Shown: positions 1-64,000 of the stretch, in pieces
Layout: every line of letters starts with the position of its first letter
Numbering within the stretch: the stretch's first letter is position 1
Assembly: GCA_021228405.1 (NCBI GenBank)
Contig: JAJQRF010000004.1
Location: 62,001 to 126,000, forward strand
Source of the DNA: Pyrinomonadaceae bacterium
GTDB taxonomy: Bacteria; Acidobacteriota; Blastocatellia; Pyrinomonadales; Pyrinomonadaceae
Length of the DNA stretch: 64,000 nt
Direction of reading: 5' to 3'
Notes under the pieces: model-generated
Databases searched by the model: none
Seen by the model: only the letters and a program-made list of their open reading frames with translations
What the model was told of the DNA's origin: nothing
Program-made: the position numbers and the translations under genes

Positions 1-1
1 G

Positions 2-787
2 AAAGATGTCACGACGCTTTCCTGCAACGAGCGAAATTTTCATTTTCCAAGACTTACCAATACATCGATCTGGGAAAAACTCTTCAAATCGGACAAAAGA
101 CCCCAGATCGCGGACGGTGAAGGACAGGTCGTGGCTCTCGATCAGGCTTTGGAAAATGCCGACAGCGTGTTGCTTCTCGACGATTCTTTCTGCTATATGG
201 ACAGGCTTTTGCGGCACGAAAATTACCAAAAATTGCGGCGGCGCGTGAAAGAAAAAAATCTTATTGTGGTCATTGCCTCAAACGATTTCGAGGAAGTTAT
301 GCTTCTGTGCGACCGCATCGCCGTTCTAGCCGAAGGAACCGTCAAACAGATCGGTACGCCGCGCGAAATTTATGAAAATCCCAATTCTTATGCGGTTGCG
401 CGAATTTGCGGCAGAAATAATATTTTTCAGGCTCGCAGACTGACTTCGACCAAAGCCGAACATCCCGAATTTCAAACCCTGATCGGCGAACATCGTCTTT
501 CAACCCAAAGAACCGAAAAAGTCCACCTCGGTGCGATCAATCAGAACGTTTGCCTAATGATTCGCCCCGAACATATTTCGATCTCGTTCGGCGCGTCGTT
601 TCCCGAAGATAATCTTCTAAAAGCCCGGATCGTCGAAATCCGCTTTCACGGCGCGACGACCTTGATCGTTCTGGATTCCAACGGGTTATTGCTCGAAGCG
701 TTGGTTTTAAGATTGGTCGGCTTAAAGATCGGCGACGAATGTATGGTCGGACTTCCGCCCGACAGAATTTCGGTCTTAAAAGATTAA
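2..787 (+). CDS. ABC transporter ATP-binding protein with TOBE domain, degenerate, 5' end outside window
   Basis: The frame is open from the first base, so the gene begins upstream; 261 residues are visible. The order resembles the second half of a PotA/UgpC-type importer ATPase: a signature-like GEGQ, a Walker B stretch ending LLLDDSF, a D-loop-like MD, then SNDFEE where the H-loop normally reads THDQEE, and the family-typical DRIAVLAEGTVKQIGTPREIY. A C-terminal TOBE domain follows (MIRPEHISI to the end). The catalytic Glu after Walker B is Asp, the switch His is Asn, and the signature is not LSGGQ. The visible half is therefore poor as an ATPase and may be a regulatory or inactive subunit. 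The Walker A half is not visible. A strong hairpin follows the stop. Confidence 0.75.
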   Translation, partial: KDVTTLSCNERNFHFPRLTNTSIWEKLFKSDKRPQIADGEGQVVALDQALENADSVLLLDDSFCYMDRLLRHENYQKLRRRVKEKNLIVVIASNDFEEVMLLCDRIAVLAEGTVKQIGTPREIYENPNSYAVARICGRNNIFQARRLTSTKAEHPEFQTLIGEHRLSTQRTEKVHLGAINQNVCLMIRPEHISISFGASFPEDNLLKARIVEIRFHGATTLIVLDSNGLLLEALVLRLVGLKIGDECMVGLPPDRISVLKD

Positions 788-799
788 ACTTTATCAAGT

Positions 800-829
800 A
801 GAAAAGGCGTGAAAATTCACGCCTTTTCT
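800..829. terminator. Bidirectional terminator between convergent genes
   Basis: Perfect 14-bp inverted repeat (AGAAAAGGCGTGAA and its complement) with a 2-nt loop, lying between the ABC ATPase stop and the stop of the convergent delta-60 gene. T-rich runs flank both sides. Confidence 0.85.
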
Positions 830-830
830 G

Positions 831-2072
831 CTAGTTGTTTGTATTTAATCGAACAATTCCATATTTGGGAACACCATTCACACCTTTAATAAAACCGTAA
901 ACCAGAATTTTCCCATCCGGCTGAGTTACAATCCCGGAAAAATTCGGAAAATAATATAAAACGTAATTGGCTTGAATATTATAGTTTAAGCTTGGATCAA
1001 TAGTTCCGTTGCTGAAATAACGTTTAATTTCCGCATTTTGAACGCCTGCAATAAGAGTGATAATTTTACCGTCCGGTTGCGGATATATTTTATTTACACT
1101 ACCGATATTACCCTCGAATTTAGTTAAAACTGCGCCATTTTTATCCAGTCTGGTGATTCCTTTTACCGATTTATTAAAGTTATTATTAATATTGGAAAGT
1201 TCTCCGCTGATTAAAATATTGCCGTCTTTCTCTATTACGACATCGTAAAGATCACTTGGTCCGATGCCGCTGGTGCAAGCGTTGAAATTTTGGCTGAAAA
1301 CAAAAGTTATGTCCGCTGTCCCATCCGGATTTATTCTTGGAAATAATCCGTTTTCATCACTGCAGGGGGAAGGTCCCAAAGCGGCGTAAATCTGTCCGTC
1401 ATCCGTTATAACCGACTTTCTGACCATATTGTTTCCCCAGGCTTTGCGGAATGTCGAATCAAAACTTCCGTCAGGATTAAGTCTGATAATTTTCTCCAAA
1501 TTATAATAATCGAAATAAGAAAATTGCCCGGATAATAAAATTTTCCCGTCTTCATAGAGTTGAATGTCATAGATCGTGCTAATACCCCTTGAGGTAAATC
1601 CACTATCCCAGCTTCCGTCAACATTCAATCTGATCAAATAATCGGTATAAGCGACTAAAATTTTCCCGTCGGGCTGCACTTTTACGACCGTTATCGGGAC
1701 ATTTACGTTAGGGTAGTTAAAAACTTTAAATGTTTTATCTACCGTTCCATCCGAGTTTAATCGTGCGACTCGCATTTTTATATTACCTTCAATTTCGTGA
1801 GGCAAACTAAATACTCCCGCGATGATGATCTTCCCGTCTTTTTGAATGTCTGCCGCAATTATCTCCGCATTTTCGCCTCTAAAAGCCGGAGAAAAAGTTT
1901 CATCGATTCCCGTGTCCTTCAGTTCATCATTTTGTTTTATTTTCTGATTCTGTTTTGTAGCCTGAAGGCTTCTTCCTTCATTTTGAGCGAATATATTTAA
2001 GGTAGCAAAGGCTAATAGAACAGTTGTTGAAATAAGATTAATTGCAGTTAATTTAGATATTATTTTTTGCAT
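831..2072 (-). CDS. Secreted delta-60 repeat protein (paralogue 1)
   Basis: 413 residues with an N-terminal signal peptide (hydrophobic stretch to about residue 29, ending IFAQ). The body is a chain of delta-60 repeats of about 50 residues. Each has a DGKIIIAG-like strand followed by an RLNSDGTVDKTF-like strand, expected to form blades of a beta-propeller. No catalytic motif is visible, and the function of such repeats is poorly known; a surface or periplasmic role is inferred from the signal peptide. The gene lies 37 bp downstream of a close paralogue on the same strand, which suggests tandem duplication and probably co-transcription. The start is an ATG. Confidence 0.85.
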   Translation of the reverse strand: MQKIISKLTAINLISTTVLLAFATLNIFAQNEGRSLQATKQNQKIKQNDELKDTGIDETFSPAFRGENAEIIAADIQKDGKIIIAGVFSLPHEIEGNIKMRVARLNSDGTVDKTFKVFNYPNVNVPITVVKVQPDGKILVAYTDYLIRLNVDGSWDSGFTSRGISTIYDIQLYEDGKILLSGQFSYFDYYNLEKIIRLNPDGSFDSTFRKAWGNNMVRKSVITDDGQIYAALGPSPCSDENGLFPRINPDGTADITFVFSQNFNACTSGIGPSDLYDVVIEKDGNILISGELSNINNNFNKSVKGITRLDKNGAVLTKFEGNIGSVNKIYPQPDGKIITLIAGVQNAEIKRYFSNGTIDPSLNYNIQANYVLYYFPNFSGIVTQPDGKILVYGFIKGVNGVPKYGIVRLNTNN

Positions 2073-2109
2073 ATTTTTTGTGATTCGGCGAAATGCCCGA
2101 TAAAAGTAA

Positions 2110-3366
2110 TCAATTGTTGCTGTTAAATCTCACTATTCCCTGCCTGGCTAATCCGTTAACTTCATTTATTTGTCCAAATACCAATACTTTCCCGTCTTTT
2201 TGCAACAATACGCCTGAGCCAAACGGAAAATAACCGCCCGTGAAATTTATTTCATTCCTGAACGAATGATCTTTTTTTCCATTTGAAAAAAATCTGACCA
2301 GATTTGCACCGTCCTGAGCCGTTCCGTTTTGGCTCAAAGCAATTATTTTCCCGTCTTCCTGAAGATAGATTTTTGTGCCGTAAAGCGGTTGAAGATGCTC
2401 AAATGTATCAATTATGTCGCCGTTTTGATTCATTCTGTAAATTCCGTTGATCGTTTCATTCCAAAGTCCCGAATTGTTTGTAATTTTTCCGCTAATCAGC
2501 AAATTTCCGTCTTTTTCGATGACAACGTCGGTCAGATCGCTGACTTCCCAGGCGTTTTTATATTCTTCGGACGTTTTGCTCCAGCGAAACGTGGAATCAA
2601 ACCCGCCGTCAGAATTCAATCTCGGAAATAAACCGATCGAAGCCCAATTTTGATTAGAAAGAGCCAAATAAATTTTCCCGGCGGTTCCGATAGCTGATTT
2701 ATTAACATTTACCAATCCGCCGCCGTTGTTACTTGAAAAAGACGTATCCAAAGTGCCGTCACCTTTCAAACGGGCAACTTTATACATCGATTGACCATTG
2801 ACGATCTCAAAGTAGCCCGAAACCAGCAATTTGCCGTCAGGATAAATTTGAATGCCGAAAATATCGATCAAGCCGAACGAGATAAAAGTAGCTGAACTAA
2901 ACGTATTATCAATAGTCCCATCCGTATTTAACCTGATAATTCGCCAATCTTTTGCAACCAATATTTTGCCGTCCGATTGTAATTTAATTACCGAGATCGG
3001 ACTTTCGGAATTCCAACCGACCGGTTCCTGAAAGAGGAAAGTTTTATCGATCGAACCGTCCGTATTCAATCTCACAACGCGGTCTGACATCTCGCCGGAT
3101 GGTTCATTGATCAACTTAAATTTTCCGCCAATTAAAATTTTTCCGTTCTTCTGAATAGCCGCCGCAGTTATCTCAGCATTCGGCTGTATCTTTGGCGAAA
3201 AAGTGTCATCGATTCCGCCGTTTTGAAATAATTTTTCTTCTTTTTTCGCCTGTGCTTTTTTTGGATGAAAAGTAGTTTCTTTTTCCTGTGAAAATGAAAA
3301 AGAAACCGCTAAAATTAGTAATAAATTAATGGAAAACAGGTGTTTTAGTCTTAGATTTGAAATCAT
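2110..3366 (-). CDS. Secreted delta-60 repeat protein (paralogue 2)
   Basis: 418 residues, similar along its whole length to the next gene downstream. It has a signal peptide (LLLILAVSFSFSQ) and a charged Lys-rich linker. It then carries delta-60 repeats with IQKNGKILIGGKF-type strands alternating with RLNTDGSIDKTF-type strands, and it ends RQGIVRFNSNN where the paralogue ends KYGIVRLNTNN. It is probably the first gene of a two-gene unit. Function is unknown beyond a likely exported beta-propeller. Confidence 0.85.
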   Translation of the reverse strand: MISNLRLKHLFSINLLLILAVSFSFSQEKETTFHPKKAQAKKEEKLFQNGGIDDTFSPKIQPNAEITAAAIQKNGKILIGGKFKLINEPSGEMSDRVVRLNTDGSIDKTFLFQEPVGWNSESPISVIKLQSDGKILVAKDWRIIRLNTDGTIDNTFSSATFISFGLIDIFGIQIYPDGKLLVSGYFEIVNGQSMYKVARLKGDGTLDTSFSSNNGGGLVNVNKSAIGTAGKIYLALSNQNWASIGLFPRLNSDGGFDSTFRWSKTSEEYKNAWEVSDLTDVVIEKDGNLLISGKITNNSGLWNETINGIYRMNQNGDIIDTFEHLQPLYGTKIYLQEDGKIIALSQNGTAQDGANLVRFFSNGKKDHSFRNEINFTGGYFPFGSGVLLQKDGKVLVFGQINEVNGLARQGIVRFNSNN

Positions 3367-3533
3367 ATTTTGCTTTTACTGTTTTTTGAGTTTTATGGTT
3401 CAGGCTCAGACTCTCATTTAATTATAGTTTTAATAACTGTAAAGTTTCAATTGTTTTTAACTATGTTCAACCTTATCTTGTCTGTCCGTAATCGTCGAAA
3501 CACCGAAAAATTATTGATTCATTTAATAAACTC

Positions 3534-3563
3534 TTAACTTATTTCACCGAATTCACGTATAAT
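3534..3563 (+). promoter_or_regulatory. Probable sigma70-type promoter of the DPP-IV-like gene
   Basis: TTAACT (3534-3539), 18 nt, then a perfect TATAAT (3558-3563). The start codon at 3604 is preceded by TGGAG, giving a leader of roughly 35 nt. Confidence 0.6.
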
Positions 3564-3603
3564 CTCCGCAGTTTCAAATTTACAAATAAATTGGAGTTTT
3601 AAT

Positions 3604-5856
3604 ATGAATCGTTTCAGAGTCGTATTTCTGAGTTTTTTGCTGTTTGTTCCCGTCTTTGTTTACGGACAAACGAGCGATCCTTCGCTTTTGTCGATAGAGC
3701 GAATTTTTAATTCCGATGATTTCAGCGCGAAAGGTGTCGGCGGACTTCGCTGGATGAAATCGGGCGATGCTTATTCAAAGATCGAGCCTTCACCAACCAT
3801 TCAGGGCGGCAGTGAACTCGTCAGTTACGATGCCGCGACAAATGCGCGGACGGTTTTGCTTTCCGCCGAAAAACTTATCCCGAAGGGCGAAACAAAACCT
3901 TTGCCGATCAATGGCTACGAATGGTCGACCGACAATAAGCAAATGCTGATCTATACAAACTCGAAGAAAGTTTGGCGTTTGAACACGCGCGGCGATTATT
4001 GGGTTCTGGATTTGGCGAGCGGAAATCTGAAAAAGCTGGGCGGCGACGCGAAACCTTCGACGCTGATGTTTGCAAAATTTTCGCCCGACGGAACGCGTGT
4101 CGGTTATGTTCGGGAAAACAATATTTACGTCGAAAATATCGCCGACGGAAAGATCACTCAATTAACGAATGACGGTTCGCGGACATTGATAAACGGAACT
4201 TCGGATTGGGTCAACGAAGAAGAATTTTTCCTGCGCGATTGCTGGCGTTGGAGTCCCGACAGCAAATCGATCGCTTACTGGCAATTCGACGCGAGCGGCA
4301 TCAAGGATTTTCTTTTGATAAACAACACCGACGACATTTATCCCGTCATCACGCAAATTCCTTATCCGAAAGCCGGAACGACGAATGCGGCGGTGCGCGT
4401 CGGCGTTGTCAACGCGGACGGCGGACAGACGAAATGGATGAATACGCCCGGCGATCTGCGCCAAAATTATATCGCAATGATGGATTGGACGGAAAACTCG
4501 AACGAGCTCATTCTCCAACATTTGAATCGTCTGCAAAACACTCTGCAATTAATGGTTGCGGACGCGAAAACGGGGGCGGTCAAAACTGTTCTGACCGAAA
4601 AAGACGACACCTGGACGGAGGTTTTTATGCAGAAACTTCGTTGGCTGAATAACGGGAAAAATTTTCTCTGGATGAGCGAACGCGACGGCTGGCAGAGGAT
4701 TTACAACGTTTCACGCGACGGAACGAACGTAAAACCGATCACGACGGGCAATTTCGATGTTGTCAGTTACAACGGAATCGATGAAGCGAACGGTTGGGTT
4801 TATTTTGTCGCATCACCCGAAAACGCAACACAACGTTATCTTTACCGTTCAAAAACGGATGGCAGCGGAACGGCTGAAAAAGTCACGCCCGAGGATCAGA
4901 AAGGCTGGAACGGATATAACATTTCGCCGAATGGAAAATGGGCTTTTCATACTTATTCGGCATTTACGACCGCGCCGCGTTTTGAGATCGTCAATCTGAC
5001 GAACAAAACCGTCGTCCGCACGTTGGAAGACAACAAGGATTTGCAAGCGAAAATAGATCAGGTCAAAAAAGGACCGCAGGAGTTTTTCAAGATCGACATC
5101 GGCGAAGGAATCACGCTCGACGGCTGGATGCTCAAACCGCCCGGATTCGATCCGTCGAAAAAATATCCCGTTCTTTTTTACGTTTACGGCGAACCTGCCG
5201 CGCAAACCGTCACGGATTCGTGGAACGATACGGATTATTTGTGGCATACGATGCTTTCACAGCAAGGTTATATCGTCATCAGCGTCGACAATCGCGGAAC
5301 ACCCGCACCGCGTGGTCGCGCCTGGCGGAAAAGCATCTACCGCAAAATCGGTGTGGTAAATGCCGCCGATCAAGCCAACGCCGTCAAAGCGATCTTGGCG
5401 AAATCCCCATTTATCGACAGTTCACGAGTCGGCATCTGGGGTTGGAGCGGCGGCGGCGTTTCGACTTTGAGCGCGATGTTCAAATATCCCGAAATTTACA
5501 AAATGGGAATGTCGGTCGCGCCCGTCGCCGACCAACGGCTTTACGACACGATCTACACCGAACGTTATATGGGAATGCCGCAGGAAAACGCCGAATTTTA
5601 CAAACAAGGCGCACCGATCAATTTTGCGAACGGCTTGAAAGGCGATTTGCTGATCGTTCACGGCACGGGCGACGACAACGTTCATTATCAAGGCACGGAA
5701 AATCTAATAAACGAACTGGTCAAACTTAATAAGCCGTTTCAAATGATGGCTTATCCGAACCGCACGCACAGCATTTCCGAGGGAGAAGGCACGACCGTTC
5801 ATTTATACAATCTTCTGACCGATTATTTAAACGAACATCTGCCAGTCAATAAATAA
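3604..5856 (+). CDS. Dipeptidyl peptidase IV-like serine peptidase (S9B)
   Basis: 750 residues, close to the DPP-IV length. A signal peptide (to about VFVYGQ, residue 22) points to the periplasm or outside. The N-terminal beta-propeller carries the family motif DWVNEEEFF, whose paired Glu residues hold the substrate N-terminus in DPP-IV, followed by WSPDSKSIAYWQFD. The C-terminal alpha/beta-hydrolase domain has a nucleophile elbow GWSGGG (Ser615), Asp690 in GTGDDNVH, and His722 in NRTHSI, a complete catalytic triad. It should release N-terminal dipeptides, often X-Pro. The ATG has a GGAG site 7 nt upstream. It stands alone between a delta-60 pair and a convergent Uma2 gene. Confidence 0.93.
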   Translation: MNRFRVVFLSFLLFVPVFVYGQTSDPSLLSIERIFNSDDFSAKGVGGLRWMKSGDAYSKIEPSPTIQGGSELVSYDAATNARTVLLSAEKLIPKGETKPLPINGYEWSTDNKQMLIYTNSKKVWRLNTRGDYWVLDLASGNLKKLGGDAKPSTLMFAKFSPDGTRVGYVRENNIYVENIADGKITQLTNDGSRTLINGTSDWVNEEEFFLRDCWRWSPDSKSIAYWQFDASGIKDFLLINNTDDIYPVITQIPYPKAGTTNAAVRVGVVNADGGQTKWMNTPGDLRQNYIAMMDWTENSNELILQHLNRLQNTLQLMVADAKTGAVKTVLTEKDDTWTEVFMQKLRWLNNGKNFLWMSERDGWQRIYNVSRDGTNVKPITTGNFDVVSYNGIDEANGWVYFVASPENATQRYLYRSKTDGSGTAEKVTPEDQKGWNGYNISPNGKWAFHTYSAFTTAPRFEIVNLTNKTVVRTLEDNKDLQAKIDQVKKGPQEFFKIDIGEGITLDGWMLKPPGFDPSKKYPVLFYVYGEPAAQTVTDSWNDTDYLWHTMLSQQGYIVISVDNRGTPAPRGRAWRKSIYRKIGVVNAADQANAVKAILAKSPFIDSSRVGIWGWSGGGVSTLSAMFKYPEIYKMGMSVAPVADQRLYDTIYTERYMGMPQENAEFYKQGAPINFANGLKGDLLIVHGTGDDNVHYQGTENLINELVKLNKPFQMMAYPNRTHSISEGEGTTVHLYNLLTDYLNEHLPVNK

Positions 5857-5859
5857 TTT

Positions 5860-6426
5860 TCAGATTTCCTGAAAATCGACTCCGCGATAAATTTCAGATA
5901 AGAAAATGTTCAATTCGACCGAATTAAATTCAATGATTTCTTCGGCTGAATTGAACATTTCTTTTATCCAAACTCCGTCTTCGTTTTTACGGTGAAATTC
6001 AACCGACATTTTGTCTTGAGCAATGATAGCGTATTCCTGCAAAGTCGGAATCTGCCGGTAAACTTTTAATTTTTCGCGTTTATCGATCGATTCGGTCGAA
6101 GGCGAAAGAACTTCGATAATTAAAATCGGTTCTCGTCTGAAATATCGGTCGGGCTTATCGCACGCCACGAAAATATCGGGGTAATAGAAAGTTTCGGAAT
6201 CGGCTTGCAGTTTCATATCGGTCATAAAAACCTGACATTTGCCTTCAGGATTTAATTTCCCGTCAATCTTTTTAGCACAATTGAATGAAATCCGATTATG
6301 GCGGTCGCTCGAACCAGCCATCGCATAAACTTCGCCGTAAATATATTCGTGGCGAATTTCGCCGTCGTTTTCGCCGATCAAATAATTTTCAACCGAAAGA
6401 TAAGGCTTTAATTTCGCAAGTCCCAT
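5860..6426 (-). CDS. Uma2 family (DUF820) restriction-endonuclease-like protein
   Basis: 188 residues, the usual size of this PD-(D/E)XK-fold family. Family markers are RHEYIYGEVYAMAG near the N-terminus, YYPDIFVACD (Asp84) and ILIIEVLSPST (Glu105), then KREKLKVYRQIPTLQEY. These families are multicopy in cyanobacteria and Acidobacteriota and their biological role is not settled; a nuclease or a domesticated transposon-linked protein has been suggested. It is separated by 5 bp from the downstream end of an aldehyde dehydrogenase on the same strand, so it is probably co-transcribed after it. It converges with the peptidase gene with only 3 bp between stops. Confidence 0.85.
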   Translation of the reverse strand: MGLAKLKPYLSVENYLIGENDGEIRHEYIYGEVYAMAGSSDRHNRISFNCAKKIDGKLNPEGKCQVFMTDMKLQADSETFYYPDIFVACDKPDRYFRREPILIIEVLSPSTESIDKREKLKVYRQIPTLQEYAIIAQDKMSVEFHRKNEDGVWIKEMFNSAEEIIEFNSVELNIFLSEIYRGVDFQEI

Positions 6427-6431
6427 AGCAT

Positions 6432-7847
6432 TTATGAATTTATCACAACAAGTCGGATTTCGCTCATTTCTTCCATTGCGAAACGGACTCCTTCGCGCCC
6501 GAAACCCGAATCTTTTACGCCGCCGTAAGGCATATTGTCAACGCGGAAGGTCGGCACGTCATTGATTATCACGCCGCCGTATTCGAGATTTTCCGAGGCA
6601 AACTGCATATTTTTCAGATCGTTCGTAAAAACTCCGGCTTGCAAGCCGTATTTCGTCCGATTTGCAATTTCAACCGCTTCTTCAAACTCGGTAAATTTTT
6701 CGATAACTGCGACCGGAGCAAAAATTTCTTCCGAAACGACGCGCATTTCGGGATTCGTATTGGTCAAAATCGTTGCGTCCAGCATCGCGCCGGCGCGTTT
6801 GTTTCCGCAGAGAATTTTCGCATCGTTTTGGACGGCTTCCTCAATCCAACTCTGCGCTTTTTTCGCAGCGTTTTCGTCGATCATCGCCGAAAGTTCGGTC
6901 GTTTCGTCGAACGGATTTCCTTTTTTGAGATTTTGCGCGTTTTCGACAAATTTTTCCGTCCATTTATCGGAGATTTTTTCGTGAACGAGCACGCGCTGAA
7001 TCGAGATACAGACTTGTCCCGCATAGCTGAACGCGCCCATCGTCGTTTGTTTGAGCGAATGCTCGAAATCCGCCGTTTCGTCAACGATCACGGGCGCGTT
7101 TCCGCCAAGTTCGAGCGTCACCATTTTTTTATTCGCCTTCGATTTTATCTGCCAGCCGATTTCCGCACTTCCCGTGAATGAAATCATTTTCACGCGTTCG
7201 TCCGAGTAAACCGATTCGATATATTTCGTATCCATCGGCACAATTTGTAAAGCGGATGCTGGCAAACCGCTTTCGAGAAAAACTTCGCCCAAAAGCAAAG
7301 CCGTCAGCGGCGTTCGCTGGCTCGGTTTGATGATGATCGAATTTCCCGAAGCCAGCGCGGGCGCGACCTTATGACCGACCAGATTCAACGGAAAATTAAA
7401 CGGCGTAATGCCGTATATCACGCCGCGCGGAATGCGTTTGGTGTAGCCCGTTTTCCCTTTTCCGGTCGCAATCGTGTCGATCGGAATCACCTCGCCGACA
7501 AATCTTTCTGCTTCGCCCGCCGCCCAATTAAAGGTTGCGATCCCGCGCAGGACTTCGCCGAATGCCGTTTTTATCGGCTTGGCGGCTTCGCGCGCGATCA
7601 TTTCGGCAAATTCGTTCTGCCTTTTTTCGATGCCGTCGGCTATCTTTCGTAAACCTTTGGCAATCTCGAACCGTGAAAGTTTCCGCATTTCCTTTGAGGC
7701 TTTTTCGGCATACACTATCGCTTCTTCGTTTTCCGCTTCATTGGCTGAAAAAACTTCGGAAATCGTTGCGTTTGAAAAAGGATTTCTTATCTCGATGCTT
7801 TCTGAAGCCGTTCGCCAATCGCCGCCGATCAATATTTTTTTGGTCAT
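6432..7847 (-). CDS. NAD(P)-dependent aldehyde dehydrogenase
   Basis: 471 residues, typical for the soluble ALDH superfamily. Visible catalytic features are Asn151 in TPFNFPLN, Lys174 in IIIKPSQRTP, the cofactor loop GSAEIG (226-231), general base Glu246 in LELGGNAP, and nucleophile Cys280 in GQVCISIQRV. It oxidises an aldehyde to a carboxylate. The GQVCISIQRV/GGVKDSGFGREG pattern is closest to the lactaldehyde/glyceraldehyde-3-phosphate/succinate-semialdehyde group, so the substrate cannot be fixed from sequence. No proline-catabolism partner is adjacent. It starts with ATG, preceded by GGAGAAAT on the minus strand. Confidence 0.9.
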   Translation of the reverse strand: MTKKILIGGDWRTASESIEIRNPFSNATISEVFSANEAENEEAIVYAEKASKEMRKLSRFEIAKGLRKIADGIEKRQNEFAEMIAREAAKPIKTAFGEVLRGIATFNWAAGEAERFVGEVIPIDTIATGKGKTGYTKRIPRGVIYGITPFNFPLNLVGHKVAPALASGNSIIIKPSQRTPLTALLLGEVFLESGLPASALQIVPMDTKYIESVYSDERVKMISFTGSAEIGWQIKSKANKKMVTLELGGNAPVIVDETADFEHSLKQTTMGAFSYAGQVCISIQRVLVHEKISDKWTEKFVENAQNLKKGNPFDETTELSAMIDENAAKKAQSWIEEAVQNDAKILCGNKRAGAMLDATILTNTNPEMRVVSEEIFAPVAVIEKFTEFEEAVEIANRTKYGLQAGVFTNDLKNMQFASENLEYGGVIINDVPTFRVDNMPYGGVKDSGFGREGVRFAMEEMSEIRLVVINS

Positions 7848-7960
7848 AATTTCTCCGTATAAATAAAACCCGAAGCGGGATTATTTTTTTGCTTTTTACT
7901 TAACTTCTAAGTTAAACTTTTGCAGAATTTGAAGCAAATAAATTATTGAGGAGAAAATCG

Positions 7961-8395
7961 ATGAAATTTTTAAAGATCACGTTAGTTTTGACGACATTTA
8001 TGCTGTTTGCAGTGGCTTGCAGTCAACCTGCGGCAAACAATTCCGCCGCCAACACAAACACCAAACCGAATACGAACGCGAACACGACCGCCGCCGCCAA
8101 CACCCAGCCGACAATGGCGGACGAGCTCGCCTCCGCACGAAAAAATTACAAGGAAAAATGTGCTTCGTGTCATAAAGAAGACGGTTCGGGCGGCAAAGTC
8201 GATATTGAAGGAACGATCATTAACGCCGAAAATCTGACGACCGATAAAATGAAGAAAATGGACGATGCAAAATATATCGACTACATCGAAAACGGCATCA
8301 AGGACGAAGGAATGCCCGCCTTTAAAGGTAAGCTGACCGATCAGGAAATCAAGGACATCGTAAAATTTATCCGCAAGGAATTTCAAAAACAGTAG
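7961..8395 (+). CDS. Cytochrome c lipoprotein
   Basis: 144 residues. The lipobox ending AVAC (Cys20) predicts a lipid-anchored periplasmic or surface protein. A low-complexity Asn/Ala/Thr linker follows, then a mono-haem class I cytochrome c domain with CASCH (67-71) and a likely axial Met118 in GMPAF. It should shuttle electrons in respiration. The chosen ATG has GAGGAG 7 nt upstream; an in-frame TTG at 7946 lies before the Shine-Dalgarno and is unlikely. It stands alone, just upstream of tRNA-Arg. Confidence 0.9.
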   Translation: MKFLKITLVLTTFMLFAVACSQPAANNSAANTNTKPNTNANTTAAANTQPTMADELASARKNYKEKCASCHKEDGSGGKVDIEGTIINAENLTTDKMKKMDDAKYIDYIENGIKDEGMPAFKGKLTDQEIKDIVKFIRKEFQKQ

Positions 8396-8458
8396 CCCGA
8401 AATTTTCGATTGTAAGTTTGCAAAACACTTAATGGCAAACTACAATCAAATCTGCCAC

Positions 8459-8532
8459 GCACCTGTAGCTCAGCTGGATAGAGTATCTGGCTTCGAACCA
8501 GAGGGTCGCAGGTTCGAATCCTGCCGGGTGTA
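8459..8532 (+). tRNA. trnR: tRNA-Arg (anticodon TCG)
   Basis: A full cloverleaf can be drawn. The acceptor stem is GCACCTG with CGGGTGT (two G-U pairs), the D arm GCTC/GAGT, and the anticodon stem TCTGG/CCAGA around loop CTTCGAA (anticodon TCG, reading CGA). The T arm is GCAGG-TTCGAAT-CCTGC, with discriminator A. The 3' CCA is not encoded (TCA follows). The 3' half from the anticodon loop onward is repeated at 19894-19939, so this gene is the integration target of the neighbouring element. Confidence 0.95.
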
Positions 8533-8536
8533 TCAA
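8491..8536 (+). repeat. attL core (tRNA 3' half)
   Basis: 46 bp identical to 19894-19939. It begins with the anticodon loop CTTCGAA and ends four bases past the tRNA discriminator base. Tyrosine recombinases commonly cross over within the anticodon-loop region of such cores. Confidence 0.92.
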
Positions 8537-8551
8537 TTAAATCAACAAGTT

Positions 8552-8576
8552 AGAGGCGCGAATAACGCCTCTTTCT
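8552..8576 (+). terminator. Element-supplied terminator for tRNA-Arg
   Basis: AGAGGCG, a 7-nt loop, CGCCTCT, then a T-rich tail, starting 20 bp after the tRNA end and inside the element. It seems to replace the original tRNA terminator, which is now displaced beyond attR (19947-19992). Confidence 0.75.
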
Positions 8577-8581
8577 TTTTG

Positions 8582-8630
8582 TCACACCTAAATTCACACC
8601 TAGAATTTTCAAAATATCAATTTCACACCT
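8582..8630 (+). promoter_or_regulatory. Left arm-type integrase sites (three copies)
   Basis: Three directly repeated TCACACCT motifs at 8582-8589, 8594-8601 and 8623-8630 (the last two extended to TTCACACCT). The same 9-mer occurs four times near the integrase at the other end of the element. Position and repetition fit high-affinity arm sites for the integrase N-terminal domain. This is inferred from sequence only. Confidence 0.6.
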
Positions 8631-8837
8631 TTATTTTGTTTCTAGTTTTCTGAATAAATCTTGCCAAAAGTTTTTTTCATTCTCGTTTTCGGCAGATTGA
8701 ACGAATTCGGAAACTTGCTGTATGATTGCTTTTCTTTCCGGCGGTTCAGCTTTGGTAAATTGATCGAAAACTTTTTCGGTCTTGCTGTCTAATTCCGTTT
8801 GTTTCGGGTTATGCTTGATTTGTGTTAAATTTTTCAT
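8631..8837 (-). CDS. Small element-encoded protein of unknown function
   Basis: 68 residues from an ATG at 8837 with a weak TGAGAT site upstream; an in-frame TTG at 8852 has no such site. The sequence is charged and probably helical (VFDQFTKAEPPERKAII, then EFVQSAENENEKNFWQDLF). No known domain is recognised. It may follow the SWIM-finger gene in one transcript, 76 bp downstream of it. Its coding status rests on its reading frame and position inside the element. Confidence 0.5.
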   Translation of the reverse strand: MKNLTQIKHNPKQTELDSKTEKVFDQFTKAEPPERKAIIQQVSEFVQSAENENEKNFWQDLFRKLETK

Positions 8838-8913
8838 ATTGGTTAATCTCAATTTATTTTTGGGGTTAAAGAGAGGCTTTCCAAAACTGCGAATTTTGGA
8901 AAGCCTTTCGTGT

Positions 8914-9183
8914 TTATGCCGTCTGACGTTTCAAACCTTGCCGATAGATGTTTACGGTAGCTCCGGCGACTATGTGATAACAAACGAGTCCTTTTTCGCT
9001 TGCCTTGCATTCGCATTTTCCGAACTTCTCGCCGTTTTTTACATCAAAGCTAACGTGATAGACGTTATCGTTATTTGACGAATAGACGACGAACAAACGA
9101 TCTTTGATAAATTTCACTTTGGGTTTCAACTGTTTGCATCTTTCGACTGCTTTTGCCGTGTTTTCTCTGGTCAATCTAATCAT
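8914..9183 (-). CDS. Small SWIM-type zinc-finger protein
   Basis: 89 residues. It contains CECKASEKGLVCYH, which fits the SWIM zinc-finger pattern CxCx(n)CxH with ligands Cys57, Cys59, Cys68 and His70. SWIM domains bind DNA or proteins and occur in bacterial SNF2 partners, transposases and mobile-element proteins. Here the finger is nearly the whole protein, preceded by a short beta-rich part (DRLFVVYSSNNDNVYHVSF). The ATG at 9183 has TGAGGAAAA just upstream. It is divergent from the XRE regulator, and the shared intergenic region carries two palindromes. The role is unknown; control of element functions is a guess. Confidence 0.75.
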   Translation of the reverse strand: MIRLTRENTAKAVERCKQLKPKVKFIKDRLFVVYSSNNDNVYHVSFDVKNGEKFGKCECKASEKGLVCYHIVAGATVNIYRQGLKRQTA

Positions 9184-9235
9184 TGGTTTTTCCTCAAGTT
9201 TTATAAGTGTTTAGTTGTTTCCAACTAAGATATAT

Positions 9236-9250
9236 TCTACTTAAAGTAGA
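9236..9250. promoter_or_regulatory. Operator-like palindrome 1
   Basis: TCTACTTAAAGTAGA, with arms TCTAC/GTAGA around 5 nt, extendable to 8-bp arms around a central A (9235-9251). It lies between the divergent SWIM and XRE genes. A second site with the same arms and spacing is centred 46 bp away. Likely bound by the adjacent XRE regulator. Confidence 0.65.
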
Positions 9251-9281
9251 ATGATAATGCAAATTGAGATAGTTATTTTGC

Positions 9282-9296
9282 TCTACTAAATGTAGA
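9282..9296. promoter_or_regulatory. Operator-like palindrome 2
   Basis: TCTACTAAATGTAGA, with the same 5-bp arms and 5-nt spacer as the first site, 36 bp before the start codon of the XRE regulator. The paired arrangement fits autorepression and control of the divergent SWIM gene. Confidence 0.65.
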
Positions 9297-9332
9297 ATTA
9301 TTTTTAATCTTGAGTTACACTTAAAATTGGTT

Positions 9333-9521
9333 ATGGAAGGAAAAGAATTAAAACAAAAACGCGAATCTCTCGGATTAACACAAACGGAACTTGCCGAAAT
9401 CTTAGGTGTGAAAATGAATACTGTTTACAGATGGGAAAGCGGCATTTTAGATGTTCCGAAATCAATCGAACTTGCAATGGAAACTGTTGAAAGGAATCAT
9501 AAGAAATCAAAATCAACCTAA
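9333..9521 (+). CDS. XRE-family helix-turn-helix regulator
   Basis: 62 residues, almost entirely one HTH_XRE domain. It reads ELKQKRESLGLTQTELAEIL (helices 1-2), then GVKMNTVYRWESG (recognition helix) and PKSIELAMETVE. An ATG at 9333 is used here; an in-frame TTG at 9327 is possible, and neither has a strong Shine-Dalgarno. It probably represses its own promoter and that of the SWIM gene through the two palindromes upstream. Controllers of this size are common next to R-M systems, where they delay restriction until methylation is complete. The R-M pair starts 147 bp downstream on the same strand. Confidence 0.85.
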   Translation: MEGKELKQKRESLGLTQTELAEILGVKMNTVYRWESGILDVPKSIELAMETVERNHKKSKST

Positions 9522-9667
9522 ATTTTCAATTGGTTTCTTTGCCTTGTTTTCAAGATTGATTTATTAGATAATTCCGTAGTTTCACAAAGAATCAAATTTT
9601 AAGATTACCAATTTTAAGAAATAGGAATAGTTTTCTCGATTGATTCCACAAAATATTGGTTTAGCAA

Positions 9668-12307
9668 ATGACACATCTTTATCAGATACTGAGCGAGAAA
9701 ATAAAGCTTTGGCGCGAAAATGAATATCAATCTGAATTTCCTGTTATTTCAGAGATTTTTGACTATGCCAGAATTGCCGATTCTGACGAATTAAGATTTC
9801 TTCGAGCCGCTCAGTTGAAGGCTTTAGAGGTTTATTGGTATTTACGCTTAATTGAAAAAACTCCAAAAGTTTTTAGTCTTTACAACAAACTGTTTTCAGC
9901 CAGAAGCCAAAAACTTACAGCTTTAGGTATAGACCGCACAAAGCCAGAAATAAGCGATATTTTAATTGATTTCGATGAAAATTATCTGTTTGAAAAAATC
10001 CGCACTGATGACGAATTTGTCAGCCGAATGAAGTTTGAGGCAATTCGTGAAAGTATGACTTTGGATTATCCAAGTTATATTTTGGCTTTGGCGATGGGCG
10101 CAGGAAAAACAATTCTGATCGGAACAATTATTGCCACAGAGTTTGCAATGGCGATGGAATATCCAAAGATAGAAAGCGAACAACAATTTATTAAAAATGC
10201 TCTCGTCTTTGCGCCGGGCAAAACCATTCTAGGAGCGTTAAGAGAAATAGCAGACATTCCGTTTAATAAAGTGTTGCCGCCACGTCTTTATAAACAATTT
10301 GCGGCGAACTATAAACTAACTTTCACGCAGGACGGCGAAAAGAATCTGCCAATCATACAAGGCAGTAATTACAATATAATTGTAACCAATACCGAAAAGA
10401 TTCGGATTCAGAAAAGCACAGGAGCAAAACGCGGCGCAAATGCCAACCAAATAAAACTATTCGACACAAAGGAAAAAGAAGAAATCGAAGTTGCAAACCT
10501 GCGATTGCAAGCGTTAGCAAGTCTTCCAAATCTCGGTATTTTTTCCGACGAAGCGCACCACTTAAACGGGCAAGATTTAACCAAAGATTTGAAAAAGGTT
10601 CGTAAAACCGTTGATTATTTGCACGAAAACACAGATGTAATATGCGTGATTAATACAACGGGAACGCCTTATTATGAAAAGCAGCTACTGAAGGATGTTG
10701 TAACTTGGTATGGATTATCCGAAGGAATTCGTGACAATGTTCTAAAAGACGTTGAGCATAACATAAAATCCTACTCATTCGACGGAACGCGAACGAATGA
10801 ATTTTTAGAGTTAGTTTTGCAGGATTTTTTTGAAAACTATCGAAATGTTCGATTGCCAAACGGCGCGTGGTCAAAGATTGCTATCTACTTTCCGCAAGAA
10901 GATGATTTAACCGAACTTCGCCCAACTATCGAGCGAAAGCTAATTGAATTAGAAATTAACATAACAACGATTCTGAAAAACACTTCAAAATCAACTGCCG
11001 TAGAAATCGCAGATTTTGACCGTCTAAATGATCCGAGTTCACCGCATCGTGTCATTTTGCTTGTCAACAAAGGAACGGAAGGTTGGAATTGTCCTTCACT
11101 TTTTGCAACCGTTTTAGCTCGTAAATTAAAAACGAGCAATAACTTTGTATTGCAAGCAGGAACACGTTGTTTACGGCAAGTGGTTGGTAATAAACACAAG
11201 GCAAGTATCTATCTTTCAAATGACAACGTAAAAGTTTTAGATTCACAGATGCAGGAAACATTTGGCGAATCCTTGAAAGATATTCAGGAAGCTAAATCAA
11301 ATTCAGTTAAAACTACGATTACGCTTAAAAAGTTAGATATTCCGCCGCTTGTAGTTAAGAAAATAATTCGTCAGATTGTTCAGATCAAAGATGCCGAAAA
11401 AGTTAAATCGAGCCTCAAACTTACGATGCCTCAAATTGAAGTTGATCGCCCGAAAATAACGGTTAATACGTTTATTACTCAGCAATCGAAGATTTCAAAG
11501 AATGTATTGCGGCAAACGACGGAAACCCCAATCGAGCTTGAATATGACACAATCGATTTGTTTTTATTATCAAGTGAACTTGCGGCAAACTTTCATCTTG
11601 ATAATCGTTTTGTTTATGAAAGTCTGCAAGCGATTTACCAAGATGAAATCGAAGTTCCCTCTAGTCATCGCTCGGAGTTGGAAAATCAGATAACCGAACA
11701 ACTTTCGATTTATGAAACAAAGGAATTTGAGGTAGAAGAAGCGTTAGCTTTGGTTAAATCAGAAGGTTTTGACGTAACCCAAGATGGCGATAATATAATT
11801 TACACAGCACAAATTTCTTACCCGAAGGCAAAAGAACATTTAATTTTGGCGATGGAAACTGCCGCTAGAGATAATCCAAATAATTTTGGTTTTCACTATA
11901 CGCCTTATAATTTTGATTCTTCACCCGAAAACGATTACTTTACTCAGATGATTGCAAAGTTAAACGCCAAACCAGAAGAAATAGAAGATATTTATTTTAT
12001 TGGCGGCACGTCTTCGATCAGTAAAACCGATCTTTATATTGAATACAAAGGAAAGGATGGAAAGTGGCATAATTATTTTCCTGATTTTATTGTCAGATTA
12101 AAAAATGGCAAGTTTTTAATTGTCGAAATCAAAGCAGTTCGGGAAAAAGACGATGAAGACAATGGCATTAATGGCACAAAAGCAATGGCAATGCGTAAAT
12201 GGGAAAACCTCAACCCTGAAAAACTAAAATATCAGATTATTTATTCTGATGACACAATTCCTTTTGACGAACTTTCGAAGAGTCAGGAACTGCTCGCAAA
12301 TTTATAG
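9668..12307 (+). CDS. Type III-like restriction enzyme, Res subunit (helicase-nuclease)
   Basis: 879 residues with superfamily 2 helicase motifs. Walker A is MGAGKT near residue 143, motif II is SDEAHH near 294, and the motif III-like TTGTPYYEKQ follows. Motifs V/VI appear in NKGTEGWNCPSLF and LQAGTRCLRQV, with Gln/Arg residues for ATP coupling. The C-terminus has a PD-(D/E)XK nuclease signature, FPDFIVRL followed by FLIVEIKA (near 804-818). Type III Res proteins translocate along DNA from unmethylated sites and cut with their Mod partner. The adjacent methyltransferase supports this. The order res then mod is the reverse of classic EcoP1I/EcoP15I operons. Its cargo position makes it a defence or maintenance function of the element. 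Confidence 0.88.
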   Translation: MTHLYQILSEKIKLWRENEYQSEFPVISEIFDYARIADSDELRFLRAAQLKALEVYWYLRLIEKTPKVFSLYNKLFSARSQKLTALGIDRTKPEISDILIDFDENYLFEKIRTDDEFVSRMKFEAIRESMTLDYPSYILALAMGAGKTILIGTIIATEFAMAMEYPKIESEQQFIKNALVFAPGKTILGALREIADIPFNKVLPPRLYKQFAANYKLTFTQDGEKNLPIIQGSNYNIIVTNTEKIRIQKSTGAKRGANANQIKLFDTKEKEEIEVANLRLQALASLPNLGIFSDEAHHLNGQDLTKDLKKVRKTVDYLHENTDVICVINTTGTPYYEKQLLKDVVTWYGLSEGIRDNVLKDVEHNIKSYSFDGTRTNEFLELVLQDFFENYRNVRLPNGAWSKIAIYFPQEDDLTELRPTIERKLIELEINITTILKNTSKSTAVEIADFDRLNDPSSPHRVILLVNKGTEGWNCPSLFATVLARKLKTSNNFVLQAGTRCLRQVVGNKHKASIYLSNDNVKVLDSQMQETFGESLKDIQEAKSNSVKTTITLKKLDIPPLVVKKIIRQIVQIKDAEKVKSSLKLTMPQIEVDRPKITVNTFITQQSKISKNVLRQTTETPIELEYDTIDLFLLSSELAANFHLDNRFVYESLQAIYQDEIEVPSSHRSELENQITEQLSIYETKEFEVEEALALVKSEGFDVTQDGDNIIYTAQISYPKAKEHLILAMETAARDNPNNFGFHYTPYNFDSSPENDYFTQMIAKLNAKPEEIEDIYFIGGTSSISKTDLYIEYKGKDGKWHNYFPDFIVRLKNGKFLIVEIKAVREKDDEDNGINGTKAMAMRKWENLNPEKLKYQIIYSDDTIPFDELSKSQELLANL

Positions 12308-12325
12308 GATTTGATTTCAAATACG

Positions 12326-14206
12326 ATGGCAAAGACGAAAGAAGAAAAGAAAACTACAACAGCAAAAGTTGAGAATGCAAAAGGTCGCCCGATGCTTCAT
12401 TGGGTCGGTAAAAAGACAATTGACAGTGTTCATTCTTATCCTGCACAACTTGTAGAGCAATATGCTTGTAACGAAACGGAAGAGGAAACAAACCTCTTAT
12501 TTCACGGTGATAACAAAGAAGTTCTAGCCTATTTGCTTACAAATGGTTATAGAGGAAAAGTCGATTTGATTTATATTGATCCGCCTTTTGATAGCAAAGC
12601 TGATTATGTTCGTAAAGTTGAATTGCGTGGAGTAAGAAACGCCGAAGAATTTGAAGCTGAGCGACAGACTATTTTTGAGCAGTTACAATATTCAGATATT
12701 TGGGCTAATGATAACTATTTACAATTTATGTTTGAAAGATTGATTTTAATGAAAGATTTACTATCAAAAAATGGAAGTCTATTTCTACATTGTGATTATA
12801 GAAAAGTTCATCATTTACGGCTTGTTTTAGATGAGGTTTTTGGAGAGGAAGGATTTGTTAATGAAATAATCTGGCTTGCAGAAGGAGGCGGAGCATCAGG
12901 ACTTAGATTCGGAAGAAAACACCAAACAATTTTATATTACTCAAAAACTAACAAAGATTCTGATAGAGTTTTCAATGGAGATGCTGTCCGTGTTGCTTAT
13001 AAAACTGAAAATATTGGACCTCAAACATATCATTTTGATTCTAATACAAAAAAAAGACCCGGATTCAAAGATGGATATACTTGGACTCCAAATGAAAACG
13101 GTAAAGTTCCAACCGATGCTTGGTTGGATTGCTTTTTAGCTGAATCTGAGGGGATACCCTTAGATGTTTGGTTTGATGTAAAAGGTTTATATGGACCTTC
13201 TGGAGAAATTATGAACTATCCTACCCAGAAGCCTATTTCTTTACTTGAAAGAATAATAAAAGCTGCTTCTAATCCAAATGATGTGGTTTTTGATTGTTTT
13301 CTTGGTTCAGGAACAACCGCCGCAGTCGCTCAAAAACTCGGTCGGCGGTGGATAGGTTGCGACATCAATAAGGGGGCGATTCAAACCACAAGCAAGCGTC
13401 TGCAAAATATTATTGACGAACAGCGCAAAACTTTACAACAACCCTCTTTGTCACAGAGTGATGAGAATACCGATGAAAAGTTGAGTCCTGTTCTTTCGTT
13501 CAAGCATTATCGAATCAATGATTATGATTTAAACATACAGCACAACGAAGCATTTGAACTTGCGCTTGAGTATGTCGGCGTAACGCGCAAACGAACAGAC
13601 AGCTTTTTTGAGGGCGAACTCGGCAAAAAACTCGTTAAAGTTGTTCCGCTCAATCATCCCTGCACATTGCTCGATATTCAAGCGGTCGAAACCGAACTTA
13701 AAAACCGTCCCGAAGAAGATCGAGATATAACAATGATTTCGCTAGGCAAAGATTCTAATGTTGATAAGCATTTAGCTGATTACAACAAACGAAATGCCGT
13801 GAATAAAATTGATTTGATCGAACTACGCACCGATGAAAAATATGGCAATTTCCTAATCCATCAACCAGCTTGGGCAGATGTCAAAATCAAGCGAATTGAC
13901 GACGGCAAAATATCGGTCAAGGTTGATAATTTCAATTCGCCGACAATCATCCAAAGATTGAAATTAGATGAAACGATTTTCCGCGAAAGAGTGACGGATT
14001 TCCGCGCAATGATTGATGTTTTGTTAGTTGATACAAATTACGACGGCAAAGTATTTAATATTTGTTACTCAGATGTTCCGTCAAAAAAGACCGATATGAT
14101 AAACGGCAATTATGAGTTACCACTTTCAACTGAAAGTAAGTCCGTTGCAGTGAAAATTATTGATATGTTAGGTGAAGAAGTTTTGACAGTAGTGTCTATT
14201 GTCTAA
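12326..14206 (+). CDS. Type III-like DNA methyltransferase (Mod)
   Basis: About 626 residues, starting at ATG 12326, 19 bp after the Res stop; an upstream in-frame TTG at 12311 is less likely. It is an amino-methyltransferase of the beta class. Catalytic motif IV, LIYIDPPFDS, lies near residue 84, and the AdoMet-binding motif DCFLGSGTTAAVAQKLGRR near 321, so motif IV precedes motif I as in type III Mod proteins. The sequence between is the likely target-recognition region. The C-terminal 300 residues (from about LSFKHYRIND) are probably for Res contact. It should methylate adenine N6 (inferred from class), protecting host and element DNA. Confidence 0.88.
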   Translation: MAKTKEEKKTTTAKVENAKGRPMLHWVGKKTIDSVHSYPAQLVEQYACNETEEETNLLFHGDNKEVLAYLLTNGYRGKVDLIYIDPPFDSKADYVRKVELRGVRNAEEFEAERQTIFEQLQYSDIWANDNYLQFMFERLILMKDLLSKNGSLFLHCDYRKVHHLRLVLDEVFGEEGFVNEIIWLAEGGGASGLRFGRKHQTILYYSKTNKDSDRVFNGDAVRVAYKTENIGPQTYHFDSNTKKRPGFKDGYTWTPNENGKVPTDAWLDCFLAESEGIPLDVWFDVKGLYGPSGEIMNYPTQKPISLLERIIKAASNPNDVVFDCFLGSGTTAAVAQKLGRRWIGCDINKGAIQTTSKRLQNIIDEQRKTLQQPSLSQSDENTDEKLSPVLSFKHYRINDYDLNIQHNEAFELALEYVGVTRKRTDSFFEGELGKKLVKVVPLNHPCTLLDIQAVETELKNRPEEDRDITMISLGKDSNVDKHLADYNKRNAVNKIDLIELRTDEKYGNFLIHQPAWADVKIKRIDDGKISVKVDNFNSPTIIQRLKLDETIFRERVTDFRAMIDVLLVDTNYDGKVFNICYSDVPSKKTDMINGNYELPLSTESKSVAVKIIDMLGEEVLTVVSIV

Positions 14207-14275
14207 TTCAAACCGAGCTTAACTTTTTAATCAAATATTAAAGTCAGATTTATTTTACGGTTTGCAAACAAATAC

Positions 14276-14836
14276 TTAATCAGCGACTGCATTTTCTTTG
14301 GCTTCTTTGAGTATTTGTTCTTGCTTCTTTTGCACGTCTTTTTCTCTCATTTTCTCAGAAATTTCAAAAAGATCGTATATGTTTTTTCTGATTTGCCACC
14401 AAGCTATAAATACTAATGTTAAAGTTCCAATTGCAAAACTGAAGCAAATCGCTGATGTAAATTGGCTACCAATAAAACCTACTGTAATTTGCAGAAAGGA
14501 AGTCCCTAAAGCCATTATCACAGCGACTAACAAAAGTTCAGCTAAATGTGTAATCGGATCATATATTTTTATTTTTTCATCTTTAAATCGATCTCTTGCA
14601 AATTTTTCAATGTAAACATCTTGGTCATAAAGTTTGTCTTTCAATTGCACTATAATGAATGTTTTTAGAGTTAGTAAAAAACTGCCTAAAGTGAGAAAGC
14701 CTGTAAACAAAGGGGTTTGTAATTTGTTATTATAAACAGTATTGAAATCAACGAAGAAACTATTCAAAATTAGACCTAAAACGATTGAAAAAAATAAAAT
14801 GCAAATAACTGTAACTACTGTTTGTTTTGATTTCAT
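14276..14836 (-). CDS. Four-helix membrane protein, second gene of a two-gene module
   Basis: 186 residues with four predicted membrane segments (about residues 8-28, 41-62, 97-117 and 126-147), a charged loop between the second and third (DKLYDQDVYIEKFARDRFKD) and a long charged helical tail. Its start overlaps the stop of the upstream gene by 4 bp (ATGA), so the two are translationally coupled. No family is recognised by eye. A soluble sensor-sized protein followed by a four-helix membrane protein recalls lambda RexA-RexB, and Kiwa also pairs a four-helix protein with a soluble one. The homology is unproven. It is AT-rich, like the rest of the element. Confidence 0.8.
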   Translation of the reverse strand: MKSKQTVVTVICILFFSIVLGLILNSFFVDFNTVYNNKLQTPLFTGFLTLGSFLLTLKTFIIVQLKDKLYDQDVYIEKFARDRFKDEKIKIYDPITHLAELLLVAVIMALGTSFLQITVGFIGSQFTSAICFSFAIGTLTLVFIAWWQIRKNIYDLFEISEKMREKDVQKKQEQILKEAKENAVAD

Positions 14837-15714
14837 ATAATCACCTTATCACTTTGATCTAACCCTGTGATTGGCAAAGTTTCCTTATAAATCCGAATTA
14901 GTTCTTTTATACTTTGCGAACTATTCACAGATTTGTTTCTGCTTTTATCATTAAATTTGAGATTTTTCATCCATTCTTCAAAGTCTTGCTCATAAAATAC
15001 TTCCACATCATTAGCAGTTGTATAAGCAGTTTCAATGTCGCCAATATTTCCTTCGATTCTAAGGTTTTCCGGTTGTTCCTCATAAAAAATTGAAGAAATA
15101 GAATTTTTTATCTTTTTTAGATTCCATTTGTCACGCTTATAAAACAAAAATTGTTCAACTCTTCGACTTGCTTCTTCATTCAACTTACGATAGTGCGGTG
15201 CTTGAACTTCATAATGCGATGTTTCAATTGTTACTTTGTTTATTCGGTCAAATTTTTCCAAATATTCTTCAAATGATCCTTGCCGAAACAATGCTGATGT
15301 TACTAACCAAGCCTGACGATTATTTGTATCTTTTTTGAAATTATTAAATCTATGTCCTAAGTATTTAGCAAAATATGTCCAACCAGATGTTTTTGAATGC
15401 GATTGAAACAAACCTTTTCTTGTGATTGTATTAATCAAAAAGAAATTAAAATCACCGTGATAGACATTTTTGTCAGTTATTCGATGCAATACGGTTTCAA
15501 TCTCGTCTTCCGTTAATTTAACTTGAGGGAAAATTCTTTCTTCTTTCAAATGCAATAAATAACCTCCCCAAAGCATATCGGCATTTTCAATTTGATCTAC
15601 AACAAGAATCCTATCTTCTTTTGTATAAGAAACTTCTTTTTTCAAATATCGTAAGAAGTCATAAATAGTTACATCTTGAAAATCTAGCGCAAAACCAGAA
15701 GTTTTTACTTTCAT
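14833..15714 (-). CDS. Soluble protein of unknown function, first gene of a two-gene module
   Basis: 293 residues with no signal peptide or membrane helix. The N-terminal half is beta/alpha mixed (VTIYDFLRYLKKEV, then RILVVDQIENADMLWGGYLL and a patch FNFFLINTITRKGLFQSHS). The C-terminal half is more basic and helical (FYKRDKWNLKKIKNSIS). No known domain is recognised. Size, absence of membrane segments and coupling to a downstream four-helix protein parallel RexA, the sensor of the lambda RexAB exclusion system. The N-terminal layout of two short hairpins followed by a strand-rich FxFFxxxxxxxG segment is loosely similar. This is inference, not detected homology. Confidence 0.8.
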   Translation of the reverse strand: MKVKTSGFALDFQDVTIYDFLRYLKKEVSYTKEDRILVVDQIENADMLWGGYLLHLKEERIFPQVKLTEDEIETVLHRITDKNVYHGDFNFFLINTITRKGLFQSHSKTSGWTYFAKYLGHRFNNFKKDTNNRQAWLVTSALFRQGSFEEYLEKFDRINKVTIETSHYEVQAPHYRKLNEEASRRVEQFLFYKRDKWNLKKIKNSISSIFYEEQPENLRIEGNIGDIETAYTTANDVEVFYEQDFEEWMKNLKFNDKSRNKSVNSSQSIKELIRIYKETLPITGLDQSDKVII

Positions 15715-15931
15715 TTAGCGAGAGTCCTGAATTATTAATATTTATTGGAACCCGCTCAATATGACAAAATCAAAAATAAAAGTCAATCAATTTACTAACA
15801 TTGTTTCATATCTAATACAATATCCCAAGTGAGCAATTATTTTCTTGTTGTTGAAATTGAGGAAATATTTCAAACTAGCGACCGTTTGCGCGTCAAAGCT
15901 ACCCGTAATCTGAAAAACTCTCAGGAAGAAC

Positions 15932-16531
15932 CTAGTTTTCCGTTAATTGCTTCAATAAATCGTTCGCCTTTTTCGCCGATTTTGAGCGCAGATGGTTTGC
16001 TTGCGCTTCTTTGTGTTCGGCTTCGGCAAGATGTTTGCGAATCTTTGAAAGCGTTTCACACGCGTTCATAAAACGCTTTTGCGCTGAATTTAATCTCTTA
16101 TCCCAATAGATGCCGTGTTCGAGTGAATGCCGATCTTCCAATTTGCCTGTGTAAATCGTTTCTACAAAATTCAACCGCAAATGACACAGAATCACTTGGT
16201 CGATCAACATCTTTTCGATCAATGACGAATCTTTATATCCGAACGAATCACGCTTTTCGCTGATTTGCCTTCTCGTCAATTCCTGCATTAACGCCGATTT
16301 CGAGATCGCTTTTATCACCGTATTAAAAGCAATTTCCGACATTTCGTTAGCTCTCACCAAAGCTGAATTTTTATCCAGATACCGTTTCAATTCCGCTAAA
16401 TGTTCCGGCTTCGGATTTTCTTTGTCGGTATTTTTGATTAAAGATTCATAGCGTTCGATTGCTTCATCTATACGCTTATTCACTCTTTCTTTTAAATCTG
16501 TGTCTTCTTCATTCGTTCGTTCTTTTGTCAT
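15932..16531 (-). CDS. Element-encoded helical protein of unknown function
   Basis: 199 residues, mostly predicted helix, highly charged and without membrane segments. The C-terminal region (KIRKHLAEAEHKEAQANHL and on) looks like a coiled coil. It overlaps the upstream 105-residue gene by 23 bp, so the two are probably co-translated. No domain is recognised. Its place directly downstream of Rep, Xis and integrase genes suggests an element maintenance or mobilization role, which is a guess. The ATG at 16531 has GGAG 12 nt upstream. Confidence 0.75.
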   Translation of the reverse strand: MTKERTNEEDTDLKERVNKRIDEAIERYESLIKNTDKENPKPEHLAELKRYLDKNSALVRANEMSEIAFNTVIKAISKSALMQELTRRQISEKRDSFGYKDSSLIEKMLIDQVILCHLRLNFVETIYTGKLEDRHSLEHGIYWDKRLNSAQKRFMNACETLSKIRKHLAEAEHKEAQANHLRSKSAKKANDLLKQLTEN

Positions 16532-16826
16532 TGCGTTTTCTTCTCCATTGCCTCTTATGCTGATGAAATCCGTTGGTTAAATAGAATCCGTCGATAAAAA
16601 CTTTGATGATGTCGGAAAACGAATCGAGCGCGTCGTTCAGTTCGGCTTCTTCTGCTTTAATACAATCCCTCAAACTTCCGTATTTTCTTTGCTCTTTCCG
16701 ATCTTCGTTCAGCCAATGAAGCATCAAAGCAATATCGCCTTTGCCCGCATAAACCGAGCGAACTTTGTCGCCGATTCGCTCTTTTTGATAGTAATAATAG
16801 TTGTTACCGCGTTTTTCCAAACCCAT
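16509..16826 (-). CDS. Small element-encoded protein of unknown function
   Basis: 105 residues. The N-terminus MGLEKRGNNYYYYQKERIG followed by DKVRSVYAGKGDIA resembles the short beta-rich start seen in some element-borne proteins that contact nucleic acid. The rest is helical and charged, ending in a basic tail HKRQWRRKRNDKRTNE. The ATG has GAGG upstream. Overlap with the next gene suggests a two-gene unit. No function can be assigned. Confidence 0.7.
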   Translation of the reverse strand: MGLEKRGNNYYYYQKERIGDKVRSVYAGKGDIALMLHWLNEDRKEQRKYGSLRDCIKAEEAELNDALDSFSDIIKVFIDGFYLTNGFHQHKRQWRRKRNDKRTNE

Positions 16827-17025
16827 AAAACCTCATAAACTTAACTTTTTCACGGTTATTTCAAGCTAAGTGCAACAAAACAAAGACTTACATCAACATA
16901 AAATTGTGCTACATCTTTTTACTTGCCCCGCTTATTTACAACCCGCTGTTTCTGCTTCAACCGCTCTTTTCAACACATCGAGATTCATTCTAAAAGTGTC
17001 GATTTTGTCACGTTGTTATTAAGTA

Positions 17026-17952
17026 TTACTCTAAAGCAATAACACCGATCTTTTTGCACTCTTTCCAGAATCTTTGGCAAGTCCGATGCGACAATCCGTA
17101 TTTTTCAAGGTAAGCATATTGGTTGCCGTATTGACCGCGCAAATAAAGAAAAGTTAGTAATCTTGAAGCATCATTGTAGCTTCGATCTTTGAACAATAAT
17201 TCAAAGTTTTCTAAGCAATTCGCCGTCATACTTTCAAAAGCTAATTTTCCCTTAGCCTTAGTTAAAACCGCCTCAGAAACTTTTTTGTTAAGTATGTTAT
17301 TTGCCGTGTAGTCTTCCAGATTCAATTCGTTGGCTAATCTGTAAACTGCACTTTTACGAAATCCGACTTCCAAACGTAAAATCCCTTTAGCTTTTTCCTG
17401 TTCGCTTCGATCATTCCCGTTATCCAAACGCTCTTGATATTTGCCGTAAAGTTTATATTCTTTCGTCAATTTGCCCTTTTTAAGAGAGTTACGGAAATAA
17501 ACCGATGATTGGTTATAAAGAACTCTCTCATATTTCGGCAGCTCAAACCTCGAATATTTCGCAATAATCGGAAGTATCAAATGTTCGCCAAAGTTAAAAT
17601 CCTCAGTAAAATCAACCTTTGTCACACGTCCGCTAAAAGCATCGAAATCCATTTCCGTATGTTCTGCGGTATAGATCGAAAGCAATCTCAAGGCTTCGTT
17701 CATCTCGCTCTGATTAACCAAATGCAGATTTGAACCGAATAGCCATCTACCCGCCGAAACTTCGGCACGAATGAACCAATGTTCACGCGTGTTATCTTGC
17801 GAAACAGTCAAACGCGGTTTTCCATTTCCGGCATTAAAACTAAAAGCATTAATTTCGCCGTAATTGAAAATCGGTTTCCAACCGTGTTTTTTAAGTGTTT
17901 CGGGATTCGGCGGACGTGCGTAAGTTCTTGAAACTTGAAAAGTATCAATCAT
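17026..17952 (-). CDS. Putative rolling-circle replication initiator (phage gene II/X-like)
   Basis: 308 residues from an ATG at 17952 with GGAGG 8 nt upstream; the in-frame TTG at 17958 would sit almost on the Shine-Dalgarno. The pattern VTKVDFTEDFNFGE, then YKLYGKYQERL, then ILRLEVGFRKSAVYRLA matches the layout of filamentous-phage gene II/X and related plasmid Rep proteins, in which a Y-K-E/R-L-R-E core nicks the origin. The catalytic Tyr cannot be pinned down by eye. If correct, the excised element can replicate as a circle, which fits its Xis and integrase. A mobilization relaxase is the main alternative. Confidence 0.6.
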   Translation of the reverse strand: MIDTFQVSRTYARPPNPETLKKHGWKPIFNYGEINAFSFNAGNGKPRLTVSQDNTREHWFIRAEVSAGRWLFGSNLHLVNQSEMNEALRLLSIYTAEHTEMDFDAFSGRVTKVDFTEDFNFGEHLILPIIAKYSRFELPKYERVLYNQSSVYFRNSLKKGKLTKEYKLYGKYQERLDNGNDRSEQEKAKGILRLEVGFRKSAVYRLANELNLEDYTANNILNKKVSEAVLTKAKGKLAFESMTANCLENFELLFKDRSYNDASRLLTFLYLRGQYGNQYAYLEKYGLSHRTCQRFWKECKKIGVIALE

Positions 17953-17981
17953 TCTCAAAACCTCCGTTTTTTCCGTTGCCG

Positions 17982-18173
17982 CTATTTCACCGCAAACGCT
18001 TCACGCTTGTTTTGATCGAGATATTTTTCAAGGTCTTCTTGAAGAAAGACAACTTTTGACGCAACCCGCCGAAAAGAAATTTTTCCGGCTTTGCGTTCAC
18101 GCCAAAGTGTTATTTCAGAAATTCTTAAATACTCGCTTGCTTCTTTGTTAGTATAAATTTTTTGATTTGACAT
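17982..18173 (-). CDS. Excisionase-like MerR/HTH_17 DNA-binding protein
   Basis: 63 residues. IYTNKEASEYLRISEITLWR followed by ERKAGKISFRRVASKVVFL and EDLEKYL is the classic winged-helix excisionase/HTH_17 fold. The ATG at 18173 has GGAG 7 nt upstream; an in-frame TTG at 18191 lies before that site. Position between integrase and Rep is typical for recombination directionality factors or Rep regulators in integrated elements. Confidence 0.85.
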   Translation of the reverse strand: MSNQKIYTNKEASEYLRISEITLWRERKAGKISFRRVASKVVFLQEDLEKYLDQNKREAFAVK

Positions 18174-18495
18174 AAAGCTACTCCATAACAAAAAGCCAAC
18201 CGTTAGACGAAAGATAACTCGATTACTAAACGGTTGACTGCTTTATGCAAAATTGAAAAGTTGACAGATTAATACTGATACAGCCGAATGAGCTATCTTT
18301 GATTGTTTTAAGTTTTTAAATTATTTTTCTAAAAGAATCCCTTGTTTAGAGCGATTCTCCGTTTATTAAGATAATCGTTAGCAAACTCTCTGGATAATAA
18401 AATATCCTCAGTAATCGTCAAATTGAATTGATGAACCGAATTTTATATGTATTTTCCAAAATTGTCAATAGTTTTTATAAAGCTTCAATTTATTT
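18174..18495. other. Intergenic region between Xis-like and integrase genes
   Basis: About 320 bp, AT-rich, no convincing gene. It holds an inverted repeat with 8-bp arms, CAACCGTT at 18197-18204 and AACGGTTG at 18229-18236, just upstream of the Xis-like gene. This could be an operator, a nick site for the Rep-like protein, or a hairpin. Nothing else is recognised. Confidence 0.5.
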
Positions 18496-19737
18496 CTAAT
18501 TCAAAAAATCATTTTCAATTTGTTCGTGAATTTGTGTCTGTTCTTCCATTGGCTGTATTGGTTGTAAATTGAAAGCATTCAATTTTTCATTTATTTCTTG
18601 CGCCATAGAAAGATCGGTTGCAGTGTAATGCTTCATAGTTGTTTGAAGTTGAGAATGCCCGGCAAACTTTCCGGCAATTGCAAGCGGTGTGTTATTTTGA
18701 AGCCATCGCGTAATCGCAGTTCGTCTTAAATCGTGAAAGCGTAGATCATTCAAACCTGCAATTCTTTTTGCTGTGGCAAACGAACGCTTTATATCAACAT
18801 AGGGAAATGGATTTTCACCCTTTGAAATTTCTTTTAGTTTTTCGAGTTCCACTTTTGATCGTTGTGTTAAAGGCGCGATTCTTGGACGTTCGGTTTTAGT
18901 ATGAGTTCCGATAATATTTATCACGTTGTTATCGAAATCAATATCTTGCCATCTGAGTTTCAAAATTTCCCCGCGCCTCATTCCGCTGTCCAAAGCTAAT
19001 AGAATCATTCCTTTCAAATGCGGGTTATCTACTGAGATTGTCGCTTCAATTTCTTCAACTTCGTTCGGATTATTCTTTTTCGTGCGTTCGTAAGTTATTT
19101 GACGTTCACCTTGACAGGAATTTAATAAACGATTTTCTTCTTCACGCGTCAATAAACGAGTCCGGGCAGTTTCGTGAGAAACGTCAATCACACCTGCATT
19201 AAAAAAGATGTCACGCAAAACCCAACCTTTGCCGTAAGCGTAACGCATCATTTTACGCATTACGGAAAGATCACGGTTGACGGTTGTCAATTTTACGGTC
19301 GCATCTTTTTTGGTCTGTGATTTTCGTTTCAAACGCCACATTTTATAACTTCGTAAACTTTCCGTTGTAATCTCGTTTAATAATCGTTTGCCGTAAAATT
19401 CTTTCAAAACTTTGAGTTGACCGACAACCGTTACGCTTGAACGAAGTCCAGCAATCTTGCGTCCTTCTACGATCACGGCGGGTTTATAAAATTCTTTTTC
19501 GCAAATGTCGCATAATTGGGAAAAAGTCATTCTCTCGCCTGTTTTGATTTGCCCGTGAGTCTTTTTAAGATCATTTACCAATTTATCTCTTAAATCGGTC
19601 GCATTCGTTTTTAGATCGGCGTGACGTTCCATATAACAGGTCTTGCCTTGAATTTCGTCAAAATACTGTATTCTGACAACCCACGAACCTTTGCTTTTTC
19701 CTGTTTTCCGCTTAAAGATTTTTGTTTTGATTTCCAT
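18496..19737 (-). CDS. Tyrosine recombinase (integrase)
   Basis: 413 residues in the usual phage-integrase layout: an N-terminal arm-binding part, a SAM-like core-binding domain (about 70-170) and a C-terminal catalytic domain. Catalytic residues are complete: Arg254 in SGMRRGEILKLRW, His335 and Arg338 in HDLRRT, His361 in AGHSQLQTTMKHY, and nucleophile Tyr371. It catalyses integration into, and excision from, the tRNA-Arg gene. It is transcribed inward from the right end, 156 bp from the attR core, with probable arm sites just before its start codon. Integrase binding there could autoregulate expression. Confidence 0.95.
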   Translation of the reverse strand: MEIKTKIFKRKTGKSKGSWVVRIQYFDEIQGKTCYMERHADLKTNATDLRDKLVNDLKKTHGQIKTGERMTFSQLCDICEKEFYKPAVIVEGRKIAGLRSSVTVVGQLKVLKEFYGKRLLNEITTESLRSYKMWRLKRKSQTKKDATVKLTTVNRDLSVMRKMMRYAYGKGWVLRDIFFNAGVIDVSHETARTRLLTREEENRLLNSCQGERQITYERTKKNNPNEVEEIEATISVDNPHLKGMILLALDSGMRRGEILKLRWQDIDFDNNVINIIGTHTKTERPRIAPLTQRSKVELEKLKEISKGENPFPYVDIKRSFATAKRIAGLNDLRFHDLRRTAITRWLQNNTPLAIAGKFAGHSQLQTTMKHYTATDLSMAQEINEKLNAFNLQPIQPMEEQTQIHEQIENDFLN

Positions 19738-19743
19738 AAAATT

Positions 19744-19877
19744 TTCACACCCAAATTCACACCTTTTTTATGGTGTGAACAGAAATATTTTGAAAGAACT
19801 TGAAATTCATAGAAAAGCTATGATGCTGTAAGTCCTTACATTATATAGTGTTTGGAAATATTTTGAAAGGGTGTGAA
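19744..19877. promoter_or_regulatory. Right arm-type integrase sites (four copies)
   Basis: TTCACACC-type motifs occur at 19744-19752 and 19756-19764 (direct) and at 19771-19779 and 19869-19877 (inverted). They match the three copies at the left end. The first three overlap the region just upstream of the integrase start codon, so binding could also repress it. Confidence 0.6.
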
Positions 19878-19893
19878 AGACTAAATAGTTCGT

Positions 19894-19939
19894 CTTCGAA
19901 CCAGAGGGTCGCAGGTTCGAATCCTGCCGGGTGTATCAA
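19894..19939 (+). repeat. attR core (duplicated tRNA-Arg 3' half)
   Basis: 46 bp identical to 8491-8536. It lacks the tRNA 5' half and cannot encode a tRNA, marking the far junction of the element. Confidence 0.92.
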
Positions 19940-19946
19940 GTAGATC

Positions 19947-19992
19947 AATAAGAAATAAGGAGCAACCGTCAAGTTGCTCCTTATTTCTTATT
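19947..19992. terminator. Strong bidirectional terminator, probably the original tRNA-Arg terminator
   Basis: Perfect 20-bp arms (AATAAGAAATAAGGAGCAAC and complement) with a 6-nt loop, right after the attR core. It also lies just downstream of the HNH gene stop on the minus strand. Confidence 0.85.
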
Positions 19993-20011
19993 GTTTCTAC
20001 TTTTCGTTCTG

Positions 20012-20731
20012 CTAAAAAAATCGGTTTCCCATCGAGGAATTACAGCTTCCGCATACGGGTGCCAGATTCAGATAATGGTGCATACAGGCTTCTTCGAGTG
20101 CAGGTACTTGTCTGGCTTCCCTGATCGCACTGTAAAAGATCACGCCCGCTTCATTGAGTTCGTATCGCTCTTTGTAGGTTCCGATGCTGTTTGACGCGTC
20201 GCCGCCGACATTTGCCGCCACGCTTCCGATGGATGCTGTATTCTTATTTCCCCGTGCGCCGCCCCTGGTTAAACCGAATCCGCGAAAAATTTTGAGAATG
20301 GCAACCGTTCTGCCGCCCTCCTGCGGTTTTTGGTGATCGATGGTCAAGTTCTTAAGCGGTAATTTTATGCGGCAACGGCGGCAATATGTCGCATCCAGAT
20401 ACTCACCCATTAGTCCGTGAGTCTTATCGAATTTTTCAAACATACAACTTTGCACACCGTAAACGTTTCGCCAGGTTGCATCATGTTTCACGTTTCGATA
20501 CGTATTTACCGTATAAGTATTTGCCAGATACCCGAAAAAGTTATTTATTTGCTGTCCTGTTAATGTCAATACCGGCGTATGATTAACCGACAAAGACAAT
20601 GAATTTATAGAATTATAGCCCTGATTAACTCTGACATAAGTTCCCGGCAAACGGACTTCCATTATCTGTTCGATGGTATAGGCATTGACCGTCGGATTCG
20701 ACAATAATGCCCGAATAACTGCATCCCTCAT
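20012..20731 (-). CDS. HNH-nuclease-like protein
   Basis: 239 residues. A treble-clef HNH module is split by a long insert. It has CRRC (Cys117, Cys120), then LTIDHQKPQEGG (Asp132, His133), and after about 90 residues LNLAPVCGSCNSSMGN (Cys227, Cys230). Zinc ligands and the D-H catalytic pair are present. The N-terminal 110 residues match nothing recognised. The insert contains a Gly-rich stretch (FGLTRGGARG). It could be a homing-type or defence nuclease, or a toxin. It lies immediately outside the integrated element and has the higher GC of the host. AGAGGGATG precedes the ATG. Confidence 0.75.
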   Translation of the reverse strand: MRDAVIRALLSNPTVNAYTIEQIMEVRLPGTYVRVNQGYNSINSLSLSVNHTPVLTLTGQQINNFFGYLANTYTVNTYRNVKHDATWRNVYGVQSCMFEKFDKTHGLMGEYLDATYCRRCRIKLPLKNLTIDHQKPQEGGRTVAILKIFRGFGLTRGGARGNKNTASIGSVAANVGGDASNSIGTYKERYELNEAGVIFYSAIREARQVPALEEACMHHYLNLAPVCGSCNSSMGNRFF

Positions 20732-20949
20732 TTTTCATCCCTCTTTAAATATTTAGAATTTTGTTCCTAACTATTAACGCGACAAAATGAAAAAAATACG
20801 GACATTTTTTTTGTAATTTTTCCACTCTCAAACTTTTTCGATTTTGAGTAAGCAGAATGAAGTTTAACGAAAAACAGAGCTAAGACTTTAGCCCTGTTTT
20901 GTTTGCGATATTTATTGAGTAACAATCGGCTGTAAATTAATGAATATCA

Positions 20950-20982
20950 AAAAGCCGGGGAAATTAAATTTCCCCGGCTTTT
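20950..20982. terminator. Perfect hairpin terminator
   Basis: 16-bp perfect arms (AAAAGCCGGGGAAATT and complement) around one base, with A and T tracts on both sides. It terminates the delta-60 gene on the minus strand, whose stop lies 40 bp upstream. Confidence 0.85.
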
Positions 20983-21022
20983 AAAAGTTAAATCAAATAC
21001 AGTATCCCGTTTCCGGCGGTTT

Positions 21023-22726
21023 TCATTCAATTGTCCGAAAATATATGTCGCTGATATTTTCGCTCAAGTTGATCGTCCGTGTCGGATTTTCAAAAAAGTA
21101 ACGCTTCGACTCGATCGTGATGATGCAAGTGCCGGGCGTTACTTCGTTAAACTGATAGTAACCGAATGAATTTGTGCGCGTAATGCGTGTGATCCCGGTC
21201 GCATCGGTCAAATAAACCAATACGTTGCGAATTCCTTTCTCATTGATTTCGACACGTCCGCTTAACGAGTAATTGACGGAGCGCGGAGCAGTGTCGCCCA
21301 ACAAGCGGACGATCGTAAACAAGCCGTTCGCATCGCCGACGGCTACTGCTCTGCCGGTCGAGTCGAGTGCCATTCCATACAGCAGATCACTGCTTGCCCC
21401 GCGAATGTCAAATGTTACTCTGCCCGCCGTTCCATATGTAGTGTCCACCGAACCGTCCGCATTGTAGCGGATGAGATTGTAATCGGCTCCGATTCCCGGA
21501 TTTGTATAACCGGCGGCAACAATTTTACCGTCAGGCTGAACTGCGACTCCTTTAACTTCGTCACTTGAAACGGCGATAAGCGTGGTCAATTTGCCGTCCG
21601 TGTCGAACGAAGTATCGAGCGAGCCGTTCGTATTGTAGCGAACAAGCGCAAAATCATAATAAGTTCCGTTTCTGCTTTGCCCTGCCGCCACGATTTTTCC
21701 GTCCGGCTGAATTGAAAGAGCATTTATCTGATCGGTTGAGGTCAGAACCGGAGTTATTACTTTGCCGTCAAAGTCGAATGATGTGTCGAGCGAACCGTTC
21801 GTATTGTAACGAACGAGCGCAAAATCGATGTTTGAACCGTTGTAAGTATAACCTGCCGCGATGATTTTGCCGTCTGCCTGAAGCTTGACCGCATAAGCCT
21901 GATCGGTCGAACTCAAAACTCCCGTGATCGCTTTCCCGTCGCCGTCAAACGAAGTATCGAGCGAGCCGTTCGTGTTATATCTGACCAACACGAAATCATA
22001 ATTTGTTCCCGTAAAGCTATAACCTGCAATAATTATTTTGCCATCCGCCTGAATTGCCACCGCGCGCCCGAGGTCTTCATAACTCGAAATGGCGGTCGTC
22101 ACTTTGCCGTCTGTGTCGAAGGAAGTATCAAGGGAGCCGTCCGTGTTGACCCGAATAACCGCAAAATCAAGATTAGCGGCATAACTTTGTCCCGCCACGA
22201 CAATTTTCCCGTCAGGCTGAATCGCCAATGCAAAAGTGCTGTCGTCGCCGCTCAAAACGGGAGTCGTCATTTTACCATCGCCGTCGAACGTCACGTCGGG
22301 CGAACCGTCTGAATTGAGCCGAACGACCGCAAAATCGAGGTTTGTCCCGTAAACTTGTCCTGCAATAACGATTTTACCGTCGGATTGAATGGCAACGGCA
22401 ACACATTCAAACCTTGAATTTATCTGCACAACCGTTTTGCCGTCGCCGTCAAAAAGCGTGTCGAAGGTTCCGTCAGAGTTATAACGCGCAACGCCGCAAC
22501 TGTAAGTCGTTCCGAAATGAACGGGTCCGGCGACGACGATTTTGCCGTCGCTCTGGATTGCCGTCCCGCGAACTATATCGCTCCCGCCGATTCCGATGGG
22601 TTCAAAAGATTTTCCGTCAAGTGAAAAAGTCGTGTCTAAATCTCCCGGTGCACCATTGGCAGTCGAAAGAAACCACAAAAAAAGCGTCAGCAAAAGACAG
22701 ATAGAGTAGCCTGTATTCTTGTTCAT
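21023..22726 (-). CDS. Secreted delta-60 repeat protein with C-terminal regulatory-like beta domain
   Basis: 567 residues with a signal peptide (LLLTLFLWFLSTANGAPG). About eight delta-60 repeats follow, each with IQPDGKIVVAGQ- and VRYNTNGSLDTSFDTDGK-type strands, nearly identical at the DNA level in the middle copies. The last 90 residues (from SLSGRVEINEKGIRNVLVYL) form a carboxypeptidase-regulatory-like or SdrD-B-like sandwich with NSFGYYQFNEVTPG, a common tail on exported Acidobacteriota proteins. Probably surface or periplasmic; no enzyme motif. A strong terminator follows. Confidence 0.88.
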   Translation of the reverse strand: MNKNTGYSICLLLTLFLWFLSTANGAPGDLDTTFSLDGKSFEPIGIGGSDIVRGTAIQSDGKIVVAGPVHFGTTYSCGVARYNSDGTFDTLFDGDGKTVVQINSRFECVAVAIQSDGKIVIAGQVYGTNLDFAVVRLNSDGSPDVTFDGDGKMTTPVLSGDDSTFALAIQPDGKIVVAGQSYAANLDFAVIRVNTDGSLDTSFDTDGKVTTAISSYEDLGRAVAIQADGKIIIAGYSFTGTNYDFVLVRYNTNGSLDTSFDGDGKAITGVLSSTDQAYAVKLQADGKIIAAGYTYNGSNIDFALVRYNTNGSLDTSFDFDGKVITPVLTSTDQINALSIQPDGKIVAAGQSRNGTYYDFALVRYNTNGSLDTSFDTDGKLTTLIAVSSDEVKGVAVQPDGKIVAAGYTNPGIGADYNLIRYNADGSVDTTYGTAGRVTFDIRGASSDLLYGMALDSTGRAVAVGDANGLFTIVRLLGDTAPRSVNYSLSGRVEINEKGIRNVLVYLTDATGITRITRTNSFGYYQFNEVTPGTCIITIESKRYFFENPTRTINLSENISDIYFRTIE

Positions 22727-23349
22727 TTAGAATTTTTCTCCTTTTTATTCTGTTAAATATGGAATTTTAGAACTATGAAATTGAGTAAAACAGGGGGATT
22801 TTTTATTTATCCGAGAAACGGGAAAAGCTGTTCGCTTCTTCAGAGATAGGTTGAAACGAATCCATTATAAGCAACTTGAGATTAATTGCAATATCCTTTT
22901 TACAAATTTTCAGTATCAATAATTAATACCGCGACGTTCACCGCTAAAGACAGTTGAAAGAGAAATTTTCGTTAATGCTTTTTATAGTTTTAGGTGCTTC
23001 TCAAAATCCCTGTTTAATTTTATTAATCTTCATTTTTATAAGTATTTAAAGCATTTCCAACTTAAATTTAATGCGGTTGCAAAGCCGCTCGTGAGCCGTT
23101 CGATTTCATAAAAAACCACACTTTCGACCATATTTTCGTCAAATAGACGCAGAATCCTGACTTTTTGTCGTAAAAATCTCCAACTTAAAGATAAAAGTCT
23201 TGACAATAACTATAAGAAAATAGTAAATTTCAATAGTTTTTTATTAACAATTCAGCAAAACAGTTTTCAATTAGTTTCTTAGAAACAACGCGAGGGAACT
23301 GTTAAATTCGGTTAAGTTTATTTCTAAAACCTTGAGGAGGGAAATTTTT
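22727..23349. other. Long intergenic region upstream of the VCBS-repeat gene
   Basis: About 620 bp between divergent genes, AT-rich, with no credible open frame. It must hold promoters for both. The right one is visible near 23200. Nothing else is recognised. Confidence 0.6.
23200..23226 (+). promoter_or_regulatory. Probable promoter of the VCBS-repeat gene
   Basis: Perfect -35 TTGACA at 23200-23205, with a weaker -10-like TAGTAA at 23221-23226 after 15 nt. The leader to the ATG at 23350 would be about 115 nt. Confidence 0.45.
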
Positions 23350-25140
23350 ATGTCTTGGGCTAAGATGAATGAGTCCACTCGCTCTCTGCTTTTCTCGGTT
23401 GCTATTCTCGGAATAGGAACGGCAGGATTGTGGTTTGGAGCACAATTTAATAAAGCGGAAGCAAATACGGCAACGACGGTTGCCGCTGCGCCTTCTGCAA
23501 CATTTGCCGGTACGGGTTTCGGCTTGATCCCTGACGGTCCGACGGGCTGTCTGGATACAAATCCGCCTTCGTCGCGCGATATTACATTTGCCGTAACAGG
23601 TATTTCGGGAAATGTATCGAAAGTTGAAGTCAGCAATGTTGTTTTCAACCCGCAACACACATGGGCAACCGACGTTAAAGCGATCCTGATCGCTCCGAAC
23701 GGCGCAAGCCATACCTTGTTCGGAAGAACTTTGGCGACAACGTCGAACGGCTGTGGTGATTCATCACCCTTAGCCGGTCCGTATGCTTTCGCTGACTCGG
23801 CAGCCGCTCCGCCGTCAGGTGGATGGTGGCAGGCAACCACCGCCGCAACCGGCACGACTCCGGTTGCCAGCGGAACTTACAGAACAACCAACGCTGGCGG
23901 TGCAGGAGCAACCAATCCGATGCCCGCAACCAATATGAACGCTTCGTTCACAGGCGTGACCAATGCTAACGGAACCTGGACACTCCGCTTCACCGATCAC
24001 GGCGGCGGCGACACGGGAACCATTTCATCGGCTACTTTGTTAGTTGAAGGCGCAACCGTTGTTCCGAGCTATCAGAACATGGATATGGACGGCGACGGCA
24101 AAACCGACTTCGTTGTCGGTCGCGGTACCGATACTCCGTTAACGGAAAATGAAGCGGTCAGCACCGGCACTTTGAATCGCGGCGTTTACACGGTTCGTGA
24201 AAGACTTGCCAAAGATCGTGAAGTTGCTAATGTTGGTGAAACAGGTCAAGGTAATTTAGCTCCGGCAATTACTTGGTATACGTCGATCAATGGTTCGGGC
24301 GCAACTCAAGTCGGCTCGTTCGGTGATTCGGCAACCGACTTCTTCGTTCCGAACGATTATGACGGCGACAGAAAAACCGACTTGGCGGTTTGGAGACCGG
24401 GCGCACCGTTTACGGCGGCTTTCTATATTCTCCAAAGCTCGAACAATACGGTTCGCACGGACATTTTCGGTCAGACAGGCGACGATCCGGCAATCACAGG
24501 CGACTATGACGGCGACGGCAAAGCGGATACCGCAACCTTCCGTTGTCCCGCATTCGGAGCCGGTGACGGTCAGTGCTTCTTCTTCTATCGTCCGAGCAAT
24601 CCGGTCATTACCCCTGCGGGTATCTGGGTGGTGCCCTGGGGCTTTGGTGAAGACGGCGACTTCTTCGTCAATCCGGGCGACTTCGACGGCGACGGCAAAA
24701 ACGACTTTTGTATCCAACGTGCAAATCCGGCTTCGCCGACCAGCGGTCAGTTCGTTCTGCTGAAATCGAACGGTTTCGGTGTTGAATTCATCAACTGGGG
24801 CTCATCGAGCGACTTTATCATTCCGGGCGACTACGACGGCGACGGTAAAGACGACTTCTGCGTCAGAAGAACGATCAGCGGTGTCAGACAACACTTCATT
24901 CTCGAAAGAGACGGCGGCGGCACGGGTCCGTTATCGCCGATTCCTTGGGGAATCACTAATGATGTCAGCGCACCGGGCGACTATGACGGCGACGGCAAAC
25001 AAGACATCGCTGTCTGGAGACCCAACGCAACGCCTTCGGCTAACTTCTTCCATGTTCTTCGTTCATCGGATGGTGCAATTCAATCCTATGAATGGGGACA
25101 ACAGAACGATATTCCGCCGGCAAGCTGGTATGTTCACTAA
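23350..25140 (+). CDS. Exported protein with P-domain-like module and six VCBS/FG-GAP repeats
   Basis: 596 residues from an ATG 9 nt after GAGGAGG. An N-terminal hydrophobic segment (SLLFSVAILGIGTAGLWFGA) acts as signal or anchor. Residues about 45-235 resemble a proprotein-convertase P domain (ITFAVTGISGNVSKVEVSN and on, ending TWTLRFTDHGGGDTG). Six calcium-loop repeats follow of the type DYDGDGKxDxxVxR, plausible VCBS/FG-GAP propeller blades with Asp-rich Ca-binding loops. No catalytic centre is seen. Cell-surface adhesion or matrix binding is the usual inference for this architecture. The long leader and strong ribosome site suggest high expression. Confidence 0.85.
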   Translation: MSWAKMNESTRSLLFSVAILGIGTAGLWFGAQFNKAEANTATTVAAAPSATFAGTGFGLIPDGPTGCLDTNPPSSRDITFAVTGISGNVSKVEVSNVVFNPQHTWATDVKAILIAPNGASHTLFGRTLATTSNGCGDSSPLAGPYAFADSAAAPPSGGWWQATTAATGTTPVASGTYRTTNAGGAGATNPMPATNMNASFTGVTNANGTWTLRFTDHGGGDTGTISSATLLVEGATVVPSYQNMDMDGDGKTDFVVGRGTDTPLTENEAVSTGTLNRGVYTVRERLAKDREVANVGETGQGNLAPAITWYTSINGSGATQVGSFGDSATDFFVPNDYDGDRKTDLAVWRPGAPFTAAFYILQSSNNTVRTDIFGQTGDDPAITGDYDGDGKADTATFRCPAFGAGDGQCFFFYRPSNPVITPAGIWVVPWGFGEDGDFFVNPGDFDGDGKNDFCIQRANPASPTSGQFVLLKSNGFGVEFINWGSSSDFIIPGDYDGDGKDDFCVRRTISGVRQHFILERDGGGTGPLSPIPWGITNDVSAPGDYDGDGKQDIAVWRPNATPSANFFHVLRSSDGAIQSYEWGQQNDIPPASWYVH

Positions 25141-25162
25141 TTGTTAGTTTAATTTCTAACTG

Positions 25163-25190
25163 AAAAGAGGCTGAAATTTCAGCCTCTTTT
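25163..25190. terminator. Perfect bidirectional hairpin terminator
   Basis: 14-bp perfect palindrome arms (AAAAGAGGCTGAAA and complement) with no loop bases, between the stops of two convergent genes. Confidence 0.85.
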
Positions 25191-25931
25191 TTATTTCTTC
25201 AGATAAAATGCTTTGATTCCGAATTCATCGAGCGTCTTGAGCGTGATCTCGTCCGTTCCCCAAACGGTGTCGAAGACTTTCTCATTTAACAATTCGTTAC
25301 CGAAGTTCAATTTGAATTGCATCACGTCTTCGACCGAGCAAAAAATGAAATCATCAACCGCGCCGCCTGTCAGCATAGTTTTCATTATCGTAATTCCGTT
25401 TGCTTTTATCGGTTCAAAATCCGCTAAATTCAGTTCTGTGATCGAAGCATTTTTACTTCTTAAGATGTCGGCGAATTGACTTACATTACTTTTGAATTCG
25501 ACAACGAGAATTTTCGTATTTTCCAAATCCGCACTGTTTCCGATATACGAAACTATTGAATCGGCAATTTGGATTTCATCGATCTTTTGAGCGATGATGT
25601 CCGAATGAAGCTGAACAAACCGAAATCTGTCGGCAACGGCTTCCCCATATGAACAGATGCGGATTTCATCCAATTCATAAAGGTCAAGCCCGATTTCTTC
25701 CAATTTTCGAATGAAGAAATCTGCCGAAAACACATCTCCAAAAACCAACCAATCAAATTGCGCGATGTTTCCGAGGTTTTCGGTTTCAGTTTCGCTCAAG
25801 TCCCTTTCGATTATTTCGCCGTATGAACATTCGATGAAGCTTGCATCGCTTTCGCGCATTTTGGCGATTATTTTTTGATTTTGCGGAGTTGTAAAAATCC
25901 CGTAAGTTTTATCCTTTGAAAATTCCATCAT
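25191..25931 (-). CDS. Divergent uroporphyrinogen-III synthase-like (HemD-fold) protein
   Basis: 246 residues, the HemD size. Two Rossmann-like lobes are suggested by TYGIFTTPQNQKIIAKMRE at the N-terminus, FDWLVFGDVFSADFFIRKL (the WLVFTSxNGVxxF motif of HemD), IRICSYGEAVADRFR (the KIAAVGxxTAxAL motif) and a C-terminal DDFIFCSVEDVMQF. HemD closes hydroxymethylbilane to uroporphyrinogen III in haem and cobalamin synthesis. Conservation is weak and several family motifs are altered (GDVFSAD, CSYGE), and no other hem gene is nearby. It could be a specialised paralogue; the assignment is by pattern only. Confidence 0.6.
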   Translation of the reverse strand: MMEFSKDKTYGIFTTPQNQKIIAKMRESDASFIECSYGEIIERDLSETETENLGNIAQFDWLVFGDVFSADFFIRKLEEIGLDLYELDEIRICSYGEAVADRFRFVQLHSDIIAQKIDEIQIADSIVSYIGNSADLENTKILVVEFKSNVSQFADILRSKNASITELNLADFEPIKANGITIMKTMLTGGAVDDFIFCSVEDVMQFKLNFGNELLNEKVFDTVWGTDEITLKTLDEFGIKAFYLKK

Positions 25932-26063
25932 AAATTACTGAATTTTAATCATTAAGAATTTTTCTGCAAGTTTGCATTTGATTCGCAAAATCAGTAATGT
26001 TTGAAATTTAGCGTTTCTGAAATGATTTTCGTTCATCTCAAATAATCGCTTTTTTGTTAAATT

Positions 26064-27071
26064 ATGAAGGCTATGATCTTAGCCGCAGGTTTCGGCACGC
26101 GGCTTTTTCCATTAACAATCGACCGCACCAAACCCGCAATCCCGTTTCTCGGAAAGCCGCTGGTCGGCTACGTCGCCGAATATGTCGCCAAATTCGGCTT
26201 TAACGATGTCGTCGTAAATCTGCATCACCAGCCCGAATCGGTTAAAAAAGCACTCGGCGACGGCACTGAATACGGCGTTAAAATTCATTACACCGAAGAA
26301 AATCCGAAAATTCTGGGAACGGCGGGCGCGTTGGATAATGCCCGTCATCTGCTCGAAGACGACACTTTTTTGATCGTCAACGGCAAGATCATCACGGACA
26401 TCGACATCGCCGCCGCCGTCGAAACGCACAGAAATTCGGGGGCGATCGCGACAATGGTTTTGAAGCCGAACGTCAAACGCGAAAAGTTTACCGAAGTTTA
26501 TACGAAAGACGGTTTTTTGCAGGGATTCGGCGATTTTGCGCATCCTTTTACTGCCGATGAAATCCGCGAATCGACCAAAGAACTTTACACACCGCTGATG
26601 TTCACGGGCATTCACATTCTCGAACCGCGTGTTTTCGACTATATTCCGCGCGGCGTTTATTCGGATATTGTGCCTTATTTTTACAATCCGGCATTGAAAA
26701 ACGGCGAAAAGATCGCGGTTCACGTCACGGATGCAAATTGGTTTGAGCTTTCGACGATTCCGCGCTATCTCGACATTTCGCTGGCGATGATGCACGGCGC
26801 GAGCGTTTGCGCGGGTGAAAACTGCATCGTTTCGGGCAGAGCAACCGTCAAGGATTCGGTTATGTGGGATAATGTGACGATTGCCGACGATGCACATTTA
26901 TACCGCACGATCATTGCCGATAACGTGCGCATCGAAGCGGGCGAACATTTTGAAAACGCCGCCATCGTCCGCGCCGAAATGGTCAGAAATTGCGAGGAAA
27001 TTCCCGAAAAAGCCTTGAAAGGTTACATTCAAGGCGAAAATTATATTGTGCCCCTGATCGAATATATCTAA
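26064..27071 (+). CDS. Sugar-1-phosphate nucleotidyltransferase, MurU/ManC-like
   Basis: 335 residues. The N-terminal signature ILAAGFGTRLFPLTIDRTKP (5-24) binds the nucleotide. A left-handed beta-helix follows (from about residue 250, VSGRATVKDSVMW, then TIADDAHLYRTIIADNVRIE). It should join a sugar-1-phosphate to UTP or GTP. The gene 7 bp downstream is an AmgK-like sugar kinase, and together these match the MurU-AmgK pair that makes UDP-MurNAc from recycled MurNAc. It is longer than Pseudomonas MurU and closer in layout to mannose-1-phosphate guanylyltransferases. The metal-binding VNGD motif reads VNGK (Lys108), which is unexpected for an active enzyme. Confidence 0.78.
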   Translation: MKAMILAAGFGTRLFPLTIDRTKPAIPFLGKPLVGYVAEYVAKFGFNDVVVNLHHQPESVKKALGDGTEYGVKIHYTEENPKILGTAGALDNARHLLEDDTFLIVNGKIITDIDIAAAVETHRNSGAIATMVLKPNVKREKFTEVYTKDGFLQGFGDFAHPFTADEIRESTKELYTPLMFTGIHILEPRVFDYIPRGVYSDIVPYFYNPALKNGEKIAVHVTDANWFELSTIPRYLDISLAMMHGASVCAGENCIVSGRATVKDSVMWDNVTIADDAHLYRTIIADNVRIEAGEHFENAAIVRAEMVRNCEEIPEKALKGYIQGENYIVPLIEYI

Positions 27072-27078
27072 AAGAGCG

Positions 27079-28089
27079 ATGTCCGAATTACAACTCAAAC
27101 TCGAAGAGTTTTTAGCGAAAAACAAGCAAAAGACCGGGATTTCGCCGTTGAAGCAAGACGCTTCGACGCGTGAATATTTCCGCGTTTCGTGGAATGAAAA
27201 TCCGGCGATTGCCTGTGTTTACCCGTTCAACGATCTGTGCAAAGGTCAATATGAAGCGTGTTTGGACGTGACGAACGTTTTTCTCACGGCAGGTTTGCCC
27301 GTTGCAAGAATTTTTGCTTCGGACGATGAAAACAAGATCATCATTCACCAGGATTTCGGCGACACGATCCTGCGCGACGTTTTACAGCATACCGACGAAA
27401 ACACGCGTGAACATTACCTGAACGAATCGATCAGGCTCATCGCACAAATTCAAGCGGCAACACGGACGGCTTTTGAAGCGGATTCGGTCGCTTCAAAACT
27501 CAGATTCGATGAGGAAAAACTGCTTTGGGAATTAAACTTTTTCCGCGAACATTATTTTACTTCGCTCAAAAAACTAACGCTTTCCGATGCGGACAATGAG
27601 GCATTGACCGAAGAATTCACCGAACTCGCCCGTAAGCTTGAAGCGAACGCAAAAGTTTTGACGCACCGCGATTTTCACGCGGCAAATCTGATGCTCGACG
27701 ACGAAAAACATCTGCATATTATCGATCATCAGGACGCACGGATCGGCACGGCGAGTTACGATCTGGTTTCGCTTCTGCTCGACCGCGTGACGGAATTGCC
27801 CGCCCCCGAATGGCTTGCCGAAAAGCGCAGATTCTTTTTGCAGGAACGCGAAAATCTCGGTCTTGGCAAAATAGAAGAAGCCGATTTCGCTTACGAATTT
27901 CGGCTTCAAACTATTCAGCGATGCCTTAAGGCAATCGGGACATTTTCATTTCAATCGACGTTTCGCGGGAAAACTTACTTTCTGCCGTTTATCGGACCGA
28001 TGTTCAGGATCGTGCTTCAGGCGGCTGAAAAACTCGAAAAGTTTCCCCATTTGCAGACAATTGTAAAATCACAAATACAAATCGGATAA
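27079..28089 (+). CDS. amgK: Anomeric N-acetylmuramate/N-acetylglucosamine kinase (AmgK-like phosphotransferase)
   Basis: 336 residues with an aminoglycoside-phosphotransferase (protein-kinase-like) fold. The N-terminal LKQDASTREYFRV is the AmgK-type nucleotide loop. IIIHQDFGDTILRDVL forms the hinge, LTHRDFHAANLML (His196, Asp198) the catalytic loop, and IIDHQDARIGTASYDLVSLL (Asp216, Asp219) the Mg-binding motif. AmgK phosphorylates the anomeric hydroxyl of MurNAc or GlcNAc in peptidoglycan recycling, feeding MurU, whose likely gene is directly upstream. Only 7 bp separate them, so they form an operon. Confidence 0.82.
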   Translation: MSELQLKLEEFLAKNKQKTGISPLKQDASTREYFRVSWNENPAIACVYPFNDLCKGQYEACLDVTNVFLTAGLPVARIFASDDENKIIIHQDFGDTILRDVLQHTDENTREHYLNESIRLIAQIQAATRTAFEADSVASKLRFDEEKLLWELNFFREHYFTSLKKLTLSDADNEALTEEFTELARKLEANAKVLTHRDFHAANLMLDDEKHLHIIDHQDARIGTASYDLVSLLLDRVTELPAPEWLAEKRRFFLQERENLGLGKIEEADFAYEFRLQTIQRCLKAIGTFSFQSTFRGKTYFLPFIGPMFRIVLQAAEKLEKFPHLQTIVKSQIQIG

Positions 28090-28329
28090 ATGGATATATC
28101 GCATTGTCAACAAATTTACGAAACAGAACTTAAAGAAAATCCGCCGCTTCCTCCTTGGTTAGCATATCCTGATGTTGATAAATTGGATATGTTTTGGAGA
28201 ATGGGAAGGGGCGAAGAACATATTGAACTTTTGGGGATATATTTTCATTTCTGTGGCGAAGAAGATTTAGAAAAATATAAACTCAATTATCCAGAAGTGG
28301 AAGATTGGAAAGGCTGGTATGATGAATGA
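28090..28329 (+). CDS. Small acidic protein of unknown function
   Basis: 79 residues, with the ATG touching the amgK stop codon, so it is probably translated by re-initiation as the third gene of that operon. It is rich in Asp, Glu and aromatic residues (PPLPPWLAYPDVDKLDMFW, EVEDWKGWYDE) and has no membrane segment. Its codon use is more AT-rich than that of its neighbours, which could mean recent acquisition. No domain is recognised. A hairpin starts at its stop codon. Confidence 0.6.
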   Translation: MDISHCQQIYETELKENPPLPPWLAYPDVDKLDMFWRMGRGEEHIELLGIYFHFCGEEDLEKYKLNYPEVEDWKGWYDE

Positions 28330-28367
28330 AAAGCTGAAATAAATGTAAATAAATTCGGCTTTTCATT
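28325..28367. terminator. Hairpin terminator of the murU-amgK operon
   Basis: 14-bp arms AATGAAAAGCTGAA and TTCGGCTTTTCATT (one G-T mismatch) with a 15-nt loop, overlapping the stop of the last gene and facing the convergent DUF6526 gene. Confidence 0.65.
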
Positions 28368-28390
28368 TCAATTTTATAAATTGTTTTTTT

Positions 28391-28825
28391 TCAAACTCTC
28401 AAATAATCGCCGCGCCAATTTTTGATCGCTTGTTTGATGTCTTTCGTCTTTTCAAACTCGCCGTTAAGCGTTTTTTCGATCAAGGCGGGCAATTCTTCGT
28501 CAGACGCGAAGCGCAGTGCGATGATCTGACCGGTTCGCAGAGATTTTGACCTTTCAAACAAATCATTCGGCAAGATTTCGCGGTAACGCAACCTTTCTTC
28601 CAATCGAATCACACGATCCTGCGCCCTCATTGCCTGCGCGCGCGCCGCGATTGACATCAGCATTAAAACGACTGCGATCAGCAGATCGTTGGCTTCGTCC
28701 CAAGTTTTGAAGCGGCTCAGATCAACGATCTGCCAGATCAGATTGATGAAAAGAAGCGGTGTAATGACGAAATGCACGAGCGGAAAATATCTTGTGTGAT
28801 TCTGATAATCTTGTGTTTCTGCCAT
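28391..28825 (-). CDS. DUF6526-like small membrane protein
   Basis: 144 residues with two membrane segments (about 14-33 and 46-64). A conserved cytoplasmic part follows: AQAMRAQDRVIRLEERLRYR, then DLFERSKSLRTGQIIALRFASDEELPALIEKTL. This matches the DUF6526 family, frequent in Acidobacteriota and Bacteroidota, function unknown. It lies 13 bp downstream of an ABCB exporter on the same strand, so co-transcription is likely. Confidence 0.8.
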   Translation of the reverse strand: MAETQDYQNHTRYFPLVHFVITPLLFINLIWQIVDLSRFKTWDEANDLLIAVVLMLMSIAARAQAMRAQDRVIRLEERLRYREILPNDLFERSKSLRTGQIIALRFASDEELPALIEKTLNGEFEKTKDIKQAIKNWRGDYLRV

Positions 28826-28838
28826 AGTTTATTTAATT

Positions 28839-30683
28839 TTATAATTTCGTTGCGGAGAAAGAATCCCGGGTCTTGATTTCTTCTCCAGGATTTACGAACA
28901 GATTTTGCTCGAATTTGTATTGTTTGTCGTAAAGCTGTTTGTAGCGACCGTCGAGCTTTATCAAATCTTCGTGCGTTCCGCGCTCCAAAATTTCGCCCGC
29001 TTCGACGACGAGAATCTGGTCCGCCGAACGAATGGTCGAAAGCCTGTGCGCGATCACGAACGTCGTCCGACCTTGGCGCAGACGATTTAAGCCTTCCTGA
29101 ATCAAAGCTTCGCTTTCCGAATCGAGCGAAGAGGTCGCTTCGTCGAGAATCAGAATGCGCGGATTGGCGAGCAAAGCTCTGGCGATGGCGATGCGCTGTT
29201 TTTGTCCGCCCGACAATTTTACGCCGCGTTCGCCGACGATGGTTTTGTATTTTTCGGGAAAGCCTTCGATAAATTCGTCGGCATTGGCGATCTTGCAGAC
29301 TTCCTGAATCTCTTCAAACGACGCTTCGGGATTTGAAAAGCGGATATTGTCCAAAATCGTGCCGTCGAAAAGGAAATTGTCCTGCAAAACGACACCGAGA
29401 TGACGGCGGTAATCCTGCAATTTTACCGACTGCAAATCCCTGCCGTCGATCGAAATCTTGCCGCGCGTCGGCTGGATAAAATTCAAAACCAGACTCAAGA
29501 TCGTTGATTTTCCCGAACCGCTCGAACCGACTAAGGCGGTCGTCTTTCCGGCTTCGGAATGAAACGAAATGCCTTTCAAAACGGGAACGTTTTCCTCGTA
29601 TTCAAAATGGACGTTTTCAAAATTGATCGTGCCGTCGATGTTCGGGAGATGCGGTTTGGCGGCATCTTCGTCGGTTTCGGTGCGCATCGCAAAAACTTCG
29701 GAAATGCGGTCTAATCCCGCAAAGGCTTCGGTGATCTGCGTTCCGATGTTGGCGAGGTCGACGATCGGGATGACCATAAAGATCGTGAACGCGATATACA
29801 TCGTAAAATCGCCCGAAGTCATTCCCTGCGTCGGGTCCTGCATATTGGCGATGACCGCACTGCCGCCGAAATAGATCATCACGACGGAGATCGCGCCGAT
29901 GATGACCGACGCAAACGCGCCCGTCGCGGAAACGCCCGTCATCGATTTGGCGATGTTGCGGAAAAGACGGTGCGCGCCGCGCGCAAATGAGAGTTCTTCG
30001 CGTTTTTCGGCGGTGTATGCCTTGACGATGCGGATTCCGCCCAGACCTTCGTTCAATCTGCCCGTCACCTGCGCTTCGATCTCGCCGCGATCACGGAAAA
30101 GCGGGCGCAATTGGCGAAAGGCGTAACTCAGCACGAAGCCGAACACGCTCAAGACGGCGAGCGTGATGAGCGTGATCTTCCAGTTCAGATAAAACAAAAA
30201 CGTCATCGAAACGAGCGCGGATAAAAGTCCGCCGATGATCTGTCCCAAGCCAGTTCCGACAAGATTGCGAATGCCTTCCGCGTCGCGCATTATGCGCGAA
30301 ATGAGTTGTCCCGTCTGCGTCGAATCGAAATAAGCGGTCGGCAGACGTTCGATGTGCGCCTGGACGCGTTTCCGCATTTCGGTAATGGCGCGTTGGGCGG
30401 CAACGCCGAGCACCTGCGAAAGCGTAAACGACGTGACGGCTTGCACGACGGTCGAAAGCCCGACCGCGAGCGCGATCCATTTGAGCATTTCAAACTGACG
30501 CTGACCGAAAACGTTATCGACCAGAAACTTGGTCGAATAAGGCAAAACCATACTCGCCGCACGGCTCAACAGCATCAGACCAAGCCCCAGCAACAACCGC
30601 CAGCGATAACTCCAAATGAGCGAACGTGCCTCTGCCCAGGCGCGTGTATAATCTATTTTCTTTTTCTTTTTTTCATCTGCCAT
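28839..30683 (-). CDS. ABCB/MsbA-type exporter (fused permease and ATPase)
   Basis: 614 residues, a half-transporter expected to work as a homodimer. The N-terminal half has six membrane helices (about residues 30-330). The ATPase has Walker A GSSGSGKST, Q-loop VVLQDNFLFDGTI, signature LSGGQKQR, Walker B ILILDEATSSLD and H-loop VIAHRLST, all intact. Likely substrates of this family are lipid A-core, other lipids or drugs; none can be chosen here. The TM region lacks accessory domains. The downstream DUF6526 gene is probably in the same transcript. Confidence 0.93.
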   Translation of the reverse strand: MADEKKKKKIDYTRAWAEARSLIWSYRWRLLLGLGLMLLSRAASMVLPYSTKFLVDNVFGQRQFEMLKWIALAVGLSTVVQAVTSFTLSQVLGVAAQRAITEMRKRVQAHIERLPTAYFDSTQTGQLISRIMRDAEGIRNLVGTGLGQIIGGLLSALVSMTFLFYLNWKITLITLAVLSVFGFVLSYAFRQLRPLFRDRGEIEAQVTGRLNEGLGGIRIVKAYTAEKREELSFARGAHRLFRNIAKSMTGVSATGAFASVIIGAISVVMIYFGGSAVIANMQDPTQGMTSGDFTMYIAFTIFMVIPIVDLANIGTQITEAFAGLDRISEVFAMRTETDEDAAKPHLPNIDGTINFENVHFEYEENVPVLKGISFHSEAGKTTALVGSSGSGKSTILSLVLNFIQPTRGKISIDGRDLQSVKLQDYRRHLGVVLQDNFLFDGTILDNIRFSNPEASFEEIQEVCKIANADEFIEGFPEKYKTIVGERGVKLSGGQKQRIAIARALLANPRILILDEATSSLDSESEALIQEGLNRLRQGRTTFVIAHRLSTIRSADQILVVEAGEILERGTHEDLIKLDGRYKQLYDKQYKFEQNLFVNPGEEIKTRDSFSATKL

Positions 30684-30916
30684 TCTTCTTATTTGATTAC
30701 TTATTTATTTTTTTTGCAAACACCCTTTATTTCAAAAAGTTTAGGGGTTTGAATAATTACTTTTAAGTTTGAGTTTCCCTGTTTTGTAAGCCCGCTGTTT
30801 TGCTCTAAAATTCAATTTTACGAATTCTAAAACCTGAAAATCCGGGTCTACGGCAGGAATGATGAGTTAGAATGAGATTGATTTTAAAATGTTCGTAATT
30901 GCTTTGAAATTGTAAA

Positions 30917-31426
30917 ATGTCTGTTTTGAAACTGGTAATTATTGCTGTTTTGCTTACCGCCGCACTGGTGACGGCGGCGGGCGTTTGGTTTATTTTCCGA
31001 ACGCCGCCGTCTGTAGATTTGCCGAAAAACGAGAATATCCAAATTGTTCCGAAACAAAATACTGCCAATTCGCAACCGACCAATTCAAAAAAAACGGAGC
31101 GAAACTCGAAACTCCAATCGCAAGCCGACTCTCTGCTTCATCTTTTTGACCGGATGCCGCCCGTTCCGGTCTATTTAACCGACGAACCGATCAAGCAAGG
31201 CGGAAATAACGTCGAACACGGAGTCGCCTATACCGAATGCGATAGAAATAAATCGCCGGTGATGTATATGAAAAAAGCTTTCTACGAGAAAACCAATCAA
31301 AAACAAATAGTCAATATCCTCAAACACGAACTCACTCACGCCTGGCAATGCCGGCGCGGTGGAATGCGCGGACACGATGCCGAGTTTCGCAAAAAATTTA
31401 CCGACGCGGGCGGCTTCGGCAATTAG
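30917..31426 (+). CDS. Membrane-anchored SprT-like zinc metalloprotease
   Basis: 169 residues. One N-terminal membrane helix (about 5-27, LVIIAVLLTAALVTAAGVWF) is followed by a Lys/Asn-rich linker and a compact SprT-like domain. This has HELTH (137-141), the zinc and catalytic motif, and His153 in RGHDAEF as probable third ligand. SprT/Spartan proteins are usually cytosolic or nuclear; here the domain is predicted outside the membrane, suggesting periplasmic proteolysis. The ATG lies in an AT-rich leader without a strong Shine-Dalgarno. Confidence 0.78.
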   Translation: MSVLKLVIIAVLLTAALVTAAGVWFIFRTPPSVDLPKNENIQIVPKQNTANSQPTNSKKTERNSKLQSQADSLLHLFDRMPPVPVYLTDEPIKQGGNNVEHGVAYTECDRNKSPVMYMKKAFYEKTNQKQIVNILKHELTHAWQCRRGGMRGHDAEFRKKFTDAGGFGN

Positions 31427-31534
31427 TTAGATTTATTTTATTTTTTAGTCTGCAAGATAATTTTTCTTCCCGCGTTCTCCGAATACAAGCACATCTTTTT
31501 GACTTGTAAATACTTAAATATTGAGGAGAAGATT

Positions 31535-31819
31535 ATGAAGAAATTTATTTTATCGGCGGCTCTGGTCGCGACTTTCGGTGCAAATGCCTTTGCCGCAGTT
31601 TACATCAAATATTACAACAAGGATTCACAGAAACACGTTTTCACCGTCAAAATGGACGGCTCGACAAAATCGGTCGAATTCAACGGTTCGACGACGAGCG
31701 CGGCAACGATTCAGGGAAGCGGAACAAAGGCGATCGTGCAAACCAAATGCGGCGATGTCGAAATTCCCGACAACTCAAAGATCGAAATCAAGGACGGTTG
31801 TATCAAATTCGTGAACTGA
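31535..31819 (+). CDS. Small secreted beta-rich protein
   Basis: 94 residues starting at ATG 31535, 7 nt after GAGGAG. The signal peptide is cleaved near AFAA (residue 22-23), leaving about 70 residues rich in Lys, Thr, Ser and Val with alternating strand pattern (HVFTVKMDGSTKSVEF, then SKIEIKDGCIKFVN). Two Cys (in QTKCGDVE and KDGCIKF) could form a disulphide. No family is recognised. It stands alone with a strong ribosome site and a strong terminator, so it may be abundant. Confidence 0.8.
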   Translation: MKKFILSAALVATFGANAFAAVYIKYYNKDSQKHVFTVKMDGSTKSVEFNGSTTSAATIQGSGTKAIVQTKCGDVEIPDNSKIEIKDGCIKFVN

Positions 31820-31842
31820 AGAAATTTTCAATTTCAAAAAGT

Positions 31843-31875
31843 AAAAACGATACCGAAAAATTCGGTATCGTTTTT
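31843..31875 (+). terminator. Strong intrinsic terminator
   Basis: 15-bp perfect arms AAAAACGATACCGAA and TTCGGTATCGTTTTT around a 3-nt loop, ending in a T run, 24 bp after the small secreted protein gene. Confidence 0.88.
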
Positions 31876-31933
31876 GCATTTTAATTTCTAAATTTCAAAG
31901 TTATAATCTTATCAAAGTCTGCCACTAAAAATT

Positions 31934-32827
31934 ATGTCCAGAAAGATCGAACTTTTATTGCCTGCAAAAGAATCGAGTTTGCCGGGAAATTTTACGGTTT
32001 ACCGCGCTTTGCCGCGCCGCGAACTGAGGCGCGTCGGCGGTTTCGTGTTTTTAGATCATTTCGATGCCGACGAAGTTAAGCCTGAAAATTTCGACGTTCC
32101 GCCGCATCCGCACATCGGATTGCAGACGGTGACGTATCTTTTTGAAGGCGAAATTTTGCACACGGATTCGCTCGGTTATCAGCAATTCATCGAACCCGGC
32201 GCGGTCAACTGGATGACGGCGGGAAAAGGCATCACGCATTCCGAACAGGTAATGAAAACTTTGCCGCGAATGCACGGACTTCAAAGCTGGGTCGGACTTC
32301 CGCAAAAAGACCGCCAAACGGAACCCGCATTTAAACATTTCGGAGAAGCGAAAATTCCGCTGATCGAATATGAAAGCTGTAAAATCCGTGTGATCGCCGG
32401 AAATCTCGACGAAAAAGCCTCGCCGATTCCGACCTTTCAGGAATTGACTTATCTCGACATCGAAGCCGGACAGGATTGCTTTATGAATTTGACTGTTCCG
32501 GCAAATCACGAGTTGGCGATCTATGTCTGCGAAGGTGAGATCGAAATCGACGGTCATTTTATCAAAAGATTCGAGCTTGCAAAATTGACCGGTAACGACG
32601 AAAAACTCAGATTTTTGAGTGCGAAAGGTGCAAGATTTATTCTTTTCGGCGGAGTGGAACTTCCCGAACCGACCGTTATTTACTGGAATTTTATTACCGA
32701 TACGATTGGCGAAGCGAAACAAGCATTGATCGATTGGGAAGAAGGAAAGTTTTCGAAGGTCGGGAAATACCGTAAAATTTCGCAAAAGCCGCAGGATGAC
32801 GATCCTGAAAAAATGAAATTACTCTAA
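31934..32827 (+). CDS. Pirin family protein (bicupin)
   Basis: 297 residues, the normal pirin length. The N-terminal cupin carries the metal site motif PPHPHIGLQTVTYLFEGEIL plus HTDSLG and GKGITHSEQ. The second cupin is recognisable from the strand pattern around YLDIEAGQDCFMNLTVP. Bacterial pirins are iron or nickel proteins acting as quercetinases or redox regulators; the true role here is open. A TATAAT stretch near 31902 may be its -10 element. Confidence 0.9.
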   Translation: MSRKIELLLPAKESSLPGNFTVYRALPRRELRRVGGFVFLDHFDADEVKPENFDVPPHPHIGLQTVTYLFEGEILHTDSLGYQQFIEPGAVNWMTAGKGITHSEQVMKTLPRMHGLQSWVGLPQKDRQTEPAFKHFGEAKIPLIEYESCKIRVIAGNLDEKASPIPTFQELTYLDIEAGQDCFMNLTVPANHELAIYVCEGEIEIDGHFIKRFELAKLTGNDEKLRFLSAKGARFILFGGVELPEPTVIYWNFITDTIGEAKQALIDWEEGKFSKVGKYRKISQKPQDDDPEKMKLL

Positions 32828-32842
32828 TATAATTTGGAAACA

Positions 32843-32907
32843 GGATTTGGCAGATCAGGCGGTAACGGATTTCTTTTATAATTTATCCGTAATGATCTGC
32901 CAAATCC
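32843..32907. repeat. Palindromic element with perfect 15-bp arms
   Basis: GGATTTGGCAGATCA and its exact complement at the two ends, with inner ACGGAT/ATCCGT arms around an AT-rich loop. It lies between two convergent genes and probably also terminates transcription. It shares GGCAGATCAGGC and GCGGAT words with the larger palindromes at 45004-45095 and 59793-59883. Confidence 0.75.
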
Positions 32908-32930
32908 TCATCCTCGTTCAATTTTTATTT

Positions 32931-33887
32931 TTATTGCGGATAAAAAGCCAAACCTTCGGCGTTTTCATTCAGAGTCAGCACTTGCGGCGCATAGTTCAGT
33001 CCTTTGACGACGACGCTTATCACGACGGTTTGTCCGGCTGGCACTTCGTCAAAAGTAAAAGCCCCGAAACTGTTGGTATTTCTAGTTATCGTCACGCCGC
33101 TTTCGTTGGTCAGGTTTACTTTCGCCTGACTGACGGCATTTCCGTTCCCGTCGAAAACCTGTCCGCTCACAACAACGTTCGCGGCAGTCGGCGGGTTAAA
33201 GATCGGAACCGGATTTGACGCAAAAGTTCCTGTTCCAGCCGCCGTGAAGCTATTCAAAAAGCTTCCCGCACCGATTGAAAACAGCGGATTGATCGATGAG
33301 AAAGAAAGTCCTAAGTTTCTCGAATTTGTTGAAATAAACCCAATAAAATCGGACGAATAGGCGACGGCTTGTTCAGGTGTCGAAGCCGTGAACGCCGCCG
33401 AGTTGCCCGCGTCGTCACCCGAAAGACTTGGACTCGAACCGACAGGCGGCGTAACCACGGCGGTCAGCAAATTGGTCAAAGTTCCGCTCCCGTTTCCCGG
33501 CGTTGCGGGCGTGTCCCTGATAATTCTGATTGTGAATGTTTGGTTAAATTGCTGGATGTTTCTCACCGGGCTCGGTGCCGTCTGAAACGCCGGAGCCGTC
33601 GTAGTTGCCGAAATAAACAGGTGCGCAAATTGAACTCCCTGCAATTCCGCCGGCAGATTTGCGATGTTCTGATATGTGAACAAAACGGGCGTTCCGTTCG
33701 CAATCGTCGTAAAATCAGCGTTTGCGCCGTTGTTCATAAAAATAAAATCCTGCGTGCCGTTTCTCTGGATAAACTGCCCGAAAGTTACGGTTTGGGCATT
33801 CGCGGAAACGATTCCCTGCACGGTCAATAAAATAAAAAGAGCCGACTTCAGAATGAAAGACGGCGACGTAAATTGTTTAATTCTCAT
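32931..33887 (-). CDS. Secreted protein with C-terminal regulatory-like beta domain
   Basis: 318 residues with a signal peptide (SALFILLTVQGIVSANAQ). The middle is a Ser/Thr/Asn-rich beta region (TVTFGQFIQRNGTQDFIFMN and on), not recognised. The tail from VVVSGQVFDGNGNAVSQAKV to TRNTNSFGAFTFDEVPAG is a carboxypeptidase-regulatory-like domain like the one ending the delta-60 protein at 21023. Function is unknown; probably surface-exposed. Confidence 0.8.
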   Translation of the reverse strand: MRIKQFTSPSFILKSALFILLTVQGIVSANAQTVTFGQFIQRNGTQDFIFMNNGANADFTTIANGTPVLFTYQNIANLPAELQGVQFAHLFISATTTAPAFQTAPSPVRNIQQFNQTFTIRIIRDTPATPGNGSGTLTNLLTAVVTPPVGSSPSLSGDDAGNSAAFTASTPEQAVAYSSDFIGFISTNSRNLGLSFSSINPLFSIGAGSFLNSFTAAGTGTFASNPVPIFNPPTAANVVVSGQVFDGNGNAVSQAKVNLTNESGVTITRNTNSFGAFTFDEVPAGQTVVISVVVKGLNYAPQVLTLNENAEGLAFYPQ

Positions 33888-34202
33888 TACTTCCCCCTTG
33901 TTTTCTTTTAAAACACCGGCAAAATCCCATCACGGAATGATGCCGTTAAAACACTAATATTCAAATTTCCCGTTCTATTCACGGGTGTCTTGTATAGAGC
34001 TATAATATTTGATTAGGTCGTCTTTGTCCACATATTTTTTAAAACTTTGTTCATTATGTTGTTTCAAATGTTTTATATTTTAATAACGGTTTTACATATA
34101 AAAATTTAATTTCTCACAAATTCTTAGTTAAAAGGTAGGCGATCATTGCGGTTTTCTATATTTGCGCGCGGCGTTGTAAACTTCTAACAAGCGTTACATA
34201 TT
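33888..34202. other. Intergenic region between divergent genes
   Basis: 315 bp, AT-rich, no credible open frame. It holds the start regions of the secreted protein (minus) and of the NPP phosphodiesterase (plus). No clear promoter boxes or hairpins stand out. Confidence 0.5.
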
Positions 34203-35474
34203 ATGAAAAAACCGATCTTGATTATATTTTGCATTCTCTTATGCGGCTCTTTCGTTTTCGGTCAAAAGCCGGTCAGGGATTTGAGTCCGACGGTGATTTT
34301 AATCTCGCTCGACGGCTTTCGATATGATTATGTCGATAAATATAAACCCAAAACTCTCTCGAAACTCGCCAAAAACGGTGTTCGTGCGAAATGGATGATT
34401 CCGTCATTTCCGACGAAAACCTTTCCGAATCATTATACGGTTGCGACGGGGCTTTATCCCGAACATCACGGCATTATCGAAAATAATATCTACGATTTCG
34501 GCACAGTTTTTACTTTGAGCAAACGTGAAGAAGTGCAAAATTCGCGCTGGTGGCTCGGCGAACCGATCTGGGTTACAGCGGAAAAACAGGGTCAACGCGC
34601 CGGAGCGTTCTTCTTTCCCGGAACCGAAGCCGAAATCGGCGGAAAACGTCCGACTTTCTGGAAGGAATACGACGGAAAGATTGCGAACGAAACACGGGTT
34701 GACCAAATTTTAAGCTGGCTCGATCTGCCCAAAAACGAACGTCCGACAATTTTCACGCTGTATTTCAGCGACACGGACGATGCCGGGCATAAATATTCGC
34801 CTGATTCGGACGAATTGAAAAATGCCGTCAAGAAAGTTGACGGCGATCTGAAGCGATTGATTAACGGTTTGAAAAAACGGAAGATCAATAAAAAGGTAAA
34901 TTTAATAATCGTTTCCGATCACGGAATGGCGACCGTCAAAACCGAAAACAGTGTGATTCTCGATGATTATTTCGATTTCAAAAAGACCGACCGAATCTTA
35001 TGGACGGGAGAAATCGTGCAGATATTTCCGAAGGAAGGTGAAGAAAGTTCGATTCTTACTAACCTCAGAAAACTTCCGCACGCAACCTGTTGGAAAAAGT
35101 CCGAGATTCCCGAACGGCTTCATTACCGGGCGAGTCCGCGAATTGCGCCGATCGTTTGTTCGGCGGAAGAAGGCTGGTATCTGACGAGCAACGAACGGCT
35201 TGAGGAAAGGAAAAAACGGGACGATTGGGGCAAGGTCTGGGGCGCGCACGGCTATGACAACAAATATCAATCGATGCAGGCGACCTTCATCGCACACGGC
35301 GAAGCTTTAAAGAAAGGATTGCTTGCCGAACCTTTTGAAAACATACAGGTTTACAATTTGATGTGTAACATTTTGGGATTGAATCCCGCTCCGAACGACG
35401 GCGATTTTATGAAAGTAATGAATCTCTTAAAAAATCCGAAAATACCGGCGACGACGGTAAATCCTTCAAGATAA
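34203..35474 (+). CDS. Ectonucleotide pyrophosphatase/phosphodiesterase (alkaline phosphatase superfamily)
   Basis: 423 residues with a signal peptide (to about FVFGQ). NPP hallmarks are ISLDGFRYDY (Asp37), PSFPTKTFPNHY (nucleophile Thr73 and Asn76), SDTDDAGHKYSPDS, VSDHGMATV and WGAHGYDN, together the two-zinc site. It should hydrolyse extracellular nucleotides or phosphodiester lipids in the periplasm to salvage phosphate or nucleosides. A hairpin terminator follows. Confidence 0.92.
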   Translation: MKKPILIIFCILLCGSFVFGQKPVRDLSPTVILISLDGFRYDYVDKYKPKTLSKLAKNGVRAKWMIPSFPTKTFPNHYTVATGLYPEHHGIIENNIYDFGTVFTLSKREEVQNSRWWLGEPIWVTAEKQGQRAGAFFFPGTEAEIGGKRPTFWKEYDGKIANETRVDQILSWLDLPKNERPTIFTLYFSDTDDAGHKYSPDSDELKNAVKKVDGDLKRLINGLKKRKINKKVNLIIVSDHGMATVKTENSVILDDYFDFKKTDRILWTGEIVQIFPKEGEESSILTNLRKLPHATCWKKSEIPERLHYRASPRIAPIVCSAEEGWYLTSNERLEERKKRDDWGKVWGAHGYDNKYQSMQATFIAHGEALKKGLLAEPFENIQVYNLMCNILGLNPAPNDGDFMKVMNLLKNPKIPATTVNPSR

Positions 35475-35506
35475 TTGATTCAAAAAAGATCAAATTTAAA
35501 GTCATT

Positions 35507-35534
35507 CAAAGTTCAGGACAAATCCTGAACTTTG
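35507..35534 (+). terminator. Hairpin terminator
   Basis: 12-bp arms CAAAGTTCAGGA/TCCTGAACTTTG with a 4-nt loop, then a T-rich tail, 33 bp after the NPP stop. Confidence 0.75.
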
Positions 35535-35577
35535 AGTCTTTTGAATAATAAAAATCCACGTAAATCATCGTTTCAGC

Positions 35578-36471
35578 TCACTCCGCTTCAATCGTTAAAA
35601 CCGCGATTTCGGGCGGAACAAGAAAACGAATCGGCAAAACGCTCGTGCCGACTCCGCTGGTGACAAACATATCCACATCTTTTTCCTTGATATGTCCGTA
35701 AGCGTATTTTTGCCCGTAACTCGACGGAACGACGAGCGAACCTAAGACCGGAAACCAGACCTGCCCGCCGTGTGTGTGTCCGGCGAGAAAAAGTTTAAAG
35801 TCTTTGGAAATCAGCAGATCGCCTGTAATTGCCGGAATCACATCGGGCGAATGTTCCAAAACGATCAGATCGCCTTTGCCTTCGGTTTCCTGTAAAACGG
35901 CTTTCGCCTCGTCTGAAAATGATTTCCAATCCGCCATTTTGAGATGATCTTTCAAACCCAGAATTCTCAGTTTTTGACCGTTTATATCGATCGTAAATAA
36001 ACGATTGTTCAATACTTCGATTCCGGCACGGGAAAGATTTCGGATAGTTTGCACATCGTCATACCAGCCGTCGTGATTGCCCAAAACCGCAAAAGTTCCG
36101 TATCTGGCGCGAAATCCGACGAGATTATCGGCGATGACGTTCATCGGCATCCGCAGTTCCCTATCTTTAGTGTGCGCCTGTGAAACATAATCGCCCAAAA
36201 GCACGATTATATCGGGATTCAATGCGTTCGTATGTTCGACAAGCTCGCGCAGACGCTTTTCGTCAACGCCGTTCGAGCCGCCGTGAAGGTCGGAGATCGC
36301 GACGATCTTCAACTTGTTCAACTGCGGATTCCATTTCTTTATTTTTATCGTTTGCTCGTTGATAACAAGGCGTTTCGGCTCGATAAAATATGCGTATAAA
36401 AGACAGCAAACGCCGAAAATCGTGAAGATCAGCAGAGAAATTAGAAAATATTTCGATTTCGGAAAATTCAT
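35578..36471 (-). CDS. Membrane-anchored metallophosphoesterase (YkuE/YaeI-like)
   Basis: 297 residues. One N-terminal membrane helix (about 7-30) is followed by a calcineurin-like domain with all metal motifs: [35 protein letters not shown] and [13 protein letters not shown]. This family includes UDP-2,3-diacylglucosamine and other phospholipid-site hydrolases; the substrate is not clear here. The gene starts 3 bp after the stop of the UbiD gene, so the two are co-transcribed. Confidence 0.9.
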
Positions 36472-36474
36472 AAA

Positions 36475-38238
36475 CTATTTCGGAAAGTATTCACGCCAAC
36501 GGCGGTCTACAAGTTCCGCAATGTCTTCGCGCACTTCGACTTCCTTCGGATACCACGGCTTCATTCTGGCATCGATCACGATCGGATTTTGATATGAAAG
36601 ATGATGATTTTCGACCGTCAGGCTCTTTGCAAAAATATCGGTCGCGGGATTGAAACGCGTCCACGTCGCCCATAAAAATTTATTCGTATCACGCGCAAAC
36701 TCGACCGAATCGTGAATCACGACCATTTGCCAGTCGTCGAACTTGCCGCATTTGGCGATCATTTCGCCGAGAATTTTGCTGTCGGTTTCCGTTTCGTATT
36801 TCTCGGTTTCGACCACCAGACAACCTGCACAATAAACTTCGGCGCGTTTGACAAACGACGGCAATTCGCCCGTAAATTCGCGCTTCAATTCTCTTTTCGC
36901 ATCGCCGACACCGACCATCAAAGCCTTCGAGCCGTGATTGATTTTGCCCGACGCATAATCGAGCGTGTCGAACGAAGTCTTATTGAAAATAAACAGATCG
37001 GTGCGCCAATCGACGCGTGCGAGAATATGCTCGAAAACCGTTTTGAAATCGCGCAAATCCTGTTCTTTATCGGTTAAAAGCAAAAACTTCGTCAACGCAA
37101 GCTGACCTTCGCCCAGGATTCTGAATCCTGCCGAAAGTGCTTCGCGCCCGTATCTTTCCTTCACGACTGCCGCCGCGAGCGAATGAAAACCCGTTTCGCC
37201 GTAACTCCACAAATCTTTCACGGCGGGCATCACGAGCGGAAACAGCGGCGACAGCAATTCCTGCAAATAATCGCCGATAAAATAATCTTCCTGACGCGGT
37301 TTGCCGACGACCGTGGCAGGATAGACCGCGTCCTTGCGGTGAAAGATCGCCTTGCATTCAAAAACCGGATAATCGTGAACAAGCGAATAATAACCGTAAT
37401 GATCGCCGAAAGGACCTTCGGGACGGCGCACATTCGGCGGAACTTCGCCGCTGAAAACGAATTCGGCTTCGGCAATTAAGCGCAAACCGTGCGGCATCGG
37501 ATTTTTCACGGTTTCGATCTTCCCGTTTGCCAACAGCGACGCGAGCATCAATTCGGGAACGTCTTCGGGCAAAGGCGCGATTGCCGCGAGAATCATTGCG
37601 GGCGCACCGCCGACCGTGATGTTGACCGGCAAAGGCTTGTTCATCTGTTCGGCTTCAAAATGATGAAAGCCGCCGCCTTTGCCGATCTGCCAATGAATTC
37701 CCGTCGTCGTGTCGTCGTAACGCTGAATGCGATACATTCCGAGATTATGCTTACCCGATCTCAAACTTTCCGTATAAACGAGCGGAAGCGTCACGAAATG
37801 CCCGCCGTCTTCGTGCCAAAGCTGTAAAAGCGGAATTTCCGTCAGCTTCGGTTCTTTTGAAAATCGTTCGAGAATCGGCGCGTTTTTGACTTCTTTCGTG
37901 CCTAATTTGAGCGCGTCGAGAGCCATTTGCCGATAATTCCACAGTTCCTTCGGCTTCGGCGGCAGAAGAATATCGACCATTTCGACCGCGTTTTTGACGA
38001 ATTCCTGCGGGCGTTTCGTAAAGGCTAATTCGATGCGTTTGACGGTTCCGAAAAGATTCGTGACGACGGGAAACCGCGACCCCTTTACGTTTTTGAAAAA
38101 CAGAGCCTTGCCCTGTTCGTCGATCACGCGGCGGTGAATTTCGGCGATTTCGAGATACGGATCGACTTCGGCTTCGATCTCGACCAGATCGTTTTCGCGT
38201 CTTAACTGCCCGATAAATGAACGTAAATTCTTGTGCAT
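36475..38238 (-). CDS. UbiD family decarboxylase
   Basis: 587 residues. UbiD hallmarks include WHEDGGHFVTLPLVYTES, NLGMYRIQRYDDTTTGIHWQ, then the prFMN/metal-site region AEAEFVFSGEVPPNVRRPEG and PFGDHYGYYSL, and KPRQEDYFIGDYLQELL. UbiD enzymes use prenylated FMN, made by UbiX, to decarboxylate aromatic acids in ubiquinone or menaquinone synthesis. The length and GDHYGYYS motif fit the menaquinone/futalosine-type as well as 4-hydroxybenzoate types. No ubiX is seen nearby. It leads the transcript that includes the metallophosphoesterase. Confidence 0.88.
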   Translation of the reverse strand: MHKNLRSFIGQLRRENDLVEIEAEVDPYLEIAEIHRRVIDEQGKALFFKNVKGSRFPVVTNLFGTVKRIELAFTKRPQEFVKNAVEMVDILLPPKPKELWNYRQMALDALKLGTKEVKNAPILERFSKEPKLTEIPLLQLWHEDGGHFVTLPLVYTESLRSGKHNLGMYRIQRYDDTTTGIHWQIGKGGGFHHFEAEQMNKPLPVNITVGGAPAMILAAIAPLPEDVPELMLASLLANGKIETVKNPMPHGLRLIAEAEFVFSGEVPPNVRRPEGPFGDHYGYYSLVHDYPVFECKAIFHRKDAVYPATVVGKPRQEDYFIGDYLQELLSPLFPLVMPAVKDLWSYGETGFHSLAAAVVKERYGREALSAGFRILGEGQLALTKFLLLTDKEQDLRDFKTVFEHILARVDWRTDLFIFNKTSFDTLDYASGKINHGSKALMVGVGDAKRELKREFTGELPSFVKRAEVYCAGCLVVETEKYETETDSKILGEMIAKCGKFDDWQMVVIHDSVEFARDTNKFLWATWTRFNPATDIFAKSLTVENHHLSYQNPIVIDARMKPWYPKEVEVREDIAELVDRRWREYFPK

Positions 38239-38263
38239 AATATTTGAGTAATTTTGAGAAGCA

Positions 38264-38346
38264 ATGAAACCACAGATTTACACGGATAAACACGGATTTA
38301 ATCAAAAATACTATCTGTGTTTATCTGCATAAATCTGTGGTTTCAT
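38264..38346. repeat. Long inverted repeat element (83 bp)
   Basis: The left arm beginning ATGAAACCACAGATTTACAC and the complement of the right end share about 36 bp with four or five mismatches; the internal repeats GGATAAACAC/GTGTTTATCTG are kept. This is a REP- or MITE-like palindrome of a kind widespread in bacterial spacers. Confidence 0.75.
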
Positions 38347-38435
38347 AAAATTATTTGCTTAATTACTTGAGTTCTATTCAAGCAAAGCGAGTCGAAAGAA
38401 ACAAGTTTCCGTTGATTAGTTTCTCTTTAAAAAAT

Positions 38436-38465
38436 AAAAAGACGGAAGAATTTTTCCGTCTTTTT
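38436..38465 (-). terminator. Terminator of the M16 peptidase operon
   Basis: AAAAAGACGGAA and TTCCGTCTTTTT arms with a short loop, 30 bp downstream of the M16 stop on the minus strand. Confidence 0.8.
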
Positions 38466-38494
38466 AACCCGAACGTAAGTTTCGCGCTTTTTTA

Positions 38495-39955
38495 TTACTC
38501 CAGCTTACTCAAATCCAAGCCTTCGGCTTTGACGACTTCGATACTGACATTCGGAAAACGCTTGGCGAGGTCGTCTTTGAATTTCGCGTAATCTCCGGCG
38601 ATAACGATGTCGCCCATGACCAAATTTTTGAAAGCATAAGACTTCACATCTCCGGCACTAACACCGCTGACATTGGCGATATAGTTATTCAATTCCGGAG
38701 TCGGAACGCCGAGCGCATAAAGCTCGCCGACGGCGTTTATCATTCCGCCCGTCGTTTCCAGATTGCGGCTGAAATTTCCGATCAAAACCTGTTTGCGCGG
38801 AATCATATCCTTTTCGTCAACGTCTTCCTTCGCCAATCTTTCGATCTCTTTCACGATCAGTTCGGCAACTTCGGCGGCTGAAACGTCTTTCGTTTGTGCA
38901 CTTGCCCTGAAATTATGCGAATTTGCGCGCCAGTTAATACTGCTTCCCGCGCCGTAGCTCAAACCGCGTTTGATACGGATTTCCTGATTCAATCTCGAAG
39001 AATATCCGCCGCCCAGAACCGAATTCATTACTAATGACGGAAAAATCCGGGAATTTCCGTCTTTTCTTCCCCACAGTATCGGCTTTGCAAAACTAACCGC
39101 CGATTGTCCCGAATTCGGCAGATCGACCACCAGGATGCGGTATGCGGCGGGCAAATTGAATTTGTTTTCTACCTTAATGCCCGGCAGACCGTCCTTAGCC
39201 TTCAATGTTCCTTTTTTCCACGAACCGAAATACTTTTGCGCCAGTTTTTGCGCTTCCGCCAAGGTGATATTTCCCGTAAAGATCAGCACGGAATTGTTCG
39301 GCAGATAATTTTGACGGTAGAAATTGTCGATGTCGGCGCGGGTGATGCTTTTCAGGCTGTCGGGTGTGCCGCCTGCCGGGTGCTCGAAAAAAGAGTATTT
39401 GCTGGCGACGTAACTCGACAAAAATCCGGGCTGTCTGAGGTTATAGGTCAAACCGTCGAGCGTTTGCGATCTCAAAAGGTCGATCTCCGATTGTTTGAAT
39501 GCAGGCTTGAGCGCAACGTCAGCCATCACCGACATTGTTTTGTCGAGCTTGTCGCTCATCGAATTGATGAGCAGAACCGAATTGTTCCACCCCGCCGCAC
39601 TGCTGATCGAACTGCCGAGAAATTCGACTTCTTCGGCGATCTGCGAAGCGGTGCGCGTTTTCGTTCCTTTAGTCAAAAGCGAGGCGGTCATATTTGCCAG
39701 ACCCGCTTTGCTTTCGCCTTCGTCCGCCGCGCCCGCGAGCGTTAAAACTTCCGCCGTGACGATCGGAACGCCTTTGCGTTCGACCACCGCGACGCGCAAA
39801 CCGTTGGCAAGCCTGGTTTCCCTGACGGCGGGAATCTGTGCCGATTTCGGCGCGGACGGCACCGGCTGTTGGGCTTTCGCGCCAATTAAAAATGCAAAAT
39901 GCAAAACGCAAAATGCAGAGATCGTGCTGATAATTTTTAACTTTGAATTTTTCAT
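38495..39955 (-). CDS. M16 family peptidase-like protein, inactive partner
   Basis: 486 residues with a signal peptide (FLIGAKAQQ). The two M16 half-domains are seen from RLANGLRVAVVERKGVP, and from GGGYSSRLNQEIRIKRGLSY further on. The zinc motif HxxEH is absent: the equivalent stretch reads GLANMTASLLTKG. Such proteins pair with a catalytic M16 subunit, here encoded 6 bp upstream on the same strand, like alpha and beta subunits of mitochondrial processing peptidase or bacterial PqqL-like pairs. Probably periplasmic. Confidence 0.9.
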   Translation of the reverse strand: MKNSKLKIISTISAFCVLHFAFLIGAKAQQPVPSAPKSAQIPAVRETRLANGLRVAVVERKGVPIVTAEVLTLAGAADEGESKAGLANMTASLLTKGTKTRTASQIAEEVEFLGSSISSAAGWNNSVLLINSMSDKLDKTMSVMADVALKPAFKQSEIDLLRSQTLDGLTYNLRQPGFLSSYVASKYSFFEHPAGGTPDSLKSITRADIDNFYRQNYLPNNSVLIFTGNITLAEAQKLAQKYFGSWKKGTLKAKDGLPGIKVENKFNLPAAYRILVVDLPNSGQSAVSFAKPILWGRKDGNSRIFPSLVMNSVLGGGYSSRLNQEIRIKRGLSYGAGSSINWRANSHNFRASAQTKDVSAAEVAELIVKEIERLAKEDVDEKDMIPRKQVLIGNFSRNLETTGGMINAVGELYALGVPTPELNNYIANVSGVSAGDVKSYAFKNLVMGDIVIAGDYAKFKDDLAKRFPNVSIEVVKAEGLDLSKLE

Positions 39956-39961
39956 TTTTAA

Positions 39962-41305
39962 TTACTTCGCTCCTTCGTTTTGATAATAAATAACGACGCG
40001 GTTCGTGTCGGTGAAATATTTTTTCATCACTCTTTGAATGTCGGCGGCACTCACGGCTTGGAGTTTTTTGATTTCTTCGTTGACCGCTTTCGGGTCGCCG
40101 TCGTAGGCAACCGCCTGTTCGACCGCGATGGCTTTGCCGTCGTTCGTTTCGAGTTCCTGCAATTTCTGCATAATCAATTGATTTTTCGCCTTTTCCATCT
40201 CCTTCGCCGTAACGAACGTTTTTTGCATTTTCGCCAATTCCGCGAGCAAAGATTTTTCGATCGCTTCGGCGGTTTTGCCTTCGGCGGCAATGCCTAAAAA
40301 GTAGAGCAAACCGCGATCGACGCGGATGTCGGCGTTAAACGATGCTTCCTGCGCGATCTGCTGTTTGTAAACCAGTTCCTGGTAAAGACGCGAGCTTTCG
40401 CCGCCCGACAGGATCGTTTCGACGACATCGAAAACGACCGCATCGGGGTCTTTCGACGGCGGCGCGAGATAGGTTATGGCGACGGCGGGAAACGGCACGT
40501 TCGGCGCGGTTTTCATAAAACGTTTCTCTTCCGTCCGTTCGGGTTCGACTGCCGTGACACGCGGAATCGTGCCCGCCGGTTTAGCAATTTTTCCGAAATA
40601 TTTATCGACCCAACCGTCGAACTGTTGCTGGTCGAAATCGCCGACGACGATCAGCACGGCATTGTCGGGACGGTAGAATGTTTTGTAAAATTCGCGCGCA
40701 TCTTTCGGCGTTGCGGCTTGCAGTTCGTCGAGATTGCCGATGCCCGGACGCTGATACGGATGCGTCGTGAACGAAAGTTTTTCGAGATATTGCCCGAACA
40801 GCATCCCGTAAGGATTCGACAAAATGCGCTGACGAAATTCTTCCTTGACGACATCGCGTTCGGAGTTGAAATTTTTGTCGTCAACTTCGAGATTGACCAT
40901 CCGGTCGGATTCCGCCCAGAGCAGTGTTTCGAGATAGTTTGACGGCACAACCTCATAATAATTCGTAAAATCGTCCCACGTCGAAGCGTTGTTAAAACCG
41001 CCGACATCTTCGGTCAAGCGATCCAGTTTCTCGCTCGGCATATTTTTCGTCGATTTAAACATCATATGCTCGAACATATGCGCAAACCCCGAACGTCCCT
41101 GCGGATCGTCCTTTGAGCCGACGTTATACCAGACGTGGATAGCGACCGTCGGCGACGTATTGTCGCGCACCGAAACGACGCGCAGACCGTTTGCGAGCGT
41201 CCGTTCGACGATCGGCAGCGGCGCAACCTTCGCTTGCCCGAAAGCCGTCAGGCTCAAGGCAAACGTCAATGCAAACATTGATAAAAAACCGTTTATTTTA
41301 TTCAT
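39962..41305 (-). CDS. M16 family zinc peptidase, catalytic subunit
   Basis: 447 residues from an ATG at 41305 with GGAAC upstream; an in-frame upstream start would add 14 residues before the signal peptide and is unlikely. The signal peptide is FALTFALSLTAFGQ. The zinc motif HMFEH (76-80) follows the family's GSKDDPQGRSGFA, with further Glu ligands in NSERDVVKEEF. It should cut peptides in the periplasm together with its inactive partner encoded directly downstream. Confidence 0.92.
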   Translation of the reverse strand: MNKINGFLSMFALTFALSLTAFGQAKVAPLPIVERTLANGLRVVSVRDNTSPTVAIHVWYNVGSKDDPQGRSGFAHMFEHMMFKSTKNMPSEKLDRLTEDVGGFNNASTWDDFTNYYEVVPSNYLETLLWAESDRMVNLEVDDKNFNSERDVVKEEFRQRILSNPYGMLFGQYLEKLSFTTHPYQRPGIGNLDELQAATPKDAREFYKTFYRPDNAVLIVVGDFDQQQFDGWVDKYFGKIAKPAGTIPRVTAVEPERTEEKRFMKTAPNVPFPAVAITYLAPPSKDPDAVVFDVVETILSGGESSRLYQELVYKQQIAQEASFNADIRVDRGLLYFLGIAAEGKTAEAIEKSLLAELAKMQKTFVTAKEMEKAKNQLIMQKLQELETNDGKAIAVEQAVAYDGDPKAVNEEIKKLQAVSAADIQRVMKKYFTDTNRVVIYYQNEGAK

Positions 41306-41452
41306 ATATTGTTCCAGATCAGAAAAATTGCTGAATCTACTACGCACCGAAGCACACTAAAGTTTTTCGATTCCGTGAATTATATCGCAGATGCAAAGCA
41401 TTTTTTCAAGCACAAACATCTCGGAGTTCAAATTTCAGTTTGAATTTTCCGG

Positions 41453-41548
41453 CAATGCGTTCAGAGTTCAAACTTCAAACTGAAGTTTTTTATCTAAATT
41501 CAATGCGTTCAGAGTTCAAACTTCAAACTGAAGTTTTTTATCTAAATT
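41453..41548. repeat. Two tandem copies of a 48-bp unit
   Basis: 41453-41500 and 41501-41548 are identical apart from the edges. The unit contains GTTCAAACTTCAAACTGAAG, itself an imperfect palindrome. It lies in an 880-bp intergenic stretch upstream of the M16 pair that also holds hairpins and a 21-bp array. Confidence 0.85.
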
Positions 41549-41615
41549 CAAGATAATGTTTTTTGAAAAATAAAACTAACAAAAAAGTTCTGAAAGGGCT
41601 TTGCCCGCTGATATG

Positions 41616-41712
41616 CGGAAAGGCTTTGCCTTTCCGTATATCGCCTTCCAACGATTTGAGGCTCCGCCTCAGAAATCGGGGAAGAATCTGTCGGAAAGGC
41701 AAAGCCTTTCCG
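41616..41712. repeat. Cluster of perfect hairpins
   Basis: Three perfect hairpins: CGGAAAGGC...GCCTTTCCG at 41616-41636, TGAGG...CCTCA at 41657-41671, and CGGAAAGGC...GCCTTTCCG at 41692-41712. The first and third have the same stem but complementary loops (TTT versus AAA). This looks like a composite dispersed repeat rather than a single terminator. Confidence 0.75.
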
Positions 41713-41820
41713 CACATCGGGCGGCACAGCCGCGATTGTTAGATTTATTTTGAACAGAACATAATCTTGAACTCTGAACGCGTTCGAGTGAACTCAAAAA
41801 ATAAATTCAAACCTGCAAAG

Positions 41821-42114
41821 AGTGAATTGGCATCCGCGCACTCTGAATTAGCGACCGCACCCTCTGAATTGGCATGCGCAAAGTCTGAACTGGCGTTAGC
41901 GCGGTTTGAATTGGCGACCGCACGCTCTGAATTCACGTCCGCCGACTCTGAACTGGCGACTGCAGGCTCTGAATTCACGTCTGCCAACTCTGAACTAACG
42001 ACCGCCAACTCTGAATTGACACCTGCCGACTCTGAATTAGCGTCTGCATAGTTTGAATTCACACCTGCCGACTCTGAATTGATGACTGCCAACTCTGAAC
42101 CGGCACCTGCCGAA
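41821..42114. repeat. 21-bp degenerate tandem array 1 (14 units)
   Basis: Fourteen consecutive units of exactly 21 bp with no indels. TNTGAA starts almost every unit, and a GC-containing GCCNAC-like end is common. The approximate consensus is TCTGAATTGGCGACTGCCAA plus C. Frames remain open on both strands over much of its length but lack a ribosome site, so the array is treated as non-coding. Two more arrays with 21-bp units but different sequence occur at 46143-46500 and 53695-53925. Confidence 0.85.
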
Positions 42115-42184
42115 ACTGTTATCGGGCTTTCAAATGTTTAGAAAACCCGACAATTCATTAATTTGTTTTGTGTTCAGCCTGTTT

Positions 42185-43039
42185 TTAGTTGTAATCGTAA
42201 AAACCTTTGCCCGTTTTGCGTCCGAGCCAGCCCGCATCGACCATTTTTACCAGAAGCGGGCACGGACGATATTTCGGATCGCCCAAACCTTCGTGCATCA
42301 CGCGCAAGATCGCCAGACAAACATCCAGCCCGATAAAGTCCGCGAGCGTCAACGGTCCCATCGGATGATTCATTCCGAGCTTCATAATGCCGTCGATGCT
42401 CTCACGCGTCGCCACGCCTTCATACAAGGCATAAATTGCTTCGTTTATCATCGGAAGCAAAATTCTGTTTGCCACAAATCCCGGAAAATCCTGGCAATCG
42501 AGCGGCGTTTTACCCATCGTTTCCGACATTTCACGCACTTTTTCATAAGTTTCGTCGCTCGTCGCAATCCCGCGAATGACTTCGACCAGCTTCATCAGCG
42601 GAACGGGATTCATAAAGTGCATCCCGATCACCTTGTCGGGTCGTTTCGTGACCGCCGCGATCTTTGTGATCGAGATCGAAGACGTATTCGACGCAAGAAT
42701 ACAATCGGCATTCGTCACTTCGTCCAGTTTCTCGAACAATTGCTTCTTGATTTCAAAATTCTCCGTCGCCGCTTCGACAACTAAAAAGCAATCCTTCAAG
42801 TCGTCGAGATTGGTCGTCGTCGAAATGCGCCCGAGAACTTCCGCTTTCTGCGCTTCGGTCATCGTTTCCTTTTTAATAAAACGGTCGAGGCTTTTGCTGA
42901 TCGTGTCGTAACCGCGTTGGACGAATTCATCCCTGATGTCGCACATTACGACCTTAAAACCCGCATTCGCCGCTGTTTGAGCAATGCCGTTGCCCATCGT
43001 TCCGGCTCCGATGACACCGATAATTTCATTCATATTCAA
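42185..43039 (-). CDS. 3-hydroxybutyryl-CoA (3-hydroxyacyl-CoA) dehydrogenase
   Basis: 284 residues, the standard short HBD length. It has a dinucleotide motif [18 protein letters not shown] (6-23), the catalytic-domain signature [19 protein letters not shown] and a helical dimerization domain with [18 protein letters not shown]. It reduces acetoacetyl-CoA or oxidises 3-hydroxyacyl-CoA with NAD(P). A thiolase gene lies 650 bp upstream on the same strand with a membrane-protein gene between, so the two enzymes probably serve the same butyrate/PHB or beta-oxidation route, though terminators separate the transcripts. Confidence 0.93.
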
Positions 43040-43103
43040 TAATTCCTCTTGTTAAATGTATATAAAAACTACTTCAAAAATAATAAATGTCGGCACATAA
43101 AAC

Positions 43104-43137
43104 AAACGGGCAAAAAGAATTAACTTTTCGCCCGTTT
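43104..43137 (-). terminator. Hairpin terminator
   Basis: AAACGGGC and GCCCGTTT arms, extended inside by AAAAG/CTTTT, between the small membrane protein gene and the hydroxyacyl-CoA dehydrogenase. Confidence 0.75.
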
Positions 43138-43164
43138 ATTAAGGATTTTGATATTTGAGATAAA

Positions 43165-43599
43165 TTAACTCCAATTATGCGGCGGCGGCGGCGGATAATT
43201 GTTGACCATATTTCCGCCTTCGGAATCGAGATTTCTGCCCGCATCGCCGAACAAAAACCAAAGCCCGTAGATGCCCAAAGCCGTTCCGAGCGGAAAGTTG
43301 AGCAATGAAATGATACTTGCCGCGATCGCCCAACCGCGCGCCTTCGGCTTGCTCTTGAACAATTTCCAACCCGCCATAAAATCGACGGCGGCAACGAGGA
43401 AAACGAAAACTGCCGCGAAAATTCCTGCAAAAATGAAAACTCCGCCCATTGTTTGCTCTTCCTGGCGGTGCGAATTGGTCATCATATAGAATCCCATCCC
43501 GCCATACATCAACGCCGCGATCAATCCGCCGAAAACCTGCAAACCGCACTGCACGAAAAACAAAATGCCTAATATGTTTCTGTGATCTTTTGTTGTCAT
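43165..43599 (-). CDS. Small membrane protein of unknown function
   Basis: 144 residues with four hydrophobic segments (about 10-35, 48-72 and two closely spaced ones at 85-115). It ends in a Pro-rich tail NNYPPPPPHNWS. No domain is recognised; similar small proteins are frequent in this lineage. It has its own downstream terminator and lies between thiolase and hydroxyacyl-CoA dehydrogenase genes without an obvious functional link. Confidence 0.75.
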   Translation of the reverse strand: MTTKDHRNILGILFFVQCGLQVFGGLIAALMYGGMGFYMMTNSHRQEEQTMGGVFIFAGIFAAVFVFLVAAVDFMAGWKLFKSKPKARGWAIAASIISLLNFPLGTALGIYGLWFLFGDAGRNLDSEGGNMVNNYPPPPPHNWS

Positions 43600-43619
43600 T
43601 TTAATTACCTAAAAAAAAA

Positions 43620-43664
43620 TTGCGAACAGCGTTTCAAATATACTCCACTTTACGCTGTTCGCAA
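43620..43664 (-). terminator. Hairpin terminator after the thiolase gene
   Basis: Perfect 12-bp arms TTGCGAACAGCG/CGCTGTTCGCAA with a 21-nt loop, followed on the minus strand by a T run (A run at 43611-43619). Confidence 0.75.
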
Positions 43665-43687
43665 ATATTTTGTTGCAATTATCTTGT

Positions 43688-44881
43688 TTAGACCGCTTCA
43701 ACTGCCATCGCGACCGAGTTTCCGCCGCCCAGACATAAACCTGCCACGCCTTTTTTCGCGCCGCGCCGTTTCATTTCGTAAAGAAGCGTCGTTAAAACGC
43801 GGCTTCCCGAATTTCCGATGGCGTGTCCCATCGCGACCGCACCGCCGTTGACGTTGACGAAATCGGGATTGATGCCGAGTTCCTTCATCACGCCCAAAGC
43901 CTGAACCGAAAAGGCTTCGTTAAGCTCGAACAATTCAACATCCGAAAGCTCCCAACCCGCTTTTTTGACTGCGCGGCGCACGCCTTCGACGGGCGCGAGC
44001 ATAATATATTTCGGCTCGATGCCCGAAGTCGCATACGAAACGATTCTCGCGAGCGGTTTGATGCCGAGTTCAGCCGCTTTCTCCGCCGATGTCACCACGA
44101 CAGCCGAACCGCCGTCGTTCACGCCCGGCGCATTTCCTGCCGTGACCGTTCCGCCGTCTTTTTTGAACGCGGGTTTCAGTTTCGACAAACCTTCGACGGT
44201 CGTATCGGCGCGGACGGGTTCATCGTAATCCAAAACGATCGGATCGCCTTTGCGTTGCGGGATTTCGACGGGCACGATCTCGTCTTTGAAATAACCTTTC
44301 TCACGCGCTTCGGTCGCTTTGCGATGCGAATTATATGCAAAATCGTCCTGCGTTTCGCGGGTGATCTGATGTTTTTCGGCGACGACTTCGCCCGTGTTGC
44401 CCATATGCCAATTCTCGAACGGACACCACAAACCGTCGTGAATCAAAAGGTCGGTCGCTTGCTGATGTCCCATTCTGAAACCGTCACGCGCCGTTTGCAG
44501 AGCATACGGGATGTTCGACATCGATTCCATCCCGCCCGCGACGACAAATTCGGCATCGCCGAGCATAACCGCCTGTGCCGCGAGCGAAACCGCCCGCAAA
44601 CCCGAACCGCAAACCATATTGATCGTCAAAGCCGAAACTTCCGGCGGAAGTCCTGCCTTCAAAGCGGCTTGTCTGGCGGGTGCCTGTCCCAAACCTGCCT
44701 GAACGACACAGCCCATAATGACTTCATTAACATCTTTGGGATTGATTCCGGCGCGTTTGACCGCTTCCTTGACGGCGATCGCGCCGAGATCGGTTGCCGA
44801 AAACCCTTTCAGCATTCCCTGAAACTTACCTGTCGGCGTGCGCGCCGCACTGATAATAACTGCTTCTCTTTTATCTGACAT
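43688..44881 (-). CDS. Acetyl-CoA C-acetyltransferase (thiolase)
   Basis: 397 residues, standard thiolase length. The acylated nucleophile is Cys91 in [11 protein letters not shown]. The second catalytic region is [18 protein letters not shown] (the usual GHPIGASG with two changes) and the third [12 protein letters not shown] with a conserved Cys. It condenses two acetyl-CoA to acetoacetyl-CoA or cleaves 3-ketoacyl-CoA. The [12 protein letters not shown]-like region and loop pattern are of the biosynthetic or short-chain type. A hydroxyacyl-CoA dehydrogenase gene lies downstream. Confidence 0.93.
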
Positions 44882-45003
44882 TTTATTCCTCTTTGTTATA
44901 AACGTATAAAAAAATTAACTCTCTTTATTTTATGATTTATCGGCAAGGCGTTCAAATGAGCAATTTGTTCAAACAAATAAATCGGTAAACACCAACGAAA
45001 AAT

Positions 45004-45095
45004 CGAACGCGAATCGGACAGATCAGGCAGATTTGTGCGGATTTATTTTATATCAAATCCCGAAAAATCCGCCTGATTCGCCAAGCCCGCGTTCA
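45004..45095. repeat. Palindromic dispersed element
   Basis: A 92-bp imperfect palindrome. The left arm starts GAACGCGAATCGGACAGATC, and the complement of the right arm starts TGAACGCGGGCTTGGCGAAT; about 70 percent of arm bases match. It is closely related to 59793-59883, which has the same GTGCGGATTTATTTTATA loop. Confidence 0.75.
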
Positions 45096-45110
45096 GACAA
45101 ACTTTTCGCC

Positions 45111-45566
45111 TCAATCTTCGCCGATGTCTTCGTTCCAGATTTCGGGATTTGCGTCGGTATAATTTTTGAGCATTTCGACGCATTCCGCCGAATTCAGATC
45201 GATCACCTCGACATCGTTTTCCCTTAACCAATCGATGCCGCCCTGAAAATTGACCGATTCGCCGACGACGACCGTGCCGATGTTGAACTGCCTGACAAGT
45301 CCCGAACAATACCAGCACGGCGCAAGCGTCGTGACCATAATCTTGTCTTTATACGAACGTTGTCTGCCCGCTTTCCGGAAAGCGTCGGTTTCGCCGTGAA
45401 CCGACGGGTCGTTTTCCTGAATCCGGCGGTTATGTCCGCGTCCTAAAAGATTTCCGTTGCGGTCGAACAAAGCCGCCCCGATCGGGATTCCGCCTTCACT
45501 CAGTCCGAGTTTCGCTTCTTCGACGGCAATTTCGAGCATTGCCTGATAATTTAATTCGTTGTTCAT
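45111..45566 (-). CDS. Yeast FCY1-type cytosine deaminase (nucleoside/cytidine deaminase superfamily)
   Basis: 151 residues. The zinc site is complete: His57 and proton-shuttle Glu59 in SVHGETDAF, Cys84 and Cys87 in APCWYCSG. Several features match the fungal cytosine deaminase rather than TadA: EGGIPIGAALFD, LLGRGHNRRIQ, VVGESVNFQGG, and the C-terminal WNEDIGED, where yeast ends WFEDIGE. The predicted reaction is cytosine to uracil plus ammonia, for pyrimidine salvage. tRNA adenosine deaminase is the main alternative but has a different C-terminus. It stands alone. Confidence 0.82.
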   Translation of the reverse strand: MNNELNYQAMLEIAVEEAKLGLSEGGIPIGAALFDRNGNLLGRGHNRRIQENDPSVHGETDAFRKAGRQRSYKDKIMVTTLAPCWYCSGLVRQFNIGTVVVGESVNFQGGIDWLRENDVEVIDLNSAECVEMLKNYTDANPEIWNEDIGED

Positions 45567-45610
45567 ATCTTTTTCTATTCAAACTATCCGACAAATGCTT
45601 CTTAAAATCA

Positions 45611-45640
45611 AAAAGACGAGGCTTTTCGTCCTCGTCTTTT
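45611..45640 (-). terminator. Hairpin terminator
   Basis: 11-bp perfect arms AAAAGACGAGG/CCTCGTCTTTT with an 8-nt loop, just after the stop of the 119-residue protein gene on the minus strand. Confidence 0.82.
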
Positions 45641-45646
45641 CTTTAT

Positions 45647-46006
45647 TTACTCGGTGTTGCCGCCGTTTTTCTTTTTTCGCGTCAATCCCGTCTGTCTTTC
45701 CGACTTGCGGACTCTGCCCGTCGATTCGTAAAGCGCGCTGTCATCGCCGTAACGCGGATCGCCCGCGATGGCTTTGGCGATGTTTTGTTCCAATTTCAGG
45801 TTTCGTTTAGTAACGTCCTTGAATTTGTTTTTCGCCGCCTCAAACTCTTGTTTTTTCTGTAAAACTTCCGCCTCGGCATCACGCGAAAGCTGAACTTCCG
45901 CCTTATACTGCACCAACGTATGATCGAAAAACTTATCACCCGGGGCATTCGTTTCCCAACCGCTTTCCGTTTCTTCCAATTTAGCCAGACCTTTCAATTT
46001 AGCCAT
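45647..46006 (-). CDS. Small coiled-coil protein of unknown function
   Basis: 119 residues, charged and without signal or membrane segment. A central helical heptad region (RDAEAEVLQKKQEFEAAKNK) suggests a coiled coil, followed by a basic tail (RVRKSERQTGLTRKKKNGG) that could bind nucleic acid. No domain is recognised. It has a clean terminator and is monocistronic. On the other side lies the 21-bp array with the inverted block. Confidence 0.7.
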   Translation of the reverse strand: MAKLKGLAKLEETESGWETNAPGDKFFDHTLVQYKAEVQLSRDAEAEVLQKKQEFEAAKNKFKDVTKRNLKLEQNIAKAIAGDPRYGDDSALYESTGRVRKSERQTGLTRKKKNGGNTE

Positions 46007-46142
46007 AATATTTTCTATTCTCCTTTCGTTAAATTTATTTATTAATCACTCAAATTGAGCTTTTTGTTGGATAATTATGACGTTTAACAAATAAATATTT
46101 TGCGATTTTTTTTGAAATAAAATATATTTTCCGTCAAGATTG

Positions 46143-46500
46143 TCTTTTTATTTATAAAAGAAGCCTTTATTTGTTCCGAATTGGTCTTTATTTTTGTCAG
46201 ATTGCTCTTTTCTTTTGTCCGAGAAGCCTTTATTTTTTTTAAAGATGTCTTTATTTCAAACGAAATAAAGAGTATTTCGGAAAAAATAAAGACTATTTTG
46301 AAAAAAATAAAGACTATTTCATTTCAAATAAAGAGTATTTTGGAAAAAATAAAGAGTATTTCAGTCTGAATAAAGACTATTTTGGAAAAAATAAAGGCTT
46401 CTTTTTTTAAAACACTCTTTATTTTTTCTGAAACACTCTTTTCTTTTCCCAAAATAGTCTTTTAATTTTCCGAAATACTCTTTATTTTCTGAAAATCATC
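46143..46500. repeat. 21-bp degenerate tandem array 2 with inverted central block
   Basis: The conserved word CTTTAT (or its complement ATAAAG) recurs at exact 21-bp spacing in three blocks. There are six units reading CTTTAT (first base at 46144, then every 21 to 46249), seven reading ATAAAG (46265 to 46391), and four reading CTTTAT again (46417 to 46480). The unit is roughly AATAAAGACTATTTTGGAAA plus A. Spacing is kept within each block but the orientation flips twice. The first junction is a perfect hairpin, TCTTTATTTC and GAAATAAAGA around AAAC (46248-46271). Very AT-rich with phased A-tracts, so probably curved DNA. Confidence 0.85.
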
Positions 46501-46613
46501 GAAGAAAACCCGCCCGCACACGAGCAAATTTAATAAATTCATCGCCAAGCAATGAAAATACAAGATATTTTTTGAATTTTCGCCCAATCATTCACTAAAA
46601 TTCGGATTAAACA

Positions 46614-46760
46614 AAAAAAGCACCCATCCTTTTGAAGGAGGGGTGGCGCGAAGCGACGGGGTGGTTGTTAAACGTTCGGATTCGATTGATTAAACTTGAA
46701 AGAGAACCACCCCGTCCGCGAAGCGCGTCCACTCCTCCTTAAAAAAGGAGGGGAGTTTTT
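46614..46760. repeat. Composite palindromic spacer element
   Basis: The left part contains a CCTTTTGAAGGAGGGGTGGC hairpin and GACGGGGTGGTT. The right part contains AACCACCCCGTCCGCGAAGC and a CCTCCTT/AAGGAGG hairpin, so the ends are inverted copies around an 80-bp centre. It has the look of a dispersed element of the kind often found next to genes in Gram-negative genomes. Confidence 0.7.
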
Positions 46761-46801
46761 ACGATTGCATTGGCGCATAAATAATCCGAACGCGGAACGA
46801 T

Positions 46802-48673
46802 TTACTCATTTCCCTCCATCCTTTCCGCGATCATCTGCGAAATTTCCTCATTGCTCAAATTCCAATTTCTTAAAACATTCAATGCTCCTTGAAAATATTC
46901 TTGGGTAAACGGAACATTTTCTACATATGGCAAAAGAATAATAATTACTTGAATCGCATATTCGATGGAAACCTCACGTTCAGGAATAAAATCTTGATAG
47001 AACAAGGCAAGATTCTTGAGATTACGTGCAAGGAACGGAAAATAAGACTGAAAATTGTTAATCGCCAGTTCGCGGTAAATATTTGTCGATTCTTCAAATT
47101 TAGCTGATGCTTTATCGAATTCTTTTTGTTCCGCAAACCAAATAGCCAGATTGTTCAAGGTCGTGGCAACAAAAGGCAAAAAGGTCTGCGGATTCGTTTC
47201 CGCCAACTTGCGTCTGATCGCCAAGGCTTCTTCATATTCGGTCAAGGCTTCGTCATAACGGTTTTGGTCGGCATGCAAAACAGCCAGATTGTTCAAGGTC
47301 GTGGCAACAAAAGGCAAAAAGGTTTGCGGATTCGTTTCCGCCAACTTGCGTCTGATCGCCAAGGCTTCTTCATATTCGGTCAAGGCTTCGTCATAGCGGT
47401 TTTGATCGGAATGCAAAATAGCCAGATTGTTCAAGGTCATCGCCACATCAGGCAAAAAGGTCTGCGGATTCGTTTCCGCCAACTTGCGTCTGATCGTCAA
47501 GGCTTCTTCATATTCGGTCAAGGCTTCGTCATAGCGGTTTTGATTGGAATGCAAAAGAGCCAGATTGTTCAGGGTCATCGCCACATCAGGCAAAAAGGTC
47601 TGCGGATTCGTTTCCGCCAACTTGCGGTAGATCGTCAAGGCTTCTTCATATTCGGTCAAGGCTTCGTCATAGCGGTTTTGATTTCGATGCAAAACAGCCA
47701 GATTGTTCAAGGTCGTGGCAACAAAAGGCAAAAAGGTCTGCGGATTCGTTTCCGCCAACTTGCGATAGATTGTCAACGCTTCTTCATATTCGGTCAAGGC
47801 TTCTTCATAGCGGTTTTGATCGGAATGCAAAATAGCCAGATTGTTCAAGGTCGTGGCAACAAAAGGCAAAAAGGTCTGCGGATTCGTTTCCGCCAACTTC
47901 TGTCTGATTGCCAAAGACTCTTCATATTCACGCAAGGCTTCGTCATAGCGGTTTTGATTTCGATGCAGAACAGCCAGATTGTTTAAGGTCACGGCATATT
48001 CGTCTTCCTGAATTTCATTTGAGAATGATTTAAGGAAGGTTGAATAAAACTCGGAGGCTTTGTCGAAAAAATTATGTTCTTGCAGAAACTTTGCGTAATT
48101 GAATACATTAAATTTTGTCGGATGGCTTTTGATCGAATCTTCAAAATATCTGCAAGTATCCTCAAAGCGGTTCGGGTTTTCGTAATCGGCTTGGGTTGCC
48201 ATTGCTAACAGATAAAATTCTTCGGAGTTGTTTATCAGGTTGGGCAGAACTTCCGTTTCGTATTGTTCCCTCTGTTTTAAGAGATGCGTTTGTTCGTCCT
48301 GCATCTGTTCGAGTTCGGTTTTGAGGACGGCGCGGGCTTCGCCGATTTCGCCTTTGTCAAAATATTCCTTGGCACGACGCAAACGGTCGGTGTTTATTTC
48401 GAGTTTGTTGAAGGTTTCCGCCAGTGCGGTTACGTCGCGTTTGAATTGTTTAAAGGTTTTCTTTAATTGATTGATTTCCGCGCTCAGTTGCAGGCGTTCT
48501 TCCGTTTCATTTTCGGGCGTTCGGTCAAAGAGTTTTTGTCTTGTCCTTATCTTGTCGAGCAGGTCGTTGTATTCAAACGATTTGACGAGAATCTGCGTAA
48601 CTTCGATATTTGAATTCTCGATGTTTTGAAAGGTGTTGTTAAGAAAGCCGTCAATATTTATTTCATTGTGCAT
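46802..48673 (-). CDS. TPR protein with seven near-identical 46-residue repeats
   Basis: 623 residues. An N-terminal helical region (about 1-240, with coiled coil LRRAKEYFDKGEIGEARAVL) is followed by seven repeats of 46 residues at exact 138-bp DNA spacing. Each starts TLNNLAxLHxxQNRYDEAL and continues EYEEALTIRRKLAETNPQTF, the kinesin-light-chain-like TPR form seen with CHAT, NB-ARC and other conflict-system proteins. The N-terminus carries NTFQNIENSNIEV, a motif shared with the small protein encoded upstream. Both lie on the minus strand 48 bp apart and probably form a two-protein module, perhaps a scaffold or sensor. No enzymatic domain is seen. Confidence 0.85.
   Translation of the reverse strand: MHNEINIDGFLNNTFQNIENSNIEVTQILVKSFEYNDLLDKIRTRQKLFDRTPENETEERLQLSAEINQLKKTFKQFKRDVTALAETFNKLEINTDRLRRAKEYFDKGEIGEARAVLKTELEQMQDEQTHLLKQREQYETEVLPNLINNSEEFYLLAMATQADYENPNRFEDTCRYFEDSIKSHPTKFNVFNYAKFLQEHNFFDKASEFYSTFLKSFSNEIQEDEYAVTLNNLAVLHRNQNRYDEALREYEESLAIRQKLAETNPQTFLPFVATTLNNLAILHSDQNRYEEALTEYEEALTIYRKLAETNPQTFLPFVATTLNNLAVLHRNQNRYDEALTEYEEALTIYRKLAETNPQTFLPDVAMTLNNLALLHSNQNRYDEALTEYEEALTIRRKLAETNPQTFLPDVAMTLNNLAILHSDQNRYDEALTEYEEALAIRRKLAETNPQTFLPFVATTLNNLAVLHADQNRYDEALTEYEEALAIRRKLAETNPQTFLPFVATTLNNLAIWFAEQKEFDKASAKFEESTNIYRELAINNFQSYFPFLARNLKNLALFYQDFIPEREVSIEYAIQVIIILLPYVENVPFTQEYFQGALNVLRNWNLSNEEISQMIAERMEGNE
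47140..47980. repeat. Tandem 138-bp repeats inside the TPR gene
   Basis: The word AGCCAGATTGTT occurs at 47144, 47282, 47420, 47558, 47696, 47834 and 47972, a constant 138-bp period. The copies are nearly identical at DNA level, with synonymous and a few replacement changes, which implies recent expansion or gene conversion and likely copy-number variation between strains. Confidence 0.9.
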
Positions 48674-48720
48674 AACTTTGGAAAAGTTAAACTGAAATTT
48701 CCGTCTATTATCAAAACATT

Positions 48721-49119
48721 TTATTTTTTGATCGTGATCTTACTGTCTGAAATGTCCTGAAATGCGTTAATGTTATTTCCCTTGATATACAGCGTATTAT
48801 TTTTCGCGTTCTCTTTCGGCAATTGCTTCAGTAATTCGTCCAATTGTTCGGCGATTTCGGGATTCGCTTTCAGCAAATGTTTGAGTTCGCCGCGCAATTC
48901 GCCCTGCGTGGCGGCATTTTCGGGATCGTTTTCAAATAAATTAAGCGTCGTCAGATCGTCTTCGGCAAATAAACCTTTGACTTTGTTCCAAATCTCGGCG
49001 CGTTTGGTGTAGGCTTCTTCGGTGCCTTTTTCGACAAGCTTTTCCGCGCCTTTACTCAGCAAAGGAACGAGTGCGCCGACGGCGGCTGAAGCGATCGAAG
49101 CGATGGTTGCGGGTTCCAT
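48721..49119 (-). CDS. Small helical protein with C-terminal FQ-I-S-I motif, partner of the TPR protein
   Basis: 132 residues. The N-terminal Ala/Gly/Leu-rich helix (TIASIASAAVGALVPLLSKG) could insert in or associate with a membrane. A Lys/Glu-rich helical middle (LVEKGTEEAYTKRAEIWNKV, LKHLLKANPEIAEQLDELLK) follows. The end GNNINAFQDISDSKITI is a strand motif found at the edges of bacterial STAND and conflict-system proteins. The same pattern appears at the N-terminus of the TPR protein encoded next. The two are probably one module; the function is unknown, with immune-type signalling as the working idea. Confidence 0.7.
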   Translation of the reverse strand: MEPATIASIASAAVGALVPLLSKGAEKLVEKGTEEAYTKRAEIWNKVKGLFAEDDLTTLNLFENDPENAATQGELRGELKHLLKANPEIAEQLDELLKQLPKENAKNNTLYIKGNNINAFQDISDSKITIKK

Positions 49120-49207
49120 AGATTCTTAATTCTCCGTTTAAATTAAAGTTTCGCGCCTATTCTAGCACATTTTCTCTTGTATGCCTCTGTGTTAATCTTT
49201 AAATATT

Positions 49208-49567
49208 ATGTCGCAGAATTTTCAGGCAGGTGATTTTTTAATTTTCCAGATAGAAAGCGGTTACGGGCTTTTACGGATTCTCGGGATCGGCGAACAGGAC
49301 GGCGAAAGCGTCTTTCATCTGACGGCTTACAACGAGCTTTTTCCCGACATCGAATTTGCCGATGCCGCTCTGGAAAATCCGCAAAGTTTGACGGTTTCCG
49401 TCCCGCACGTCGCGCTCACGAACCGCGCTTTTCTCTCGACGCAAACGGCGCGTATGAAAAATGTCCCGCTTACCGAAACCGAATTAAAACCGCTGGAAGA
49501 TTGGGAAAAAGATGAAAACTCCGAAATCACCGACCGATCTATTCGTTTGATGTTGGGATTAAGATAA
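49208..49567 (+). CDS. Small conserved protein of unknown function
   Basis: 119 residues, no signal peptide. The start SQNFQAGDFLIFQIESGYGL followed by LRILGIGEQDG resembles the GDxFxIxLxDGxYGxGRVL opening of the Imm26-like fold, but the match is weak. The middle has VPHVALTNRAFLSTQTARM, and the rest is helical and acidic. It is monocistronic with its own terminator, oriented away from the TPR module. Confidence 0.65.
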   Translation: MSQNFQAGDFLIFQIESGYGLLRILGIGEQDGESVFHLTAYNELFPDIEFADAALENPQSLTVSVPHVALTNRAFLSTQTARMKNVPLTETELKPLEDWEKDENSEITDRSIRLMLGLR

Positions 49568-49570
49568 ATA

Positions 49571-49602
49571 AAAAAAGATGAGGCTTTTCAACCTCATCTT
49601 TT
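49571..49602. terminator. Hairpin terminator between convergent genes
   Basis: AAAAAGATGAGG and CCTCATCTTTTT arms with an 8-nt loop; works for both the upstream plus-strand gene and the convergent minus-strand gene. Confidence 0.85.
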
Positions 49603-49630
49603 TGGAAAATTATTTGAATAGGTTTTGTTT

Positions 49631-50107
49631 TTACCTGTAAACGCCCGAACCGATGGTCGGGAGATTATAAACTCTCGCAAGCGTGTTCAGTTCAAAGACG
49701 ACGTTGCGCCAATTGTTTTCGATGTTTCGATTAAAACGATTGTTTCGCATCGCAACGTTGATGTCAGCCGCAACATTCAAACAGCGTCTTACTTCGTCCT
49801 TGTTCTCGATCCAACGATCCCGACGATCGAAATCGCGTCTTAATTCGTCGGTCGCCGATTCCAGATTTCGCGCCTTACGGTTCAAAACGTCTTCGCGCCG
49901 TCTGTCGTCCAAACGGCTGTTATCCAAAGAGCGGTCAAACTGTCGGACGAAAACATCGACTCTGTTTTCAACGTTGCGAATGATCCTGTCAACACTCGCT
50001 TTGGTATAAGCATTTCTGCGTCCCTGTGCATTGGCATTGTCCGCCAACATAAAAACCGAAAATAACATCGCCGTAGCGATCACTGCATTTTTGATAACTT
50101 TTCTCAT
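49631..50107 (-). CDS. Secreted Arg/Asn-rich helical protein
   Basis: 158 residues with a signal peptide (VIATAMLFSVFMLADNANAQ). The mature part is helical, rich in Arg, Asp and Asn (RIIRNVENRVDVFVRQFDRS, RRREDVLNRKARNLES), and ends VYNLPTIGSGVYR. No domain is recognised. Similar small periplasmic proteins are common in this lineage. The two paired Arg/Asp stretches suggest a helical hairpin. It precedes nothing on its strand and has its own promoter region. Confidence 0.75.
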   Translation of the reverse strand: MRKVIKNAVIATAMLFSVFMLADNANAQGRRNAYTKASVDRIIRNVENRVDVFVRQFDRSLDNSRLDDRRREDVLNRKARNLESATDELRRDFDRRDRWIENKDEVRRCLNVAADINVAMRNNRFNRNIENNWRNVVFELNTLARVYNLPTIGSGVYR

Positions 50108-50188
50108 AACTAAAATACTCCTTCTATTTTGAAAAATTACCAGCCCGTAATTTATGACGGTTCAAAATCGCATTTGGTCGAACAAATT

Positions 50189-50665
50189 TTACTTTTTCGG
50201 GATTTTATCGAGATTTTTGGTCGTATATTCGGTCACGGATGACGGAATTTGGTCGCTGAAATCGGCTTCCTTTAACAATTCTTTCGTCTTTACGCTCTCG
50301 AATTGCAGAACTTTTCCCGTTTCATCCTTCGTTTGCGTCAATCTCTGCGGCAATTGCTTTTTCATCAAACGCAGACGCACGAAGATTTGCGCTTGCCAGA
50401 AGAAAACCGCCGTCAAAAAGCCTGCCGTAATGTAAATAATCACGGGCGTTCCGTCCTTTCCGAGATACATCGCGTAAAGCGTGATCGCCAACGCCAGACT
50501 TCCGACGGCGGTCATCACGTTCAAGACCGTGTTGGCGAGCAAATGCTGTTCGGGCGTGTTTTCTCTTTTGACTTTGTCGAAATCAGGCAGAAATGTGCCG
50601 CATTGACGGCAAAAGGTTTTTACTTGTTGGTCAGATTTTCCGCAATTCGGGCAAAACATAGGCAT
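50189..50665 (-). CDS. Zinc-ribbon membrane protein
   Basis: 158 residues. The N-terminal double zinc-ribbon half MFCPNCGKSDQQVKTFCRQC has two CxxC pairs (Cys5, Cys8, Cys18, Cys21). Two membrane segments follow (about 44-66 and 74-94), then a Lys/Gln-rich cytoplasmic tail. Such zinc-ribbon proteins with membrane helices are common, function unknown. Confidence 0.75.
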   Translation of the reverse strand: MPMFCPNCGKSDQQVKTFCRQCGTFLPDFDKVKRENTPEQHLLANTVLNVMTAVGSLALAITLYAMYLGKDGTPVIIYITAGFLTAVFFWQAQIFVRLRLMKKQLPQRLTQTKDETGKVLQFESVKTKELLKEADFSDQIPSSVTEYTTKNLDKIPKK

Positions 50666-50780
50666 TTATCAGTGAACATTTATCATTTATCGATTAATGC
50701 AGATTTCGATTTTAACACAATGAAATTTACGCATGGGCAGCAACAAATGTTCAATGATAAATGATGAATGATAAATGCCT
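50664..50780. repeat. Inverted repeat spacer
   Basis: The left part reads GGCATTTATCAGTGAACATT, and the right end ATGATGAATGATAAATGCC is its near complement over about 30 bp. It sits between the zinc-ribbon gene (upstream of its start) and the end of the proline dehydrogenase gene. Confidence 0.6.
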
Positions 50781-51954
50781 AGAGGTGTCGTCGTTCCAAT
50801 TCCTTTTTTATCAAGTCTAATTCACGGCTGACTTGTCCTGCGACGGATGTATTTTCGTTGGCGCGGCGGATGAGATACGGGACGGCATCTTTCACGGGTC
50901 CGTATGGAACATATTTTGAAACGTTGTAATCGTATTTTGCAAGAACATAGGAAAGATTGTCGCTCATTCCGTAAAGCTGTGAGAAATTGACGTTCTGGTG
51001 ATCGTGCGGAATTCCTTTTTTATCGAGTTTTTCAGCTAAAAGTTTGGTGCTTTTTTCGTTGTGCGTGCCGGCGACGAAAGCGATCGTGTCGATATTTTCC
51101 AAACAATAATCGATTGCGAGATCGTAATCGCGGTCGGTCGATTGCTTGTCGGGCTGAATCGGCGACGGGTAGCCTTTTTCTTCAGCGCGTTCACGTTCCT
51201 TTTCCATATATGCACCGCGCACGAGCTTGACCGAGTATAAAAAGCCTTCACGTTTCGCGATTTCGTGGAAATCCTTGAGCATCTGCAAACCGTCGGTGCG
51301 GTAAAGCTGAATCGTATTGTAAACAAGGTGTTTTTCGCGATTGAATTTTCTCATCATTTCGATCGCCAGTTTATCGATCGCCGTTTGAATCCACGTTTCT
51401 TCGGCATCGATAAAGATCGGCTGACCGACCGCGTGTGCGCGTTCGCATATCTTTTCGACGCGGCAGGTGATGCGTTCCCATTTCCACTTCGTTTTTTCCT
51501 GCAATTCGATGCCGCTGCTGACTTTTTCGAGCGTTCCGAGGGGCGCGATGCCGGTTACTTTGAAAACTGCGAAGGGAATATTTTCGTCATTCTTGGCGCG
51601 TTCGACGTTTTTGAGAATTTCGTTGGTCGCGGCTTCAAAATCCTCTTCGGTGGTTTTGCCCTCGACCGAATAATCGAGGATCGTGCCGATGTGCGATCTG
51701 CCGAGTTTGTTGATGGTTTGCTCGCATTCTTCGATGGTTTCGCCGCCGCAGAATTGTTCGTAGATGGTGTTTTTGATGAGTCCTTTAACGGGCAGACCGA
51801 GGCTCAAGGCGAATTTTGCGGCGTTCGTTCCGATCTCGCTCAGGAAAGGCGAGTTCATAAATTTGAAGAGTCTGTATTTTTCCTTGAGCTCCGAGTTTGT
51901 TTTGTCGGCAAAAGCGGTTTCGGTGTCTTGAAAATTCAAGCTGAAGTCTTTCAT
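50779..51954 (-). CDS. Proline dehydrogenase
   Basis: 391 residues, a single-domain ProDH, not fused to P5C dehydrogenase as in PutA. Family markers are VKLVRGAYMEKERERAEEKG, then FVAGTHNEKS and the C-terminal RRANENTSVAGQ, which holds the paired Arg residues that bind the proline carboxylate. The enzyme oxidises L-proline to pyrroline-5-carboxylate with FAD at the membrane. It is divergent from prolyl-tRNA synthetase, which starts about 105 bp away, so proline catabolism and charging share a promoter region. No P5C dehydrogenase is adjacent. Confidence 0.93.
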   Translation of the reverse strand: MKDFSLNFQDTETAFADKTNSELKEKYRLFKFMNSPFLSEIGTNAAKFALSLGLPVKGLIKNTIYEQFCGGETIEECEQTINKLGRSHIGTILDYSVEGKTTEEDFEAATNEILKNVERAKNDENIPFAVFKVTGIAPLGTLEKVSSGIELQEKTKWKWERITCRVEKICERAHAVGQPIFIDAEETWIQTAIDKLAIEMMRKFNREKHLVYNTIQLYRTDGLQMLKDFHEIAKREGFLYSVKLVRGAYMEKERERAEEKGYPSPIQPDKQSTDRDYDLAIDYCLENIDTIAFVAGTHNEKSTKLLAEKLDKKGIPHDHQNVNFSQLYGMSDNLSYVLAKYDYNVSKYVPYGPVKDAVPYLIRRANENTSVAGQVSRELDLIKKELERRHL

Positions 51955-52059
51955 AAAAATTTAAGTTAACATATCAAGAATATAGCGGTTAATAATTAAA
52001 AAGCAATTTTACTGAATTGAGTGTTAAGAAAAATTGCTTTATGATTTCCCTTTTGAATT

Positions 52060-53532
52060 ATGAGTAAAGGATTACCCAAGAGAAGCGAAAATTATTCGGA
52101 ATGGTATAACGAGATCGTCAAACGCGCCGATCTGGCGGAAAATTCGGCGGTGCGCGGCTGTATGGTCATCAAACCCTACGGCTATGCGATCTGGGAAAAG
52201 ATGCAGCGCGCGCTCGATGATATGTTCAAAGCGTCGGGACACGTCAACGCGTATTTCCCGCTCTTCGTTCCGAAATCTTTTCTCGAAAAGGAAGAGGAAC
52301 ACGCCGAAGGATTTGCCAAGGAATGCGCCGTTATCACGCATTACCGTTTGAAGGCGAACCCCGACGGCAAGGGTTTGGTCGTCGATCCGAACGCCAAGCT
52401 CGAAGAAGAACTGATCGTGCGTCCGACTTCGGAAACCGTCATCTGGAACACTTATAAAGGCTGGATTCAATCGTGGCGCGATCTTCCGATTTTGATAAAT
52501 CAATGGGCAAACGTCGTGCGTTGGGAGATGCGGACGCGGATTTTCCTCCGGACTGCCGAATTTTTGTGGCAGGAAGGTCACACTGCTCACGCGACGAAGC
52601 AGGAAGCGATCGAGGAAACGAATAAAATCCTTGAAATCTACGCCGAGTTTGCCGAAAAATGGATGTCGATGCCCGTGATTCAGGGCGTGAAGACGGCGAG
52701 CGAACGCTTTGCGGGTGCGGAAGATACTTTGTGCATCGAAGCCCTGATGCAGGATGGAAAAGCGTTACAATCGGGCACTTCGCACTTCTTGGGGCAGAAT
52801 TTTGCGAAGTCTTTCGACGTGAAATTTACCAACAAGGAAGGTCAGCTCGAATATGCGTGGGCGACTTCGTGGGGCGTTTCGACGCGTTTGATGGGCGCGT
52901 TGATTATGGCTCATTCGGACGACAACGGTTTGGTTCTGCCGCCGAAGCTCGCGCCGATACAGGTCGTGATCGTTCCCATTTACAAAGGCGAGGAAGACCT
53001 TGCGAAGATTACGGAAGCGGTCAATCCCGTGTTCGAGGCGTTGAAGGCGAAAGGGATTTCGGTCAAGTATGACGACGACGACAAACAGCGTTCGGGGTGG
53101 AAGTTTGCGGAGTATGAACTCAAGGGCGTGCCCGTTCGGTTGGGCTTGGGAATGCGTGATTTGGAGAACGGAACGGTCGAAGTTGCGCGGCGCGACACTT
53201 TGACGAAGGAATCGAAACCGCTCGCAGGCATCGCGGATTATGTCGAGAGCCTTTTGGACGAAATTCAGGAGAATATTTACGACAAAGCCCTCAAATTCCG
53301 CGAAGAAAACACGTTCACGGTCGATACGTGGGACGATTTCAAGGCGCAGGTCGAAAAAGGCGGCTTTATTCTCGCGCATTGGGACGGCACCGCCGAAACC
53401 GAGGAAGCGATCAAGAACGAAACGAAAGCGACGATTCGCTGTATTCCCTTCAACAGCGCGGAAGAGGCGGGAAAATGCGTCTATTCGGGCAAGGATTCCG
53501 CGAAACGGGTCGTGTTTGCGAAAGCGTATTAG
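52060..53532 (+). CDS. proS: Prolyl-tRNA synthetase (eukaryote/archaeal-type)
   Basis: 490 residues, short form without the bacterial editing insertion. It starts [20 protein letters not shown] and has class II motif 1 region [17 protein letters not shown], motif 2 [18 protein letters not shown] and motif 3 [17 protein letters not shown]. The anticodon-binding domain ([19 protein letters not shown]) and the C-terminal domain are present. This is the archaeal/eukaryal ProRS type, found in several bacterial phyla including Acidobacteriota. It charges tRNA-Pro. It is divergent from proline dehydrogenase. Confidence 0.95.
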
Positions 53533-53694
53533 GTCAATTACGAATTTCAAATTACGAATTACGAATGATTTTTTGATGAAATTCTCCGTTCGGTATTTGA
53601 AATTGCATTTCAAACCAATAAATCAATAAACATCAATAAAGACGGTCGTTTTCTGCAAAGGAAACGCCTTTTGTCTTCCGTGAAGAACGCAAGG

Positions 53695-53925
53695 TTGTAT
53701 AAGAAAGTTGCTTACTTGTATAAGAAAGCCGGTCGGTTGTATAAGAAAACTGCCTGGTTGTATGAGAAAGCCGCTTACTTGTATAAAAAGGTCGTCTGGT
53801 TGTGTGAGAAAGTCGGTTGGTTGTATAAAAAGATTGCCTACTTGTATAAGAAAGTTGCCTACCTGTATGAGAAAGTTGCTTACTTGTATATGAATAACGC
53901 TTAGTTGTAAAAGAAAATTGCCTTT
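53695..53925. repeat. 21-bp degenerate tandem array 3 (11 units)
   Basis: Eleven consecutive 21-bp units without indels, consensus close to TTGTATAAGAAAGTTGCCTA plus C, with a partial unit before the first. TTGTA starts ten of the units (CTGTA the ninth; TTGTG in the sixth), and most end TTGCCTAC- or CGCTTAC-like. Read in frame it gives LYKKVAY heptads; a TTG-initiated frame from 53671 runs to a stop at 53902. A second frame is also open, so coding is doubtful. Period and unit length match arrays 1 and 2. Confidence 0.85.
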
Positions 53926-54073
53926 TAATGTCAGTCCGGAATCAGGAAAATTTGCCCGCGAATGACGCGAAAGACACGAAAAAAAAGAAAGTAATAAACC
54001 CGGATTTTACAATTTCGGATCAACGATCTGCGCGTATTTCGCGGGCAGGATCGAATGTAATTTTCCGGAATTT

Positions 54074-54183
54074 ATCTCATAAATTATTGGAGCGGGTTGA
54101 GAGTCCCGCCTTGAGGCGGCAAATACTCAGCGAAAAGCCTTCTAAAGAAGGGACTCTGAACGCTTAAAAATTATTTATGAGAT
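54074..54183. repeat. Dispersed palindromic element, GAGTCCC type, copy 1
   Basis: Flanked by ATCTCATAAAT and its complement. Inside, GAGTCCCGCC at 54101 and GGGACTC at 54150-54156 form inverted arms around CCTTGAGGCGG and CTTCTAAAGAAG hairpins. A second copy in the opposite orientation lies at 60407-60469. Confidence 0.8.
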
Positions 54184-54333
54184 GGTTTCTAAAAATTCCT
54201 GATCTCGAACTGACGTTTTTCAAGAGGAAAGAAAGCCGTTCGCAATAACCGTTCACTGATCGCCGGTAAAAAAAGTCTGGACTTTTTGCCCTTTGGAGCG
54301 TAATATCGATCCATTGCATCGGAGGATTTTCAG

Positions 54334-54639
54334 ATGGATTTTGTTGCGGTCTTAAGAGTTGTATGCTTCTTTCTTTTGATGGCGATACCGCAGATACTCG
54401 GTATTCTGGTTCATTTTCGGATGAAAAAGTTTCCGCGGGCGGCTTATTTCGTCGGGTTTGCGATCACGATGCTTGCGACGTTCAGTTTGCTGACGATAAT
54501 TTTCGTGCCCGAAAAATCCGAAGAAATGTGCGGTCTCGGGGCGATGGCAGTAGCTTTCTTTATTCTCTTCTTTTTGCTGTTACAGGCGGTCGCCAGCATC
54601 ATTGCCCAACTCGTTTTTCGCAGTAGATACCGCAGTTAA
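54334..54639 (+). CDS. Small membrane protein of unknown function
   Basis: 101 residues with three membrane segments (about 4-27, 37-57 and 66-92). The ATG at 54334 has a good GGAGG about 8 nt upstream. Phe/Leu/Ile-rich, with no recognisable family motif. Monocistronic, with a strong terminator 21 bp after the stop. Coding is supported by the ribosome site, membrane topology and terminator. Confidence 0.7.
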   Translation: MDFVAVLRVVCFFLLMAIPQILGILVHFRMKKFPRAAYFVGFAITMLATFSLLTIIFVPEKSEEMCGLGAMAVAFFILFFLLLQAVASIIAQLVFRSRYRS

Positions 54640-54660
54640 TTTCAATCCGGAAAAGATAAA

Positions 54661-54699
54661 GGCGTTTTGAGCGATTTTAATCGAGCGGCTCAAAACGCC
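54661..54699. terminator. Hairpin terminator
   Basis: 12-bp perfect arms GGCGTTTTGAGC/GCTCAAAACGCC followed by a T run. It serves the small membrane protein, and the convergent gene ends 15 bp beyond it. Confidence 0.85.
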
Positions 54700-54713
54700 C
54701 TTTTTCTGCAAGC

Positions 54714-55454
54714 TCAACGGCTGTTGCGGCTGTTGTCGGTGAGCTTCATATTTTTGGCGGTAATGGCTTTGTATTGCGGGTCTTTTGCGTTGTAGAGCGA
54801 TTTGTAATATTCCTTTGCCAGACGGAAATCGTTGAGAATCGAATCTTCGTTCGTATATAGAACTTCGTCGCGTTCGTTCCAAGCGTCGTTGAGCGGGACG
54901 AATTTTGCACTGACGGCTTCGTTGGCGGCGGTGCATTCGGCAATGAAAGCGTCGAGCGCGGTTAATTTCAAGTGTTCTTCATTCGGCGTAAAAGCCGTAA
55001 CATTGGCTAAAAAAGCGCGGGCGGCTTGCAGATTGGCAAGCTTGGCGGCGTAGCTGAGTTGGAGTTTTTCGTGCGATGCGGCGGCATTTCCCGCGCTTCC
55101 TTCGGTATTTTGCGGCGGTTTGGCTTTTGTTTTTTGACCGAGCAAGGCGTTGAAGATGACATTGGCATCGTCGATCTCTCTTTGCGTCGCACCGCTCGAT
55201 TTGAGATAACGCCGCGCACTTCGTGCCCACGTATCTATCCGCGCATAAAGTTCCTGCCGCTGATTGACCTCGATCTGGTAAGGCGCAAGCTCTTCGGAAA
55301 TCTTGTTGGCGATCGGAAAACCGCTGTTAAATTTCGCTTCGAGCCGCGCGATCGACAAACGCGGGTTTGAATGATTCCAGCGTGCTTCATTCTTAAAAAT
55401 ATCAAAATGCCGGCGGCAGGTTTCCAAAAATTCCATATCCAAAGTTGTTGACAT
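54714..55454 (-). CDS. Helical protein of unknown function encoded next to the nSTAND ATPase
   Basis: 246 residues, almost entirely predicted helix, with no signal peptide or membrane segment. It contains SSGATQREIDDANVIFNALL, an Ala/Leu-rich stretch (YAAKLANLQAARAFLANVTA), then HLKLTALDAFIAECTAANEA, and a tail ending ITAKNMKLTDNSRNSR. It resembles a helical-bundle or structural protein. It follows the nSTAND gene by 70 bp on the same strand, so the two are probably linked. No function can be assigned. Confidence 0.7.
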   Translation of the reverse strand: MSTTLDMEFLETCRRHFDIFKNEARWNHSNPRLSIARLEAKFNSGFPIANKISEELAPYQIEVNQRQELYARIDTWARSARRYLKSSGATQREIDDANVIFNALLGQKTKAKPPQNTEGSAGNAAASHEKLQLSYAAKLANLQAARAFLANVTAFTPNEEHLKLTALDAFIAECTAANEAVSAKFVPLNDAWNERDEVLYTNEDSILNDFRLAKEYYKSLYNAKDPQYKAITAKNMKLTDNSRNSR

Positions 55455-55524
55455 AATTTTATTTTCTCCTTTTATTTATTTTTGTTTTCTTTTCAAATTT
55501 CTACTTCCCCCTCGTAAAATCTTT

Positions 55525-58500
55525 TCAAGCCGGATCATTTACATCCGGTTCGTAATATAATTTGTTAAATAATGAACCGTAGTCGTAATAGCGAATTAAT
55601 TCGTAGTTTTTCGTGCCGTTTTGCGAATCTTTGTAAACGATATAGATCAGCGACAAGGCGAGGACGGCTCTTTCATCGGTTACGCGTTCGGCTGATTGGC
55701 GGGCTTTCTGCCATTCGTTCAGACGGGCATAAAGATAGGCGAGATAAACCTTGTCGGCTTGCGAATTTTTCAGTTTGTCGAGAAGCTTGTCGGCTTTCGA
55801 CGATTCGGCTAAATCTATGTATAATTCAGCCGCAAACAGCACAAGTCCGACCGATTCGCCTTTCTGCAAAGTGTTTACCGAACTTTTTTCCAGCACGGCA
55901 AGTGCCTTTTCCTTTTGCGACAGTTCCAAATAAACTCTTGCCGTCATCAAAAAGAGCTTGTTTTTTTGCTCCGCACTCAAACTTTCACTTTCCGCTATTA
56001 GCGATTCGAGAATCTTTGCCGAATTTTCTCCGCCGAACAGCTTCGTATTTGCCGTAACCGCCGCTTGGAGAATAAACATCGATTGAGAAATTGAGCCGGG
56101 CATTTTGGAAAACACATCATCCCGGATCAGTTTTTTCAATACTTCCGCCGCGTTTTCAGGTTTTTGCAAATCTTTATAAATTTCGGCGAGTTCAATGTAT
56201 GTGAAAATGTCAGTGTCGTCGGTTTTAAGCCGTTCGTATTGCCCGAGTAATTCCAATGCCTTTTCAGGTTTGTTAATTTTGGCATAAATTCGCGCCTGAG
56301 AAACCGACGTGCGTCTGTCGTCATAAACACCAAGGTTTTGATTGTTTTCGTTGGCTTTCAAAATGCTTTCCGCTCTTTCGGGTTTGGACAAGCGCAGGTA
56401 AAGATCGGCGGCTGAGAGCAAATCCATATACTCGTCGCCCGACCCTGCCGTTTCATTGTCTTTCAGAGCATCATTAAGAGTTAATAAAGCCTTTTCGGTA
56501 TCGGATAAATTAAGATGACTTTGGGCAAGATCAACACTCCACCGCACTTTGTCTGAATCGGCAGGTGCTGAATATCTGTTCCCATCCAGAAGCTTTTGTC
56601 CCGTCTGAGGTTTGGATAATTTTGAACTAATTTCGGTGACGTAAACCAATCGTCTTCCAAACTCAGCCGGCGACATCTTTTCCAAAGGGAAAGAGTAAAA
56701 ACTCGAACGGTCATAGATGGTTTGCGCCAACTCGCCGTCCTTTTCATTTTCCAAAAAAGGTAATAAATAAAGAGAGTTCAGCGTGACGTTTACATCCTTA
56801 TTTCTGACCAAAATATCGTCCAGTCTTTGGGTAACGTAGCTGATCTGCGTCTCGGCTTTGTTTTCCTGCCACCTTGCAAAACCGTAAACGGAAAGAATGA
56901 CGATTGCCAGAGCGGACAAACTCAATTGCCATTTCAGCAGACGGCGTTTGCTCAAGCCGATAAATGCGGTCTTTTGCGCATTTAGCGAAATTATCTTTTG
57001 ATTTCTTTTGATCTGAAACCATTCTCTTGAGGTCAGCAGATAACGGCTCACGCGGTCGTTACCGATCCATTCGTTGTAGCGGCGGTCGATGAGCTGTTGG
57101 GCTTTTTCCACGTCGGACAATTCCTTCGACGCAAGACGGCGTAGCGGCGGAATGAGCTTTTCGTGCGCGATCTCGTAAAGCGTGTCGTTTTTGTCCTGAA
57201 ACTGTGTGACAAGCCGCACGTCGCTCCGCGAAAGCCAATCGACGGCTTCCTCGATGTCGGTTTCGGGAAGCACGCCTTTTAATTTCTCCTTGATGTCTGT
57301 TAAGGGCAAAGCCCCGGCGCGCACGATGCCGTCGGTCAGGGCGAGCAAAACCTTGGCGGCGGATTGGCGGCGCGATTCGGTTTCGCGGATGCTCAGGGCG
57401 CGGTTCAGAAAGCGTTCGAGCAAGCCCTCGACTCCGCCGAGCTTTTGAAAAGCTTTGCGGTTAAAGGCGCGTTCGTCCGAAGTCCGCTGACCGTCGAGCA
57501 TCCACGAGAGAATCTGAATATCGATCGGCGAAATCGTGCCGTCTTCGCGGTCGGCAAGCTCGAATCTGGTCAGTTCCTTGACGAACGCTTCGTCTATTTC
57601 GATCTTCGCTTCTTCGGCGATCACGCTGATGACTTTGGCGGCTTCGTCAGGCTCGAATTTTTTGATCGAGAGATAATTCGGAAGCGTCAGCGTGTAATCC
57701 ATTTCAGATTGAAAATCGCGCAGATGGTCAACGAAATCGTTCCTGACGGAGATCAGAATCGTGACGGGCAAAGTTTTGCGTTTCCGATACCATTCGCTCA
57801 TCTGCGCGATGAAATCCTTGCGCCTCGCTTTGGTCTTGCGATGCGCGAAAAACTGCTCGAACTGGTCGAAGATCAAAACCAGCGGGCGTTCGTCCTTTTT
57901 GACGGCGGCGCGGAGAAGTTCGAGCAACGACGTTTCGTTTTCGGCGTTCGGCACGTCGTCGGCAAAACCGTTGAGCGATTGTCGAACCGAATCGAGCGGC
58001 GCGCTGTCGGTAAATTTGACATAGACCGGATTGATGCCGTGATTTTTCAGGTTCAAAAGCAAACCCGCTTGCAGAAAAGAGGTCTTTCCCGTTCCCGATT
58101 CGCCGCTCAAAATGCCGAAGGCGAGTTCTTTATCTTCGCAAAACCGCAGACAGTCCTGCAAAATGTTCCCGCGTTGGAGCCTTGCAAACCATTCGGAATC
58201 TTCCTTGCTGTCGGTGTAGGCAAGCAAACCCTTGATGATCGAGGTTGCCGGAGCAGGCGGGATCGTCTTTTTTTCTTTGGTAAATACCGCGACCAGAAAT
58301 GCCGCCGCGAAAAACGATGCCGTGACGCTCAACCAAACGATTGACGAATACCAGAGAGGTTTGCGGAGATCGAAAAAGCCCAAGCCCGATTCGACCAAAG
58401 GCGGACTGAGCAGAAGCGCAAAGACCACGCCGACGAGCGAAAGGAGTTTGACCCAACTCTTTTTGCGAAAAGCTTCGGCTAAATCCCGGATGAACTTTTC

Positions 58501-58539
58501 AACCGTTTCGGAAGTTTTACTGATATCGTCGAGAGCCAT
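55525..58539 (-). CDS. Membrane-anchored nSTAND1-type ATPase with TPR-like C-terminus
   Basis: 1004 residues. Two membrane segments lie near the N-terminus (about 33-55 and 63-88). An AAA+/STAND NTPase follows, with Walker A GESGTGKT (146-153), Walker B VLIFDQFEQF (about 221-230) and sensor-like NDFVDHLRDFQ and DREDGTISPIDIQILSWML. The winged-helix region reads SRSDVRLVTQFQDKNDTLYEIAHEKLIPPLRRL. A third membrane segment (about 545-570) is followed by a helical repeat C-terminus (ISVSQARIYAKINKPEKALE). Known nSTAND proteins are mostly soluble sensors of conflict systems; membrane anchoring on two sides is unusual. ATPase motifs look intact, suggesting active signalling. Confidence 0.85.
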   Translation of the reverse strand: MALDDISKTSETVEKFIRDLAEAFRKKSWVKLLSLVGVVFALLLSPPLVESGLGFFDLRKPLWYSSIVWLSVTASFFAAAFLVAVFTKEKKTIPPAPATSIIKGLLAYTDSKEDSEWFARLQRGNILQDCLRFCEDKELAFGILSGESGTGKTSFLQAGLLLNLKNHGINPVYVKFTDSAPLDSVRQSLNGFADDVPNAENETSLLELLRAAVKKDERPLVLIFDQFEQFFAHRKTKARRKDFIAQMSEWYRKRKTLPVTILISVRNDFVDHLRDFQSEMDYTLTLPNYLSIKKFEPDEAAKVISVIAEEAKIEIDEAFVKELTRFELADREDGTISPIDIQILSWMLDGQRTSDERAFNRKAFQKLGGVEGLLERFLNRALSIRETESRRQSAAKVLLALTDGIVRAGALPLTDIKEKLKGVLPETDIEEAVDWLSRSDVRLVTQFQDKNDTLYEIAHEKLIPPLRRLASKELSDVEKAQQLIDRRYNEWIGNDRVSRYLLTSREWFQIKRNQKIISLNAQKTAFIGLSKRRLLKWQLSLSALAIVILSVYGFARWQENKAETQISYVTQRLDDILVRNKDVNVTLNSLYLLPFLENEKDGELAQTIYDRSSFYSFPLEKMSPAEFGRRLVYVTEISSKLSKPQTGQKLLDGNRYSAPADSDKVRWSVDLAQSHLNLSDTEKALLTLNDALKDNETAGSGDEYMDLLSAADLYLRLSKPERAESILKANENNQNLGVYDDRRTSVSQARIYAKINKPEKALELLGQYERLKTDDTDIFTYIELAEIYKDLQKPENAAEVLKKLIRDDVFSKMPGSISQSMFILQAAVTANTKLFGGENSAKILESLIAESESLSAEQKNKLFLMTARVYLELSQKEKALAVLEKSSVNTLQKGESVGLVLFAAELYIDLAESSKADKLLDKLKNSQADKVYLAYLYARLNEWQKARQSAERVTDERAVLALSLIYIVYKDSQNGTKNYELIRYYDYGSLFNKLYYEPDVNDPA

Positions 58540-58734
58540 TTATCAGACCTTATTCAATTGATCTCAGAAATTATCGGTTCGCTTTTCCGAGTATCTTATC
58601 ACGAAATATATTTATTGCAATATTATTTTTTATCGTTAAGTTGTGTTTTCAATTGTTTGTTTGCAAATATTTAATCCTTTGACACGCTTCCTTGCGGTCG
58701 CGCTTCCGCCTTTTTATAACGTTTGCTTAAATGA

Positions 58735-58771
58735 AAAGCAGAAGCGTGAAATGATTTCACGCTTCTGCTTT
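58735..58771 (-). terminator. Perfect hairpin terminator
   Basis: 18-bp perfect arms AAAGCAGAAGCGTGAAAT and complement around one base, 27 bp after the stop of the alpha/beta hydrolase gene, separating it from the nSTAND gene. Confidence 0.88.
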
Positions 58772-58797
58772 GGTTGTTTCGATTTTATTGTTACCGA

Positions 58798-59490
58798 TCA
58801 ATCGGTAATGAAACCGTGCGTTTTTAAGAACGGCTTGACGAAATTCCAGACGGTTTTGGAAACTTTTTCGTCTTCGGCGTAGGTTATTTTCGTCATTCCG
58901 TCGGGAAAGCCTTCGTCGATAAAATCGGACGGTTTGCCGCCGTTCGGGACTTTCCACGGCGTGCCGCCCATTCCGCCGTGCGTGCAGAGAAACATATAAG
59001 CGGCGGGAAAATTGGTCGGCGGGTAATATTTCAAGCCGTCGTTGCTGAAGCTCTCGCGCGATTCGGAACGCGGGTCGCGGATGACGTGGCAGACGTATTC
59101 GACATTGCGCGGGATAATGCTCGCATCGATCGCAATGTGTCGGTCAACGCAATCGAAAAGCATCAGTGCGCGGACTTTGATATTTCGGTCAGCAAGTTTT
59201 TTCGCAACGCAAACCGCTCCGGCGGCTCCGCGGCTGTAGCCCGTCAGCAGAACGGGCATATCGTCGCCGACGATGTTGCGGCGATTGATAACGAAATCGT
59301 AGCCGCCCTGAATCGCATCGACCAAGCCGCCGCCGAAGGTGACGGGTCCGCGAAAGTATTTCGTGTTGTCTGCGGGTTTGCAAATCTGTTTTACAAAACT
59401 GTTCTTAAAATCTTCGTCGTATCGGCGGTCACGCGCCGCCGTCGGAACCGCGCCGCCGCCTGTCCCGTCAATTCCTACTATAATTGGCAT
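58798..59490 (-). CDS. Alpha/beta-hydrolase-like protein (DUF2235-like)
   Basis: 230 residues. The N-terminus MPIIVGIDGTGGGAVP with two DxxR-like turns is typical of DUF2235/T6SS phospholipase-like proteins. The nucleophile elbow GYSRGAAGAVCVAKKLADRN has Ser in a GxSxG context, followed by LMLFDCVDRHIAID and CHVIRDPRSESRESF. The His in LCTHGGMGGTP could be catalytic. The substrate (lipid, peptide or polysaccharide ester) is unknown. No signal peptide, so it acts inside the cell or is exported by another route. It is followed by a strong terminator and is not in the nSTAND transcript. Confidence 0.75.
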   Translation of the reverse strand: MPIIVGIDGTGGGAVPTAARDRRYDEDFKNSFVKQICKPADNTKYFRGPVTFGGGLVDAIQGGYDFVINRRNIVGDDMPVLLTGYSRGAAGAVCVAKKLADRNIKVRALMLFDCVDRHIAIDASIIPRNVEYVCHVIRDPRSESRESFSNDGLKYYPPTNFPAAYMFLCTHGGMGGTPWKVPNGGKPSDFIDEGFPDGMTKITYAEDEKVSKTVWNFVKPFLKTHGFITD

Positions 59491-59639
59491 TTTTTTTCAC
59501 TCTCCTTCAATGTTTCAATTTGCTGTCTGATCGGATTGTCCGTTTCAATTACCATTACTCGACAAAATCATTCGGGGGAGAATGAATTTTGAATTGCTGC
59601 TTTATAAAATTTAATCGGGAATTTTTTTTCGGACAAGTT

Positions 59640-59776
59640 TTAGACACCGCTTTTTTCTACTTTTTGCGGTATTTCTCTCATTTTTTTCAACTTAAAATCA
59701 GAGTCTTACAATTCATCACCGAAAATTGCCGATTTTTTTCGCGTTTCGGGAACTAAATATTATCAACGGTGTCTAA
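59640..59776. repeat. Short terminal-inverted-repeat spacer (137 bp)
   Basis: TTAGACACCG at 59640-59649 and its exact complement CGGTGTCTAA at 59767-59776 bound an AT-rich 117-bp interior without a gene. This could be a small non-autonomous element or a stem. It lies just before the larger palindrome at 59793-59883. Confidence 0.5.
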
Positions 59777-59792
59777 GTAAATGATTGAAAAT

Positions 59793-59883
59793 TGAACGCG
59801 GATCGGGCAGATTCGGCAAATTAGTGCGGATTTATTTTATACAGATCAGGTTATTTCCGCCTTATCCGCCAAATCCGCGTTCA
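59793..59883. repeat. Palindromic dispersed element
   Basis: TGAACGCGGATCGGGCAGAT at the left, and a right arm whose complement begins TGAACGCGGATTTGGCGGAT. Same family as 45004-45095 and, in part, 32843-32907. It lies just upstream of the ExbD gene. Confidence 0.8.
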
Positions 59884-59909
59884 AAAAACCTTTAGGGAAT
59901 GTGAAAATT

Positions 59910-60380
59910 ATGATGAAACCGAATATAAACGTAACGCCTTTGATCGATGTGCTGTTGGTTCTTTTGATAATTTTTATGGTCGTTTCACCGCTCAAACCGA
60001 CCGGATTCAAAACCAAAATTCCGCACGAACCCGACACGGACAACGCGCAGGTTAAGGATAATTCTCACGCTCTGGTCGTTTCGCTCGGTAAAGATTCGTC
60101 TTTGAAACTGAACGGCACCGGCGAAGTCGGAACGGTCGAAGAATCGGATAAGCTCGTTGCCAGACTTCGCACCGTTTTTCAGGAACGAAAGGAAAACAAA
60201 GTATATTCGGAAAATGCCGCGCTCAACGCTTCGCTTTCGGAAGATGAAAGAGTCGAAAAAACGGTTTTCATCAAAGCCCCGAAAAGCGTCGATTACGGCA
60301 GAGTGGCAAAACTGATCGACGCGGTAAAGATTTCCGGCGCAAATCCGATAAGTCTGCAAATCGACGATCTTGAGAATTGA
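59910..60380 (+). CDS. ExbD/TolR-family protein
   Basis: 156 residues (two adjacent ATGs at 59910 and 59913; a GTG at 59901 sits too close to the AGGGA site). The N-terminal helix NVTPLIDVLLVLLIIFMV has the Asp of the proton path in ExbD and TolR, and the rest is the periplasmic domain ending SGANPISLQIDDLEN. ExbD works with ExbB and TonB to energise outer-membrane transport, but no exbB is next to it, so it is an orphan copy or part of a dispersed system. Confidence 0.85.
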   Translation: MMKPNINVTPLIDVLLVLLIIFMVVSPLKPTGFKTKIPHEPDTDNAQVKDNSHALVVSLGKDSSLKLNGTGEVGTVEESDKLVARLRTVFQERKENKVYSENAALNASLSEDERVEKTVFIKAPKSVDYGRVAKLIDAVKISGANPISLQIDDLEN

Positions 60381-60406
60381 TCCGTTTAATTTACAGTCAA
60401 AGTTCG

Positions 60407-60469
60407 GAGTCCCTTCTTTAGAAGGCTTTCGCTAAGTTATTGCCGCCTGAAGGCGGGACTCTGAACGCG
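60407..60469. repeat. Dispersed palindromic element, GAGTCCC type, copy 2
   Basis: GAGTCCC at 60407-60413 and GGGACTC at 60455-60461 as inverted arms, with CTTCTTTAGAAG and CCGCCTGAAGGCGG hairpins between. It is the reverse complement of copy 1 at 54101-54163 over most of its length. Confidence 0.8.
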
Positions 60470-60622
60470 ATTCCAAATTTTTAATTTTGCACTGCCAGTT
60501 AAAATCGGGAAATTTTATTTACTGAGGAAAGATGGTCTTATGTTATAATTTTACTGCCTTGCGGGTGTTGAGTTTCGCGCTTCAACTCTACGGCTCTCCA
60601 AAAACAAATTAAATTTTTGATA

Positions 60623-61432
60623 ATGTTGAATTATTACGACATTTTGAAGGTTTCCAAGAAGGCTTCAAACGCCGAGATCAAATCGGCGTATCGCAAACTT
60701 GCGCGAAAACATCATCCCGACGTAAACGGCGGCGACGAAGAAAAAGCCCTTGAATTTTCAAAGATCGCCAAAGCTTACGAGATTCTCGGCAATCCGAAAG
60801 AACGCGCCGAATACGACAAAAAACTGCTCCAAACTCAATATTCGACATCGAACGGCGAAAATTCGGTTTTTACCTCGGAAAATCCGCACGCCCGCCGCTG
60901 GCGGCAGATGGTTTACGAACGCCGCTACAACGAGATCATCGACCGGATGATCGCCGATGAACGCCGCGAGTCGATGGCTTTGCAAAAAGTCATTTTCCCG
61001 ACCGTCGCACTCTTCGTTTCGACACTTTTCGTCGCAATTTTCCGTCCTGCATTTTTTACGAATTCGGCGATCATCGGAAAGATCATTTTCGTTTCTCTTT
61101 TTATCGTCGGCTTGATCCACCTGATCCGCCGTCTGCGCGAAGGTTTCGAGCGTTATACTTATCAGGAAGAAATTCTGCACGATTCGATTCTCGACGGAAA
61201 CGAACCTGAAGAAAAGCCTTATTCGCGGGTTGCGGCGATCTCGTTTCTCATCATCGGAACTTTTGTTTGCCTCGGAATCGGGCTATTGATCGGAAATTAC
61301 TTTGATTTTGCGATTGCCAGGACGATTCCGTCGATATTTTCGCCGACCTTAAAGCCCGAACTGGTCTTTTATCCGCCGATCATCGTTCTTTTCGTCGATA
61401 TAATGCACTCGGTCGCCGCAAAATTTGAATAA
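60623..61432 (+). CDS. J-domain membrane protein
   Basis: About 269 residues from the ATG after an upstream TTG. The N-terminal J domain has the HPD tripeptide (31-33) in RKHHPDVNGGDEEKAL, and continues IAKAYEILGNPKERAEYDKK. Four membrane segments follow (about 120-140, 150-170, 202-224 and 245-262). J domains activate Hsp70 (DnaK). With membrane helices in place of the Gly/Phe and zinc-finger parts, this is a type III J protein that probably recruits DnaK to the inner membrane. A TATAAT at about 60545 could be part of its promoter. Confidence 0.85.
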   Translation: MLNYYDILKVSKKASNAEIKSAYRKLARKHHPDVNGGDEEKALEFSKIAKAYEILGNPKERAEYDKKLLQTQYSTSNGENSVFTSENPHARRWRQMVYERRYNEIIDRMIADERRESMALQKVIFPTVALFVSTLFVAIFRPAFFTNSAIIGKIIFVSLFIVGLIHLIRRLREGFERYTYQEEILHDSILDGNEPEEKPYSRVAAISFLIIGTFVCLGIGLLIGNYFDFAIARTIPSIFSPTLKPELVFYPPIIVLFVDIMHSVAAKFE

Positions 61433-61445
61433 ATTTTACCCGCGC

Positions 61446-61474
61446 TTGACAAATCTTTCCCGGAAATTTATACT
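61446..61474 (+). promoter_or_regulatory. Strong sigma70-type promoter of rpsT
   Basis: Perfect TTGACA (61446-61451), 17-nt spacer, then TATACT (61469-61474), 5 of 6 bases matching TATAAT. The leader to the rpsT ATG at 61534 is about 50 nt, with GAGGA 8 nt before it. Confidence 0.85.
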
Positions 61475-61533
61475 CTAAAATTTCTCTGAATGAGAAAGAT
61501 TTCACTTAGTTAGAAAATTATTGAGGATATTTA

Positions 61534-61797
61534 ATGGCAAATCATAAATCAGCCGAAAAGCGTATCAGACAAACTGAAAAACGCACCGCAGTGAACAGAA
61601 ATAACCGCAGCCGCCTGAGAACGCAGATCAAAAAACTGCGTGCGGCTTTACTGCACAATGACAAGGAACAAAGCACGGAATTATTAAACCCGACGATCTC
61701 GCTCATTGATAAAGCGGTCAACAAAGGAATTATTCATCGCAATACGGCGGCTCGTTATAAATCGCGTTTGACGAAGCACGTCAGTAATTTAGCCTAA
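61534..61797 (+). CDS. rpsT: Small ribosomal subunit protein bS20
   Basis: 87 residues, the standard S20 length. ANHKSAEKRIRQTEKRTAVN at the start, RSRLRTQIKKLRAALL, then NKGIIHRNTAARYKSRLTKH, are diagnostic. It binds 16S rRNA in the body of the small subunit. Monocistronic, as usual, with a near-consensus promoter, a good ribosome site and a strong terminator. Confidence 0.97.
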   Translation: MANHKSAEKRIRQTEKRTAVNRNNRSRLRTQIKKLRAALLHNDKEQSTELLNPTISLIDKAVNKGIIHRNTAARYKSRLTKHVSNLA

Positions 61798-61844
61798 CGA
61801 ATTTTCATCTCATAACTTCATAGTTTTTCTCCTTTGATTAGAGA

Positions 61845-61873
61845 GGAAGCAAACCTTAAGCAAGTTTGCTTCC
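61845..61873 (+). terminator. Intrinsic terminator of rpsT
   Basis: GGAAGCAAAC and GTTTGCTTCC perfect arms with a 9-nt loop, followed by a T-rich run, 48 bp after the stop. Confidence 0.9.
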
Positions 61874-61929
61874 CTTTTTTTATTTAAATTAGATACAATT
61901 CAAACTGAAATTAATCACGGAGAAAAATT

Positions 61930-62655
61930 TTGCAGACAAACAGGAATTATCGTTACTACGATTTGATTATGGCGGCGTTCGTCGCCGTTTTGCTTTGCTC
62001 TAACTTGATCGGCGTGCAGAAGGTTTCGTCCGTAAACCTTCCGTTTTACGGCGAATATATCTACGGCGCGGGCGTTTTATTTTTCCCGATCAGCTATCTT
62101 TTCGGCGATATTCTGACCGAAGTTTACGGTTATGCACGTTCGCGGAAAGTGATCTGGTCAGGTTTCGGCGCGTTGATCTTCGCCTCCTTGATGTCGTTTG
62201 TCGTTACGGCTTTGCCTTTGCCCGTCAATGTTTTGCCCGAAACTCTCAAATCGAACGCCGATAAGCAAATGGCGATCGAGATGATCTTCGGACAAACGCC
62301 GCGTATCGTGCTTGCTTCGCTGACAGCTTTCTGGCTCGGCGAATTTGTCAATTCTTTCGTGTTGGCAAAAATGAAATTGCTCAGTTCGGGAAGATTTTTG
62401 TGGATTCGCACAATCGGCTCGACGATTATGGGCGAAATTGCAGACTCACTGATATTTTACCCGATCGCTTTTTACGGAATCTGGACAAATCAACAGCTCG
62501 TGAGCGTGATGATCGGCAATTATTTCATCAAGGTTTTGTGGGAAGTTCTGGCGACACCGTTCACATATCTGATCGTCGGTTATCTGAAAAAAGCCGAACA
62601 CGAAGATTATTTCGACAAAGACACGGATTTCAATCCGTTTAGCTTGGAAACGTAA
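61930..62655 (+). CDS. yhhQ: Queuosine precursor transporter (YhhQ family)
   Basis: 241 residues with six or seven membrane helices. Family markers are FVAVLLCSNLIGVQKV, FFPISYLFGDILTEVYGYAR and LGEFVNSFVLAKMKLL, with TIGSTIMGEIADSLIFYP later. YhhQ imports 7-cyano-7-deazaguanine or related queuine precursors for tRNA modification. The start is TTG at 61930 with GGAG 7 nt upstream; no ATG precedes Met14 (in DLIMAAF), which would lose part of the first helix. Confidence 0.9.
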   Translation: MQTNRNYRYYDLIMAAFVAVLLCSNLIGVQKVSSVNLPFYGEYIYGAGVLFFPISYLFGDILTEVYGYARSRKVIWSGFGALIFASLMSFVVTALPLPVNVLPETLKSNADKQMAIEMIFGQTPRIVLASLTAFWLGEFVNSFVLAKMKLLSSGRFLWIRTIGSTIMGEIADSLIFYPIAFYGIWTNQQLVSVMIGNYFIKVLWEVLATPFTYLIVGYLKKAEHEDYFDKDTDFNPFSLET

Positions 62656-62671
62656 TTTTTAAGATTTTCGG

Positions 62672-62677
62672 TATAAT
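62672..62677 (+). promoter_or_regulatory. Possible -10 element for recG, implying a leaderless message
   Basis: Perfect TATAAT only 7 nt before the recG ATG at 62685. If used, transcription would start at or next to the start codon. No Shine-Dalgarno is seen in this gap, and the -35 is not clear. Confidence 0.4.
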
Positions 62678-62684
62678 TTTCTTG

Positions 62685-64000
62685 ATGAAACTGCAATTAA
62701 ATACTCCGCTCATCGAACTGAATCAATACGAAATTGCCAATCTGTCGCAAGCGATGGCGCGCAAACTCGCGATGGCGGTCGCCAATTTTTCTTTCAAAAC
62801 CGATCTCACCGATGCAACGGTCGAAGATTTATTGAACTATTTTCCGATGCGTTACGAAGACCGTTCAAATTTTATCCAGATCGACGGGCTTTCTGACGGT
62901 TTGGAAGCGTCGGTCGAACTTTACGCGCGCGTTGCGGGCGGTTTCAAAGTCGGCAAGAATCGCGGTCCGAAGGCTCCGCCGCTTTTTATTTTCGAGATCA
63001 CGGGCGGCGATGCCGAACGCACCCGCAAACCCGTCGTCGTTTGGTGGTTCGTTTCCGGCAAAGCGGCTTACAACATCGTCAATTACTGGCAGAAAAAATT
63101 TGAGCGCGGCACGCGTTTCGTCGCTTACGGAAAATGGGAATGGGATGCGCGTAAAAACACTTATTCATTGCGAATCAACAAACCCGACGAGCTTGAAATT
63201 TTACCCGAAATACTCGATTACAACGAGTTCGGATTATTAAAAAACCTTCCTTCCGAAGAGATCGAGATCGATTCCGACGACGATTTCAACGACGAAGAAC
63301 TCGACCCGCGACTGGCAACAATTCACGTCGGGCGGCACGTTCCCGTCTATCGAAAACTCGGACAATTTCAAACTAAAAGACTGCGCGAGATTATGTTTTC
63401 CGTGCTCGATAATCTGGACGCAAACACGGTCAACGATAAGCTTCCGCCCGAACTGATTCAAAGACAAAAACTCATTTCGCGCTTTCAAGCCGTTAAAGAA
63501 ATCCATTTTCCGCCCGAAGAATCGCGCATTTCGGATTATGAAAGAGCGCGGAGCAATGCACACAAACGGCTGATCTTTGAAGAATTTTTCTGGGTTTCGT
63601 TCGCGCTTCAACTCAAACGCGGCGAACGAACACAGGAACCGAAAGGAACTATCATCGAACTCAGCCCGACGACCTTTGACCGCATCGAAAAAATGCTTCC
63701 TTTCAAGCTGACAGGCGCACAGCAACGCGTCATCGACCGCATTTTCGATGATTTGCAATCTGATGCACCGATGAATCGGCTCGTTCAGGGTGATGTCGGA
63801 AGCGGCAAAACTATCGTCGCGTTTCTGGCGATGTTTGCGGCGATGGAAAACGGCTATCAAACCGCTTTGATGGCTCCGACCGAAATTCTGGCTGAACAAC
63901 ACGCAAGAAATGCCCGAAAAATCTTTGAAAATTCGCCGTATCGCGTCGATTTGCTGATCGGAAGTCTGCGTGCCGCCGAAAAACGCAAAGTTCAAGCGGA
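62685..64000 (+). CDS. recG: ATP-dependent DNA helicase RecG, 3' end outside window
   Basis: About 438 residues are visible and the frame is still open at the window edge. The N-terminal wedge domain includes VEDLLNYFPMRYEDRSNFI and the later LPEILDYNEF. The helicase part has FKLTGAQQRVIDRIFDDL and RLVQGDVGSGKTIVAFLAM (Walker A GDVGSGKT, 369-376), then ALMAPTEILAEQHARN, all typical of RecG. It remodels stalled forks and D-loops. The ATG at 62685 is 30 bp after the yhhQ stop. Confidence 0.95.
   Translation, partial: MKLQLNTPLIELNQYEIANLSQAMARKLAMAVANFSFKTDLTDATVEDLLNYFPMRYEDRSNFIQIDGLSDGLEASVELYARVAGGFKVGKNRGPKAPPLFIFEITGGDAERTRKPVVVWWFVSGKAAYNIVNYWQKKFERGTRFVAYGKWEWDARKNTYSLRINKPDELEILPEILDYNEFGLLKNLPSEEIEIDSDDDFNDEELDPRLATIHVGRHVPVYRKLGQFQTKRLREIMFSVLDNLDANTVNDKLPPELIQRQKLISRFQAVKEIHFPPEESRISDYERARSNAHKRLIFEEFFWVSFALQLKRGERTQEPKGTIIELSPTTFDRIEKMLPFKLTGAQQRVIDRIFDDLQSDAPMNRLVQGDVGSGKTIVAFLAMFAAMENGYQTALMAPTEILAEQHARNARKIFENSPYRVDLLIGSLRAAEKRKVQA

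Follow-up and report, generated by a model that had tools for sequence, protein, structure and literature searches.

What is the role of two overlapping genes, one encoding a soluble and the other a membrane protein, in the cargo of an integrative element of a Pyrinomonadaceae bacterium? The genes, designated A and B, are located in the 64,000-nucleotide stretch of DNA analysed here (hereafter the window), where a first-pass annotation had described a soluble protein of 293 residues whose gene overlaps by 4 bp that of a four-helix membrane protein of 186 residues, and had suggested an exclusion module with a RexAB-like or Kiwa-like layout. The open reading frames (ORFs) and the ATGA overlap were found as described (Table 1); on the minus strand A is upstream and B downstream, and translation of the two genes may be coupled through the overlap. 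Four hydrophobic segments are present in B (residues 6-24, 47-65, 101-119, and 126-144), and its second transmembrane (TM) segment carries the motif LFxGFxTxGSFLLxxKTF...LKD, which is conserved in an alignment of 29 members. A candidate promoter region was identified 5' of A; the number of promoter-like sites near it was not above that in shuffles and is thus no evidence by itself.

Table 1. Coordinates of the A-B gene pair and of features of its host element in the window
Feature	Coordinates	Strand	Basis or remark
Gene A	14833..15714	-	ORF with ATG start, 293 aa, soluble
Gene B	14276..14836	-	ORF with ATG start, 186 aa, four-TM membrane protein
ATGA overlap, start of B and stop of A	14833..14836	-	Sequence
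Candidate promoter region 5' of A	15731..15786	-	TTGACT-17-CATATT with TG; TTGAGC-17-AATAAT; weak
Left attachment-site repeat, 59 bp	8491..8549	+	At 3' end of tRNA-Arg 8459-8532
Right attachment-site repeat	19894..19952	+	Direct repeat, 95% identical to left
Tyrosine integrase of element	18496..19737	-	Pfam PF00589 E 7e-24
Type III-like restriction subunit (ResIII)	9668..12307	+	Pfam PF04851 E 2e-6
N6/N4 DNA methyltransferase, partner of restriction subunit	12311..14206	+	Pfam PF01555 E 4e-49; PADLOC MTase_III E 2e-61

The pair is held by an integrative element of 11.4 kb that is bounded by tRNA-Arg-derived att repeats and encodes an integrase and a type III-like restriction-modification (R-M) system, in agreement with the earlier description of an element carrying an R-M pair. 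The restriction subunit also gave a below-cut-off match to a TnsA-like nuclease domain, and a small HTH-type gene and a rep-like gene, both recognised by eye, are likewise located between the repeats. The G+C content rises from 30% in A and B to 37-38% across the R-M and integrase regions of the element and 44-46% in the surrounding DNA. ORF analysis and domain searches revealed no phage structural genes and no CI in the element. Outside the element, a 168-171-bp repeat occurs seven times in tandem (21510-22557) within an ORF on the minus strand (21023-22726) that encodes a repeat-built protein.

Neither protein had been assigned to a family by sequence in the first-pass annotation, and Pfam, NCBIfam, and PADLOC models likewise gave no convincing match to A or B. 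Weak matches that were far below cut-offs or local were rejected; for B these were to cytochrome bd subunit II, HemY, and MprF, and for window A or homologous proteins to a glycoside hydrolase, Rad1, or TPR proteins. No match was obtained when phages and genome contigs were searched with the window A protein, or when plasmids were searched with Geothrix A and window B, and a scan of viral contigs with an A profile was likewise without result; consequently, the family was assembled through the better conserved B. Among 396 genomes of the same phylum, a distant A homologue was found in Geothrix rubra (L006 = L066), with a B homologue directly behind it (30% identity to window B, E 1e-24). Geothrix A is a clear member of phrog_2802 (E 3e-23), a phage protein family of unknown function to which E. 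coli A belongs with E 4e-185; window A, which matches this family at E 0.0016 only and is linked to it via the Geothrix intermediate, is a distant member.

Searches with B profiles yielded 71 locus records (51 viral, 10 genome, and 10 further viral), some of which overlap or are near-identical. An A homologue is located immediately upstream of B on the same strand in every one of these loci, mostly overlapping it, and searches starting from A always reached a B (Geothrix L006/L010, L011, Pantoea L131/L072, and L132); the order of soluble gene followed by membrane gene holds in all loci. The ATGA overlap recurs in L006, L067, L069, and L132, and other members have overlaps of 14-29 bp or, in a few, short gaps. 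A and B identities correlate across 35 loci (mirror tree; r = 0.966, Mantel p = 0.001), and dN/dS, where measurable, is approximately 0.04-0.1, with dS near saturation. Given this constant pairing, the mirrored identities, and the low dN/dS, the sequences indicate that A-B is a co-inherited two-gene unit, and a real module rather than a chance arrangement. In several loci (L024/L070, L049, L056, L033, L042, L044, and L050) a frameshifted or truncated A is found beside an open B; this recurrent disruption may stem from sequencing errors or from counter-selection of toxicity that is triggered by A.

Cellular members come from Acidobacteriota, beta- and gammaproteobacteria, and a Bacteroides MAG; numerous viral contigs also hold the pair, as do the lambdoid phages vB_EcoS-569R4 and mEp460_4F5. 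Of 5,426 complete genomes of E. coli, 218 (4%) have the pair, in all cases on the chromosome, and the members listed are annotated as 'hypothetical protein'. The G+C content of the pair is 0.30-0.36 in most members compared to 0.41-0.69 in most flanks; the Geothrix pair, for example, has 33% G+C within a chromosome of 69% G+C. The first-pass annotation had asked whether homologues are paired and lie near defence genes. They are always paired and sit in prophages, and defence neighbours are found in some loci only, such as HsdM/HsdS in E. coli E7-1N7 and a retron-type RT in L127 (assigned to this locus by reading the sequence); flanks elsewhere contain CI, S24 peptidase, DnaB, Q, and head and tail genes. 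Copies outside recognisable prophages comprise the window element, the Geothrix islet (L066), and L132. Adjoining the Halomonas pair, L065:1802-2965 encodes, as judged by eye, a protein with an HsdR-type restriction nuclease N-terminal domain.

In the E. coli lambdoid prophages examined, the pair occupies the interval between the antiterminator gene Q and the methylase/lysis block, on the strand opposite the late genes. This site is variable: a related prophage (L135) has no cargo there, and in L133 (E. coli 123636) it holds a lone antisense gene for a hypothetical protein of 339 aa with one predicted TM segment (3930-4949). Occupation by this single gene marks the interval from Q to the lysis block as a hotspot for cargo. 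The flank DNA of the E. coli site matches 1,636 genomes, and a joined-flank search in E. coli returned no full-length empty site, the position being taken up by other cargo or by diverged flanks. In L134 (E. coli Sanji) the site contains genes for a soluble 273-aa and a four-TM 161-aa protein (2094-3424, equivalent to NZ_CP011061.1 305487-306817). These genes are AT-rich (29% G+C), have no detectable sequence similarity to the A-B family or to RexAB, and represent a candidate second exclusion pair of the same plan.

The AlphaFold2 model of A, built from the family alignment (pLDDT 77.6, pTM 0.64), is a two-part alpha/beta protein in which a seven-strand N-terminal part is followed by a helix, alternating strands and helices, and C-terminal helices, a modelled order that resembles the published two-domain layout of RexA. 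A Foldseek search of the PDB with this model gave E. coli RdgC as the best match (2owl; E 1.2e-4, prob 0.99), followed by CENP-N and Iml3; the global TM-score against RdgC is low (~0.28), owing to two-domain flexibility or to real distance. Lambda RexA (8TWQ), the sequence of which is present in that PDB set, was absent from the best 50 matches. In BFVD, A matched five uncharacterised phage proteins (E 3e-9 or better) and, at lower rank, phage RdgC-like proteins. With a model of moderate confidence, A is thus predicted to adopt an RdgC/Iml3/CENP-N-type fold. Fold relatives reported for lambda RexA are RdgC, IML3, and CHL4, and RexA itself is only distantly similar to RdgC (Dali Z 4.4) (PMC11077077); the structure prediction recommended in the first-pass annotation places the A model in this fold set. 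By sequence, A was not similar to E. coli RdgC in a profile comparison, RdgC PF04381 has no Pfam match in A or the homologues scanned, and a PDB profile search gave no match. The model of B (pLDDT 89, pTM 0.76) has four TM helices, which coincide with the four hydrophobic segments, and long cytoplasmic extensions; no fold partner was found in the PDB, a result of little weight given that B is a small helical membrane protein.

Lambda RexAB and A-B share a soluble gene product of ~280-310 aa followed by a four-TM one, carriage by temperate phages, and, by prediction, the two-domain RdgC-type fold of A. The TM segments of B correspond closely in position to those of lambda RexB (8-26/48-66/84-102/116-134), and a cytoplasmic 2-3 loop is predicted in both. 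The two systems differ in that lambda rexA and rexB (279 and 144 aa, in the same order) are separated by a 15-bp gap whereas the window genes overlap, in that window B is longer than RexB and has a long cytoplasmic C-terminal helix, and in that rexAB is located downstream of CI whereas A-B has its antisense position between Q and the lysis genes or belongs to a non-phage element. For sequence comparison, a reference set of 12 RexA and 13 RexB proteins, down to <20% identity to lambda, was used. Alignment by hhalign of 36 A with the 12 RexA proteins (score 21.1, shuffled maximum 22.1) and of 38 B with the 13 RexB proteins (score 12.9, shuffled maximum 20.2) was not significant, nor were comparisons of single sequences and 4-member profiles against shuffled and reversed controls. 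Pfam RexA (PF15969) and RexB (PF15968) had no match in A, B, or the homologues scanned; RexA (PF15969) is rare in the genomes searched (0/294 and 2/248), and DUF4747 proved uninformative. An N-terminal MKVxxxGF likeness of A to distant RexA was not counted as evidence. By sequence, A and B could thus not be placed in the RexA and RexB families, and the RexAB-like proposal of the first-pass annotation stands for gene order, sizes, four-TM topology, and the RdgC-type fold predicted for A, but not for sequence homology.

Very divergent RexA-RexB pairs, with roughly 18-31% identity to lambda, were observed in L112-L118, L089, and L090, and take the RexAB family far past the near relatives of lambda; in L112 and L118 the pair is closely preceded by a gene for a CI-like repressor. 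Published exclusion systems that are highly divergent from lambda Rex include P. putida RexABpp (PP_5643-5644), CarolAnn gp44/gp43, and Sbash gp30/gp31, each of which is prophage-borne and combines a RexA-like soluble protein with a four-TM effector. RexABpp is likened to A-B by its published description, and the CarolAnn pair, which was compared by sequence, gave no significant profile match to A-B; a weak TM2-loop likeness of B to CarolAnn gp43 was not counted as evidence. Several characterised Rex-like pairs are located near a repressor, unlike A-B in E. coli.

Based on plan and fold rather than on sequence membership, we consider it likely that A-B is an abortive-infection (exclusion) pair, borne by prophages and mobile elements, that works like lambda RexAB, of which it is most likely a sequence-divergent relative or analogue. 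According to the scheme by which published Rex-type pairs act (PMC12894663, PMC6426606, PMC6426596), A, probably a dimeric DNA clamp of RdgC/RexA fold, would be the sensor of phage DNA or of a DNA-protein intermediate, and during infection either a phage protein or the metabolism of phage DNA would activate it. Activated A would contact the cytoplasmic side of B, namely its 2-3 loop and C-terminal helix, and switch it on; B would then damage or open the inner membrane, with the result that growth stops before phage mature and the infection is aborted. Our observations concern anatomy (the pairing, the topology of B, the predicted fold of A, the horizontal spread, the antisense cargo position in prophages, and the proximity to R-M genes), and DNA binding, dimerisation, triggering of B by A, membrane damage, and phage exclusion are proposed by analogy; no experiment on any member of the A-B family was found in the literature searched.

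The same anatomy could accommodate a reversed logic, in which A is the antiviral or toxic agent and B restrains it until infection. The Rex-like pair gp30/gp31 of mycobacteriophage Butters works in this order, and neither pairing nor topology discriminates between the two schemes; in the other published Rex-like pairs, however, the role of effector has been proposed for the membrane protein (PMC12894663). The loci with an open B beside a broken A also argue against reversal, if weakly, since a restrainer without its toxin would be harmless as well, and we regard reversal as unlikely. A role in lysogeny control, with A acting on DNA to modulate prophage induction and B antagonising A, is suggested by the second role of RexA, on the CI-Cro switch (PMC11077077), but the pair also occurs in the three settings outside recognisable prophages and is far from CI in the E. 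coli loci examined, making this role distinctly unlikely. Both of these readings are less likely than the RexAB-like scheme.

The pair might alternatively be non-defence cargo, for example a membrane-anchored pair that binds DNA and serves in replication, segregation, or recombination. Proteins of RdgC-type fold act as DNA binders during recombination, and the phage RdgC-like proteins among the BFVD matches of A would fit such a role. We nevertheless consider it quite improbable: the sporadic, AT-rich, and mobile distribution, together with the antisense position at a variable site, points to accessory morons rather than core replication genes, and RdgC is a stand-alone recombination protein for which we know of no four-TM partner, whereas A is paired with B. 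Least probable by far is a Kiwa-type membrane defence, the other layout proposed in the first-pass annotation, in which a four-TM sensor (KwaA) is combined with a DNA-binding effector (KwaB). Kiwa and A-B are alike in that a soluble protein of ~300 aa is combined with a four-TM one, but KwaA is encoded upstream of KwaB, which is the reverse of the A-B order. PADLOC includes KwaA and KwaB models, yet no PADLOC model matched, those for Kiwa giving no match at E up to 5 with the window pair and three homologous pairs; DUF4868 had no Pfam match in A-B, and no Kiwa entry was present among the best 50 fold matches from a library that may hold no Kiwa structures.

Exclusion of the RexAB type is already known; the A-B family is undescribed as a defence system in the literature and databases searched. 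It is possible, and we suggest it tentatively, that A-B represents an unnamed and widespread defence family, non-orthologous to RexAB by sequence, in which an RdgC-fold sensor and a four-TM effector were combined independently or anciently, and which spans at least three phyla in settings that range from lambdoid prophages and further viral contigs to integrative elements and chromosomal islets. A 2026 paper counted only five Rex-like systems (PMC12894663). If the A-B reading is true, the family would, together with the Sanji pair, indicate that the RexAB plan is general, with many unrecognised families. RexAB, the first exclusion system to be observed, still poses the question of how phage is sensed; A-B, which has no match in PADLOC-DB 2.0.0 although 4% of the complete E. 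coli genomes carry it, would offer a tractable second model, and the diversity of A and B across phyla would allow one to ask whether the plan of an RdgC fold plus a four-TM protein defines such immunity.
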